Position numbers and translations under genes: made by a program. DNA of 40,404 nt from Parcubacteria group bacterium LiPW_15 (GTDB lineage: Bacteria > Patescibacteriota > Minisyncoccia > UBA6257 > 2-01-FULL-56-20): contig VMER01000003.1 of assembly GCA_007375645.1 (NCBI GenBank), positions 145,553 to 185,956 on the forward strand, given 5' to 3'. Shown one piece after another: positions 1-40,404 of the stretch (positions within the stretch are counted from its first letter, which is position 1; every line of letters begins with the position of its first letter). A model generated the notes under the pieces. The model ran no database searches. It saw only the letters and a list, made by a program, of their open reading frames with translations, and was not told the origin of the DNA.

Positions 1-506
1 AGCCAAGCGCCTACCGGCTTGCCGATCAACTTTCCCGCGCCGACCACCGCTACCACGCTGTCGGCCAGATCCATCGGAAACTTTTTTAATATTTCTTCCA
101 CGGTTGCGACCGCCGGAGGCAAAACTTTGTTCCGCCCCGCATAAAACGCGCCCAGGGCCTGCTCGCCCAAAACATCCGGGTCTTTATCCTGCGGAATCGC
201 GTCCAAAACATATTGGAAGTCTACGCCGGAAGGCAGAGGCAATTGGACCAGCACCCCGCCGCAGGACTCGTTGTCCGCGGTCTTACGAACCTCTTCGCGC
301 AACTCTTCCCCGGAAAGCCTTTCTTCTAACCGATAAATCCGGAAATCCACCCCGAGCGTCGCCGCAACCTTAGCTTTTTGTTTTACAAAGCTCTCCGAGG
401 CGGTATTCTCCCCGACCAAAAAAGCGGCGAAGAATCTTTCGATCTTCGACTTTTCGCTTAATTCGCGAATCAGTTCTTCCGCTATCTTTCTTCCGTCGAG
501 GACCAT
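1..506 (-). CDS. folD: Bifunctional methylenetetrahydrofolate dehydrogenase/cyclohydrolase FolD (C-terminus runs off window)
   Basis: Minus-strand translation from ATG at 506: MVLDGRKIAEELIRELSEKSK...GGVLVQLPLPSGVDSQYVLDAIPQDKDPDV...VVGAGKLIGKPVGAWL; matches FolD motifs (VQLPLP, PxKDVDG-like, GRS-like). Start abuts the glyA TAA stop. Confidence 0.93.
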   Translation of the reverse strand, partial: MVLDGRKIAEELIRELSEKSKIERFFAAFLVGENTASESFVKQKAKVAATLGVDFRIYRLEERLSGEELREEVRKTADNESCGGVLVQLPLPSGVDFQYVLDAIPQDKDPDVLGEQALGAFYAGRNKVLPPAVATVEEILKKFPMDLADSVVAVVGAGKLIGKPVGAW

Positions 507-1751
507 TTATATTTTTATCGGAAATTTCTTACAAAGCTTCAAAACCTCCCGTGAAACGTTTTTGTTTTTGAGAAGCACATCGGTTATAAGCTTCGCCACG
601 ATCTTCATCTCCTTTTCTTTCATGCCCCTCGTGGTCAGGGTCGGCGTACCGAGCCGGATACCCGAAGGATCTACCGGCGTGCGAGGGTCATAAGGAATAG
701 TATTTTTGTTGGCGATTATTCCGCTTTTTTCCAGCCTTTCGCTGGCCTCTTTCCCGCCGATACCCTTCTCGGCTACATCTATAAGGATCAAATGGTTGTC
801 GCTTCCGCCGGAGACCAAGCGCCAGCCCGAACCTATAAGTTCCGCGGCAAGCGCCTTGGAATTTTTAACGACCTGCAAGGCGTATTTTTTGAACTTCGGC
901 GAGTCGGCCTCTTTCATAGCCACGGCTATGGCTGCCACCTGGTTCATGTGCGGTCCTCCTTGAAGTCCGGGAAAAACTGCTTTGTCTATTGCTTTGGCGA
1001 TATCAACATTATTCGCAGCTGCGATCTTTGATTCCCGATTCGCAAAGATCATGGCCGACCTCGGGCCGCGCAATGTTTTGTGAGTGGTAGTTGTAACCAC
1101 GTCCGCCCAAGGGAAAGGACTCGGGTGCGCGCCGCCGGCCACAAGTCCGGCGATGTGGGATATGTCCACCATAAGATACACGCCTACGGCATCGGCAATT
1201 TCTCTAAATTTTTTAAAATCGATCGTCCGCGGGTAAGCGGTGAATCCGGCAATTATGAGCTTGGGCATTTCTTTTTTGGCCAATTCTAATATCTGCGAAT
1301 AATCCAACACCTCGGTCTTCCGGTCGATATCGTATTGCACCGAAGTCCAAGCCTTGCCGGTCAAGCTCACCTTGTGCCCGTGGGTCAGGTGCCCGCCCAT
1401 GTCCAAGCGCATGCCCATTATTTTTTCGCCCAACGGGACAAGGGCCAAAAGCACCGCCAAATTCGCCGGCGAACCGGAATAGGGCTGGACATTAACGCTC
1501 CACTTTTTTGGCTGCAATTTGAAAAGTTTTAAAGCCCGCGCCCGCGCCTCCTCTTCTATCTCGTCTATGTATTGATTGCCGCCGTAATATCTGGCGCGCG
1601 GGTAACCTTCCGCATATTTATTGGTCAGCTCCGATCCGAGCGCCTCCAAAACATCGCCCGAAACCAAATTCTCGGAAGGGATGAGTGTCAGAGTTTCCCG
1701 CTGTCGTTTTTGTTCTAGTTTAATAAGTTTTTCTATTTTTTTATCTTTCAT
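507..1751 (-). CDS. glyA: Serine hydroxymethyltransferase
   Basis: 414 aa; LIPSENLVSGDVLEALGSELTNKYAEGYPRARYYGGNQYIDEIE and PLP-lysine region VVTTTTHKTLRGPR are diagnostic. Confidence 0.98.
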   Translation of the reverse strand: MKDKKIEKLIKLEQKRQRETLTLIPSENLVSGDVLEALGSELTNKYAEGYPRARYYGGNQYIDEIEEEARARALKLFKLQPKKWSVNVQPYSGSPANLAVLLALVPLGEKIMGMRLDMGGHLTHGHKVSLTGKAWTSVQYDIDRKTEVLDYSQILELAKKEMPKLIIAGFTAYPRTIDFKKFREIADAVGVYLMVDISHIAGLVAGGAHPSPFPWADVVTTTTHKTLRGPRSAMIFANRESKIAAANNVDIAKAIDKAVFPGLQGGPHMNQVAAIAVAMKEADSPKFKKYALQVVKNSKALAAELIGSGWRLVSGGSDNHLILIDVAEKGIGGKEASERLEKSGIIANKNTIPYDPRTPVDPSGIRLGTPTLTTRGMKEKEMKIVAKLITDVLLKNKNVSREVLKLCKKFPIKI

Positions 1752-1833
1752 AACCTAAATGATATGGCGAGACGCCGAAATCCGCAATTTTTAAAAATCG
1801 CAAATAGCGCGCGGATTGGCGCACAATAAAAAA

Positions 1834-1855
1834 CTCTCCCGCCGAAGCGAGAGAG
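1834..1855 (-). terminator. Rho-independent terminator for the 1866-2471 gene
   Basis: Minus strand CTCTCTCGC-TTCG-GCGGGAGAG followed by TTTTTTATT. Confidence 0.8.
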
Positions 1856-1865
1856 GGTCTGTGAT

Positions 1866-2471
1866 TCAGTTTGCGAATTCCAGTTCCGTGATGCTTGTGA
1901 GGATCGTGATCTTGAGCCCCGATCCGTAGAACTCCGCGATCCGCGACTCCGGACGAAGCTCCAGCCGCAGGGGAACCTCCATGAAGTGCATTGTAAGAAC
2001 CCTGGCAACTCGCTTATCCTTGACCGACCGCTCGATCTTGTACCTCCTGAGATTCCCGACCCTGATCGCCGCGAAGACTTCTCGGAGTTCCGCCTTGGAC
2101 ACACTCCCGACATCATAGGCCACGATACGGAAGTCTGAGAGTATCACACCTTCCCGGAGAAATGGGATGTATCCGTTCGGGAGAATCGCCCGGTCGGCCA
2201 GATCAAATTCCTTCTCGAAGACCACTAGCCGAACTTTGCAGACTTCGCCTCGACACAGAAGCGACAAAGCCGACTGTCCGCTCAGGTCGACCTGGATCGC
2301 GGTTTTGGGAAAGCCGATCTCTACCGGCCGCACACCGGTCAGCCTGGTGTTTCGGTAGAACTTTTCCACCCCCATCCAGGGAGAGCTGGTCTCCCAGAAA
2401 TAGCAGCCGAGCGCCACACCGAGCGCCAGAATCAGCGGGGACCTTACCTTCGGAGAAACGGATACTTTCAT
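1866..2471 (-). CDS. Hypothetical protein with N-terminal transmembrane/signal segment (islet gene)
   Basis: 201 aa ORF; AGGAGG SD upstream of ATG; dedicated terminator; N-terminal hydrophobic segment SPLILALGVALGCYFW. Confidence 0.75.
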   Translation of the reverse strand: MKVSVSPKVRSPLILALGVALGCYFWETSSPWMGVEKFYRNTRLTGVRPVEIGFPKTAIQVDLSGQSALSLLCRGEVCKVRLVVFEKEFDLADRAILPNGYIPFLREGVILSDFRIVAYDVGSVSKAELREVFAAIRVGNLRRYKIERSVKDKRVARVLTMHFMEVPLRLELRPESRIAEFYGSGLKITILTSITELEFAN

Positions 2472-2523
2472 TCAAGCCTCCTAACGCAACTGGCTACAGG
2501 GTAGCCTATATAAACTAAAAAAA

Positions 2524-3489
2524 TCAAATAAGTCCCCAAAGCACCCGGGCAAGTTTTTCCGGATCATGGCGCAGGAATCCTTTCGCGCGGATAAGCGGCG
2601 CGGAAACAAGTAGCGGGGTTTTGGAAAAGTTTTCGCCGTCTAACTCCACAAAAGCCGCCTTCTCTTTAACGTAAGCTTTGAGCCGGGCCGGGGTCGGTTT
2701 TTGATTATTCACAACCACGTAGTCAAGGATCTTTTTCCCAAGATAAGATTCCACAATCTTCAAAAAATCCGAAGCGGTAAAATCGTTCGTCTCTCCGAAC
2801 TTGGTCATTAAATTAGTTACGTATACTTTTTTGGCTTTAGTTTTTTTGAGCGCCTTCGCCGTTCCTTCCACCAATATATTCGGCAAGACGCTCGTATAAA
2901 GATCTCCCGGTCCCAGAACCACGAGATTGGCCTCGAGAATCGCTTTTTCTGCGGACGGATTGAGCGTTGCTCTGGGCTCCAGCCAAACCTTTTTTATTTT
3001 CAATCGCCCATCGTGGCTCGGCATATCTATATTGCTTTCTCCACGGATGATTTGCCCGTTTTCCAATTCCGCAAAAAGTTTGGTGAACTTTTTTGTGACC
3101 GGAAGAACGCCTCCCTCCACTCCCAATATTTTTCCGGCGGCGGCAATACCTCCCTCAAAGTCGCCGACGACTCTTTCGAGCGCCGTAAGCATAAGATTGC
3201 CGAAACTGTGGCCGTGCAATCCGGTACCCTCTTTAAACCGATATGTGAAAAGTTGGGCTAGTATTTTATCTTCCGTTTTCGAAAGCGCGATAAGCGCGCG
3301 GCGCACATCGCCCGGCGGCAAGATACCGAAATCTTCCCGAAGCACTCCTGTCGAGCCTCCGTCATCGGCCATAGTAACCACGGCCGTAAGATCTGTTTGA
3401 TATTTGCGGAGTCCGGTAAGAACCGTGAAAACGCCCGTTCCCCCGCCGATAACCACGATCTTTTTCTTCGCGGGAGCAAAGTGCTGCAT
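2524..3489 (-). CDS. YvcK/CofD-like family protein (gluconeogenesis/cell-shape factor)
   Basis: 321 aa; KKIVVIGGGTGVFTVLTGLRKY...AVVTMADDGGSTGVLREDFGILPPGDVRRALIALS is the YvcK signature. Confidence 0.95.
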   Translation of the reverse strand: MQHFAPAKKKIVVIGGGTGVFTVLTGLRKYQTDLTAVVTMADDGGSTGVLREDFGILPPGDVRRALIALSKTEDKILAQLFTYRFKEGTGLHGHSFGNLMLTALERVVGDFEGGIAAAGKILGVEGGVLPVTKKFTKLFAELENGQIIRGESNIDMPSHDGRLKIKKVWLEPRATLNPSAEKAILEANLVVLGPGDLYTSVLPNILVEGTAKALKKTKAKKVYVTNLMTKFGETNDFTASDFLKIVESYLGKKILDYVVVNNQKPTPARLKAYVKEKAAFVELDGENFSKTPLLVSAPLIRAKGFLRHDPEKLARVLWGLI

Positions 3490-3560
3490 GCCCTTATCTT
3501 AACCCTCCTAAATTTGCAGGCAAACTTTAGAGGGTTGGTCAGAATATTTACATAAAGAAA

Positions 3561-3588
3561 CGCCCCGCCGGCGTGAGCCGGAGGGGCG
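3561..3588 (-). terminator. Rho-independent terminator for the 3621-4928 gene
   Basis: CGCCCC-G-CCGGC gtga GCCGG-A-GGGGCG hairpin followed on minus strand by TTTCTTTATG. Confidence 0.65.
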
Positions 3589-3620
3589 GGAAACAAGGTG
3601 CGATTTGAAGTTGAAGAAGA

Positions 3621-4928
3621 TCAGTTGGAAGAGTCGATTGGCGGGAAATACCAGAGATAGGCCACCAGGTAGTACCACACTACCTTGCCATTCTGGATGC
3701 TCCGCCAAAGATGCGACTCCGGCGAGAATCCGAGGGCGGGGTCGATCACGAGCTTCCCCGTGACCGGCTCGGTCTGGAGCCACAGGTACCCATCGGCCGC
3801 CTTCTGGCGAACGATGCTGCGAACGAACTCGTCGTCCCCCATCCCCGGGATGGGGAAGATGCTGGGGTCGCCAGCGGGATCCGACGGTCGGTCCCATATC
3901 CAACGCCCGGTCGCGTCCTTCACGCAGTAGGTCCTGTATCTGTCATAGACCTTCTGCACATTGTGGAGGAGCTCAGGGGGGATAGCCTTTCCGTTCAGGC
4001 GATAGGCCAGCGCCGCCATCTGAAGAAGCTCGGGGTTGCTGTACCACGGGTTGATGACTCTGTGGTTGCGAACCTCGCCGCTGTCCTCGATTGTGCTGAA
4101 CGGTTCGCCGTTCAGCATCCTGTTCTCGTTCGGAGTCACGAAAGAGTGAAGCGCGAGCTCCAGACCCTTCGTCTCCCAAAGCTGGGCGTGCGGGTAGCTG
4201 GGGTACGTCTGCGAAGCCCAGATGAGGCAGTATGCCTCCCAGGCATTCTCCTCGCTCTTGCTATCGCCGTCATTGACGGTGCCGGACACATAGGGTCGAC
4301 TCGGGAAATCCGGACCAAGCCTCCGATCGGCCTCCTGAGTGGAGATTGACCCAACCCGAAGGTCGAGCGCTTCGATCCGAGCCGCGAGCGCCGCGTCGTC
4401 CGGGTGGACGAAACGAAGTCTCGCAACCCCCATCATGAGATAAGCCGAAGTGGGCGAAGAAGCCCACACCTTACCCCAGCTGAGGGGAGCGACGTTGGCA
4501 ACCCTTGCCACAAAGCTCGAGCTGGTCGCCGATCCGTCGCCATAGACATCGGGCTTCGCTGCGGTCTCGAACATGTCGAGTGCCTTTACGAGGTCGGCCC
4601 GGTCACGAAACATCTCGTACCGACTGAGATAGCCGTGTGCCATCGCATCGATCGGGACTACGTTGTTGGGCGACCCATTGGGCGTCGCCTTGATATAGTC
4701 GACGAGTGACGAGAAGTCGGTCTGCCCGTAGGTCCGGATCATCAGATCCATCACGGCGAGCAGGTTCCTCTTGAACTCGACCTCCGCGAGGTTGACCCTG
4801 CGCGCAGGAGCGGGAACCACGATCGGTTCGGCGTCCCTGATGGGCGCCGTGGCAGTCCGCATCTGCGCTTCGACTGGAAGGCCGAGGCAGACGAGGACGA
4901 GGGTGAGGGTCGAAACGGCGTTCTTCAT
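3621..4928 (-). CDS. Secreted alpha-helical protein, possibly alpha/alpha-toroid (glycosidase-like) fold (islet gene)
   Basis: ORF 3621..4997; likely start MKNAVSTLTLVLVCLGLPVEA (signal peptide) at 4928 with AAGGAAGGGG SD. Aromatic-rich repeated helical pattern; no family recognised. Confidence 0.8.
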   Translation of the reverse strand: MKNAVSTLTLVLVCLGLPVEAQMRTATAPIRDAEPIVVPAPARRVNLAEVEFKRNLLAVMDLMIRTYGQTDFSSLVDYIKATPNGSPNNVVPIDAMAHGYLSRYEMFRDRADLVKALDMFETAAKPDVYGDGSATSSSFVARVANVAPLSWGKVWASSPTSAYLMMGVARLRFVHPDDAALAARIEALDLRVGSISTQEADRRLGPDFPSRPYVSGTVNDGDSKSEENAWEAYCLIWASQTYPSYPHAQLWETKGLELALHSFVTPNENRMLNGEPFSTIEDSGEVRNHRVINPWYSNPELLQMAALAYRLNGKAIPPELLHNVQKVYDRYRTYCVKDATGRWIWDRPSDPAGDPSIFPIPGMGDDEFVRSIVRQKAADGYLWLQTEPVTGKLVIDPALGFSPESHLWRSIQNGKVVWYYLVAYLWYFPPIDSSN

Positions 4929-5012
4929 GGTGTCTACCCCTTCCTTCTTTCTTCTTTTTCTTCTGCTTTTATGGGCTCTTTTATGGCCCGTTCTCAATAT
5001 TTACCTAGGTAT

Positions 5013-5042
5013 ATTATAGCACACAATATCCGTATTTGTCAA
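5013..5042 (-). promoter_or_regulatory. Sigma70-type promoter of the 3621-4928 gene
   Basis: Minus strand TTGACA (5042-5037), 18-nt spacer, TATAAT (5018-5013). Confidence 0.85.
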
Positions 5043-5133
5043 TATAGGCTTTTTTAACAGCAAGACCGGCCCTTCCCGGGCTATTCTTGTTTTTTAATAG
5101 CGCCCCAACCTATTGAAACAATATATATATATA

Positions 5134-5162
5134 TTGACATTCCCAAATAAATGTGGTAATAT
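5134..5162 (+). promoter_or_regulatory. Sigma70-type promoter of the 5263-5898 gene
   Basis: TTGACA (5134-5139), 17-nt spacer, TAATAT (5157-5162). Confidence 0.85.
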
Positions 5163-5262
5163 CTTGACCAGAAAGTGGATGGGCCGCTTTGACAAGTGGT
5201 AGCCGCGGAACGCACTGGCCCGAGCACGGCCTAGCTAATCCGGGCGCCAAAAAGGAGAACCC

Positions 5263-5898
5263 ATGTCGGTCCGCGCGTATTTCAACGAAGCCAAGATCAA
5301 GAAACTCCCCAGCTTCACGAGCAAGCGATACCCGGATAACTCGGGCGACGACATGCGCGTCATGAATCAGCAACTCCTCAGAGAGGGCGACCGCCTGTAC
5401 ATGATGCTGGGAGACCACGAAACGATCCCCGGCGGCCTGGAGGACGCCTGCGAAGAGGTCACTCTCCACGAGTTCTTCCCCATGCTGGCCAAGCGAGAAA
5501 CCGGCATCTACCGGCACAAATCGGCAGAGGCCGAGCTCGACGAGCAGCACATGGGGGGGAAGAATCGAATCGACTACGCATTCTCGGCCAGCGCCAAGAA
5601 CATCGGAGACGCCAAGGAGCTTCTCCGCCTCGTTCGCGCGGGCGGGATCCGCCCCTCGGAGAGCTACGAGACGCCCCAGGGCGGCATGTCGCGAAAAGAT
5701 CTCGAAGCGGAAGTCGAGCGTCTGCGACGCGTCACTCGCATCGCCGACAAAGACTACGTGGAGCTCAGGAGCCTGAACACTGGCCTCAACGAACTCGCCG
5801 AAGAGCTCCGGACGAGCTGGTGGCCCCTCTGTTCCAAGCGCGGGATGAGAGCAAGGCTCTTCACCATCCGCGACACCGCCCACGATTCACGAACGTAA
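5263..5898 (+). CDS. Hypothetical protein (islet gene)
   Basis: 211 aa ORF, AAGGAG SD, strong promoter upstream and perfect terminator downstream; no family recognised. Confidence 0.8.
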   Translation: MSVRAYFNEAKIKKLPSFTSKRYPDNSGDDMRVMNQQLLREGDRLYMMLGDHETIPGGLEDACEEVTLHEFFPMLAKRETGIYRHKSAEAELDEQHMGGKNRIDYAFSASAKNIGDAKELLRLVRAGGIRPSESYETPQGGMSRKDLEAEVERLRRVTRIADKDYVELRSLNTGLNELAEELRTSWWPLCSKRGMRARLFTIRDTAHDSRT

Positions 5899-5914
5899 GC
5901 ACCTTGCACCCCTC

Positions 5915-5945
5915 GGGTGTGGCCATCCGGCCACACCCTTTTTTT
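5915..5945 (+). terminator. Rho-independent terminator
   Basis: GGGTGTGGCC atcc GGCCACACCC (10-bp perfect stem) followed by TTTTTTT. Confidence 0.9.
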
Positions 5946-5999
5946 ATTAAAAATCCGTTGCACCCCTCTCGCGTGCGCCACGTTTGATATAGTTAACCT

Positions 6000-6719
6000 A
6001 TGAACAAAAAGGGGGTTGCTCCAATATTGATTTTGATTATTGTCGGAGTTCTAGCAGCGACCGGTGTCGTCTATTATTCCGCAAACAAATCCCCCGCCCC
6101 TTCATCGGGATCTCCAGCGGTAAAACCTCCCGCAGTTCCCGACAAGAATTATGCCGACAATAATTCCGGGCAAGCACCCCCGCAGACAGATTTATGTTCA
6201 AAGTTGACGGAAACAGACTGCCTCAAGAATGCTGAATGCACCCTAGTTTATAAACAATCTTTTACCGGCACCGATGAATTCGGGATGCCGCTTATGGGCT
6301 CGGTTTTCGATACATGCAAATTGAAACAGGCCGCGACGCAACCAAACGACTGTTCTGGAGCCTCGAATTCGAAATCGGAGCAGTGCAAGGGCACGAGAGA
6401 TGCCCAGAGAACAACTGATCTAAGAATGGTGCAAGTTAAATTAGAACTGTATTACTCCAAGTTCGGGCGATATCCGCAATCATCGGATTGGCCGGCACTA
6501 ACTAAAACTCTAACGGATGCCAACCTGAATTCTTTCCCGGTCCTAAACGATCCGCTGGCTCCGGAGGCAACATATGTATATGGCGCAGATAGTGCTGGAT
6601 CCGATTATATTCTGGGAACAACACTGGAAGACGCGGGAGGTAAGACATTAAATTATGGAGCGAAAGGAACCATATATGGGCTAGATTGTAGCGGGCAGGT
6701 GTTTTGTATTCGCCCGTAG
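6000..6719 (+). CDS. Membrane-anchored protein with pilin/pseudopilin-like C-terminal domain
   Basis: 239 aa; N-terminal TM (GVAPILILIIVGVLAATGVVYY), Pro/Ser linker, Cys-containing insert, then RDAQRTTDLRMVQVKLELYYSKFGRYP, typical of type IV pilin-like globular regions in CPR genomes. TATAGT 6 nt before ATG. Confidence 0.75.
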   Translation: MNKKGVAPILILIIVGVLAATGVVYYSANKSPAPSSGSPAVKPPAVPDKNYADNNSGQAPPQTDLCSKLTETDCLKNAECTLVYKQSFTGTDEFGMPLMGSVFDTCKLKQAATQPNDCSGASNSKSEQCKGTRDAQRTTDLRMVQVKLELYYSKFGRYPQSSDWPALTKTLTDANLNSFPVLNDPLAPEATYVYGADSAGSDYILGTTLEDAGGKTLNYGAKGTIYGLDCSGQVFCIRP

Positions 6720-6764
6720 CAAACGGCACGACCCCCTCTCTCAGTTCGATTCCCGTGGCCTGCA

Positions 6765-6799
6765 AAAACAAAATATCCCGCTGGGGGATATTTTGTTTT
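6765..6799. terminator. Bidirectional terminator
   Basis: AAAACAAAATATCCC gctgg GGGATATTTTGTTTT, 15-bp perfect inverted repeat with A/T flanks, between the + gene and the - tRNA. Confidence 0.85.
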
Positions 6800-6803
6800 A
6801 GTG

Positions 6804-6875
6804 GGTGACCTACGGGAATCGAACCCGTGCTAAGAGTGCCACAAACTCTTGTGCTACCGCTACACCAAGGCCACC
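6804..6875 (-). tRNA. tRNA-His(GTG)
   Basis: Minus strand G-1 + GTGGCCT...AGGTCAC + C73; anticodon stem AGAGT/ACTCT with loop TTGTGGC; T arm ACGGG-TTCGATT-CCCGT. CCA not encoded. Confidence 0.95.
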
Positions 6876-6967
6876 ATCGTTCTATCTTCCGCTTAATCTT
6901 ACCACACAATAATACTCATAAATCGTTCGATTTCAAGCCCGAACCGCGTTTGGTATACTTGTAAAAC

Positions 6968-7594
6968 ATGCCCGCAGTAACCGCAATCCGAGAATTCTTC
7001 GTCCCCCTCCTCCTCGCTTACCCGGCCCTCGTTTATCTGGGTACATATATTTCGATAATCATCGTCGGCAACGTAGTTTCTTTTGCCACTCTTTGGCTCG
7101 CCTTCCAGGGCGAACTCGATTTCAAAAATTTCTTGGGAGTTGTCGGGCTGGTTCTTTTCGCGGATATATCCGGAGACCTCGCCTGGTATTGGCTGGGAAG
7201 GAAGCTCCGAGGAACTCGCTTGGGCGAATTCTTGTATCGCCACATACCCAAACAGAAAGAGATCGAGGAGCACATAGCGGCAAATTCCAAAAGATGGATA
7301 TTTCTTTCAAAGTTCATACCCTCTTCCACCTTCGCGATAATTTTTTCCGTCGGCTGGGCAAAGGTAGATTTTAAAAAGTTTTTTTCCACATCTATTCTCG
7401 CCATATTCAGTTCCGTGGCCATCTTGGTTCTCTTGGCCTTCGGCCTGGCTACCGGATTATCCGGGCTGGAAGCGGCGACTGCTTTCAAAAAGTATGAACG
7501 CCTCTTTCTCTTAGCCATTATCATCTTCGTTGTTATTGATTTACTTTTAGGAAAATTTTTCCGAACACTTGGACATCGCGGACGGAGAAAATAG
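6968..7594 (+). CDS. DedA/VTT-family membrane protein
   Basis: 208 aa multipass protein; GDLAWYWLGRKLRGTRLGEFLYRHIPKQKEIEEHIAANSKRWIFLSKFIPSSTFAI resembles the DedA (SNARE-associated/VTT) pattern. Confidence 0.85.
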   Translation: MPAVTAIREFFVPLLLAYPALVYLGTYISIIIVGNVVSFATLWLAFQGELDFKNFLGVVGLVLFADISGDLAWYWLGRKLRGTRLGEFLYRHIPKQKEIEEHIAANSKRWIFLSKFIPSSTFAIIFSVGWAKVDFKKFFSTSILAIFSSVAILVLLAFGLATGLSGLEAATAFKKYERLFLLAIIIFVVIDLLLGKFFRTLGHRGRRK

Positions 7595-7698
7595 GCCGAA
7601 ACTTTTCCCTGCGGCGATTCCGTATTAGAATTAGCGTAGTCGATAATTTGAGTTATTTCTCACCTATTTTCTATTCACTAACTACTATTTACTAATCT

Positions 7699-9534
7699 AT
7701 GTCCTCTTTCACAAAAAACCTCTTGCTCGCGATATTCGGCCTCTTTACAGTTTCTGTTGTCTTCTCTTCTTTCTTTTCCGCAGAGAACAATCCGGCGAAA
7801 GTTACCCTAAGCGATCTTTCCGCGAAGATCGAGGCCGGACAGGTAAAGTCCATTTCGGTCCAAGAAAACGACTTGACCGCGATACTTCAGGACGGCAGCA
7901 AAGTTATAACCAAAAAAGAAACCGATCTGGGGATCACGGAAACGTTTAAAAATCTCGGCGTTTCCGCGAACACGCTTCAAAAAGTTAATATCTCCATTGA
8001 CGAAGCTAGCGGGTTCTCATATTGGATGGGATTGATATTGCCGACCCTTTTGCCGCTTATCTTCATCGCTTTGATGTTCTACTTTATGTTCCGCCAGGCG
8101 AAGGGAGGAATGAATCAAGCCTTCAGTTTCGGCCGTTCCAATATAAAACTTTCGAATTTCGGCAAAGAACGCGTGACCTTCGAAGATGTCGCCGGACTCA
8201 AAGAAGCGAAAGAAGAATTGATCGAGGTTGTGGATTTCCTCAAAAATCCAAAGAAGTTTTTGGATATCGGCGCGCGGATTCCCCGGGGCATACTACTGGT
8301 CGGCCGTCCGGGAACCGGAAAAACTCTTTTGGCCCGCGCGGTTGCCGGTGAAGCCAACGTTCCATTCTTCACCATCTCCGCATCTGAATTCGTGGAAATG
8401 TTCGTAGGCGTCGGCGCCGCGAGAACCAGAGATGCTTTTATGGTCGCGAAGAAAGCCGGTCCCTCTATATTGTTTATTGACGAGATAGATGCCGTCGGAC
8501 GCCAGCGCGGCGCGGGCATGGGCGGAGGAAACGACGAACGGGAACAAACCTTGAACCAGATCCTTGTGGAGCTTGATGGTTTTGACCGCGAAACCCAGGT
8601 GATAGTCTTGGCTGCCACCAATCGCCCGGATATCTTGGACCCTGCACTCCTGCGACCCGGCCGCTTCGACCGCAATGTTGTTTTGGATCTTCCCGACATT
8701 AACGACCGCGAAGCGATACTCAAGATTCACGCCCGCGGAAAACAAATGGAAAAAGGCGCGGACCTCAGGAAGGTTGCCGCCCGAACCCCGGGCTTTTCGG
8801 GCGCGGATCTTGCGAACCTGATGAACGAAGCGGCTCTGCTTTCCGCCCGTCGCAACAAAAAGATAGTCGGGAACGACGAGCTTCTGGAATCTATTGAAAA
8901 AGTTATTCTCGGGCCGGAACGAAAGGGCCGAGTTATCTCCGTCAAAGAAAAAGAAGTGACTGCTTACCACGAAGGAGGCCACGCGCTGGTTGCGGCGGCG
9001 ATAAAGAATTCCGATCCGGTGCACAAAGTTTCCATCGTCTCTCGCGGCATGGCCGGAGGCTATACTATGAAGCTCCCCATCGAAGAACAGCGTCTTCGGA
9101 CCAAAAAACAATTTATGGCCGATCTCGCGATGATGCTCGGCGGATTCGTCGCGGAAAAATTAACCTTTAAAGATGTCTCAACCGGCGCTTCGAACGACCT
9201 GAAGGAAGCCACTTCTCTCGCTCACGACCTGGTCACCAAATACGGCATGAGCGAAAAGCTCGGCCCCATGACTTTCGGCAACACCAACGAAATGATCTTC
9301 CTGGGCCGGGAAATGACCACGGAAAAGAATTATTCCGAAGACGTCGCGAGAAAGATCGACGAGGAGGTTTCTTCGTTCATTGGCCGAGCCTATGAGGCCG
9401 CAACCGAGATATTAACCTCCAAGAAAAAAGTCCTGGACGCGATAGCCAAGAAACTTATAGAAAAGGAAACCCTGGAACAGGAAGAGTTCGCGGCGCTCCT
9501 TAAGCCGTTCAAAATTAAACTGGTAGAAGTATAA
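7699..9534 (+). CDS. ftsH: ATP-dependent zinc metalloprotease FtsH
   Basis: 611 aa; two N-terminal TMs, [18 protein letters not shown], Walker [37 protein letters not shown] zinc motif. Confidence 0.98.
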
Positions 9535-9592
9535 GCAGACCAAAAATGGCCCACTCTTGGGTCGTTTTTGGTATTTTCATTTTTCCCCGCCC

Positions 9593-9904
9593 TTACTTGG
9601 CATAGGCGGCTTTTATAACTTCAAATTCGTTGCTTAGCGCCGTTTCGATCTTCTCGAGCAAACCCGGAGTCTTCGCGGCGAGCTCTTCCACCGCTGCTTC
9701 TAATTTATCGGAGTTTGTCGATTCGGACAGGCCCTCCGCGTCTTCCAGCGAAAGGTTAAGAAGAAGCGTCTCGATTATTATTTTGTCGAAATGCTCCAGC
9801 AGCTTGTCCGCCACTTCTTCCGCTTCGCTTTCCGGAAGGTTTATTCCCAAAGACGCCAAGAGTTCCCTTTTTTCTTTTTTCAAAATCAGTTCGGATTTAT
9901 CCAT
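9593..9904 (-). CDS. Small acidic hypothetical protein
   Basis: 103 aa; start overlaps the end of the 9897-13655 gene by 8 nt; acidic helical composition. Confidence 0.75.
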   Translation of the reverse strand: MDKSELILKKEKRELLASLGINLPESEAEEVADKLLEHFDKIIIETLLLNLSLEDAEGLSESTNSDKLEAAVEELAAKTPGLLEKIETALSNEFEVIKAAYAK

Positions 9905-12900
9905 TTTTGTTGGAATTTTTCTTTATGAACTCGACAATTTTCTTTTCGGAAGCGCCTTTCTTGATAAGTAAGTGTTCCCTACGTAGGTTTGAAAAATGAT
10001 TGTAGACGATAATCGAATTCGGCAAATCTCCCGGCGCAAATCCACCTTCTGTAATGGCTTTTTTGACAGTAGCCGCTATTCTTTTTATTTCCTCTGCTCC
10101 AATTATCATGTCGTCGGGAAAAGATATCTGCGGCAAAGATGGATTTTCTGCGTTGAAAGATTCTTGCTCCTTTATGGCCTCCTGTCGTTTTATCATCCTC
10201 TCGCTTATTTGTTCGATGCGCCCCTTGCCAGCGAGCCAACCGGCTACGTCCCCTAAATATTTTTTATCTACCTCAATCTCTCCGCTCGCAAGGATCCTGG
10301 GTTTCTGCCGGGTCAACCCGCGCATGGATATTTTGAGTCCACGCACGTCCTTAACAACTTCTTTTATCTCCGCGACACTCTTCTCAAAAGAGACTGCGTC
10401 TAGGGCGGTAATTCCCATGTCGTCCGCGACAGAAAGGGATATTCCGGACTCGCTGCGAATCTTTGTAACCAATGCTTGCACCTCATCACTCGTTATAACT
10501 TTTTCACTTTTCAGTCGTTTCACCTCCCTTCTTTCTGCCAGGTCATCCAAAAGCATGCCCCAAAAGCGTCCGCCATAGATTCCACCCCCGATCGAAAGCA
10601 CGGTTCCGCCGACAGCCAGGGCAATCTTCTCTGCGACACTCCCCGTCTTTTCACCTGCAACTTCTCGGCCAAGAGCCTTAGAACCCTCTTTGGCAACTAC
10701 TTCTCCTGCTTCAACAACCATCTCTTTTGGTGCCTCTGCCGCCGCTTCAGCCGTAGCCGAAACCGCTCCTTCATGCGCTTCGCGGAGCGCCCCTGCGGCC
10801 GCTTCTTTTACCTCTTCCACAACTTCATCGCTCGTCAGATGGCCGATAGCTCCCTCGTAGAAATTATTTTCGCCGGATGCCAGGGTCGCGCCTTCGTTTT
10901 TCATAAACTCGATGGTTTCCGAGGAAAGAGAGCTACGGACAATGCCGGACAAGTTTTCTATCTGTTTATCGGAAAGCATATCTGCCTTTTCGAGCGCCTC
11001 ATATATTCTCTCCGCGGGAATAGCAATGTGTTCTCCGGGGCGAAGATTTGCCACACCCACATCCGCCAGATTCTTCTGCAGCCAATCTTCCGCGTAAACC
11101 ATTTTTTCCGGCGGGAAGTCATTTACGATTCCCAGTTTTGAAAAATTCGCGACCAGGTCATGGATTCCCTTCCTGGCCACATGAGTCAAACCATCGCCTT
11201 GCTGGACCTCAACCGCAAAATCCCGGCGCATAATTTCTCCGAGCATTTCGCCGACATTCTTTTTCGCCATCGCGTTCGCGGCCGCAAAACTTTTCTCCAC
11301 GGCTCCGTTCGCTTCCGGGCCCAAGACCGCAACCGCCGCTACGCCTTTCTCCGCAGTCGCACCCGCTTTTTCTTCGGCAACTATGGCCGCTCCTTTTTTC
11401 ACCGCGCTCTCCACCGCATCGCTTTCCGCGCCAATGTGGTCCGAAATAAATCCGGTAATAGCGCCTCCGATCGCACCGCCAAAAGCGCCGATGACCGCCC
11501 CGCGCAGAGCCGCACCGCCCAGCTTCTTCCACTCCGCCGGTCCGCGTTCAAGCGTTATGCCTTTTATCAATTTTTTGATATCTTTCTTTTCTGTTTTACT
11601 GATGTCCTCCGCGTTTTTCTCTGCGATCTTCAATATTGCGACAATCTTATCCTTACCCTCCAATCCCGCGGTTTCTTTTTTGGCATCCAAAAGAGTCTTG
11701 GCCGCGCGCAGTTCTTCCGCGACCACAGCAAGTTCCTCTTCATCTCCGGAGATTTTCTTTTTTTCGTACAGATCGTTTATTTTCGCGTAGACCAAAGCCT
11801 TCTCCTCGTCGGTCTCCGCCGCATCAAACTGGTCGATCACGCTCCCCGCCCGAAACTTCCTCTTTTCTTCCCAAAGTTCTTTTCCGAATCCGACAGCCGC
11901 TCCGGCCACGGCTCCCGCCGCTATCCCGACCGCCAAATTGCTTCCCAGGGCGTAACGAAAAGATTTTTTGATAAGCATTCTCGCCGCTCCGCCGGAAACT
12001 ACGCCACCCGCAAGCGACATCCAACCGCCTTTTTCGGTTATATATTTTTTTATTTTGGCGGTAAACCTGCTCGTGGATTCCTCGGTTTGAAGTTCTTTTG
12101 CGAGATTCTCTTTTTCTTCCTCGCTCGCGGCGGGAATCGCCGCTTCCACCGCGGCCGCTACCGCCACCGGGTCAGCCAAAACCTTCTCGGCCTCTTCGGC
12201 CGCAACTTCCGCTATTTCTGTTGGGGCGAGTTCTTTTCCTTCGCTTGGCTCCGCTTCCGATTCCGTAACTTCGCCGTGCGGCGCTGCTTTTATCCCGTGA
12301 AGATTCGGCCACGCCTCAACCATCTTGTTCGAATGATCGATAAAATCCTTGAACTTTTTTGTGCCAAATTTTTTTCTTTTTTCCTCCTCGGACAAACTAG
12401 GCGAAAGTAATTCTTTTTGCGCCTCCTCGATGTCTCGCAATAGAGTTCTGACCGCATTTTCAAATCCCGGCCATTTATTCTGCCCTTTTAGTTCTTCTAA
12501 TCTCGTTCGCAGGTTTTCCGCCTGCTCGGTTATTTTGCCTAAATCCGCACCCCTCCATTCGGCCTCCTCGGCTTTTTTCTTTTCAATTCTTGCGAAGGTA
12601 TCTCCGATTACGCCGTATTTATTTCGATAGGCATCGGCCTTCTCCGGATTTTCCAAAACAAATTTTTCCCAGGCGGCGCGAGAAACCGGGCCAAAGGTCG
12701 CGCTCCACTCGTCAGGTTCGGGGCTTATATTCCCGACTGCACGCTGAGTGGCTTTGGTTATTTCATCCTTGAGCGCAGCAATTGCCGGATCTTCCGCCGG
12801 ATTTTCATATAGTTTGACCTCGGTTGGCTTTGCGCCAGTCTCCGCAGCCTTAGCTTTGTCGTCAGCAATTTCCGGCACCGCGCTCTTTCCTTCCGCTCTA

Positions 12901-13655
12901 TCAAGCGCCTCTGTGATTGCTCCGAATTTGCCACGATAAGCCGCCGCCTTCTCCGGATTTTCCGAAACAAATTTATCCCAGGCAGTGCGCGATGCGGGGC
13001 CGATGGCGGCGTTCCACTCCTCGGCTGTCGGGTTTATTTTCCCGATCGTTCGTTTGACGGAGTTGGTTATTTCGAGCTTCAGCGCGATAACCGCCGGATC
13101 TTCCGACGGATTTTCATATATCTTGCCTGCCTCTTCTTTTTTTTCTTTTTTCTTGACCTCTATGACCGGTTTGAAAATAATCGGCTTCGGGGCCTCCTCT
13201 GCGACCGGCTCCGTCGCCGACTCTCGTTCAAGCTCGATCGCGTACAAATCGGGATGCTTCCCGAGAGAAAGTTCTTTGATGAGGGACAAGATTCTGTCCC
13301 TGTTTTTATAAATTTCATCTTTTTCGTCTCCGTTGTTCAAGCACTCGAAAAGAACCGGAGACTCAATACGAAAAACAGTTGCCGCTTGTTCTGCGGGCGG
13401 CAGATCGTTCTTCCACTCCAAAATGTCATGATAGTTATCGCTCCTAACTTCGTATTGTTCCTCCTTGCCGGTCTCCGCGTCTTTTTCCGCCTCCATCCCC
13501 ACATATTCGATCTTGAACTCATCGGGGTCCAAGTGCAGGGCCTCGCGAAGATAATTATTCAGCGGGTCGCTATACCGCTTCTCGCTTTCGGGGCTGGTTT
13601 GCTCTGTTTTCGCCGCGGATGGCTGAACATCCGGTCCTTGGTTTTCGGTGGTCAT
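9897..13655 (-). CDS. Giant repeat-containing protein with glycine-zipper membrane-like segments
   Basis: 1252 aa ORF; two ~80-aa repeats (KIYENPSEDPAVIALKLEITNSVKRTIG... and KLYENPAEDPAIAALKDEITKATQRAVG...) offset by 103 aa; Gly/Ala-rich segments GGWMSLAGGVVSGGAARML, GIAAGAVAGAAVGFG, GGAALRGAVIGAFGGAIGGAITGFI, GGTVLSIGGGIYGGRFWGML. Confidence 0.9.
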   Translation of the reverse strand: MTTENQGPDVQPSAAKTEQTSPESEKRYSDPLNNYLREALHLDPDEFKIEYVGMEAEKDAETGKEEQYEVRSDNYHDILEWKNDLPPAEQAATVFRIESPVLFECLNNGDEKDEIYKNRDRILSLIKELSLGKHPDLYAIELERESATEPVAEEAPKPIIFKPVIEVKKKEKKEEAGKIYENPSEDPAVIALKLEITNSVKRTIGKINPTAEEWNAAIGPASRTAWDKFVSENPEKAAAYRGKFGAITEALDRAEGKSAVPEIADDKAKAAETGAKPTEVKLYENPAEDPAIAALKDEITKATQRAVGNISPEPDEWSATFGPVSRAAWEKFVLENPEKADAYRNKYGVIGDTFARIEKKKAEEAEWRGADLGKITEQAENLRTRLEELKGQNKWPGFENAVRTLLRDIEEAQKELLSPSLSEEEKRKKFGTKKFKDFIDHSNKMVEAWPNLHGIKAAPHGEVTESEAEPSEGKELAPTEIAEVAAEEAEKVLADPVAVAAAVEAAIPAASEEEKENLAKELQTEESTSRFTAKIKKYITEKGGWMSLAGGVVSGGAARMLIKKSFRYALGSNLAVGIAAGAVAGAAVGFGKELWEEKRKFRAGSVIDQFDAAETDEEKALVYAKINDLYEKKKISGDEEELAVVAEELRAAKTLLDAKKETAGLEGKDKIVAILKIAEKNAEDISKTEKKDIKKLIKGITLERGPAEWKKLGGAALRGAVIGAFGGAIGGAITGFISDHIGAESDAVESAVKKGAAIVAEEKAGATAEKGVAAVAVLGPEANGAVEKSFAAANAMAKKNVGEMLGEIMRRDFAVEVQQGDGLTHVARKGIHDLVANFSKLGIVNDFPPEKMVYAEDWLQKNLADVGVANLRPGEHIAIPAERIYEALEKADMLSDKQIENLSGIVRSSLSSETIEFMKNEGATLASGENNFYEGAIGHLTSDEVVEEVKEAAAGALREAHEGAVSATAEAAAEAPKEMVVEAGEVVAKEGSKALGREVAGEKTGSVAEKIALAVGGTVLSIGGGIYGGRFWGMLLDDLAERREVKRLKSEKVITSDEVQALVTKIRSESGISLSVADDMGITALDAVSFEKSVAEIKEVVKDVRGLKISMRGLTRQKPRILASGEIEVDKKYLGDVAGWLAGKGRIEQISERMIKRQEAIKEQESFNAENPSLPQISFPDDMIIGAEEIKRIAATVKKAITEGGFAPGDLPNSIIVYNHFSNLRREHLLIKKGASEKKIVEFIKKNSNKNG
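12576..13124 (-). repeat. Two in-frame protein-coding repeats within the 1252-aa gene
   Basis: Unit A ~12885-13124 and unit B ~12576-12815, offset 309 bp; shared DNA such as ccgccggatcttccg(a/c)cggattttcatata. Confidence 0.85.
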
Positions 13656-13748
13656 TGTTAATATTATGTTCCGCCCCTTCTAAAAAATAAAGCCCGATGC
13701 TCGCCCCAGAATAATATTGGGCGATTTTCTACGACGCCCGGGAAATGG

Positions 13749-13777
13749 TTGACAGAATCCCACAAGCGCACTACCCT
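13749..13777 (+). promoter_or_regulatory. Promoter of candidate ncRNA
   Basis: TTGACA (13749-13754), 17-nt spacer, TACCCT (13772-13777). Confidence 0.65.
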
Positions 13778-13783
13778 AACGAT

Positions 13784-13971
13784 GGTCGAAGGCGTAGGTG
13801 TCTCCAATTAGGCACCGACCTGGAGGCTGCGGACACGCAGTGGAGATCGCTTTCACGGGAAGTTCGGTCCTTCCGGAAACTTCCGCGGCCGGTACACGGC
13901 CGAGCCCGTACATGCGCGCGGGTGAGCACAAGGCGACTACTGAGCCACAGGGCAAGGTAGTCGCCATTTTT
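13784..13971 (+). ncRNA. Candidate structured non-coding RNA (class unknown)
   Basis: Between promoter and intrinsic terminator; contains stems GGTGTCT/AGGCACC, CTGCG/CGCAG, GGAAGT/ACTTCC enclosing CGG/CCG, CGGCCG/CGGCCG, CCCGT/GCGGG and terminator stem GGCGACTAC/GTAGTCGCC followed by ATTTTT. No convincing conserved ORF. Confidence 0.6.
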
Positions 13972-14014
13972 AATTCAAAAATTACGGCTCCTCTTTTTGA
14001 TATACTGAACATAA

Positions 14015-14539
14015 ATGATTATTAGAAACGCTACCCAGGTTGGAAATCCGATAATTCGGAAACGCTCAAAACCGATAAGAATGGTTAAGTCCGCCGAAAC
14101 AAGGAAGTTGGTAAAAAATCTTACCGATTCCATGCGCTATCACGATCTTGTCGGCATGGCGGCACCGCAAATCGGCGTTAATCTAAGGGTATTTGTAACC
14201 GAGGTTAGAAAAACCAAAACAAGGAATCCGAAGTTGGTAGACCCACTGAGAGTCTTTATCAATCCAAGAATAGTTCGCTTTTCAAACAAAAAGGCTTTGA
14301 TATGGGAGGGGTGCGGAAGCGTGGCTCGTTCTAATCTGTTCAGTATTGTGAGGAGGCCGGCAGAAGTGACCGTTGTAGCCCTTGATCAAAAGGGAAACAA
14401 ATTCAGGTTAAGCGCGAAAGGATTATTGGCCCGCATCATTCAGCACGAGACAGACCACCTAGATGGAAGGGTGTTCCTCGATAGGATTTCTGATACCAAA
14501 ACCCTCATGAGCAGAGAGGAATACGTTAAGAAAGCTTAG
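14015..14539 (+). CDS. def: Peptide deformylase
   Basis: 174 aa; GMAAPQIGVNLRVFV, WEGCGSV and QHETDHLDGRVFLDR motifs. Confidence 0.95.
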   Translation: MIIRNATQVGNPIIRKRSKPIRMVKSAETRKLVKNLTDSMRYHDLVGMAAPQIGVNLRVFVTEVRKTKTRNPKLVDPLRVFINPRIVRFSNKKALIWEGCGSVARSNLFSIVRRPAEVTVVALDQKGNKFRLSAKGLLARIIQHETDHLDGRVFLDRISDTKTLMSREEYVKKA

Positions 14540-14667
14540 TGCGCGCGCCAGGAATCGAACGTCGCTCCACTCCCTCACAACCTCTCGGTTTTGAGTAATT
14601 TCCTATACGGAGAAACCCCCGTTTCTCCGACCCTCTTCCCGTTCGAGTCCCGACTCATGGCAAAAAA

Positions 14668-14690
14668 ATGACGACCCAAGTCGTCATTTT
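14668..14690. terminator. Bidirectional terminator between def and tRNA-Ile
   Basis: ATGACGAC ccaa GTCGTCAT with poly-A upstream and poly-T downstream. Confidence 0.75.
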
Positions 14691-14695
14691 ATTTG

Positions 14696-14767
14696 TGCGC
14701 GCGCCAGGACTCGAACCTGGAACCGGACGTGTATAAGACGTCTGCTCTACCGTTGAGCTACGCGCGC
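14696..14767 (-). tRNA. tRNA-Ile(TAT)
   Basis: Minus strand GCGCGCG TA GCTC AACGGTA GAGC A GACGT CTTATAC ACGTC CGGTT CCAGG TTCGAGT CCTGG CGCGCGC A; all stems pair; anticodon TAT. Confidence 0.93.
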
Positions 14768-14827
14768 ATTCGGTTTCAGCTCACTGCCAATTATAAGCTC
14801 GGTCCCTAATCCGCTGCAACCTTCAAT

Positions 14828-15409
14828 TTATTTCAGCTTATCGAACCGGGCCATTGCCGCCATCGCTGATTGGTTAAAAGAGTTTACCGCGGTAACCTCC
14901 GCGTTTATTTTGTCCACCAACTGGGAAACTTCTGCTTGGGAGTGCCAGGTACCGGCAAATTTTTCGCGCAACACGGAAACCAGCTGATAGGTGTAGTCGC
15001 TGTAGTTGATGAGCCTTGAAAGCAACGCGAGCCTGTTGGAAACAGATTCCACGACCGCCTGCTTCGCCTCTTCTCCTCCGAGTTTCGGTAGCGCGGAAGT
15101 CATTATCTGAAGTTCTGCGGAAAGTTCCACGGCTTTGGCGCGCATTTCCTCCGTTCGTTTCGCAACGCCGATAACTTTTTCCAAAGCGCCCGAATAATTC
15201 CAATTCTTATCCAGCTCGTTCACAACCAAAAGCTCGTCTTTGATTTGAGTTGAAATACTTACTATCTCCTGTGAAATATCCGCGCCCCTCAAACGGGCTG
15301 TCTCAAAATCCTTGGGAGTCGCGGAAGCAAAAGCAATTATCTTATAGATTGCGTATCCTCCGAACAGTATCGCCGCGAAAATAACGTAGATTTTGCCTTT
15401 TTTCGTCAT
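14828..15409 (-). CDS. Hypothetical membrane-anchored coiled-coil-like protein
   Basis: 193 aa; N-terminal TM (IYVIFAAILFGGYAIYKIIAF) followed by helical sequence. Confidence 0.75.
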   Translation of the reverse strand: MTKKGKIYVIFAAILFGGYAIYKIIAFASATPKDFETARLRGADISQEIVSISTQIKDELLVVNELDKNWNYSGALEKVIGVAKRTEEMRAKAVELSAELQIMTSALPKLGGEEAKQAVVESVSNRLALLSRLINYSDYTYQLVSVLREKFAGTWHSQAEVSQLVDKINAEVTAVNSFNQSAMAAMARFDKLK

Positions 15410-15538
15410 ATTATTCGTTGATGTATTCTACCCTCGGCCGGAGGGTGAAAGCAAGTGCTTTTTATGTTGCGCGCCGGCCGCCGGCATATTAAGATAATGA
15501 ACGACTCTGGCGCCTCTATTTATTAGAGGCCCGAGCCC

Positions 15539-15609
15539 GCGGGTGTCGTATAATGGCAATACCTCAGCTTTCCAAGCTGAAGCCAGGGGTTCGATTCCCC
15601 TCACCCGCT
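15539..15609 (+). tRNA. tRNA-Gly(TCC)
   Basis: GCGGGTG...CACCCGC acceptor, anticodon stem TCAGC/GCTGA with loop TTTCCAA, T arm GGGG-TTCGATT-CCCC. Confidence 0.95.
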
Positions 15610-15693
15610 CAAAAAATACTCGCTCTCGCGCACCATTTCCCGCGGCCTGTTAACAACCTGTGGAATACTTTTTTAGGAAACCTTAATTTTCGC

Positions 15694-16905
15694 TTACCCG
15701 CCAGAACTCAAACGAAGGCGGGCGAAATATTTCTTACCGACGCGGACCACATCCCCATCCTGCGCGAGTATTGTCGCGTGAATATCTCTCTCTATCCTCC
15801 CGCCCACTTCCAGTGCGCCCTGCTCTATCAACCTCTTCGCTTCGCTCTTGCTCTCGGCGACGCCGGAAAGAATGATCAAGTCAACCGGTGATATTTCCGC
15901 TTCTCCCAAAATTAACTCTAGGATATCGTCTGGAATTTCTTTTTTGGAAAAAAGTTTTTCGAAATTTTCTTCCGCGCCGGTCGCTTCCTTTTCTCCGTGA
16001 TACATTCTGACAATTTCGCGAGCCAGTTTTAGCTTATACTTTTTCGGATTCTCGCTGCCCGCAAGGGCTTTTTCATATTCTTTGATCGATTCCTCCGGCA
16101 CGCGCGTAGCGAGGGTAAAATATTTTATTATCAAATTATCCGGAAGCGACATTATCTTGCCGAACATATCCTTCGCCTCATCCGTTAAGTTGACTGTGTT
16201 GCCCCAGCTGGAACTCATCTTCCTTCCATCGGTTCCTTCGAGGATCGGGCCGGTAATGACGCTCTGCGGTTTCTGCTTATACGCTTCTTGCATTTTTCTT
16301 CCCGCAAGCAGATTGAATCGCTGGTCGGTTCCGCCAAGCTCCACGTCCGAGCGGATCGCCACCGAGTCATACCCTTGCATTAGAGGGTATAGAAGCTCGC
16401 GAAGAGACACGCGAACGCCGGCATCCAAACGCTTTTTTATATTTTCTCTGGAAATAAAGTCGGAAAGCGAGAAATTATCCGCTTGTGTTCCGATCTCTGC
16501 GTATTTTAATTTACCTAGCCACTTGCTGTTGCGCTGCACCTCGCACTTGCGTATGTCCAAGATTTTGCCCGCCTGCTTCTCATAATTCTTCATATTCTGT
16601 TCGACAATTTTCTTGTCGAGCATGGGCCTCTCGCTTTCTTTGTCGGAAGTATCACCGATAACTCCGGTAAAATCGCCGATGATAAAAACTATCTGGTGCC
16701 CCAAGTCCTGAAAATCTTTGAGCTTTAAAAGCGGAATAGATCTGCCCAAATGGATATTGGGACTCGTCGGATCGATGCCGAGCTTTATGCGCAGTCTCTG
16801 TCCGGAAAGCATCGCCTTTTTGAGGTCTTCTTTTCCGATTATTTCTTCCACGCCCCGCGATAGGGCTTTATCTATTAATTTTTCGTCGGTGATAACTTTA
16901 GCCAT
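15694..16905 (-). CDS. tyrS: Tyrosyl-tRNA synthetase
   Basis: 403 aa; KLGIDPTSPNIHLGRSIPLLKLKDFQDLGH, KMSSSWGN motif, C-terminal S4-like domain. Confidence 0.96.
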   Translation of the reverse strand: MAKVITDEKLIDKALSRGVEEIIGKEDLKKAMLSGQRLRIKLGIDPTSPNIHLGRSIPLLKLKDFQDLGHQIVFIIGDFTGVIGDTSDKESERPMLDKKIVEQNMKNYEKQAGKILDIRKCEVQRNSKWLGKLKYAEIGTQADNFSLSDFISRENIKKRLDAGVRVSLRELLYPLMQGYDSVAIRSDVELGGTDQRFNLLAGRKMQEAYKQKPQSVITGPILEGTDGRKMSSSWGNTVNLTDEAKDMFGKIMSLPDNLIIKYFTLATRVPEESIKEYEKALAGSENPKKYKLKLAREIVRMYHGEKEATGAEENFEKLFSKKEIPDDILELILGEAEISPVDLIILSGVAESKSEAKRLIEQGALEVGGRIERDIHATILAQDGDVVRVGKKYFARLRLSSGG

Positions 16906-16970
16906 TTATTTTTGACCTATTTTAAATAGGTCTATAGATTAGTTTAAGCCGAAAATTGGATAAAAAAAAG

Positions 16971-16988
16971 GCCGCCCCGAAAGGCGGC
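16971..16988 (-). terminator. Terminator of the 17007-17165 gene
   Basis: GCCGCC ccgaaa GGCGGC, followed on minus strand by TTTTTTTT. Confidence 0.85.
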
Positions 16989-17006
16989 TGAGAGACACGG
17001 GGAGAA

Positions 17007-17165
17007 CTACGAAGAACTTTCGCCCGGAACAGTGAGCTGGGCCCTCCGCTTCTTGGCGCACTTCCATTCGCGGTAGCCCAGGCAGATGATGGCGCACACG
17101 AGGATTGCCAGGATGGGCCCCAGGTTTGAGTCGAGCCACTCGAGTCCCGCACCGATGTTCGGCAT
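17007..17165 (-). CDS. Small single-TM protein (52 aa, islet gene)
   Basis: MPNIGAGLEWLDSNLGPILAILVCAIICLGYREWKCAKKRRAQLTVPGESSS; AAGGAGG SD upstream of ATG; own terminator. Confidence 0.75.
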   Translation of the reverse strand: MPNIGAGLEWLDSNLGPILAILVCAIICLGYREWKCAKKRRAQLTVPGESSS

Positions 17166-17227
17166 AGGATGTTCCTCCTTCGCTTGGAATCTTCCACAGA
17201 ATACAGTTGGCCGATAAAAAAGAAAAG

Positions 17228-17245
17228 GCCGCCCCGAAGGGCGGC
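17228..17245 (-). terminator. Terminator of the 17266-17847 gene
   Basis: GCCGCCC-TTCG-GGGCGGC followed on minus strand by CTTTTCTTTTTT. Confidence 0.85.
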
Positions 17246-17265
17246 TGGATCTATGAAGAGCAGGA

Positions 17266-17847
17266 CTATGCGGCTTTCGGGTGAAAAAGTGGGCGGACGA
17301 ACAAAAGCGCAACCATCATGCTCTCGATAATCGCGAACATGATTGGTTGAGCCGCTGCCTCCACGGTCCAGGCGGGAACAGCTCCCAAAGCTGCAAGGCA
17401 AGAAACCCACCAGAGGCCCCAGGCGAATCTGTTTTCGCTCGACGGATCGAGCCATGTCGTTCGGAAGGTCGGGATGGCTCCGAGGAACAAGCTACTCAAG
17501 CTCGCACCAAGAGCAAGCCGCGGATCCACCGAAAGCAGAACAATGCCAACGGCAGCACCGCCAAGACAGATCTTCTCCACCATCGTCCACCCCTTCTTTC
17601 CATACGGGATGGAAAGGATAAAGATGGTTAGCGCCACAGCGACCGAGGTGGCGATCTGCCAGTTCAGCGTGTGCTCCATGGCCATGGCTTTGAACGTTGT
17701 CCCATCCAGCGCGAACCAGACGAGCCAGGTGGCCCTGACCGGCTTTGCCCCATCAGCAGAGTGCCGGTCACGCCAAATCGCAACCAGGTAAGGGATGGCG
17801 GCCACCGCCACCAAGGCACCGGAGATCATCGACAGCGCCTCTTTCAC
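17266..17847 (-). CDS. Multipass membrane protein (islet gene, GTG start)
   Basis: 193 aa with multiple hydrophobic helices (VAAIPYLVAIW, ATWLVWFAL, ATSVAVALTIFILSIPYG, ICLGGAAVGIVLLSV...); GTG start preceded by AGAGGTG; promoter and terminator present. Confidence 0.8.
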   Translation of the reverse strand: MKEALSMISGALVAVAAIPYLVAIWRDRHSADGAKPVRATWLVWFALDGTTFKAMAMEHTLNWQIATSVAVALTIFILSIPYGKKGWTMVEKICLGGAAVGIVLLSVDPRLALGASLSSLFLGAIPTFRTTWLDPSSENRFAWGLWWVSCLAALGAVPAWTVEAAAQPIMFAIIESMMVALLFVRPLFHPKAA

Positions 17848-17911
17848 TTCACACCTCTTTCTTTTTTCGCAAACCCCGAAGGGTTGTTTCTCAAGGTTGA
17901 TTCTGCCGAGA

Positions 17912-17940
17912 ATTATAATTTAAAAATTAAGTTTTGTCAA
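17912..17940 (-). promoter_or_regulatory. Sigma70-type promoter of the 17266-17847 gene
   Basis: Minus strand TTGACA (17940-17935), 17-nt spacer, TATAAT (17917-17912). Confidence 0.9.
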
Positions 17941-18026
17941 TCCTGTAGTAGAACTTTGGGTTGCGACAAAGGGCGCACTGTAAAATCTAAAATCCGCCCA
18001 AAGTTTCACTACGGGATCAAACAAAA

Positions 18027-18050
18027 AACAGCTCCGGTTTTGGAGCTGTT
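18027..18050 (-). terminator. Terminator downstream of clpP
   Basis: AACAGCTCC AAAACC GGAGCTGTT followed by TTTTG on minus strand (9-bp perfect stem). Confidence 0.85.
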
Positions 18051-18080
18051 CTCGTATTTGTATTCATTTCTGCCACCTCC

Positions 18081-18204
18081 CTTTTGGGTTTTGCGGGGGT
18101 CATCGGAGCTTCGCCGAGATCGGTCCCAGCGGGGTCGGCGAAGCGAGATACAGGCACAAAATTTCGCTGGAAAATTTTGATGCCGGCCCCGCAAAGGCCA
18201 AAAG
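18081..18204. repeat. Nested inverted-repeat / structured element
   Basis: Outer arms CTTTTGGGTTTTGCGGGG (18081-18098) and CCCCGCAAAGGCCAAAAG (18187-18204); inner arms GGGGTCGGC/GCCGGCCCC, CTTCGCCGA/TCGGCGAAG, CAAAATTT/AAATTTTG. Confidence 0.7.
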
Positions 18205-18207
18205 AAA

Positions 18208-18792
18208 CTATCTCTTGGCTTTGATTATCTCGTCAATGATCCCGTATTTTTTCGCTTCTTCCGGAGTCATGTGAAAATCGCGATCAGAGTCTTTTTCGAT
18301 TTTAGCGAACGATTGGCCGGTGTTTTCGGCCAAGAGCTTATTCAGTCTCTCTTTTACCCTCAAAATCTGCTTCGCGGTTATCTCGATATCCGTGGCCTGG
18401 CCTCCGGCCTCCCCCATCACCTGATGGATAAGTATCTCGGAATTCGGCAAAGAAAATCTTTTTCCTTTCGCGCCGCCGGACAATAAAACTGCGCCCATGG
18501 AAGCGGCCATACCTACACAGATCGTGGAAACCTCCGGCTTGATGTGTTGCATCGTGTCGTAGATCGCCATTCCCGCGACAACCGAACCGCCCGGAGAATT
18601 AATATAGAGCTCGATTCCTTTTTTGGGATCTTCTTTGGCCAAGAATAAGAACTGGGCGATGACGTTATTCGCCACCTCATCGGTTATGACTCCGCCCAAA
18701 AAAACTATTCTGTCCTTCAAAAGACGGGAATAAATATCGTAGGCTCGCTCACCGTATTGAGATTTCTCTATGACTGTTGGTATTAGATTCAT
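18208..18792 (-). CDS. clpP: ATP-dependent Clp protease proteolytic subunit
   Basis: 194 aa; [66 protein letters not shown] (catalytic S/H). Confidence 0.98.
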
Positions 18793-18955
18793 CCCGTTAG
18801 AAAATTTAACAATTTATATTTAATCGACTTGGTTATATTCAATTCCTCTCAACCGCATCTTAACAGGTAGAATGCTTCCCTAATTTTTTAACGGGATTCA
18901 TCCTTTTCCCTGATTATACGCCCCTGAATTTGCGTCTTCAACTTCCACGCAATGT

Positions 18956-21364
18956 CTATCCTTCGTGCTTGATCCTCATCGAATAGAACGAGCGCCACAC
19001 AAACACAACCGAAATCAGGAAAAAGATTCCCGCGAGAATGGCACTCGTCTGACGGGAAAGCGTTATGGCGAGTTCCACCGCAAGCAAACCGAAGAGCGTA
19101 GTGAATTTGATTATCGGATTCATCGCCACAGACGAAGTGTCTTTGAACGGATCCCCGACCGTATCGCCCACAACGGAAGCAGTGTGCAATTCGGTTCCCT
19201 TCTCCCTGAGTTCGGTCTCTACAACTTTCTTAGCATTGTCCCAAGCTCCTCCGGCGTTAGCCATAAAGATCGCTTGGTAAAGACCGAATATCGCGATAGC
19301 GATCAGATAGCCGATAAAGAAATACGGCTCAACGGAAGCGAAGGCTAAGGTGCTGAAGAATATTCCCATAAAGATATTGAACATTCCCCTCTGCGCGAAC
19401 TGGGTGCAGATCTCCACCACCTTCTTGCTGTCTTCGGTCGAAGCCTTGGCGAGCGAATCATCGAGTTTTATTTTTTTCTTAATGAACTCCACGGCTCGAT
19501 AGGCTCCGGAAACAACGGCCTGCATGGAGGCGCCGGTAAACCAATAGATGACTGCGCCGCCGGTTACAAGCCCCAAAAGGAAGGGCGGGTGCAAAAGCGA
19601 AAGATTGGTAACCAATTCCGGCTTCAACCCTTCGGTCAGCACCATAATAATAGAGAAGATCAAAGTGGTCGCCCCGACGACTGCGGTGCCGATCAAAACC
19701 GGCTTAGCGGTCGCCTTAAAGGTATTTCCTGCCCCGTCGTTCTCTTCCAGCAGTTCCTTTCCCTTTTCGAAATCGGGAGTGAAGCCGAAATCTTTTTCTA
19801 TCTCCTCCTTAATATTCGGCAAAGTCTCAATCGTCGAAAGCTCGTAAACGGATTGCGCGTTGTCCGTGACCGGACCATAAGAATCCACCGCAATCGTAAC
19901 CGGGCCAAGGCCCAAGAAGCCGAAAGCTACAAGGCCGAAAGCGAATACCGCGGGAGCGATCATTATAGTAGAGAGTCCAAGCGCGCTCACTCCGTAAGCC
20001 ACGCCCATCAAGGCAACCATAGACAACCCGATCCAGTAGGCGCTCATGTTGCCGGCAATAAGACCGGAGAGGACATTCAAAGACGCGCCCCCCTCGCGGG
20101 AAGAACTGATTATTTCTTTAACATGCTTGGACTGGGTGGAGGTGAAGAATTTTACGAGCTCCGGTATCAAAGCGCCAGCCAAGGTTCCGCAGCTGATAAT
20201 GGACGCAAGCTTCCACCAAAGAGTTCCATCCCCGAGTTCGGGAATCAAAAGATAAGAAGCAAGATAGGTGGCTAAGATAGAAACTCCGGAAGTTATCCAG
20301 ACCAGAACCGTAAGCGGAGCTTCGAAGTTCATCTGGTCCGCGTCTTTGTAGCGCATCTTCGCGATGACCTGATTGATGCCGTAAGAGCCGATGCTCGTCG
20401 CGATCATCAGGATTCTCATTACGAATATCCAGACCAAAAGCTGGGCCTGAATGACCGGGCTTGTGACGGCAAGGAGAATAAAAGTGATAAGCGCAACTCC
20501 GGTTACACCGTAAGTTTCGAAACCATCCGCGGTCGGCCCGACGGAATCTCCGGCGTTGTCTCCCACACAATCCGCGATGACTCCGGGATTTCTCGCATCA
20601 TCTTCTTTAATTCCGAAAATTATTTTCATAAGATCCGAACCGATGTCCGCGATCTTGGTGAAAATTCCTCCGGCTACGCGCAAAGCCGCGGCGCCCAAAG
20701 ATTCACCGATGGCAAATCCGATAAGGCACGCGCCCGCGTAACTCCCCGGAACAAAAAGCAAAATGCCAAGCATGAGGATTAGCTCGATGCTGATCAAAAG
20801 TGCGCCGACGCTCATCCCGGCTTTTATCGGAATTTCATAGGTCGGATACGGCTTACCCTTGAGGCTCGCGAATGAAGTTCTGGAGTTGGCAAAAGTGTTG
20901 ATGCGGATCCCGAACCAGGCCACGGAGTAGCTGCCCAAAATTCCCAAAATACTAAACAGCAAAATGGTCACAACCCGGATAGCATCATATTCTCTGAGAT
21001 ATCCGAAGTAGGTGATGATAATGACTCCGATAAATGCCTCGAGCAGTATCAAAAACTTTCCCTGGGTAATAAGATAAGTTTTGCAGGTTTCATAAATAAG
21101 TTCCGAAACCTCTTTCATTGACTTGTGAACCGGCAGCTTTTTAAGCTTCAAAAAAACCAGGAGGCCGAATCCCATTCCCAAGAGACACACCACTATTCCC
21201 CAAAGAAGCAGATTGTAACCGCTGATTCCCAAGAAGGAAACTGTTTTCAAATTCGGGAGTATCAGATCCGCCTCGCTTGCATGCGCGGCAAACGGCATCG
21301 CGGCCGAGAGCGCTCCGCCGAGTGCCGCTAAAGATCCAATTAACGCTTTTTTCACTCTATTCAT
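18956..21364 (-). CDS. hppA: Membrane-bound pyrophosphatase (ion-pumping)
   Basis: 802 aa, many TMs; EDDARNPGVIADCVGDNAGDSVGPTADGFETYG, GPVTDNAQSVYELS, DTVGDPFKDTSSVAMNPIIKF match the M-PPase signatures. Confidence 0.95.
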   Translation of the reverse strand: MNRVKKALIGSLAALGGALSAAMPFAAHASEADLILPNLKTVSFLGISGYNLLLWGIVVCLLGMGFGLLVFLKLKKLPVHKSMKEVSELIYETCKTYLITQGKFLILLEAFIGVIIITYFGYLREYDAIRVVTILLFSILGILGSYSVAWFGIRINTFANSRTSFASLKGKPYPTYEIPIKAGMSVGALLISIELILMLGILLFVPGSYAGACLIGFAIGESLGAAALRVAGGIFTKIADIGSDLMKIIFGIKEDDARNPGVIADCVGDNAGDSVGPTADGFETYGVTGVALITFILLAVTSPVIQAQLLVWIFVMRILMIATSIGSYGINQVIAKMRYKDADQMNFEAPLTVLVWITSGVSILATYLASYLLIPELGDGTLWWKLASIISCGTLAGALIPELVKFFTSTQSKHVKEIISSSREGGASLNVLSGLIAGNMSAYWIGLSMVALMGVAYGVSALGLSTIMIAPAVFAFGLVAFGFLGLGPVTIAVDSYGPVTDNAQSVYELSTIETLPNIKEEIEKDFGFTPDFEKGKELLEENDGAGNTFKATAKPVLIGTAVVGATTLIFSIIMVLTEGLKPELVTNLSLLHPPFLLGLVTGGAVIYWFTGASMQAVVSGAYRAVEFIKKKIKLDDSLAKASTEDSKKVVEICTQFAQRGMFNIFMGIFFSTLAFASVEPYFFIGYLIAIAIFGLYQAIFMANAGGAWDNAKKVVETELREKGTELHTASVVGDTVGDPFKDTSSVAMNPIIKFTTLFGLLAVELAITLSRQTSAILAGIFFLISVVFVWRSFYSMRIKHEG

Positions 21365-21404
21365 ATGTTTTGGTTTTAAATTTGTTTTTATTTTATTCTG
21401 CCGG

Positions 21405-22613
21405 TTAGTCGTAGGAGGCTTTCGGCTCTTCGTCCTCCACGGGGGCTACTTCATCTACCGGAGCATCAGCCACTCCGCCCTCCTGAACTTCTTCCGGTCT
21501 CGTCTGGGAACGCACATCTATTCTCCAGCCGGTCAGCTTCGCAGCCATGCGGACATTTTGTCCTCCGCGGCCGATAGCCAAGGAGAGCTGGTCTTCCGGA
21601 ACATAAACGCGGGCCTCGTGATGATCGAAAACTTCCACGGATTCCACCTTGGCGGGAGAGAGAGAATTAGCGATGAATTTCTCCGGCTCCTCGGACCACT
21701 CTATAATATCTATCTTTTCCTGACCGAGTTCGTTGTTGACCGCCATCACGCGAGTTCCGCGCTGACCGACGCAAGCGCCGATCGGATCGACTCCCGCGGC
21801 GTTCGAGGCCACTGCTAATTTTGTGCGGCTGCCCGGCTCGCGGGTTATGGCTTTTATCTCCACGGTGCCGTCGGCGATTTCCGGAACTTCCATCTCAAAA
21901 AGTTTGCTAACAAATTTCGGATGAGACCTCGAAAGAATTATTCCCGGCAAACGGGTATCTTCCTGCACAGCCAGAACGAAGAACCTTAATCTCTCGCTCG
22001 GACGATAATGCTCTCCCGGAATAGTCTCGTTCGCGAACATAACTCCGATCGCGCGGCCAAGATCAATATAGACATGTCCCCTTTCAAAACGCTGTACAAT
22101 GCCGGAGACTATCTGGCCTTCTTTTCCTCTCCATTCGCCCAAGATAGATTCGCGCTCCGACTCGCGCAATTTTTGCACGATGGTTTGCTTGGCGATCTGC
22201 GCGGCAATGCGGCCGAAATCTTCTTTTAAGGGAAGCGGGAAAGATATCTCTTCTCCAGACTCGGCATCCTTTTTAATTTTTTTTGCGTCTGCCAAAAAAA
22301 TATGGCGCTCTTCGTTGTAACGCGGGAGCTTAGGCTCTTCGCCTTCTTCTGTTGGCGTTTCCGGAATTTCTTCTTCGCCTTCTTCCACCACGCGCACCTC
22401 GTCGGGCGCTACCACGGTCTTCACCTGGAAAAACTTCATATCTCCGGTTTCGAGATCCAACTTCGCACGGATGACCTCTCCCCTTTCGCGATACTCTTTT
22501 TTATAAGCCGCGGCCAAAGAGGCCTCGATCGCCTCGAGCACCTGTTCCGGCTGCAAACCTTTTTCATCGGCGACCTGTTTCAGCGCCTTGGTTAATTCTT
22601 TTATCTCGAACAT
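21405..22613 (-). CDS. nusA: Transcription termination/antitermination factor NusA
   Basis: 402 aa; ALKQVADEKGLQPEQVLEAIEASLAAAYKKEY, GVDPIGACVGQRGTRVMAVNNELGQEKIDIIEWSEEPEKFIANSLSPAKV, SLAIGRGGQNVRMAAKLTGWRIDV. Confidence 0.98.
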   Translation of the reverse strand: MFEIKELTKALKQVADEKGLQPEQVLEAIEASLAAAYKKEYRERGEVIRAKLDLETGDMKFFQVKTVVAPDEVRVVEEGEEEIPETPTEEGEEPKLPRYNEERHIFLADAKKIKKDAESGEEISFPLPLKEDFGRIAAQIAKQTIVQKLRESERESILGEWRGKEGQIVSGIVQRFERGHVYIDLGRAIGVMFANETIPGEHYRPSERLRFFVLAVQEDTRLPGIILSRSHPKFVSKLFEMEVPEIADGTVEIKAITREPGSRTKLAVASNAAGVDPIGACVGQRGTRVMAVNNELGQEKIDIIEWSEEPEKFIANSLSPAKVESVEVFDHHEARVYVPEDQLSLAIGRGGQNVRMAAKLTGWRIDVRSQTRPEEVQEGGVADAPVDEVAPVEDEEPKASYD

Positions 22614-22766
22614 CTCGCTATTAAATTTTATTTTTGAGGCCGTTCGACACGGCCCCTTATTCGAAAAAAGTCCCGCCTCGGCGGAACTTCGTGAACAAAA
22701 ACATCATACGCTTTTTGTATTAAAAGTCAACAATATATAGTGGATGAGTTTGAACACAATAAAAAG

Positions 22767-22785
22767 CGGCCCCCAAGAGGGGCCG
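22767..22785 (-). terminator. Terminator of the 22816-23079 gene
   Basis: CGGCCCC caaga GGGGCCG then on minus strand CTTTTTATT. Confidence 0.8.
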
Positions 22786-22815
22786 GAACGGAAAGGAGGA
22801 GCGTTAGTCGAGGCA

Positions 22816-23079
22816 TCAATCGCCGGTGTCGCAGTGGCAGGCCCAGGGGGCACCGCTCCACCGCGAACCCTGCTCGTTCCGGGCGACCGCCCACCACCCG
22901 GTGGGCTTCGGTGTCTCGCGACTGCGGTCGACGCCGCAGCGCTCGCACCGAGCCTCGGCCCGGTGGAACTCGGGATGCCAGAGCTCGTTTCGCTCGTCGG
23001 GAGGACACGCTTCGCGCGCCTCCTCCTCGGTCCTGAACGGCCCGCGGTGGTACCCGCGATGTTCGATTGCTACGCTCAT
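22816..23079 (-). CDS. Small Cys/His-containing protein, possible zinc-binding (87 aa, islet gene)
   Basis: MSVAIEHRGYHRGPFRTEEEAREACPPDERNELWHPEFHRAEARCERCGVDRSRET...WACHCDTGD; AAGGAGAAC SD upstream of ATG at 23079; promoter and terminator present. Confidence 0.75.
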   Translation of the reverse strand: MSVAIEHRGYHRGPFRTEEEAREACPPDERNELWHPEFHRAEARCERCGVDRSRETPKPTGWWAVARNEQGSRWSGAPWACHCDTGD

Positions 23080-23202
23080 CTCTGTTCTCCTTCTCCCTTT
23101 CAGGATTCTGGCAATTTTTGGGCAACCCCGCACCACAAACGATCAGAATTCTGAAAAGGAGATTGGTTTGCTAAAAGAACTGTTAAACCCTGTGACCCGG
23201 AG

Positions 23203-23231
23203 AGTATAGCACATTATACATATTCTGTCAA
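23203..23231 (-). promoter_or_regulatory. Sigma70-type promoter of the 22816-23079 gene
   Basis: Minus strand TTGACA (23231-23226), 17-nt spacer, TATACT (23208-23203). Confidence 0.9.
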
Positions 23232-23239
23232 TAGTCGCT

Positions 23240-23665
23240 CTATGCGATATTCGGATAAAATCTCGCGGAGCTTTCGCCGTCCTTTTCTTCGATCTTTATT
23301 GCCAAAAGATCCAACTGACAATCCCCTGCAAGTTCCGGATGCGAGCCCATATACCAGTCAGCCATTTTCTTCATTTTTTGGAGCTTCGCCCGGGAGAGAT
23401 TGTCCTCGGGCTCCATACCCGACCAATCCGCATAACCGGCCGAGATGGTTTTGACCTCCACAAAGTGGATGACCCCACCCCCATCGCTCGCCAGGACATC
23501 TATCTCCCCGAATTTCTCCCGAATATTTCGGCCAAGAATTTTGTGCCCAAGCCCAACCAGGTATTTGGCCGCCAAATCCTCTCCGCGCTGACCGAGTGAT
23601 TTTTCTTCAGGATTTAGTGTTGAGCGCATACACACTAATGATATAATCATTATGTAAATCAGCAA
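23240..23665 (-). CDS. yraN: YraN/UPF0102-family endonuclease-like protein (start possibly at an internal Met)
   Basis: LGQRGEDLAAKYLVGLGHKILGRNIREKFGEIDVLASDGGGVIHFVEVKT is the UPF0102 core (GxxGE, GEIDxI, FVEVK). Confidence 0.93.
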   Translation of the reverse strand: MLIYIMIISLVCMRSTLNPEEKSLGQRGEDLAAKYLVGLGHKILGRNIREKFGEIDVLASDGGGVIHFVEVKTISAGYADWSGMEPEDNLSRAKLQKMKKMADWYMGSHPELAGDCQLDLLAIKIEEKDGESSARFYPNIA

Positions 23666-23669
23666 ACAT
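23653..23669 (+). repeat. Direct repeat R1 (TGTAAATCAGCAAACAT), includes the first bases of the endonuclease start codon
   Basis: Exact match to R2 (17 nt) and R3 (16 nt). Confidence 0.95.
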
Positions 23670-24132
23670 GCCCAAACAAATCCAAAAAATATCTCACGAC
23701 TATATAAGGGGCCTCGTCGACGGTGAGGGCTGTTTCACTTTTTGCACAACCAAATACATAACCGCAAGCGGCAAGACCGTGATTAAGAAAATCCCGACCT
23801 TTTCGATAGCGATGAACGAGCGCGATCTACCCCTGATTCTGGCGGTGCGGGACGGCCTGGGATTAAAAAATAAAATCTATACAAACAAAAACAATCACCA
23901 TCGGGATGGCTACAAAAGAGGTAAATTGTCGATGCTTATTGTTCGAGAGTTCGGAAATCTTAAAAATGTAGTTGTGCCATTTTTTTACAAAAAACTGCAT
24001 GGCTATAAAGGAACGCAATTCTCGGATTGGCTGGAGGCAATAGGAAACGATCCAGATGTTCCGGAAAGCTTTAAGTTTATCTATAAAATTTATAAAGCCG
24101 GCTTTTATGACAAAAATCCAAAATTTGAATAA
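23668..24132 (+). CDS. LAGLIDADG-family homing endonuclease
   Basis: 154 aa; DYIRGLVDGEGCFTF matches the LAGLIDADG helix; FSIAMNERDLPLILAVRDGLGLKNKIY, LSMLIVREFGNLKNVVVPFF...KGTQFSDWLEAI are typical of single-motif LAGLIDADG endonucleases. Confidence 0.93.
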   Translation: MPKQIQKISHDYIRGLVDGEGCFTFCTTKYITASGKTVIKKIPTFSIAMNERDLPLILAVRDGLGLKNKIYTNKNNHHRDGYKRGKLSMLIVREFGNLKNVVVPFFYKKLHGYKGTQFSDWLEAIGNDPDVPESFKFIYKIYKAGFYDKNPKFE

Positions 24133-24135
24133 CTT

Positions 24136-24152
24136 TGTAAATCAGCAAACAT
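24136..24152 (+). repeat. Direct repeat R2 (TGTAAATCAGCAAACAT)
   Basis: Begins 4 nt after the endonuclease stop codon. Confidence 0.95.
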
Positions 24153-24166
24153 TGGTAAGTTCAGAT

Positions 24167-24182
24167 TGTAAATCAGCAAACA
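24167..24182 (+). repeat. Direct repeat R3 (TGTAAATCAGCAAACA)
   Basis: 31 bp from R2 (start to start). Confidence 0.95.
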
Positions 24183-24245
24183 AATTTTTTGACGAAATTA
24201 AAAGAATGTAGGTTTTACGGGCCGATTGGGTTTGGCCATTCTGTC

Positions 24246-24271
24246 GGAGACAAACACTTTTGTTTGTCTCC
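24246..24271. repeat. Perfect inverted repeat
   Basis: GGAGACAAACA cttt TGTTTGTCTCC. Confidence 0.85.
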
Positions 24272-24520
24272 AGTGTTTATATGAACGATTTTCGTCGTTT
24301 TTTGATATTCGGCAACCCACCTATATATATTGCCGGTTTGCCGAATTAAATTGCCGGATTATTAGAGATAAACATTCGACAAACATTTATCCCTCCCATC
24401 TCGGGCAAAATCTCTTCCCCGCAGGAGCCTTCGGAACCGTCTGTCCCGCACGCCCCGAGTGGCATTGTTTTGCCGGGGGCCCTCGGAGCCCCGCCCATCC
24501 CTACCCAACCCTAAGCGAGT

Positions 24521-24639
24521 ATTTGTCCTTGGCGCGGCCATTTGTCCGAGCGGGCACGGTTTCCGCCTTGGCGGAAGAGCGAGGACAAATCGCCAGCGAG
24601 GATTCTCGCCGGGAATCCGAGCGGTAGCCGGGGACAAAT
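24521..24639. repeat. Nested inverted-repeat element
   Basis: ATTTGTCC at 24521 and 24540; GGACAAAT at 24583 and 24632; internal palindrome TTCCGCCTTGGCGGAA (24561-24576) and GGATTC/GAATCC. Confidence 0.75.
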
Positions 24640-24722
24640 GCGAGCGACTAGTTTTCCACAACTAATCCCCAGTATCCTTAAAATTTATTTGCGCCGTAAA
24701 ACAAAAGCCCTATAATTGACCT

Positions 24723-25064
24723 ATGCTCACAAAAGAGGAAATCGAAAAATATCAGTCCGCCCTTGAACAGGAACGAAGATTGTTGGTTGCCGAAATAGAA
24801 AACGAGAAACCCGCGGACTTCGGCTCCGAGCCGGATGGCGAACTCGAAGAGGAAGCTGATGAGTCGGAAGATTTTGCGAACAAAGTCGCGATCAAGGATA
24901 CATTGAAAAACAGGTTGAGCGAGATCGATATGGCTCTCGCCCGAACAAAGGATGGAACCTATGGCGTCTGCGAAAAATGCGGAAAGGATATCGAAAAGGA
25001 AATCTTAGATATCGTTCCCGAATCCAATCTCTGTGAAACCTGCAAAAAACTGGTAGCGGAGTAA
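24723..25064 (+). CDS. DksA/TraR-type C4 zinc-finger protein
   Basis: 113 aa; MALARTKDGTYGVCEKCGKDIEKEILDIVPESNLCETCKK. Confidence 0.93.
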   Translation: MLTKEEIEKYQSALEQERRLLVAEIENEKPADFGSEPDGELEEEADESEDFANKVAIKDTLKNRLSEIDMALARTKDGTYGVCEKCGKDIEKEILDIVPESNLCETCKKLVAE

Positions 25065-25083
25065 ATTAAAAACCAAATAAGCG

Positions 25084-26601
25084 ATGCCGGCGAAAATCTT
25101 TTCTGCTGAGCTCGAAGGAATAGAGGCAAAAGAAATCGAAGTGGAGGTCGACCTTGGTGTCGGCCTTCATTCGTTTAATATTGTCGGCCTGGCGGATAAG
25201 GCGGTGAATGAAGCGAAGGAGCGCGTGAACTCCGCCTTAAAAAATTCCGCGATAAAACCTCCGACCCGGGAGAATCGGAGGATAACCGTAAATCTCGCGC
25301 CGGCGCACATTCAGAAAAACGGTTCGCAATACGACCTGGCAATCGCTCTGGGATATTTGGCCGCGACGGGACAGATAAAAGAATTCGACGCTAAAAATAA
25401 AATTATAATAGGGGAGTTGGCGCTCGATGGCGCGCTGCGTCCGATCAACGGAAGTTTAAACATTGCCGAGCTTGCGCGGCGCAGCGGAAAAAACTTTTTG
25501 TTGCTCCCCAAGGAAAATGCCGCGGAGGCCGCGGCCGTTTCCGGAATAAAAGTTATCGGCCTCTCTTCGCTCAAAGAAGCGATTCAATATCTGGAAGGCG
25601 TTTTAGACATTGAGCCTGCGAAATTCAGTCCGGCCCCGCAGAGAATTTCCGGCTCGACAGACTTCTCGGAGATAAAGGGCCAACACCAGGCAAAGCGCGC
25701 TGCGCTTATCGCCGCGGCCGGCGGCCACAATTTGTTGATGGTCGGTCCGCCGGGATCCGGGAAAAGCATGTTGGCGAACGCGATCTCCGGGATATTGCCG
25801 CGCCTCACGACCGAAGAGGCGATAGCTATAACAAAGATTTACAGCGCCGCAGGAATGTCTCCGGGAACGCTCATCGGGCATCGGCCGTTTCGTTCCCCGC
25901 ACCAAACCGCCTCGGCGGTTTCGATCGTCGGCGGCGGAACCAACCCCAAACCCGGCGAAGTGAGCCTCGCGCATAGGGGAGTGTTGTTCCTGGATGAGCT
26001 TCCGGAATTCCAAAGAAATATTCTGGAGGCCTTGCGCGCGCCCCTGGAATCCGGAGTGGTTCACGTAGCTCGCGCAAAAGGAACGCTCGCCTTCCCGGCG
26101 AAGTTTACACTGGTCGCCGCGATGAACCCGTGTCCTTGCGGATACTTTGGCGATCCGGAAAAAGAATGCCGCTGCGGCGCACACGAAGTTCTTCGCTATC
26201 AAAATAAGATATCCGGGCCGCTTTTGGACAGAATAGACCTGCAAGTAAAAGTTCCCCGCACCAAAGTCAGAGAGCTTCGCGCGGAAACCGCTACGGAAGA
26301 GAAGCGAAGCGAAAAACTGCGCGCACAAGTGGAACTCGCAAGGAGTCTTCAAGCCAAAAGATTCGCGGGAACGACTCTCGTTTGTAATTCGGAAATGAGC
26401 GGCAAGCAAGCGGAACATTTTGCGAATCTAGAACCGGAAGCGGAAAAATTTCTGGCGGGTCTAGACAGAACAAAGATCTCTCCGCGCGGATACTACAGAT
26501 TGCTTAAAACCGCCCGAACCATCGCGGATCTGGAACAAAAAGAAAAGACCTCGGCTGGAGATCTTTTGGAAGCATGGGGATATAGATTCAAAGATGCATG
26601 A
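25084..26601 (+). CDS. YifB/ComM-family Mg-chelatase-like AAA ATPase
   Basis: 505 aa; VGLADKAVNEAKERVNSALKNS, GPPGSGKSMLANAISGILPRL, RPFRSPHQTASAVSIVGGG, HRGVLFLDELPEF, AAMNPCPCGYFG. Confidence 0.97.
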   Translation: MPAKIFSAELEGIEAKEIEVEVDLGVGLHSFNIVGLADKAVNEAKERVNSALKNSAIKPPTRENRRITVNLAPAHIQKNGSQYDLAIALGYLAATGQIKEFDAKNKIIIGELALDGALRPINGSLNIAELARRSGKNFLLLPKENAAEAAAVSGIKVIGLSSLKEAIQYLEGVLDIEPAKFSPAPQRISGSTDFSEIKGQHQAKRAALIAAAGGHNLLMVGPPGSGKSMLANAISGILPRLTTEEAIAITKIYSAAGMSPGTLIGHRPFRSPHQTASAVSIVGGGTNPKPGEVSLAHRGVLFLDELPEFQRNILEALRAPLESGVVHVARAKGTLAFPAKFTLVAAMNPCPCGYFGDPEKECRCGAHEVLRYQNKISGPLLDRIDLQVKVPRTKVRELRAETATEEKRSEKLRAQVELARSLQAKRFAGTTLVCNSEMSGKQAEHFANLEPEAEKFLAGLDRTKISPRGYYRLLKTARTIADLEQKEKTSAGDLLEAWGYRFKDA

Positions 26602-26637
26602 GCCGATGCCCACAGCACATCCCCTTCTGGCGGCAAC

Positions 26638-26994
26638 TTATATTTTGGCAAGCAACCCGCCTCCGGCGTCGTTCGGCAACACAGCAAATCCTGCAACCGG
26701 AACCACACCGGGAATCCCTTTGGCCACAAAGTACGCTTTTGACTCCTCCTCGGGGCTGGCCGGCTTATTGCCTGGGTAAACAAGCCCGATCGGGGCATTG
26801 TCCGAAAGGAACGCGTCGGCCCCCGGAAAGGCCCTGTGCACAGCCTGTGGAATACTCAAAAAACCCACTGTTTCCGTGGATTTGGGGCTCTGTGCCGGGA
26901 GGCGTATAATACCTATTCCCAACAACAAAAAGAGGGCCACGGCCAATGACTTTTTCTCTTTTTCCAGTTGTCTTAGAATTGGACCTAGACGCAT
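26638..26994 (-). CDS. Possible small membrane-anchored protein
   Basis: 118 aa ORF filling the comM-pcrA gap in divergent orientation; N-terminal TM SLAVALFLLLGIGIIRL; no homology recognised. Confidence 0.5.
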   Translation of the reverse strand: MRLGPILRQLEKEKKSLAVALFLLLGIGIIRLPAQSPKSTETVGFLSIPQAVHRAFPGADAFLSDNAPIGLVYPGNKPASPEEESKAYFVAKGIPGVVPVAGFAVLPNDAGGGLLAKI

Positions 26995-27017
26995 ACGAGG
27001 ATTTACCCTAACACACC

Positions 27018-28814
27018 ATGCACCCAGAACTCAATCCGGCCCAAAAGAAAGCCGTAGAGGCGCCGATGCGCCCCTTATTAATAGTGGCCGGAGCCGGAAC
27101 CGGTAAAACCAGGACTCTCACGAGCCGCCTCATCCACCTTATTAATAGTGGAGTGGAGCCCGACAAGATCCTGGCGCTCACCTTCACAAACAAAGCGGCC
27201 AGAGAAATGATGGACCGCTTAGAGGGCGAACTTAAGGGCCTAAGGACCCGCCCGCTTGTCGGAACCTTCCATTCGCTCGGCGCGCGGATCCTCCGCGCCG
27301 AAGCGGAGGCGGCGGGACGCACAAAAGACTTTGTGATCTTTGACGACCATGATTCCTTTGACCTTATAAAAAAGCTCATTAAGGAAATGGGGTTTTCTCC
27401 AAAAGAGCAAAAGCCTTCGGAATTCTACCGCTACATCTCCGCGATAAAGAACGGCATGTCCGCGATGAGCGAGACGGAGGCACCGGCCGGAGTCGGGCGC
27501 GCGACCGCTGAAGAATTTTATAAAAGATATGAGGCCGGACTCTTGCGGCACAATGCTTTTGATTTTGACGATCTTTTGGAAAAGCTGGTGCTGGTTTTGA
27601 AAAATAATCCGGAAATTCTAAAAAGATATCAGGGGCGCTACCAATATGTTTTGGTTGACGAGTACCAGGACCTCAACAATGTTCAATATGAATTTCTAAA
27701 ACTTCTCTCGAGGGACGGAGGAAATTTGAGCGTGGTGGGGGACGCCGCCCAAACCATTTACACCTGGCGCGGGTCCAATATAAATATCTTTTTGAATTTC
27801 GAAAAAGATTGGCCGGGAGCGCAGATAACTTTGCTCGAAGAAAATTACCGTTCCACTTCAAACATAATCGATGCCGCTTCCGGGATCCTTTTGGGAGAAC
27901 GAACTCTTTCTCCGAATTTGAAATACAAACTTTGGACCAAGAACGGCGAAGGGAAAGCGGTCACCCTTCTGGAATCCGGAAGCGAAGAAGAGGAAGCGGA
28001 GTGGATCGTGGATAAAATTGTGGAGAAAAAGATATCGGCGCCCGCCGAAACTATGGCCGTGCTTTACCGCACCAATGCTCAATCTCGCGCGCTTGAACAG
28101 GCGCTCCTCAGAAGGGGAGTTCCGTATCGAGTTTTCGGAGGCATGCGCTTCTACGAACGCAGGGAAATAAAGGATGTTCTGGCGGGACTGCGCTACGCCC
28201 TGAACCGCGCCGACGAAATAAGCAAAGAGCGTCTGGAAAAGAGCATCTTAAAAACGCGCTTCCGGAGATTCGAGGCGGAGCTTGGCGGAACGGAAAGCAA
28301 GGACCCGTTGGAGCTTATCCAACTCTTTCTTAATTCCACCGACTATCTCCAATATATAGAGCGAAGTTTGACCGATCCCGAAGAGCGCAAGGAAAACATC
28401 GCGGAACTCATCCACTTCGCCTCGGAATTCAAAGAGTTGCCTCCGTTTTTGGAACAGATATCTTTGCTCCAGAGCGCGGACAATCTATCCAAACGAAATA
28501 ATTCCGACGGGCTGATATTGTCCACCGTGCACCTCGCCAAGGGCCTGGAGTTCGACACGGTATTCATCTCCGGAGTGAAAGAGGGACTTATGCCTCACGC
28601 TCGCTCTTTTTATGATCCGGAATCGATGGAGGAGGAAAGGCGTTTATTATATGTGGCAATGACCAGGGCCCGCAAAGAACTCTATTTATGTTTCTACGAA
28701 ATCCCATCCCGCTTCTTGAGCGCCATTCCGGACGCAAATATGTCTTATGAAAATCTGACCCGCGAAAAGTTTTCCGACTTCGATTCGGAAGAAAGATATA
28801 TAAGCTACGATTAA
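27018..28814 (+). CDS. UvrD/PcrA-family DNA helicase
   Basis: 598 aa; LNPAQKKAVEAPMRPLLIVAGAGTGKTRTL, VDEYQDLNNVQYEFLKLL, VGDAAQTIYTWRGSN, LSTVHLAKGLEFDTVFI, RRLLYVAMTRARKELYL. Short of the usual PcrA C-terminus. Confidence 0.96.
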   Translation: MHPELNPAQKKAVEAPMRPLLIVAGAGTGKTRTLTSRLIHLINSGVEPDKILALTFTNKAAREMMDRLEGELKGLRTRPLVGTFHSLGARILRAEAEAAGRTKDFVIFDDHDSFDLIKKLIKEMGFSPKEQKPSEFYRYISAIKNGMSAMSETEAPAGVGRATAEEFYKRYEAGLLRHNAFDFDDLLEKLVLVLKNNPEILKRYQGRYQYVLVDEYQDLNNVQYEFLKLLSRDGGNLSVVGDAAQTIYTWRGSNINIFLNFEKDWPGAQITLLEENYRSTSNIIDAASGILLGERTLSPNLKYKLWTKNGEGKAVTLLESGSEEEEAEWIVDKIVEKKISAPAETMAVLYRTNAQSRALEQALLRRGVPYRVFGGMRFYERREIKDVLAGLRYALNRADEISKERLEKSILKTRFRRFEAELGGTESKDPLELIQLFLNSTDYLQYIERSLTDPEERKENIAELIHFASEFKELPPFLEQISLLQSADNLSKRNNSDGLILSTVHLAKGLEFDTVFISGVKEGLMPHARSFYDPESMEEERRLLYVAMTRARKELYLCFYEIPSRFLSAIPDANMSYENLTREKFSDFDSEERYISYD

Positions 28815-28815
28815 C

Positions 28816-29604
28816 ATGGGACAAAAACTCGGACAACATTTTTTGCGGGATGAGGGCGCGATCGAAAAAATAATATCCGCGCTGGGCGACAACATAAAAA
28901 CGGTCATTGAAGTCGGTCCGGGCAGGGGAGCTCTTACCAAATCGCTCGCTGAATCGCTGTCTTCATCCGGGGGGCGTCTGATCGCAATAGAAAAAGATCC
29001 CTTGCTCGCCGCAGAGGCCAAGAGTTGGGATCTTAAAAATCTGGAAATTATAGAGGAGGATATTCTTGTCGCGCTTCCCGAGGTGGTTTCCAAACTTAAG
29101 GACGAGGACTACGCCCTCGTCGGAAACATTCCTTACTACCTGACCGGGTTTCTGCTTCGTAAAATTTCCGAACTGGAGCAAAAACCCATACGAACCATTT
29201 TTATGATTCAAAAGGAAGTTGCGGAGCGAGTTGTTTCGAAACCGCCCGAGATGAACCGCCTTTCTGCCTCAATACAGTTCTGGGCTGACCCGAAGATATT
29301 AAAGACTGTTTCCAAGAATAGCTTTAATCCTCCGCCCAAGGTAGATTCGGCGATAATTCTTCTCGAAACCAAGAAAAGCCCGCCGAAAATCTCGGCCGAA
29401 AGCTATTATTCCGCGGTGCGCGCCATTTTTGCCCAACCGAGAAAAACAATTCTGAATAACCTGGCCGCAAAATTTGAAGATCCGAGGAAAATCGCCTCCG
29501 AAAAAGCGGCGCAGGCGCTTGAAGTCGCCGGCCTTTCGCCCGGTCTTAGACCCCAAGATCTGTCCGTGGAGGACATCCTGCTTATCGCTAAGGCTATATA
29601 TTAG
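28816..29604 (+). CDS. rsmA: 16S rRNA (adenine(1518)-N(6)/adenine(1519)-N(6))-dimethyltransferase
   Basis: 262 aa; MGQKLGQHFLRDEGAIEKI, VIEVGPGRGALTKSL, LVGNIPYYLTGFLLRKI. Confidence 0.96.
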   Translation: MGQKLGQHFLRDEGAIEKIISALGDNIKTVIEVGPGRGALTKSLAESLSSSGGRLIAIEKDPLLAAEAKSWDLKNLEIIEEDILVALPEVVSKLKDEDYALVGNIPYYLTGFLLRKISELEQKPIRTIFMIQKEVAERVVSKPPEMNRLSASIQFWADPKILKTVSKNSFNPPPKVDSAIILLETKKSPPKISAESYYSAVRAIFAQPRKTILNNLAAKFEDPRKIASEKAAQALEVAGLSPGLRPQDLSVEDILLIAKAIY

Positions 29605-29635
29605 TTATCCCCACGCGTTTTGCGCCAGAGAGAGA

Positions 29636-29641
29636 TATAAT
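29636..29641 (+). promoter_or_regulatory. -10 element (TATAAT) upstream of the T4SS-like operon
   Basis: TATAAT 25 nt upstream of the ATG at 29667, just after rsmA. Confidence 0.45.
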
Positions 29642-29666
29642 AGAGGAGTGGAGTGGTCTCTGGTAA

Positions 29667-32249
29667 ATGAACTCCCCTAATATACAAAAGTTTATAGTCG
29701 CGTTTCTTATACTGGCTGCCGTTACAAGCTCCTCGGTTTTCTTTTTGTTGGACAACCGGGCCTTGGACGGGACATTGGGCGCCGAAGACAACAACGCCGT
29801 AACCGCGACCCTTGATGGGCAGAAGGTCTTTGTGGAAAAAATTCCGACCGTCCCGGGATATGTTTCTCCCCTCGCATCGCTCAGCGATATAAAATACGGG
29901 TCCGGGGCGAATTTTACCGATTACGTAACAGATAAGCTGGCCGCCGGAGTTCTCGAAGCCAATCCCAAGGGTCCGGTCATGAAGAACGGGGTTCCAAATG
30001 TCGATCTTCCAAAAGACCTAGCTAGCCTTACCGATGTCACCGGCCTTCTCCCGGGATCTTTCGCGCCGACCATAGACAACAGAAAAGTATCTCTTCTCAA
30101 GGATTACACCACGGAAGATCTCCTAAATTACCTCGAGAACAGCAAGTCGGCCCTCTCGGATGATCTGGCCCTGGGTCTAAGCGGCCTTACCAAAGCATCT
30201 CTAAGCGCAGATTCCATGCCCTCCATCACCGCGATCTATGACCAAACGGAGGGAAAGATATACGGAGCCAAGGTTCCGGTGCCGCTCAAAAATTTCAATT
30301 CCGCGCTCTTGGGATTCGTTAATTCCCAAAGAGTATTTTTTGACCAAGACGATCCGGTAAAAGCTTTGATAGCCATACAAAATCCGGAGCTCGCCATCGG
30401 CAAATATCAAAAGGCGCTTGTAAACGAAGTTAAGAATCTCGAAAAAAATCTCCCCCAGATACTTGCGGCCGCAAAGGACAATCAGCCGGATAAAGCTTAC
30501 GCCGTCTTACATGCCGTTTTGGGAGTAGAAAAAGCTTACGCGCTGTTGCCGGATATCATCGGAGGTATTTCCAATATTTTAAATTATATTTCCAAAGTGA
30601 TTTCCGATGTTTGGGGGTACGCAATGAAAGTTCTGGCCTCCAACGAATGGCTGCGCAAACTCCTGACCGAGGTTGTAAAAAACCAGCTGGTAAAGAAAAT
30701 GATAAGCCAGATAATAAACTGGGTGAACGGCGGAGGTGAACCGCAGTTTGTGAATAATTGGCAAGGATTCTTGGGCGATGCCGTGAATACCGCGGCAGGC
30801 GGAGTCATTACCAAATATGCGCCACAACTGTGCAGTAATTTCGGACCGCTCGTAAAAGTGTCGCTCCTCCCGGCGCCCAACGTGGATTACGGTGCCACAA
30901 ATAATCCCTATTCCTGCACACTCGACCGGGTGGTTGCGAATATTGATCAATTTAAAAACGACTTTCAAAGCGGCGGCTGGCTCGCGTACGGAGAACTCTT
31001 AAAACCCCAAAATAATATTTTCGGCAGCATGGTTTTATTAAGCGACGCAATGGTTACGGCCGGAGACAAGGCGAAAGAGGCGGCGCAAGCGGATGCCGGC
31101 TCGGGAAGCGGATACAAGTCGCAAACGGAGTGCGTAGATCAGGTTACTTATAATCAGCCGGAGCAGATCGGCAGCATTTCTTCGGAAGCCGATGCTCGTG
31201 CCACTTTTGGTTCGGATTATATTGACTCGGACTGCCCAGGGGGCGGCCAACCCTGTACGCGGGTCATTGCTTGCAATTCCTCCAATCCCGACGCCAAAGC
31301 AAACACCACCCCGGGAGACGTAGTCGCGAAAGCGGGCGCCGAGGTCTCTTCTTCCCCCGTAGACAGAATTGTGAATGCGAACGACCTTACTGGCTTGGTC
31401 GTGGCGATCGCGAACAGCGCGCTTAGCAAGCTTATGACTTCCGCCAAGAAGGGGATGACGAGCCTTACAACCGCGGAACTTAACAAACAAAGCGATCCGA
31501 ACGCCAACTGCGCCGGACTTACCGGAGAGGATCTGGCTGCTTGCCAAAAACTTAATCAGGACATAGCCACCACTGGCGCTTCGGCCGGGAACGGCAAAGA
31601 TGGCGTGGTTAACCAGCTCAAAAAACTTTTCCAGATCAAACAAAAGATTTTGGACGAAGGATCTAGAGCCGTGGCTAAGGCCCAAGAAGCGTTGGGGTAT
31701 CTCAATATCGCCTCAAGCACTTGCAGCGGCCCACTCGCCCTGAGCGTAGATCCGGATGCCCAAAACACGCTTTCATTTATAGAGCAAAGCATAGACGATC
31801 TGGGTCGCCGCGTGGATGACATAAACGACATAATTAAGGACATCGCCGGAGATCCCGCAGCCACTTCGGGCACCGACGCTTTTGACGGCAAACTCAAGCG
31901 CTTGAACGCGGTTATTGAACTTGCCCAAGCGGACAAAGTTGACGACCTCGCGGCCCTTTTCAACATTCCGCTCATGGAAGACGCCGGTGACACACAAAAG
32001 AAAGATGATTTCTATAACAAGTTCGCGAACGACATAGATAATGCCGGGTCCACTTTCGGCAAGATTTTTGGCTCGCTCGACACCGCGGGGAATGACCTGG
32101 GTGACATCAAGACATTTGCAACAACCATCTCCGTGGACGGCGGTTGCGGAATTCTTGAAAAAGCAAAACTCCTTTACCAGCCGGTTGGCGACGCGGCGGC
32201 ATGTTCTCTCAAGGCGGCCGAAAAAACCTGCCGAAGCGGAAACTATTAA
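29667..32249 (+). CDS. Large envelope protein of T4SS-like operon
   Basis: 860 aa; N-terminal TM FIVAFLILAAVTSSSVFFLL, hydrophobic centre, scattered Cys residues; stop abuts the start of the VirB6-like gene. Confidence 0.85.
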   Translation: MNSPNIQKFIVAFLILAAVTSSSVFFLLDNRALDGTLGAEDNNAVTATLDGQKVFVEKIPTVPGYVSPLASLSDIKYGSGANFTDYVTDKLAAGVLEANPKGPVMKNGVPNVDLPKDLASLTDVTGLLPGSFAPTIDNRKVSLLKDYTTEDLLNYLENSKSALSDDLALGLSGLTKASLSADSMPSITAIYDQTEGKIYGAKVPVPLKNFNSALLGFVNSQRVFFDQDDPVKALIAIQNPELAIGKYQKALVNEVKNLEKNLPQILAAAKDNQPDKAYAVLHAVLGVEKAYALLPDIIGGISNILNYISKVISDVWGYAMKVLASNEWLRKLLTEVVKNQLVKKMISQIINWVNGGGEPQFVNNWQGFLGDAVNTAAGGVITKYAPQLCSNFGPLVKVSLLPAPNVDYGATNNPYSCTLDRVVANIDQFKNDFQSGGWLAYGELLKPQNNIFGSMVLLSDAMVTAGDKAKEAAQADAGSGSGYKSQTECVDQVTYNQPEQIGSISSEADARATFGSDYIDSDCPGGGQPCTRVIACNSSNPDAKANTTPGDVVAKAGAEVSSSPVDRIVNANDLTGLVVAIANSALSKLMTSAKKGMTSLTTAELNKQSDPNANCAGLTGEDLAACQKLNQDIATTGASAGNGKDGVVNQLKKLFQIKQKILDEGSRAVAKAQEALGYLNIASSTCSGPLALSVDPDAQNTLSFIEQSIDDLGRRVDDINDIIKDIAGDPAATSGTDAFDGKLKRLNAVIELAQADKVDDLAALFNIPLMEDAGDTQKKDDFYNKFANDIDNAGSTFGKIFGSLDTAGNDLGDIKTFATTISVDGGCGILEKAKLLYQPVGDAAACSLKAAEKTCRSGNY

Positions 32250-34415
32250 ATGAAACCTTGGCTTAAAAAATTTCTCGTCATCTTCCCGTTGCTTTTCTTT
32301 TTTGTCCTAATTCTTTCGGCTCCTTCCGCGCACGCCCTTTTCACGATCGGCGACATAGGCGCAAAAGCGGTTGGCACGGTACTTCAGATCGTGAGCTACA
32401 TGGTGACTTTTATCGCCGGCATAGCGGTTGCGGTCATCTCTTGGGCGATCGGGGTTGTGTTGAATATGAGTTTGGGCGCGGTTAACAGCCCCACCGTGCA
32501 GGGCGGGTACAATGTGACTCTCGCCATAGCCAATCTTGGATTTATTCTGGGGGTGATCATCGTGGCGATCGCCACGATTTTGCGGAATCAAACCTACGGC
32601 GTAAAAACATTGCTTTACAAGGTTGTGGTTATGGCCGTCCTTGTGAATTTCGGCTTGGTTCTCGCCGGCGGACTCATAAATATATCCAACGGCTTTACTC
32701 AATATTTTTTGGACAGCATAACCGGCGGAAAGGGGGCGGCCTCTGTCCTTAAATTTTCCGACACGATGACCGGCGCATTTCAGCCGCAAAGTTTCCTTTC
32801 CCCGTACAGCAAGGCGGACGCGGAAAAGGGCACCGCAGATGTTGCCCAAGAGTTCTCGGTTTCCGGAGAATTTTACAAAATGTTACGGCCGCAAGCGGCT
32901 TTTGTCATGATGCTGATCGCTATGGTGCTCATAATAATAACCCTCGCCGCCTTTTTGGTGATGTTGGTTATTCGTTATGTCACTCTCGTTATTCTTCTGA
33001 TCCTTCTCCCCCTCGCCTGGATGGCTTGGTCCTTCCCTTATCTGTCGAAGCATTTCCAAACCTGGTGGAGCAAATTTATCCAGCAAATCCTTTTCCCGCC
33101 GGTAGCCATATTCTTTCTTTGGCTGGCGCTGACCGTCAGCAAAAATGCTTTTTCCGCGGCGCCTTCGACTTCGACCGTATCTTCCACAAACATAAACGGC
33201 ATAGGAAGCCTGCTTTCCGCGATAGCCCTCCCCCTTCTCGACGTGGTCGTCCTCTCCGCCATGATGATCGGCGGTCTTATGGCCGCCCAAACCCTCGGAG
33301 TTGAGTTTGCCGCAACCGGCATGAAATGGGCCGAAGGCGCAAAGGGCTGGGCGCTCAAGAGAGGCGGGCGCGCAATTGCGAGAGATCTGTCCAGACCGTT
33401 CCAGGGCAAAGCTGCGCAGGAGCGGGCTCAGGGGTGGATGAAATCCGGCAACTACTTGCAACGCATGCTTGGTCGCGGAGTTACGATGGCGGCCCGTCCG
33501 GGAGGCGTGGACCAGGTCGCCGATTATGAAAAGCAATATGGCGGCTTATCCAAGGATCAGCTTCTTGAAGAATTTCGCGCAGATCCGTTGGGCCATAGCG
33601 CAAACTCCAGGGCCGCGCTCCTGAACCTTCTCCAAAAGCAGAATGCGTTGGGAGATCTGACCTCGGACGAAATAACAAAATACGTTGCCGGATACTCTTC
33701 GGGAGAAGAGAAAGAGGAAGATTATAAAAAGAACGAGGAGCTTTTTGCGCGGCTGGGCCAAGGCAAATCTTTGCAGGCAATTAGAGATACGACCGGCGTT
33801 AGCGCCAGAAAGAACTTTAAAGACCTCGAAACTCTTAATGGAGAAATAAGGGCAACTACCGACCAGGCGACGAAGGACGACATTCAGAAGAAGATAGACA
33901 AGGCGACACAAGACCTGCAAAAGAGTATGAGCAAAATATCTTCCGAAGCCCTTGCCGGGTTCTTCAGGGCGGCGGATGCTGAGGCCAAAAAGAATCCTCT
34001 GGGTCTGTCTAAAGATGAGTTTGATAAATTTAAGGAAAATTTGGCGCGCACGATGGTCGGTCCAAACGGAATAACTGCCGGCAGGTACTCCTCCTTCCTT
34101 TCCGATCTTCAAACAAAAGGCGATCCCACCGCGATCGAAGCCTTTAAAAAAGCGAACGAAGGAATAGCTGTCGCCGATATAAACGAAGGAATTAAAAATT
34201 GGCTTGGAAATAATGGAGCCAGAAATCTAGGGGTGACGCTTGAAGGATATTATCCAAACGCTGGAACGGCGGTTGCCGCGGTTAAAATCACGCGCGAGGA
34301 AGAAGCAGCCCTGGCTGCGGTTAGTGCGAATGCCATGCCGGCCGGAAGCGAAGAGGCCTATGATAAGGCCCAAAAGAAACGCATTGAAGAATTAAAACAA
34401 CGCGGATCTATATAA
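32250..34415 (+). CDS. VirB6/TrbL-like multipass membrane protein with long soluble C-terminal region
   Basis: 721 aa; signal-like N-term, about 7 hydrophobic helices (ISYMVTFIAGIAVAVISWAIGVVLNMSLG, ANLGFILGVIIVAIATILRN, VVVMAVLVNFGLVLAGGLINISN, VTLVILLILLPLAWMAW...), then charged ~370-aa tail; syntenic with PrgI/VirB4. Confidence 0.8.
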   Translation: MKPWLKKFLVIFPLLFFFVLILSAPSAHALFTIGDIGAKAVGTVLQIVSYMVTFIAGIAVAVISWAIGVVLNMSLGAVNSPTVQGGYNVTLAIANLGFILGVIIVAIATILRNQTYGVKTLLYKVVVMAVLVNFGLVLAGGLINISNGFTQYFLDSITGGKGAASVLKFSDTMTGAFQPQSFLSPYSKADAEKGTADVAQEFSVSGEFYKMLRPQAAFVMMLIAMVLIIITLAAFLVMLVIRYVTLVILLILLPLAWMAWSFPYLSKHFQTWWSKFIQQILFPPVAIFFLWLALTVSKNAFSAAPSTSTVSSTNINGIGSLLSAIALPLLDVVVLSAMMIGGLMAAQTLGVEFAATGMKWAEGAKGWALKRGGRAIARDLSRPFQGKAAQERAQGWMKSGNYLQRMLGRGVTMAARPGGVDQVADYEKQYGGLSKDQLLEEFRADPLGHSANSRAALLNLLQKQNALGDLTSDEITKYVAGYSSGEEKEEDYKKNEELFARLGQGKSLQAIRDTTGVSARKNFKDLETLNGEIRATTDQATKDDIQKKIDKATQDLQKSMSKISSEALAGFFRAADAEAKKNPLGLSKDEFDKFKENLARTMVGPNGITAGRYSSFLSDLQTKGDPTAIEAFKKANEGIAVADINEGIKNWLGNNGARNLGVTLEGYYPNAGTAVAAVKITREEEAALAAVSANAMPAGSEEAYDKAQKKRIEELKQRGSI

Positions 34416-35612
34416 ATGCTCAACATATCCTCCGAACAAGCGCGCGCGCGGCTTAAGACCCTGCCCGAAGAAATAAAATCGGCGATTTTTTCCGTTCAGA
34501 GCGCGGAAATAATAGGAAAAATCGGCGAGGAGAGCCACCTCACCCAAGAGAAAACTTCCGAAGTGGCGCGCGTCGCGGGACTGGTTCTTTTGGGATTTCT
34601 ACACGCCGAAGATACCGCTAAAGAGCTTGAACAGGGGTTGGCAATAAATTCACTGATGGCTCGCTCTCTTCAAGATTCTCTTCAAAAAAAATTGTTCTCG
34701 CCGTATCGGGATGTTTTAGAAAAAATATATTCGCCGAAGCCGGAAGAAGCAGCGGAGCCTCAAAGAATTTCTCTTGATTCCATAACTCCCGCGAAGGCGG
34801 TGCCGTCCGCCGGCGGAATAAACGCCCCCAAGCCCCTCGACACAATCTCTGCTCCGCCTGCGGCGGCTCCCGCGGCCCCGAAGCCGGCACCGTCTCCAAC
34901 TCTGCCGCCGGTAGCGCCGGCCCCTGCTGCAAAAGTTAACCCGTTCGCTTCTTTTGGCGGCGCCGCCACGCCAGCCCCGACTCCTGCCAAAGCGGCGGAG
35001 CCCTCCAAACCAGTTCCGGCTCCGTTCGTTATGCACACCGAAAACAAGGAGCCTCAGATAGTCCAAGCTCCGAAATTCAAGCTCGAAACCTCCGGCGCAC
35101 AGCTTTCCGCGTTTGGTTCGACCGGCAAAGTCTCGACAGTTCCTCAGGCTCCAAAGCCTGCGCAGGTGGAAATCGGGCGCGAAGAAAAACTTAAACCGAG
35201 AGAGACGGTCGGCAAATTTGAGTCCGCTCCGAAAGCCATCCATTACAGCAGTCTTTCAAGCCCGATCACCGCGGGAGGGGAGCCAACCAACACCATCTCT
35301 CCGAAGCCGGTTTCCTTCGGGAATATTTCTCCGATGCCTGCCTCGTCGGCCGGTAAACCCGCCTCGCCGGTAGGAGGGCCCGCCCTGCCGACAAGCACCC
35401 CGGTCGTTCCCGCGCCCCCCTCACCAGGTAAATCTGTTCCTTCGCAAGCCCCAACAACTCCAAAGCTCACAATTTCGGCAAAGATTCCAGCCAACAACAC
35501 ACCTGTTCGAGAATCGGCCGCGCCCGATTCTTTTGGCAGACTGGTAAAAAATATGATCTCCCCGGAGGAAAAAGCTTCTCCGAGCCGACCCCCCAGCCGT
35601 CCCGCAGCCTAG
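34416..35612 (+). CDS. Pro/Ala-rich protein of T4SS-like operon
   Basis: 398 aa; ~110-aa helical N-terminal domain then low-complexity Pro/Ala/Ser tail; TAA|ATG junction with preceding gene. Confidence 0.8.
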   Translation: MLNISSEQARARLKTLPEEIKSAIFSVQSAEIIGKIGEESHLTQEKTSEVARVAGLVLLGFLHAEDTAKELEQGLAINSLMARSLQDSLQKKLFSPYRDVLEKIYSPKPEEAAEPQRISLDSITPAKAVPSAGGINAPKPLDTISAPPAAAPAAPKPAPSPTLPPVAPAPAAKVNPFASFGGAATPAPTPAKAAEPSKPVPAPFVMHTENKEPQIVQAPKFKLETSGAQLSAFGSTGKVSTVPQAPKPAQVEIGREEKLKPRETVGKFESAPKAIHYSSLSSPITAGGEPTNTISPKPVSFGNISPMPASSAGKPASPVGGPALPTSTPVVPAPPSPGKSVPSQAPTTPKLTISAKIPANNTPVRESAAPDSFGRLVKNMISPEEKASPSRPPSRPAA

Positions 35613-35694
35613 CTCGCCAAGACGGCCTCCGAAAACCAGAGGCGGGAAAATCGTCGTTTTGTGATGGCTTCCCCGGTGGGTTACAATTAAATAA

Positions 35695-36201
35695 ATGCAA
35701 TTTCAAGTACCTCAATTTATAGAAACTGAGGATAAGATAATCGGCCCCCTTACATTAAGGCAGTTTTTTTATATTGCCGGCGGGGCGGCCCTTATTTTGG
35801 CTTCTTATTTTGCACTTCAATTTTGGCTCTGGATAATCGTTACCCTGCTTATCGCCGCCGTTTCCGTCGGCTTCGCGTTCGTGGTTATCAACGGCAAGCC
35901 GTTGCCGAAACTTCTTTTGGCGGCCTTTAATTTTTATTGGAATCCGCAAATATATGCCTGGCAGCCGGAACAGCCCGCCCTGCCCAAGACAGAAGAAAAT
36001 ATGAAAAAAGCCGGCTTTTCTCTGGAAAAGATCGTTGCCGGAATGGCGCTCAATAACGCTTGGCGATATCTTCAAACCGGAAGCAAAGCTCCGGAAGAAC
36101 AGAAGGCGGAGCCGGTGGAGGTGAAAACAAAAGAGGTTTACCAGGTTTTCCGCGAAATAACCGGAGAACGAAAAGTCGCCAAGCGGGTAGACTACCGCTA
36201 A
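35695..36201 (+). CDS. PrgI-family (VirB3-like) T4SS protein
   Basis: 168 aa; MQFQVPQFIETEDKIIGPLTLRQFFYIAGGAALILASYF...VAFVVINGKPLPKLLLAAFNFYWNPQIYAW-type pattern; typical PrgI two-TM architecture immediately upstream of VirB4. Confidence 0.9.
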   Translation: MQFQVPQFIETEDKIIGPLTLRQFFYIAGGAALILASYFALQFWLWIIVTLLIAAVSVGFAFVVINGKPLPKLLLAAFNFYWNPQIYAWQPEQPALPKTEENMKKAGFSLEKIVAGMALNNAWRYLQTGSKAPEEQKAEPVEVKTKEVYQVFREITGERKVAKRVDYR

Positions 36202-36233
36202 GTGCCCAAAAATCAGGTATAATTAATAAACAA

Positions 36234-36905
36234 ATGCCGGCAAACTTCGCAAATTCCCAAGACCTGGTGGAGGTCGAACAAATAAAAGATTCGACCCTTG
36301 TCCTTAAAGACGGCAGCTTGCGCCAGATACTTATGGTTAGCGGCATTAACTTCGCCCTTAAATCCGAAGAGGAACAAAACGCCATCTCCGGCTCTTATGC
36401 GAACTTCTTAAACAGCATAGATTTCGGCATCCAAATCATTGTTCACTCCAGAAAAATAAACATCGAAAAATACCTGACCGACCTGGATCAAAAAAAGGCG
36501 GCCGAGCAGTCTCCGCTTCTCCAAAATCAGATAGGCGAGTACAGGGAATTCGTCCGTCAGTTCGTGGAAGAGAATGCGATCATGTCCAAATCTTTCTTGG
36601 CGGTCGTCCCTTGGCAATCGGTAAGTTTTTCCGGCGCCGCATCGAGTCTCGGCGGAATGCTCCCGTTCGGAAAAAAGAAGCTTTCCACCGAACAGCAGAA
36701 GGTAAGCGATACCGCTAAAAACGAAAATTTCGCAAAAGATATTCAGCAGCTGAGTCAGCGCGTGGCCCAGGTGGTTGATGGCCTTTCGGCTATCGGCCTG
36801 GACGTTGTCCTCTTAAACGACGAACAGCTGGCAGAGCTCTTCTACAACTTTTATAATCCGGAAACCACCGAGAAAGAAAATATAAATCTGCCGAAAGAAA
36901 AATAA
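36234..36905 (+). CDS. VirB4/TraC N-terminal-domain protein (separate gene)
   Basis: 223 aa from ATG 36234 (the longer ORF from 36060 overlaps prgI out of frame); QDLVEVEQIKDSTLVLKDGSLRQILMVSGINFALKSEEEQNAISGSYANFLNSIDFGIQIIVHSR. Confidence 0.85.
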   Translation: MPANFANSQDLVEVEQIKDSTLVLKDGSLRQILMVSGINFALKSEEEQNAISGSYANFLNSIDFGIQIIVHSRKINIEKYLTDLDQKKAAEQSPLLQNQIGEYREFVRQFVEENAIMSKSFLAVVPWQSVSFSGAASSLGGMLPFGKKKLSTEQQKVSDTAKNENFAKDIQQLSQRVAQVVDGLSAIGLDVVLLNDEQLAELFYNFYNPETTEKENINLPKEK

Positions 36906-36906
36906 T

Positions 36907-38622
36907 ATGGCGGACAACTTCGAAAATATAAAAAAGATTATTTCCCCGTCCGGACTGAAGATCGAATCCAATCATGTAAAGATCGGGGATAAATTCGCAA
37001 AAACCTTTTTCGTTTATTCTTACCCCAGATATCTATCTACCGGCTGGTTTGAGCCGCTTATCAACTTGCCGCATCTTTTTGACGTCTCGGTTTTTATAAC
37101 CCCGCTGGACACAGGGTCCACTCTTAAAAAACTGCGCAAAAAGGCTGCTCAGGTGGAATCGCAGATAATGGACCAACAGGAAAAGGGCATGGTTCGGGAC
37201 CCCCAGCTCGAGACGGCTTTTTCCGATGTGGAAAATTTGCGCGACGTGCTTCAGCAGTCCGAGGAAAAAATGTTCTCGGTCGGAGTTTATATAACCATTT
37301 ATGCCGATAACTTGGAGGAACTTTCGAAGCTCGAAAGCAAAATGACGACGCTTTTGGAAGCCAAGCTCGTCTATATTAAGCCGTCGCTCTTCACCCAGCT
37401 TGAAGGGTTTCAGACTATTCTGCCCCTAGGAGAGGATAGGCTCAAGGTAACAACCCCTATGAATTCCGGCCCGGTGTCGTCCTTCTTCCCGTTTGTGTCC
37501 GAAGACCTCACCTCCGACCAGGGAATAATGTATGGCATAAATCGCCACAACAACAATTTGGTCATTTTCGATCGCTTTTCTTTGGAGAATGCCAACCAGG
37601 TCGTCTTTGCCAAATCCGGAGGCGGAAAAAGCTATGCTTCAAAACTCGACATAATCCGTTCCCTTATGATGGGCACGGACATAATAGTTATTGATCCGGA
37701 AAACGAATATGAACGGCTCGCCGAAGGGTTCGGCGGAAGCTTTTTCAATATTTCTCTCACCTCGCACGAACACGTAAATCCTTTTGATATTCCGATCATC
37801 CCCGAAGGCGAAAATCCCGCAGACGTTTTACGCTCTCATATCGTGAATCTTGCCGGACTTATGAAGCTCATGCTCGGAAAGCTTTCTCCGGCCGAGGATG
37901 CGATTCTTGACCGCGCCATAACCGAAACCTATGCTTCCCGCGAAATCGTTCCGGGCGAAGACTTCACCGGAAAACCGGCTCCTCTTCTTGAAGACCTCGA
38001 AACCATCTTGAGAAATCTGGAGGGCGGAAAGGACATGGCGGAGCGTTTGTATAAATACACCAAGGGCAGTTTCGCCGGACTTATAAATCAACCGACAAAT
38101 ATCGACATCAATAACCGCCTGATAGTGTTTTCCATCCGCGACCTGGAAGAAGAACTCCGCCCGATAGGCATGTATGTAACCCTGAACTTCATTTGGAATC
38201 TCATCCGCGCGAAACTGAAACGCCGCATATTGGTCATTGATGAGGCTTGGATAATGATGAAAAACGAAGATTCCGCCAGCTTTATGTTTGGCCTGGTAAA
38301 GCGGGCGAGAAAATACTTCCTTGGAGTCACCACCATCACCCAAGACGTAGAAGATTTCCTGCGTTCGCCCTACGGGCGCCCGATAGTCACTAACGCGTCC
38401 ATCCAACTCCTGCTGAAGCAGGCTCCGGCGACAATTGATATTGTCGGCAAGGCTTTTTCCCTGACTGAGGCCGAAAAAAATCTTTTGCTTTCCGCCGAAG
38501 TGGGCACGGGCTTGTTCTTCGCCGGCAAAAAGCACGTAGCCATACAGATAATTCCTTCCTACTTTGAAGATAAGATAATTACTACCAATCCGGCGGAGCT
38601 TCTGGAGAAGAAGTCCCCGTAG
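36907..38622 (+). CDS. VirB4/TraC-like conjugation ATPase (C-terminal portion)
   Basis: 571 aa; Walker A FAKSGGGKSYASKLDIIRSLMMGTDIIVIDPENEY, Walker B RRILVIDEAWIMM, TITQDVEDFLRSPYGRPIVTNASIQLLLKQ. Confidence 0.95.
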   Translation: MADNFENIKKIISPSGLKIESNHVKIGDKFAKTFFVYSYPRYLSTGWFEPLINLPHLFDVSVFITPLDTGSTLKKLRKKAAQVESQIMDQQEKGMVRDPQLETAFSDVENLRDVLQQSEEKMFSVGVYITIYADNLEELSKLESKMTTLLEAKLVYIKPSLFTQLEGFQTILPLGEDRLKVTTPMNSGPVSSFFPFVSEDLTSDQGIMYGINRHNNNLVIFDRFSLENANQVVFAKSGGGKSYASKLDIIRSLMMGTDIIVIDPENEYERLAEGFGGSFFNISLTSHEHVNPFDIPIIPEGENPADVLRSHIVNLAGLMKLMLGKLSPAEDAILDRAITETYASREIVPGEDFTGKPAPLLEDLETILRNLEGGKDMAERLYKYTKGSFAGLINQPTNIDINNRLIVFSIRDLEEELRPIGMYVTLNFIWNLIRAKLKRRILVIDEAWIMMKNEDSASFMFGLVKRARKYFLGVTTITQDVEDFLRSPYGRPIVTNASIQLLLKQAPATIDIVGKAFSLTEAEKNLLLSAEVGTGLFFAGKKHVAIQIIPSYFEDKIITTNPAELLEKKSP

Positions 38623-38641
38623 GGATTGTCAAAAAAAACAA

Positions 38642-39562
38642 ATGGAGGAACAACGCGCGGCCAAAAAACCGGCTGCCCCGGAGACAGAGGAAAAGCCGCA
38701 AGCGGGTCACAAGATATCTACCGTTGAGGGGATTATTGTTCTCTTTCTCCTCTTGGTCCTAGATACGGTAGAGTTTGTGATTGTCTTTGTCGGCTTAGAC
38801 GATTTCGGAATTACCGATCTGTTGGGATCGCCGATATTTTTGTATTTGAACATGAAAGGGGTTCCCCCCGCCCGCCAGCTTATCGCTTGGCTTATAGAAA
38901 TTTTCCCGTATCTCGGCTGGTTGCCTCTTAAGAGCGCCGGCTGGGGGCTCACTTGGTGGGCGGATGCGCATCCGAAAAGTTTGGCCGCCAAGGCTTTTTC
39001 GGCTGCGGCAGCGGCAACCGACGTCAAAAAAGGAGGCGCACAAGCCGCGGAAAAGGCCGGTGGAACCGTTGCAACCAAAGCCGAAACCGTCTTGGCCGAA
39101 GAGGCTGCCGGGACGGCGGAAGGAGCGGCCAAGGCCGGCCTTTCCGAATCTGAGGTCTCCGCCAAAAAAGCCAAGGAGGCAACCGAGGTTTTTGGCGGAG
39201 AAACCACAACTCCAACCGAAAAAGTCGAAGAGGAACTATTGGGAGAAAAACCGGTTGTTCGGGCCGAAGAGCCGGAAGAAGAGGCCGTTGCAGAAAAACC
39301 AGCCGGAACCCGGTCGGAACGAAAGACTGAAGATCTGAACGCGGAAGAAAAAGAGGAAGAGCCCGAAGAATTCGCGGGTGCCCGCCTTGGCGGAGCATAT
39401 GAGGAAGAGGAAAGCGTCGAAAAAACAATGGAGGAGGTTGAGGTGGAGGGCAATTCCGTGGATCTCAGCGGAAAAAGAAATAACGTTATAGATGCCGCGG
39501 ATCGTTTCGGTCCGCAGAATCCGCCGGCCGACAAATTCGGACGGGATAAGCTAGCCGCGTAA
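38642..39562 (+). CDS. Membrane protein with long acidic low-complexity tail (T4SS-like operon)
   Basis: 306 aa; TM GIIVLFLLLVLDTVEFVIVFVGL plus second hydrophobic region; Glu/Ala-rich C-terminal half. Confidence 0.8.
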   Translation: MEEQRAAKKPAAPETEEKPQAGHKISTVEGIIVLFLLLVLDTVEFVIVFVGLDDFGITDLLGSPIFLYLNMKGVPPARQLIAWLIEIFPYLGWLPLKSAGWGLTWWADAHPKSLAAKAFSAAAAATDVKKGGAQAAEKAGGTVATKAETVLAEEAAGTAEGAAKAGLSESEVSAKKAKEATEVFGGETTTPTEKVEEELLGEKPVVRAEEPEEEAVAEKPAGTRSERKTEDLNAEEKEEEPEEFAGARLGGAYEEEESVEKTMEEVEVEGNSVDLSGKRNNVIDAADRFGPQNPPADKFGRDKLAA

Positions 39563-39594
39563 GTTTCAGGCTGATTTGCTAGAATAATAGTAGG

Positions 39595-40278
39595 ATGTTA
39601 AAGAAACTTTTTTATATTCTTCTTCTTGTTCCGGCGTTAGCGCTTCCTTTGGAAGGTTTTGGCCAGACCGCTCAACCGGTCGCGGTCTTGAGTTGGAAGG
39701 CAAAGACCTACGTCCCCTCGTCTTATCAGGGGAAAATTCTGCCCGGCTCAACCACTCCGCTTTTGGCTTCTTTGGATATTTTCATGTCGGGGAAGGCCGT
39801 GAATCTTTCCGGCTATAAAATTTACTGGTATTTGAACAACACCTTGATAGATCGCGGAGTCGGCCTTCAATCCGTAAGCATTAGGACGCCGCAGACCTTG
39901 GGCGGAGGCTCCATAACTTTGCGGGCCCAAATTCCGGATTTTTCGAGCGGCTCTCTTGTAAAAAGCGTGAGCATACCCCTGGTGTCGCCATCAATCGTCA
40001 TAGAAAATCCATCCGGCCCAAGCGAATTATTTTCCAAAACACTGAGATTGAAAATTGTTCCCTATTTTTTTACGGTTAGCGATCTTTCCTCCCTTAAATT
40101 TAATTGGTCGGTCGGCGGAATAGAAGTAAAAGCGGCGGAAGACCCTCAAAATCTGATAATAAATACGAACCCGGATGCGGCCCCGGGAGCGGCGCTCAGC
40201 GTCTCGGCAACGGTTTCAAATCCGGCCGGGTATTTTGAATCCGCATCGGCGCAAAAGTCTTTTACTTTGTCCAATTAA
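39595..40278 (+). CDS. Secreted beta-rich (Ig-like) protein of T4SS-like operon
   Basis: 227 aa; signal peptide MLKKLFYILLLVPALALPLEGFG then beta-strand-like pattern. Confidence 0.8.
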   Translation: MLKKLFYILLLVPALALPLEGFGQTAQPVAVLSWKAKTYVPSSYQGKILPGSTTPLLASLDIFMSGKAVNLSGYKIYWYLNNTLIDRGVGLQSVSIRTPQTLGGGSITLRAQIPDFSSGSLVKSVSIPLVSPSIVIENPSGPSELFSKTLRLKIVPYFFTVSDLSSLKFNWSVGGIEVKAAEDPQNLIINTNPDAAPGAALSVSATVSNPAGYFESASAQKSFTLSN

Positions 40279-40404
40279 TGTCTTGGCTTTTAAATATCGC
40301 TCTCGCGGCCGAGATCAACACCAATCTCCCCGGCCCCTATGATGTAGCCGTAACCGGCCCGGTAGGTTTCATTGCCAACTTCTACTACTTTGCCTTGGGA
40401 CTTG
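40278..40404 (+). CDS. Membrane/pilin-like protein, partial at window end
   Basis: ATG overlaps previous stop (TAATG); MSWLLNIALAAEINTNLPGPYDVAVTGPVGFIANFYYFALGL... Confidence 0.65.
   Translation, partial: MSWLLNIALAAEINTNLPGPYDVAVTGPVGFIANFYYFALGL

What the first reader, a model, noticed from the sequence alone, without database searches (positions are those of the whole stretch)
13749..13971. Candidate novel ~188-nt structured RNA with its own promoter and terminator
TTGACA-17-TACCCT, then at least five consecutive short hairpins (GGTGTCT ccaatt AGGCACC; CTGCG gaca CGCAG; GGAAGT..CGG..CCG..ACTTCC; CGGCCG gtaca CGGCCG; CCCGT..GCGGG) and a 9-bp terminator stem GGCGACTAC/GTAGTCGCC with T-tract. 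It does not show the signatures I know for tmRNA, RNase P RNA or SRP RNA. Length is in the 6S RNA range but the multi-hairpin layout does not look like 6S. It could alternatively be a cis-regulatory leader, since def starts at 14015.
Basis: partly seen in the sequence, partly recalled or inferred. Interest (0 to 1): 0.75.

Follow-up and report, generated by a model that had tools for sequence, protein, structure and literature searches.

The report
Orphan hairpin-rich small RNA gene
Between two divergently transcribed genes of a tiny-genome bacterium (a candidate Patescibacterium) lies what is probably a small stand-alone RNA gene of about 190 bases, but no relative of it could be found in any other genome searched, so it is a plausible lineage-specific small RNA of unproven function, not a new conserved RNA class.

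Summary
The hairpins and the terminator are real. Four hairpins of at least 6 pairs lie in the 148-nt body (shuffle mean 0.7; 0/500 reach 4), and a 10-bp terminator stem is followed by ATTTTT. The -35 is perfect but the -10 (TACCCT) matches only 3/6. Such sites are still over ten-fold commoner between genes than in genes of this genome. The body's folding energy alone is unremarkable (z -1.7); most of the signal is the terminator. No Rfam family matches. The element is probably its own transcription unit and not a def leader: it ends in a terminator inside a divergent gap, def has its own TG-A-TATACT promoter 8 nt before its ATG (leaderless starts are common in this genome), and six def orthologues lack it. 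A one-sequence covariance model finds only itself in 245 genomes of the order and in 382 and 387 drawn from phylum and class. Control models from the same genome find RNase P in 7/7 relatives and another unannotated RNA in 115 of 244 others. Best reading: a lineage-restricted, autonomously transcribed small RNA; no target found, no covariation testable. In passing: the control RNA (G000:C5:36272-36442) is a strongly covarying, 6S-shaped RNA without an Rfam match.

The parts
13749..13754 (+). -35 hexamer TTGACA (6/6)
   Evidence: TTGACA-16..18-TANNNT sites are over ten-fold denser between genes than inside genes of this genome
13772..13777 (+). putative -10 TACCCT (3/6, weak)
   Evidence: an alternative extended -10 (TGACAGAAT, hexamer from 13753) scores higher on the genome's own matrix (7.4 v 3.3), so the 5' end is uncertain
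13784..13971 (+). putative ~188-nt RNA (5' end inferred)
   Evidence: fold z -4.3 for the whole, -1.7 without terminator; no Rfam match
13788..13854 (+). domain I: stem P1 GAAGGCG/CGCUUUC enclosing two hairpins (13797-13816, about 50%, with a competing pairing; 13826-13841, about 0.84-1.0)
   Evidence: pair probabilities
13858..13884 (+). hairpin GGAAGUUCGG..CCGGAAACUUCC with UCCUU loop
   Evidence: pair probabilities mostly 0.9 or more
13886..13902 (+). hairpin CGGCCG-GUACA-CGGCCG
   Evidence: pair probability 0.96-1.0
13904..13923 (+). hairpin GCCCGU/GCGGGU
   Evidence: pair probability 0.9-1.0
13932..13971 (+). intrinsic terminator: GGCGACUACU/GGUAGUCGCC, inner GCC-ACAG-GGC, then ATTTTT
   Evidence: one of 8 divergent gaps (of 66) with such a terminator in the genome
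14001..14006 (+). -10 TATACT with TG-A before it: def's own, probably leaderless, promoter (outside the RNA)
   Evidence: ends 8 nt before the ATG; in this genome -10 boxes cluster 6-9 nt before ATG (84 sites at 6-9 nt, 288 genes examined)
14015..14539 (+). neighbour: def, peptide deformylase (second paralogue), not part of the RNA unit
   Evidence: PF01327 E 1.2e-42; orthologues without upstream RNA

Best explanation
A lineage-restricted, autonomously transcribed small RNA gene: transcription starts downstream of a strong -35/weak -10 promoter and ends at the intrinsic terminator, giving a GC-rich RNA of about 190 nt made of a 5' three-way-junction domain and three further hairpins. It most likely acts in trans, as orphan bacterial small RNAs usually do, by exposing hairpin loops (CCAAUU, UCCUU, ACAUGCGC) for base pairing or by binding a protein. 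Shown: sequence, hairpin excess, terminator, separate def promoter motif, absence from relatives. Inferred: transcription, the 5' end and any function.
For: Terminator facing + inside a gap between divergent genes, where no annotated gene could need it. Perfect -35 with TANNNT at 17 nt; the weak 3/6 class occurs at 3.4 per 100 kb-strand between genes (about 1.9 after removing double-counted registers) against 0.15 in genes. Hairpin excess 0/500 at >=6 pairs; + strand folds better relative to shuffles than - strand (z -4.3 v -1.8; body -1.7 v +0.4). Non-coding: the ORFs across it score -0.31, -0.04 and 0.03 against 0.154 +/- 0.094 for real genes and have no Pfam match. Separate def promoter motif; def orthologues lack it. 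GC 61.7% against 47.7% for intergenic windows (top 2%).
Against: No transcript data. Weak -10. Body energy alone barely significant (z -1.7). No homologue anywhere, so no evidence of selection. No base-pairing target stands out from shuffled controls.
Confidence: 0.55

Rival explanations
1. Non-functional GC-rich intergenic sequence (for example a decayed gene or acquired fragment) in which a chance promoter-like site, chance hairpins and one real or relic terminator happen to line up.
For: Absent from all relatives; absent at the two relatives' copies of the neighbouring 1252-aa gene; weak -10; body z only -1.7; other GC-rich terminator-bounded stretches exist in the genome, at least one a small coding gene.
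Against: Hairpin excess 0/500, promoter-site enrichment between genes and a terminator facing the right way in the same 359-nt gap.
Confidence: 0.22
2. A 5' leader/attenuator of def: the promoter at 13749 drives def and the terminator 44 nt before the ATG is conditional.
For: Same strand, terminator directly upstream of def.
Against: def has its own TG-A-TATACT box at leaderless distance; six orthologues (52-60% identity) have no such leader; with the 3' terminator arm removed the 5' arm finds only a partial alternative pairing, no clear antiterminator; terminator pairing probability 1.0.
Confidence: 0.1
3. A diverged member of a housekeeping RNA family (SRP RNA or 6S RNA) that the Rfam models miss in this clade.
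For: SRP RNA and 6S were not detected by Rfam models in this genome or relatives.
Against: A housekeeping RNA should be found in relatives with a one-sequence model, as RNase P is (7/7); the SRP domain IV signature patterns do not occur in it; a much better 6S-shaped RNA exists at C5:36272-36442.
Confidence: 0.06
4. A small protein-coding gene.
For: Open frames of 71, 75 and 78 codons cross the region; other GC-rich small genes with Shine-Dalgarno sites exist in this genome.
Against: Codon scores at non-coding level, no codon-position GC signal (0.63/0.59/0.61 against 0.69/0.35/0.87 in a likely real small gene), no + strand start with a Shine-Dalgarno site, no Pfam match.
Confidence: 0.05

Closest known systems
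Orphan intergenic bacterial small RNAs (general class)
   Same: Intergenic, own promoter-like site, several hairpins, intrinsic terminator, length 50-400 nt, narrow phylogenetic range
   Different: No transcript, target or chaperone evidence here; the genus has only one held genome
6S RNA (RF00013)
   Same: Length about 190 nt
   Different: No model match; branched row of hairpins instead of a rod with a central bubble
Bacterial SRP RNA (RF00169, RF01854)
   Same: Size between the small and large SRP RNA; family otherwise undetected in this genome
   Different: No model match, no domain IV signature
Attenuator-type leaders (for example T-box, riboswitch leaders)
   Same: Structured RNA ending in a terminator upstream of a gene on the same strand
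   Different: Own downstream promoter motif for def, no clear antiterminator, no Rfam match, not conserved with def

Membership tests
autonomous bacterial small RNA gene | promoter upstream in an intergenic region | tested here: inconclusive
   perfect -35, weak -10; site class over ten-fold enriched between genes, but low score on the genome's own matrix
autonomous bacterial small RNA gene | Rho-independent terminator | tested here: met
   10-bp stem plus ATTTTT, pairing probability 1.0
autonomous bacterial small RNA gene | not protein-coding | tested here: met
autonomous bacterial small RNA gene | discrete transcript | not testable with these tools
   no expression data
novel conserved structured RNA family | homologues with covarying pairs | tested here: not met
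   no homologue; controls positive
6S RNA | covariance model match | tested here: not met
6S RNA | rod with central bubble | tested here: not met
   predicted fold is a row of hairpins
SRP RNA | domain IV hairpin motif | tested here: not met
   pattern scan of the whole genome gave no match in the element; no model match
tmRNA / RNase P RNA | model match; and whether the genome already has one | tested here: not met
   tmRNA at C1:59831-60154, RNase P at C5:71338-71701; no match in the element
def leader | conserved upstream of def orthologues | tested here: not met

The most novel reading that the evidence does not exclude
A functional small RNA family, so far known from one Patescibacteria-like species only, with a 5' three-way-junction domain and three GC-rich hairpins, acting as a trans regulator in a bacterium with many leaderless mRNAs, where classical Shine-Dalgarno-blocking small RNAs would have few targets.
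Probability: 0.3. Interest if true: 0.45.

Novelty: new member of a known kind. Interest (0 to 1): 0.27.

Why it matters
If transcribed, it would be a concrete small RNA candidate in a lineage for which my library searches surfaced no dedicated small RNA study, and in a genome where leaderless starts are common, so its way of acting could not be assumed from Shine-Dalgarno-blocking models. Being a singleton, it carries little evolutionary information. Its pursuit exposed a much stronger, conserved RNA elsewhere in the genome.

Tried and rejected
Rfam at gathering and at loose E-values: only chance hits. BLASTN to 60 relatives, plasmids and phages: no relatives, only short chance matches. Two genome-contig scans with the flanking proteins: nothing confirmed. 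Two viral contigs pattern scans failed on the server side, so that collection was not searched. The weak model hit G041:C4 (E 0.64) lies in what reads (by eye, no search run) like coding sequence of a protease and was rejected. An SRP-like string at C5:270941 did not fold as SRP domain IV. No CRISPR-like array of exact 18-mers was found, so a tracrRNA reading is unsupported. No paralogous copies of the region in the genome. Target prediction by duplex energy gave a best value inside the range of shuffled controls.

Full report
What is there. The element lies in a 359-nt gap between a 1252-aa gene on the minus strand (9897-13655) and def on the plus strand (14015-14539).

Is it more than chance? 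Dinucleotide-preserving shuffles of the 148-nt body give on average 0.7 hairpins of at least 6 pairs; the element has four, matched by none of 500 shuffles. Minimum free energy is less impressive: z = -4.3 for all 188 nt but -1.7 without the terminator; the reverse strand gives -1.8 and +0.4. Genome-wide it is 46th of 26,361 windows by raw energy and 438th after correction for composition. RNase P RNA of the same genome has z = -2.0, so a modest z does not exclude a functional RNA. The predicted fold has a 5' domain closed by GAAGGCG/CGCUUUC, in which hairpin 1 competes with another pairing, then three stable hairpins and the terminator.

Promoter. The standard scan rejects the site, and a matrix trained on 83 promoters of this genome scores it 3.3, below their 5th percentile of 7.1; an overlapping extended -10 (TGACAGAAT) scores 7.4. 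But sites of the form TTGACA-16..18-TANNNT are strongly concentrated between genes. In the weakest class (3/6 -10) I count 7 in 104 kb of intergenic DNA against 2 in 688 kb of genes; three of the 7 are second registers of better sites, which leaves about 1.9 against 0.15 per 100 kb and strand. A perfect -35 with TA---T in a gap is therefore more likely real than not. The exact 5' end is uncertain.

Own unit or def leader? The genome shows a striking peak of -10 boxes ending 6 nt before the ATG (47 sites among 288 genes with room upstream), and only 31 of the 288 carry a Shine-Dalgarno-like site: leaderless initiation is probably common. def has TG-A-TATACT ending 8 nt before its ATG. Six orthologues of this def paralogue (52-60% identity) have no such region upstream. 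Removing the 3' arm of the terminator gives only a partial alternative pairing of the 5' arm and no clear antiterminator. I conclude that the element is separate from def. A terminator facing a gap between divergent genes has to end something that starts in that gap.

Coding? The ORFs of 71, 78 and 75 codons across the region score -0.31, -0.04 and 0.03 on the genome's codon model (real 75-codon pieces 0.154 +/- 0.094; out-of-frame 95th percentile 0.08), have flat GC by codon position and no Pfam match.

Relatives. A covariance model of the single sequence finds only the element itself below E = 0.1 in all 245 held genomes of the order (two chance hits at E 0.6-0.7), in 382 genomes drawn from the phylum and in 387 from the class; these sets overlap. 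Full-sensitivity search of the def and 1252-aa gene neighbourhoods of relatives also fails. Controls show that the method works: a 188-nt one-sequence model of this genome's RNase P finds all seven relatives' RNase P at 23-89 bits (these loci had been picked by the Rfam model, so they are the detectable ones), and a 171-nt one-sequence model of another unannotated RNA of this genome finds 115 of the 244 other genomes of the order. The element is thus confined to this species or genus, or evolves much faster than those RNAs. In relatives that hold the 1252-aa gene the neighbouring genes on that side differ.

Known families. No Rfam match at any useful level. tmRNA and RNase P are elsewhere in the genome. 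6S and SRP models do not match the element, and neither is found elsewhere in the genome by Rfam models.

Mechanism. Committed reading: an autonomous, lineage-restricted small RNA acting in trans through exposed loops or as a protein ligand. Transcription is inferred from promoter and terminator; the mode of action is inference by analogy with bacterial small RNAs. Duplex-energy target search showed nothing beyond shuffled controls. The main rival is GC-rich intergenic debris.

Verdict. Real anatomy, probable small RNA gene, no demonstrable conservation: moderate to low interest. The same analysis turned up a far stronger RNA at G000:C5:36272-36442: rod-like, in 116 of 245 genomes (own included), 48 of 52 pairs with changes on both sides (0/500 shuffles; the alignment was fitted to the model, and RNAalifold run on that same alignment gives nearly the same structure with 42 of 46 pairs covarying), without a match in Rfam 15 in the 20 loci scanned. 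One of its 31 rows is the antisense strand of the own copy and should be dropped in any follow-up.

Noticed in passing
G000:C5:36272-36442 (+) (outside the window; L089:1501-1671): Unannotated ~170-nt RNA with a strong promoter score and a terminator: long closing stem, unpaired 5' strand CGGAUCAAAYAAUU, terminal stem GGGAGGGC..GCCCACCC, small 3'-side hairpin CCUGG..CCGG: a 6S-like layout. A one-sequence model finds it in 116 of 245 genomes of the order (own included), mostly one copy each; 48 of 52 pairs change on both sides (0/500 shuffles); no Rfam 15 match in 20 loci. Candidate 6S RNA of this clade; worth a study of its own.
   Followed up: partly
G000 whole genome: -10 boxes pile up exactly 6 nt before the ATG (47 sites among 288 genes examined; 23 with TGN), with Shine-Dalgarno-like sites in only 31 of 288: leaderless initiation seems common in this genome.
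   Followed up: partly
G000 and relatives: No SRP RNA detected by RF00169 (13 genomes) or RF01854 (21 genomes) although the control genomes ring; SRP RNA is lost or highly diverged here.
   Followed up: partly
G000:C5:87838-87955 (+): LOOT RNA (RF03000, 90.9 bits), an Rfam family listed as an sRNA gene.
   Followed up: no
G000:C5:148424 (+) and about C5:323080 (-): Small GC-rich ORFs (89 and 34 codons) with Shine-Dalgarno sites and own terminators, GC3 0.87 and 0.74 in a 48.6% GC genome: an odd class of small genes.
   Followed up: no
G000:C4:31281-31800 (-): Cluster of five unusual tRNA predictions (one Pyl/CTA-like, one with a four-base anticodon) on a 40-kb contig, perhaps a mobile element or phage array.
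   Followed up: no
window 14015-14539: This def is a second peptide deformylase paralogue with close orthologues (52% identity or more) in only 6 other genomes of the 38 of the family searched; a distant def copy also lies in this genome (C5:146360-146809).
   Followed up: no

Follow-up and report, generated by a model that had tools for sequence, protein, structure and literature searches.

Introns and inteins are known routes by which homing endonucleases exploit conserved genes. Phage-type free-standing endonucleases (e.g., those of T4) belong to other catalytic families, and WhiA is a fused LAGLIDADG-HTH regulator which has no active site. The targets of WhiA include chromosome segregation genes (PMC3781837). 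The compact LAGLIDADG enzymes which multimerize are held to sites of palindromic symmetry (PMC3943268).

The canonical parS is TGTTTCACGTGAAACA (PMC7383237); it is also given as TGTTNCACGTGAAACA and lies near oriC (PMC7022226). In Caulobacter, residues R173 and G201 of ParB bear on the specificity for parS versus the Noc site, and the two sites differ at bases 1 and 6 (PMC7383237).

The window, i.e. the whole stretch of 40,404 nucleotides analysed from Parcubacteria group bacterium LiPW_15, contains a small LAGLIDADG ORF bracketed by repeats (Table 1). We lean, with a little better than even confidence, towards reading it as a free-standing gene for a homing endonuclease, situated within a parS array at or near the replication origin, in Ca. 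Liptonbacteria and related Patescibacteria.

The endonuclease ORF and its repeats

The product of the ORF (154 residues) contains the Pfam domain PF00961 (LAGLIDADG_1), with a score of 39 bits compared to a cut-off of 23.1 (E 1.6e-9). Among solved structures it matches LAGLIDADG meganucleases, with I-PanMI as the top PDB entry (E 2.9e-10). The active-site-type motif GLVDGEG corresponds to residues 15–21, and E20 is aligned to the DGEG motif of I-PanMI. The domain score above the cut-off and the acidic active-site residue place the protein in the LAGLIDADG homing endonuclease family. It has one LAGLIDADG motif, and palindromic sites are present at the locus. A structure prediction made from two sequences (pLDDT 48) was too poor for a fold search.

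The initial annotation placed the ORF between a divergent yraN and a dksA-like gene, with no intron or intein host gene around it. This placement is confirmed by Pfam, which identifies the neighbours as a UPF0102/YraN protein and a DksA/TraR zinc-finger protein; the ORF is intergenic, and the window has no match to an Rfam intron or other RNA. An endonuclease of a group I intron or an intein is thus ruled out. Cargo of a phage or a plasmid was also rejected: records of phages and plasmids gave no match, and viral contigs a single one at 31%. Next to yraN, an ORF of 106 aa on the minus strand (window positions 22816–23136) has no Pfam match.

The 16-mer TGTAAATCAGCAAACA is present three times, always on the plus strand, as had been annotated. 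Further copies with up to two mismatches were sought in the window and in the 791,784-bp genome and none was found, so the 16-mer is not a common genomic repeat; the shuffled window gives 0.01 such matches on average. In length and in one arm, the 16-mer agrees with the palindromes described below, the other arm being changed from TGTTT to TGTAA. R1, R2 and R3 are read as one-armed forms of these parS-like palindromes, which belong to the replication origin.

The transcription start predicted from the promoter-like sequence coincides with the beginning of R1, and a −10-like hexamer is also found 3–5 nt before the site in G011, G012, G033 and G055. An autoregulatory site over the start codon had been suggested. 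R1 does cover both the ATG and the predicted transcription start, which makes the role of an operator plausible, and the suggestion stands to that extent only.

Table 1. Features of the locus, in window coordinates.
Feature	Positions	Strand	Basis or remark
yraN (UPF0102)	23240–23629	−	PF02021, E 1.1e-16; divergent neighbour
Promoter-like TTGAGC-16-TATAAT, extended TG	23620–23647	+	Consensus match only, no commoner than in shuffles
R1, parS-variant 16-mer TGTAAATCAGCAAACA	23653–23668	+	Last base is the A of the ATG (23668)
Single-motif LAGLIDADG endonuclease ORF	23668–24132	+	154 aa, TAA stop; PF00961, I-PanMI match, orthologue alignment
R2, parS-variant 16-mer	24136–24151	+	Direct copy, starts 4 nt past the ORF stop
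R3, third parS-variant 16-mer copy	24167–24182	+	Sequence match
TGTAGGTTTTACGG motif	24208–24221	+	Several relatives have it, or a similar motif, in the origin intergenic region
Outward-facing hairpin GGAGACAAACA-CTTT-TGTTTGTCTCC	24246–24271		Contains the AAACAnnnnTGTTT element
Clustered TTGCCG/CGGCAA repeats	24318–24360		Origin region
DnaA-box-like TTTTCCACA	24652–24660	+	One mismatch to TTATCCACA; one match with ≤1 mismatch in the intergenic region
dksA/traR-like zinc-finger gene	24723–25064	+	PF01258, E 1.1e-5; right border of the origin intergenic region

Palindromes and replication origin in the yraN-dksA gap

In the relatives which lack the gene, the gap between yraN and dksA contains 16-bp palindromes of the form TGTTT-NNCGNN-AAACA, usually in two to seven copies (range 0–7). 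Of the 38 family genomes, 23 contain the palindrome, nearly always in this gap, and the reversed control gives zero. In G025, the array is away from any detected yraN. Across the class, yraN marks the parS/origin locus, since it adjoins parS-like palindromes or the LAGLIDADG orthologue in many genomes; the position of the dksA/traR-like gene is kept in most of the family.

G013 is the only single-contig relative (840,672 bp). Five of its seven TGTTT(6)AAACA sequences fall in the gap, and the chance of finding at least five of seven in 1 kb is about 5e-14. Its cumulative GC skew reaches a global minimum at 9.2–9.8 kb, within the gap (9,224–10,096), and a maximum at ~402 kb; this pattern marks the gap as the replication origin, or as adjoining it. 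G013 thus has several palindrome copies clustered near oriC, as located by the skew minimum in the gap that holds the array. The skew of the contig of the window drops until about 168 kb and is then flat, the gene being at 169.2 kb. In the carrier G033, the skew minimum is 26 kb away from the gene locus.

Other elements recur in these gaps. TTGCCG/CGGCAA occurs 90 times in 22 family intergenic regions, compared to 2.9 expected, and is present in 20 of them; the cluster is perhaps an origin element. A DnaA-box-like sequence is found in the gap of about half the family genomes. In 19 of the 22 family gaps, the array is bordered by one AAACAnnnnTGTTT hairpin, whose orientation is opposite to that of the parS-like palindromes. 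A TGTAGGTTTTA-type motif, which in the window is the one at 24208–24221, adjoins the array in several genomes.

The exact canonical parS TGTTTCACGTGAAACA is found in other families of the class, single or in small arrays, and it adjoins yraN in G072, G059, G134 and G246. No close canonical parS is found in G013, where even the best matches differ at 3 of 16 bp. A chromosomal ParB is encoded in all 29 good family genomes. The ParB residues were assigned via the R173–G201 spacing in the aligned HTH region: R173 is kept in the family, and G201 is replaced with a serine in nearly all ParBs (once with a threonine). G201 is kept in most genomes with the canonical parS and in the carriers of f79, where the centre of the sites is still CACGTG-like; the exception is G134, with a serine at position 201 despite its canonical parS. 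In the family palindromes, bases 1–4 are kept and bases 5–6 are free, which fits the change at residue 201, the residue that reads the variable position. The presence of canonical parS beside yraN in sister families and the G201S change in ParB make it very probable that the family palindromes are parS, the ParB centromere.

A ParB co-adapted to altered sites was considered for the carriers and rejected: by eye, no DNA-binding residue obviously splits carriers from non-carriers, and the ParBs of G033 and G034 show little difference in the DNA-binding part.

In G003, G014 and G017 (L062, L065, L086), several palindromes are extended by arms which differ yet are complementary, forming inverted repeats of up to about 36 bp, as if these arms had been selected for pairing. 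Large conserved hairpins were not retained as an explanation of the palindrome arms, as they are present in these genomes and not systematic in G013.

Orthologues, bracketing sites and loss of palindromes

A close orthologue (E < 1e-15) is found in 7 of the 38 family genomes (G000, G008, G011, G012, G026, G032 and G033). It is located beside yraN in all seven, with the dksA-like gene on the other side in six. A profile search of 384 genomes of the class gave eight more orthologues, from five more families (f3, f5, f6, f31 and f79). In total, 14 of the 15 orthologues, which represent six families, are beside yraN; the exception is G337, where no yraN lies within 8 kb of the gene. When distant matches are included, there are 16 in the 384 genomes, about 4% of the sample. 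A more distant LAGLIDADG ORF in G098 (L214) is followed by the apparent 3′ end of a 16S rRNA gene and is probably of the ordinary rRNA-intron type.

The acidic active-site residue is kept in 13 of the 15 orthologues. In G012 (NQKG) and G128 (EGVG) (L205/L206), the catalytic acid is lost and the reading frame is still open. The LAGLIDADG motif of G026 is aberrant (EREG).

Sites with at most two mismatches were counted at the start and stop sides of the 15 orthologues and in background windows. They are present at the start side of 13 and at the stop side of 12, compared to 5% of the background windows. With the consensus TGTNNNNCGNNAAACA, which is limited to the positions common to parS and the TGTAA variant, and with at most one mismatch, the counts are 10 and 11 of 15, compared to 0.5% of the background windows; this enrichment is somewhat optimistic, because the consensus was picked after some sites had been seen. 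The arm and centre of TGTNNNNCGNNAAACA are those of the palindromes of gene-less genomes. In eight orthologues (R1 of the window, G032, G033, G011, G055, G128, G313 and G202), the end of the site lies no more than 2 nt from the start codon. Downstream, the site is a direct copy in G000 and G055 and an inverted one in G008, G012, G032, G033, G202 and G414. In G033, the exact sequence TGTAANNCGNNAAACA occurs only twice in 283 kb, and these two copies are the brackets. Of the minimal homing unit with its own repeats which the initial annotation had envisaged, the free-standing unit stands, as does the attachment of the repeats to the ORF; the repeats as excision or insertion scars do not.

The seven family carriers have 0, 0, 0, 0, 0, 1 and 1 palindromes in the gap, compared to 7, 6, 0, 5, 5, 4, 3, 2, 3, 2, 3, 2, 2, 1 and 6 in the 15 gene-less loci (Mann-Whitney p = 0.0004, uncorrected for genome relatedness). 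Palindromes are thus present in 14 of 15 gene-less yraN-dksA loci, and TGTAA variants in none. The contrast holds within a genus: the gene-less G034 has six palindromes in the gap, and its congeners G032 and G033, which carry the gene, have none. The presumed target is thus altered or disrupted in carriers, as expected of a homing element. The only family carriers with a perfect palindrome, G012 and G026 (one each), both have a damaged or odd LAGLIDADG motif, a coincidence based on small numbers which would occur by chance once in 21. G351 has an intact motif and one palindrome, which runs counter to exclusion. The gene-less G009 has no palindrome either, which shows that an array can disappear where the gene is absent or has been lost.

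The gene of G000 is 59% identical to that of G055, a genome from a different order, compared to 37% for yraN. Conversely, G202 and G313 belong to the same family and show 37% identity for the gene versus 65% for yraN. The patchy presence of the gene, and an identity which is out of step with that of yraN, fit horizontal movement. The hypothesis of a single family clade was tested on the gene tree with a borderline outcome (p 0.036 to 0.068); the tree is poorly resolved, too weakly to serve as proof of transfer.

Possible origins of the locus and comparison with known systems

The analysis shows the family of the protein, its place at the origin and the parS-like array, the sites that bracket it, its recurrent slot and the depletion of palindromes in carriers; dimerization, cleavage, homing by repair, escape of the TGTAA sites from cutting, ParB binding to them and repression are inferred. 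If the ORF is a homing endonuclease gene lodged in the parS array, the one-motif protein would act as a homodimer on palindromic TGTTT-NNCGNN-AAACA. For such a protein in an array of palindromes, the symmetry rule (PMC3943268) makes the palindrome the simplest target, and the presumed targets would be parS-like palindromes such as TGTTTAGCGCTAAACA and TGTTTGTCGACAAACA. A gene-less array would be cut, then repaired from a carrier chromosome via the common yraN and dksA flanks; the repair would copy the gene in and replace the palindromes. The remaining sites, TGTAA..C..AAACA, would spare the carrier from self-cleavage by virtue of their altered arm. They would keep one intact ParB half-site, so that segregation would still work; one arm may suffice for the host, since half-parS is bound by some ParBs (PMC7022226). 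Because R1 spans the start codon and the point where transcription is predicted to begin, a protein bound to it would probably also repress the gene. We propose more tentatively, at slightly less than even confidence, that the nuclease attacks parS and drove the rewriting of the array, and that carriers live on a half-altered parS which would be usable by ParB and uncuttable.

An endonuclease with another target might also have landed by chance in a gap that tolerates it, in which case the brackets would simply be ParB sites of the host that serve as an operator, and drift would have removed the palindromes. The origin-proximal gaps of the family are indeed long, and G009 shows that a locus without the gene can likewise be without palindromes. 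A chance landing is difficult to reconcile with the use of one slot by 14 of 15 orthologues from six families, and with the presence of sites directly at the start and stop codons, at a frequency far above background. Drift accounts poorly for carriers of which five of seven have no perfect palindrome and the other two have one, and for an arm change which is never found without the gene. We consider this scenario unlikely.

Hardly less unlikely than a chance landing, and ranked just below it, is domestication on the model of WhiA: the protein would have ceased to home, and by binding TGTAA..AAACA it would serve the origin or chromosome segregation, or repress its own gene. The acidic residue is kept in most orthologues (13 of 15), presence is patchy, the gene is missing from the congener G034, and carriers have ParB, so that nothing needs replacing; these observations argue against domestication, even if one slot and one relation to the sites are kept over six families, the site spans the promoter start and the ATG, and the two orthologues without the catalytic acid (G012, G128) stay open frames.

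Excision and insertion of the unit by direct-repeat recombination, leaving one copy as a scar, is very improbable and largely refuted: R1 and R2 are exact direct repeats whose recombination would delete 483 bp, as annotated, and G055 has nearly the same direct arrangement, but no searched genome combines a single TGTAAATCAGCAAACA with the absence of the ORF, a lone TGTAAATC site is present at none of the gene-less loci, the empty site with one repeat that was sought in relatives gives way to arrays of 16-bp palindromes, and the inverted downstream copies (G008, G012, G032, G033, G202, G414) cannot give a deletion.

If the favoured reading, a homing endonuclease gene in the parS array, is true, the conserved sequence that is exploited is the segregation site of the chromosome near the origin, which is indispensable to every cell. 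A nuclease and ParB would then naturally compete for one palindrome, and this conflict would account for the lost or lopsided parS of some Patescibacteria. It raises the question of whether one altered parS arm can block the nuclease while ParB still loads. The gap beside yraN also offers a way to find the origin and the centromere in uncultured bacteria.

Among the openly licensed papers searched, none connects parS with homing endonucleases or with the candidate phyla radiation. The enzyme belongs to a known family, and what appears to be new is its target and its setting. Like phage-type free-standing endonucleases (T4; PMC3943268), the window ORF is not in an intron, and its spread would be expected to occur by double-strand-break repair via flanking homology. 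Like WhiA, it encodes a bacterial LAGLIDADG-related protein; unlike WhiA, this protein has no HTH domain match and keeps the active-site residue.

The family palindromes resemble the parS of chromosomal ParABS systems (TGTTTCACGTGAAACA; PMC7383237, PMC7022226) in being 16 bp long, with TGTTT/AAACA arms, in several origin-proximal copies and in the presence of ParB, and sister families have the canonical form at this yraN locus. They differ from it by a degenerate centre (NNCGNN) and by the ParB G201S change; in carriers, moreover, one arm is TGTAA and the perfect palindromes are gone or nearly so.

The closest known counterparts of the protein are the free-standing LAGLIDADG homing endonucleases (LAGLIDADG_1; homodimers such as I-CreI; I-PanMI), with which it shares the DGEG sequence and its acidic residue, a size below 200 aa and a single motif. 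The gene also resembles theirs in its patchy distribution, its decayed copies and its conserved, presumed host target. Unlike the known LAGLIDADG genes, the window ORF is surrounded by no intron, intein, or rRNA or protein host gene; it lies in a non-coding, multi-copy centromere/origin array, bracketed by altered target-like sites.
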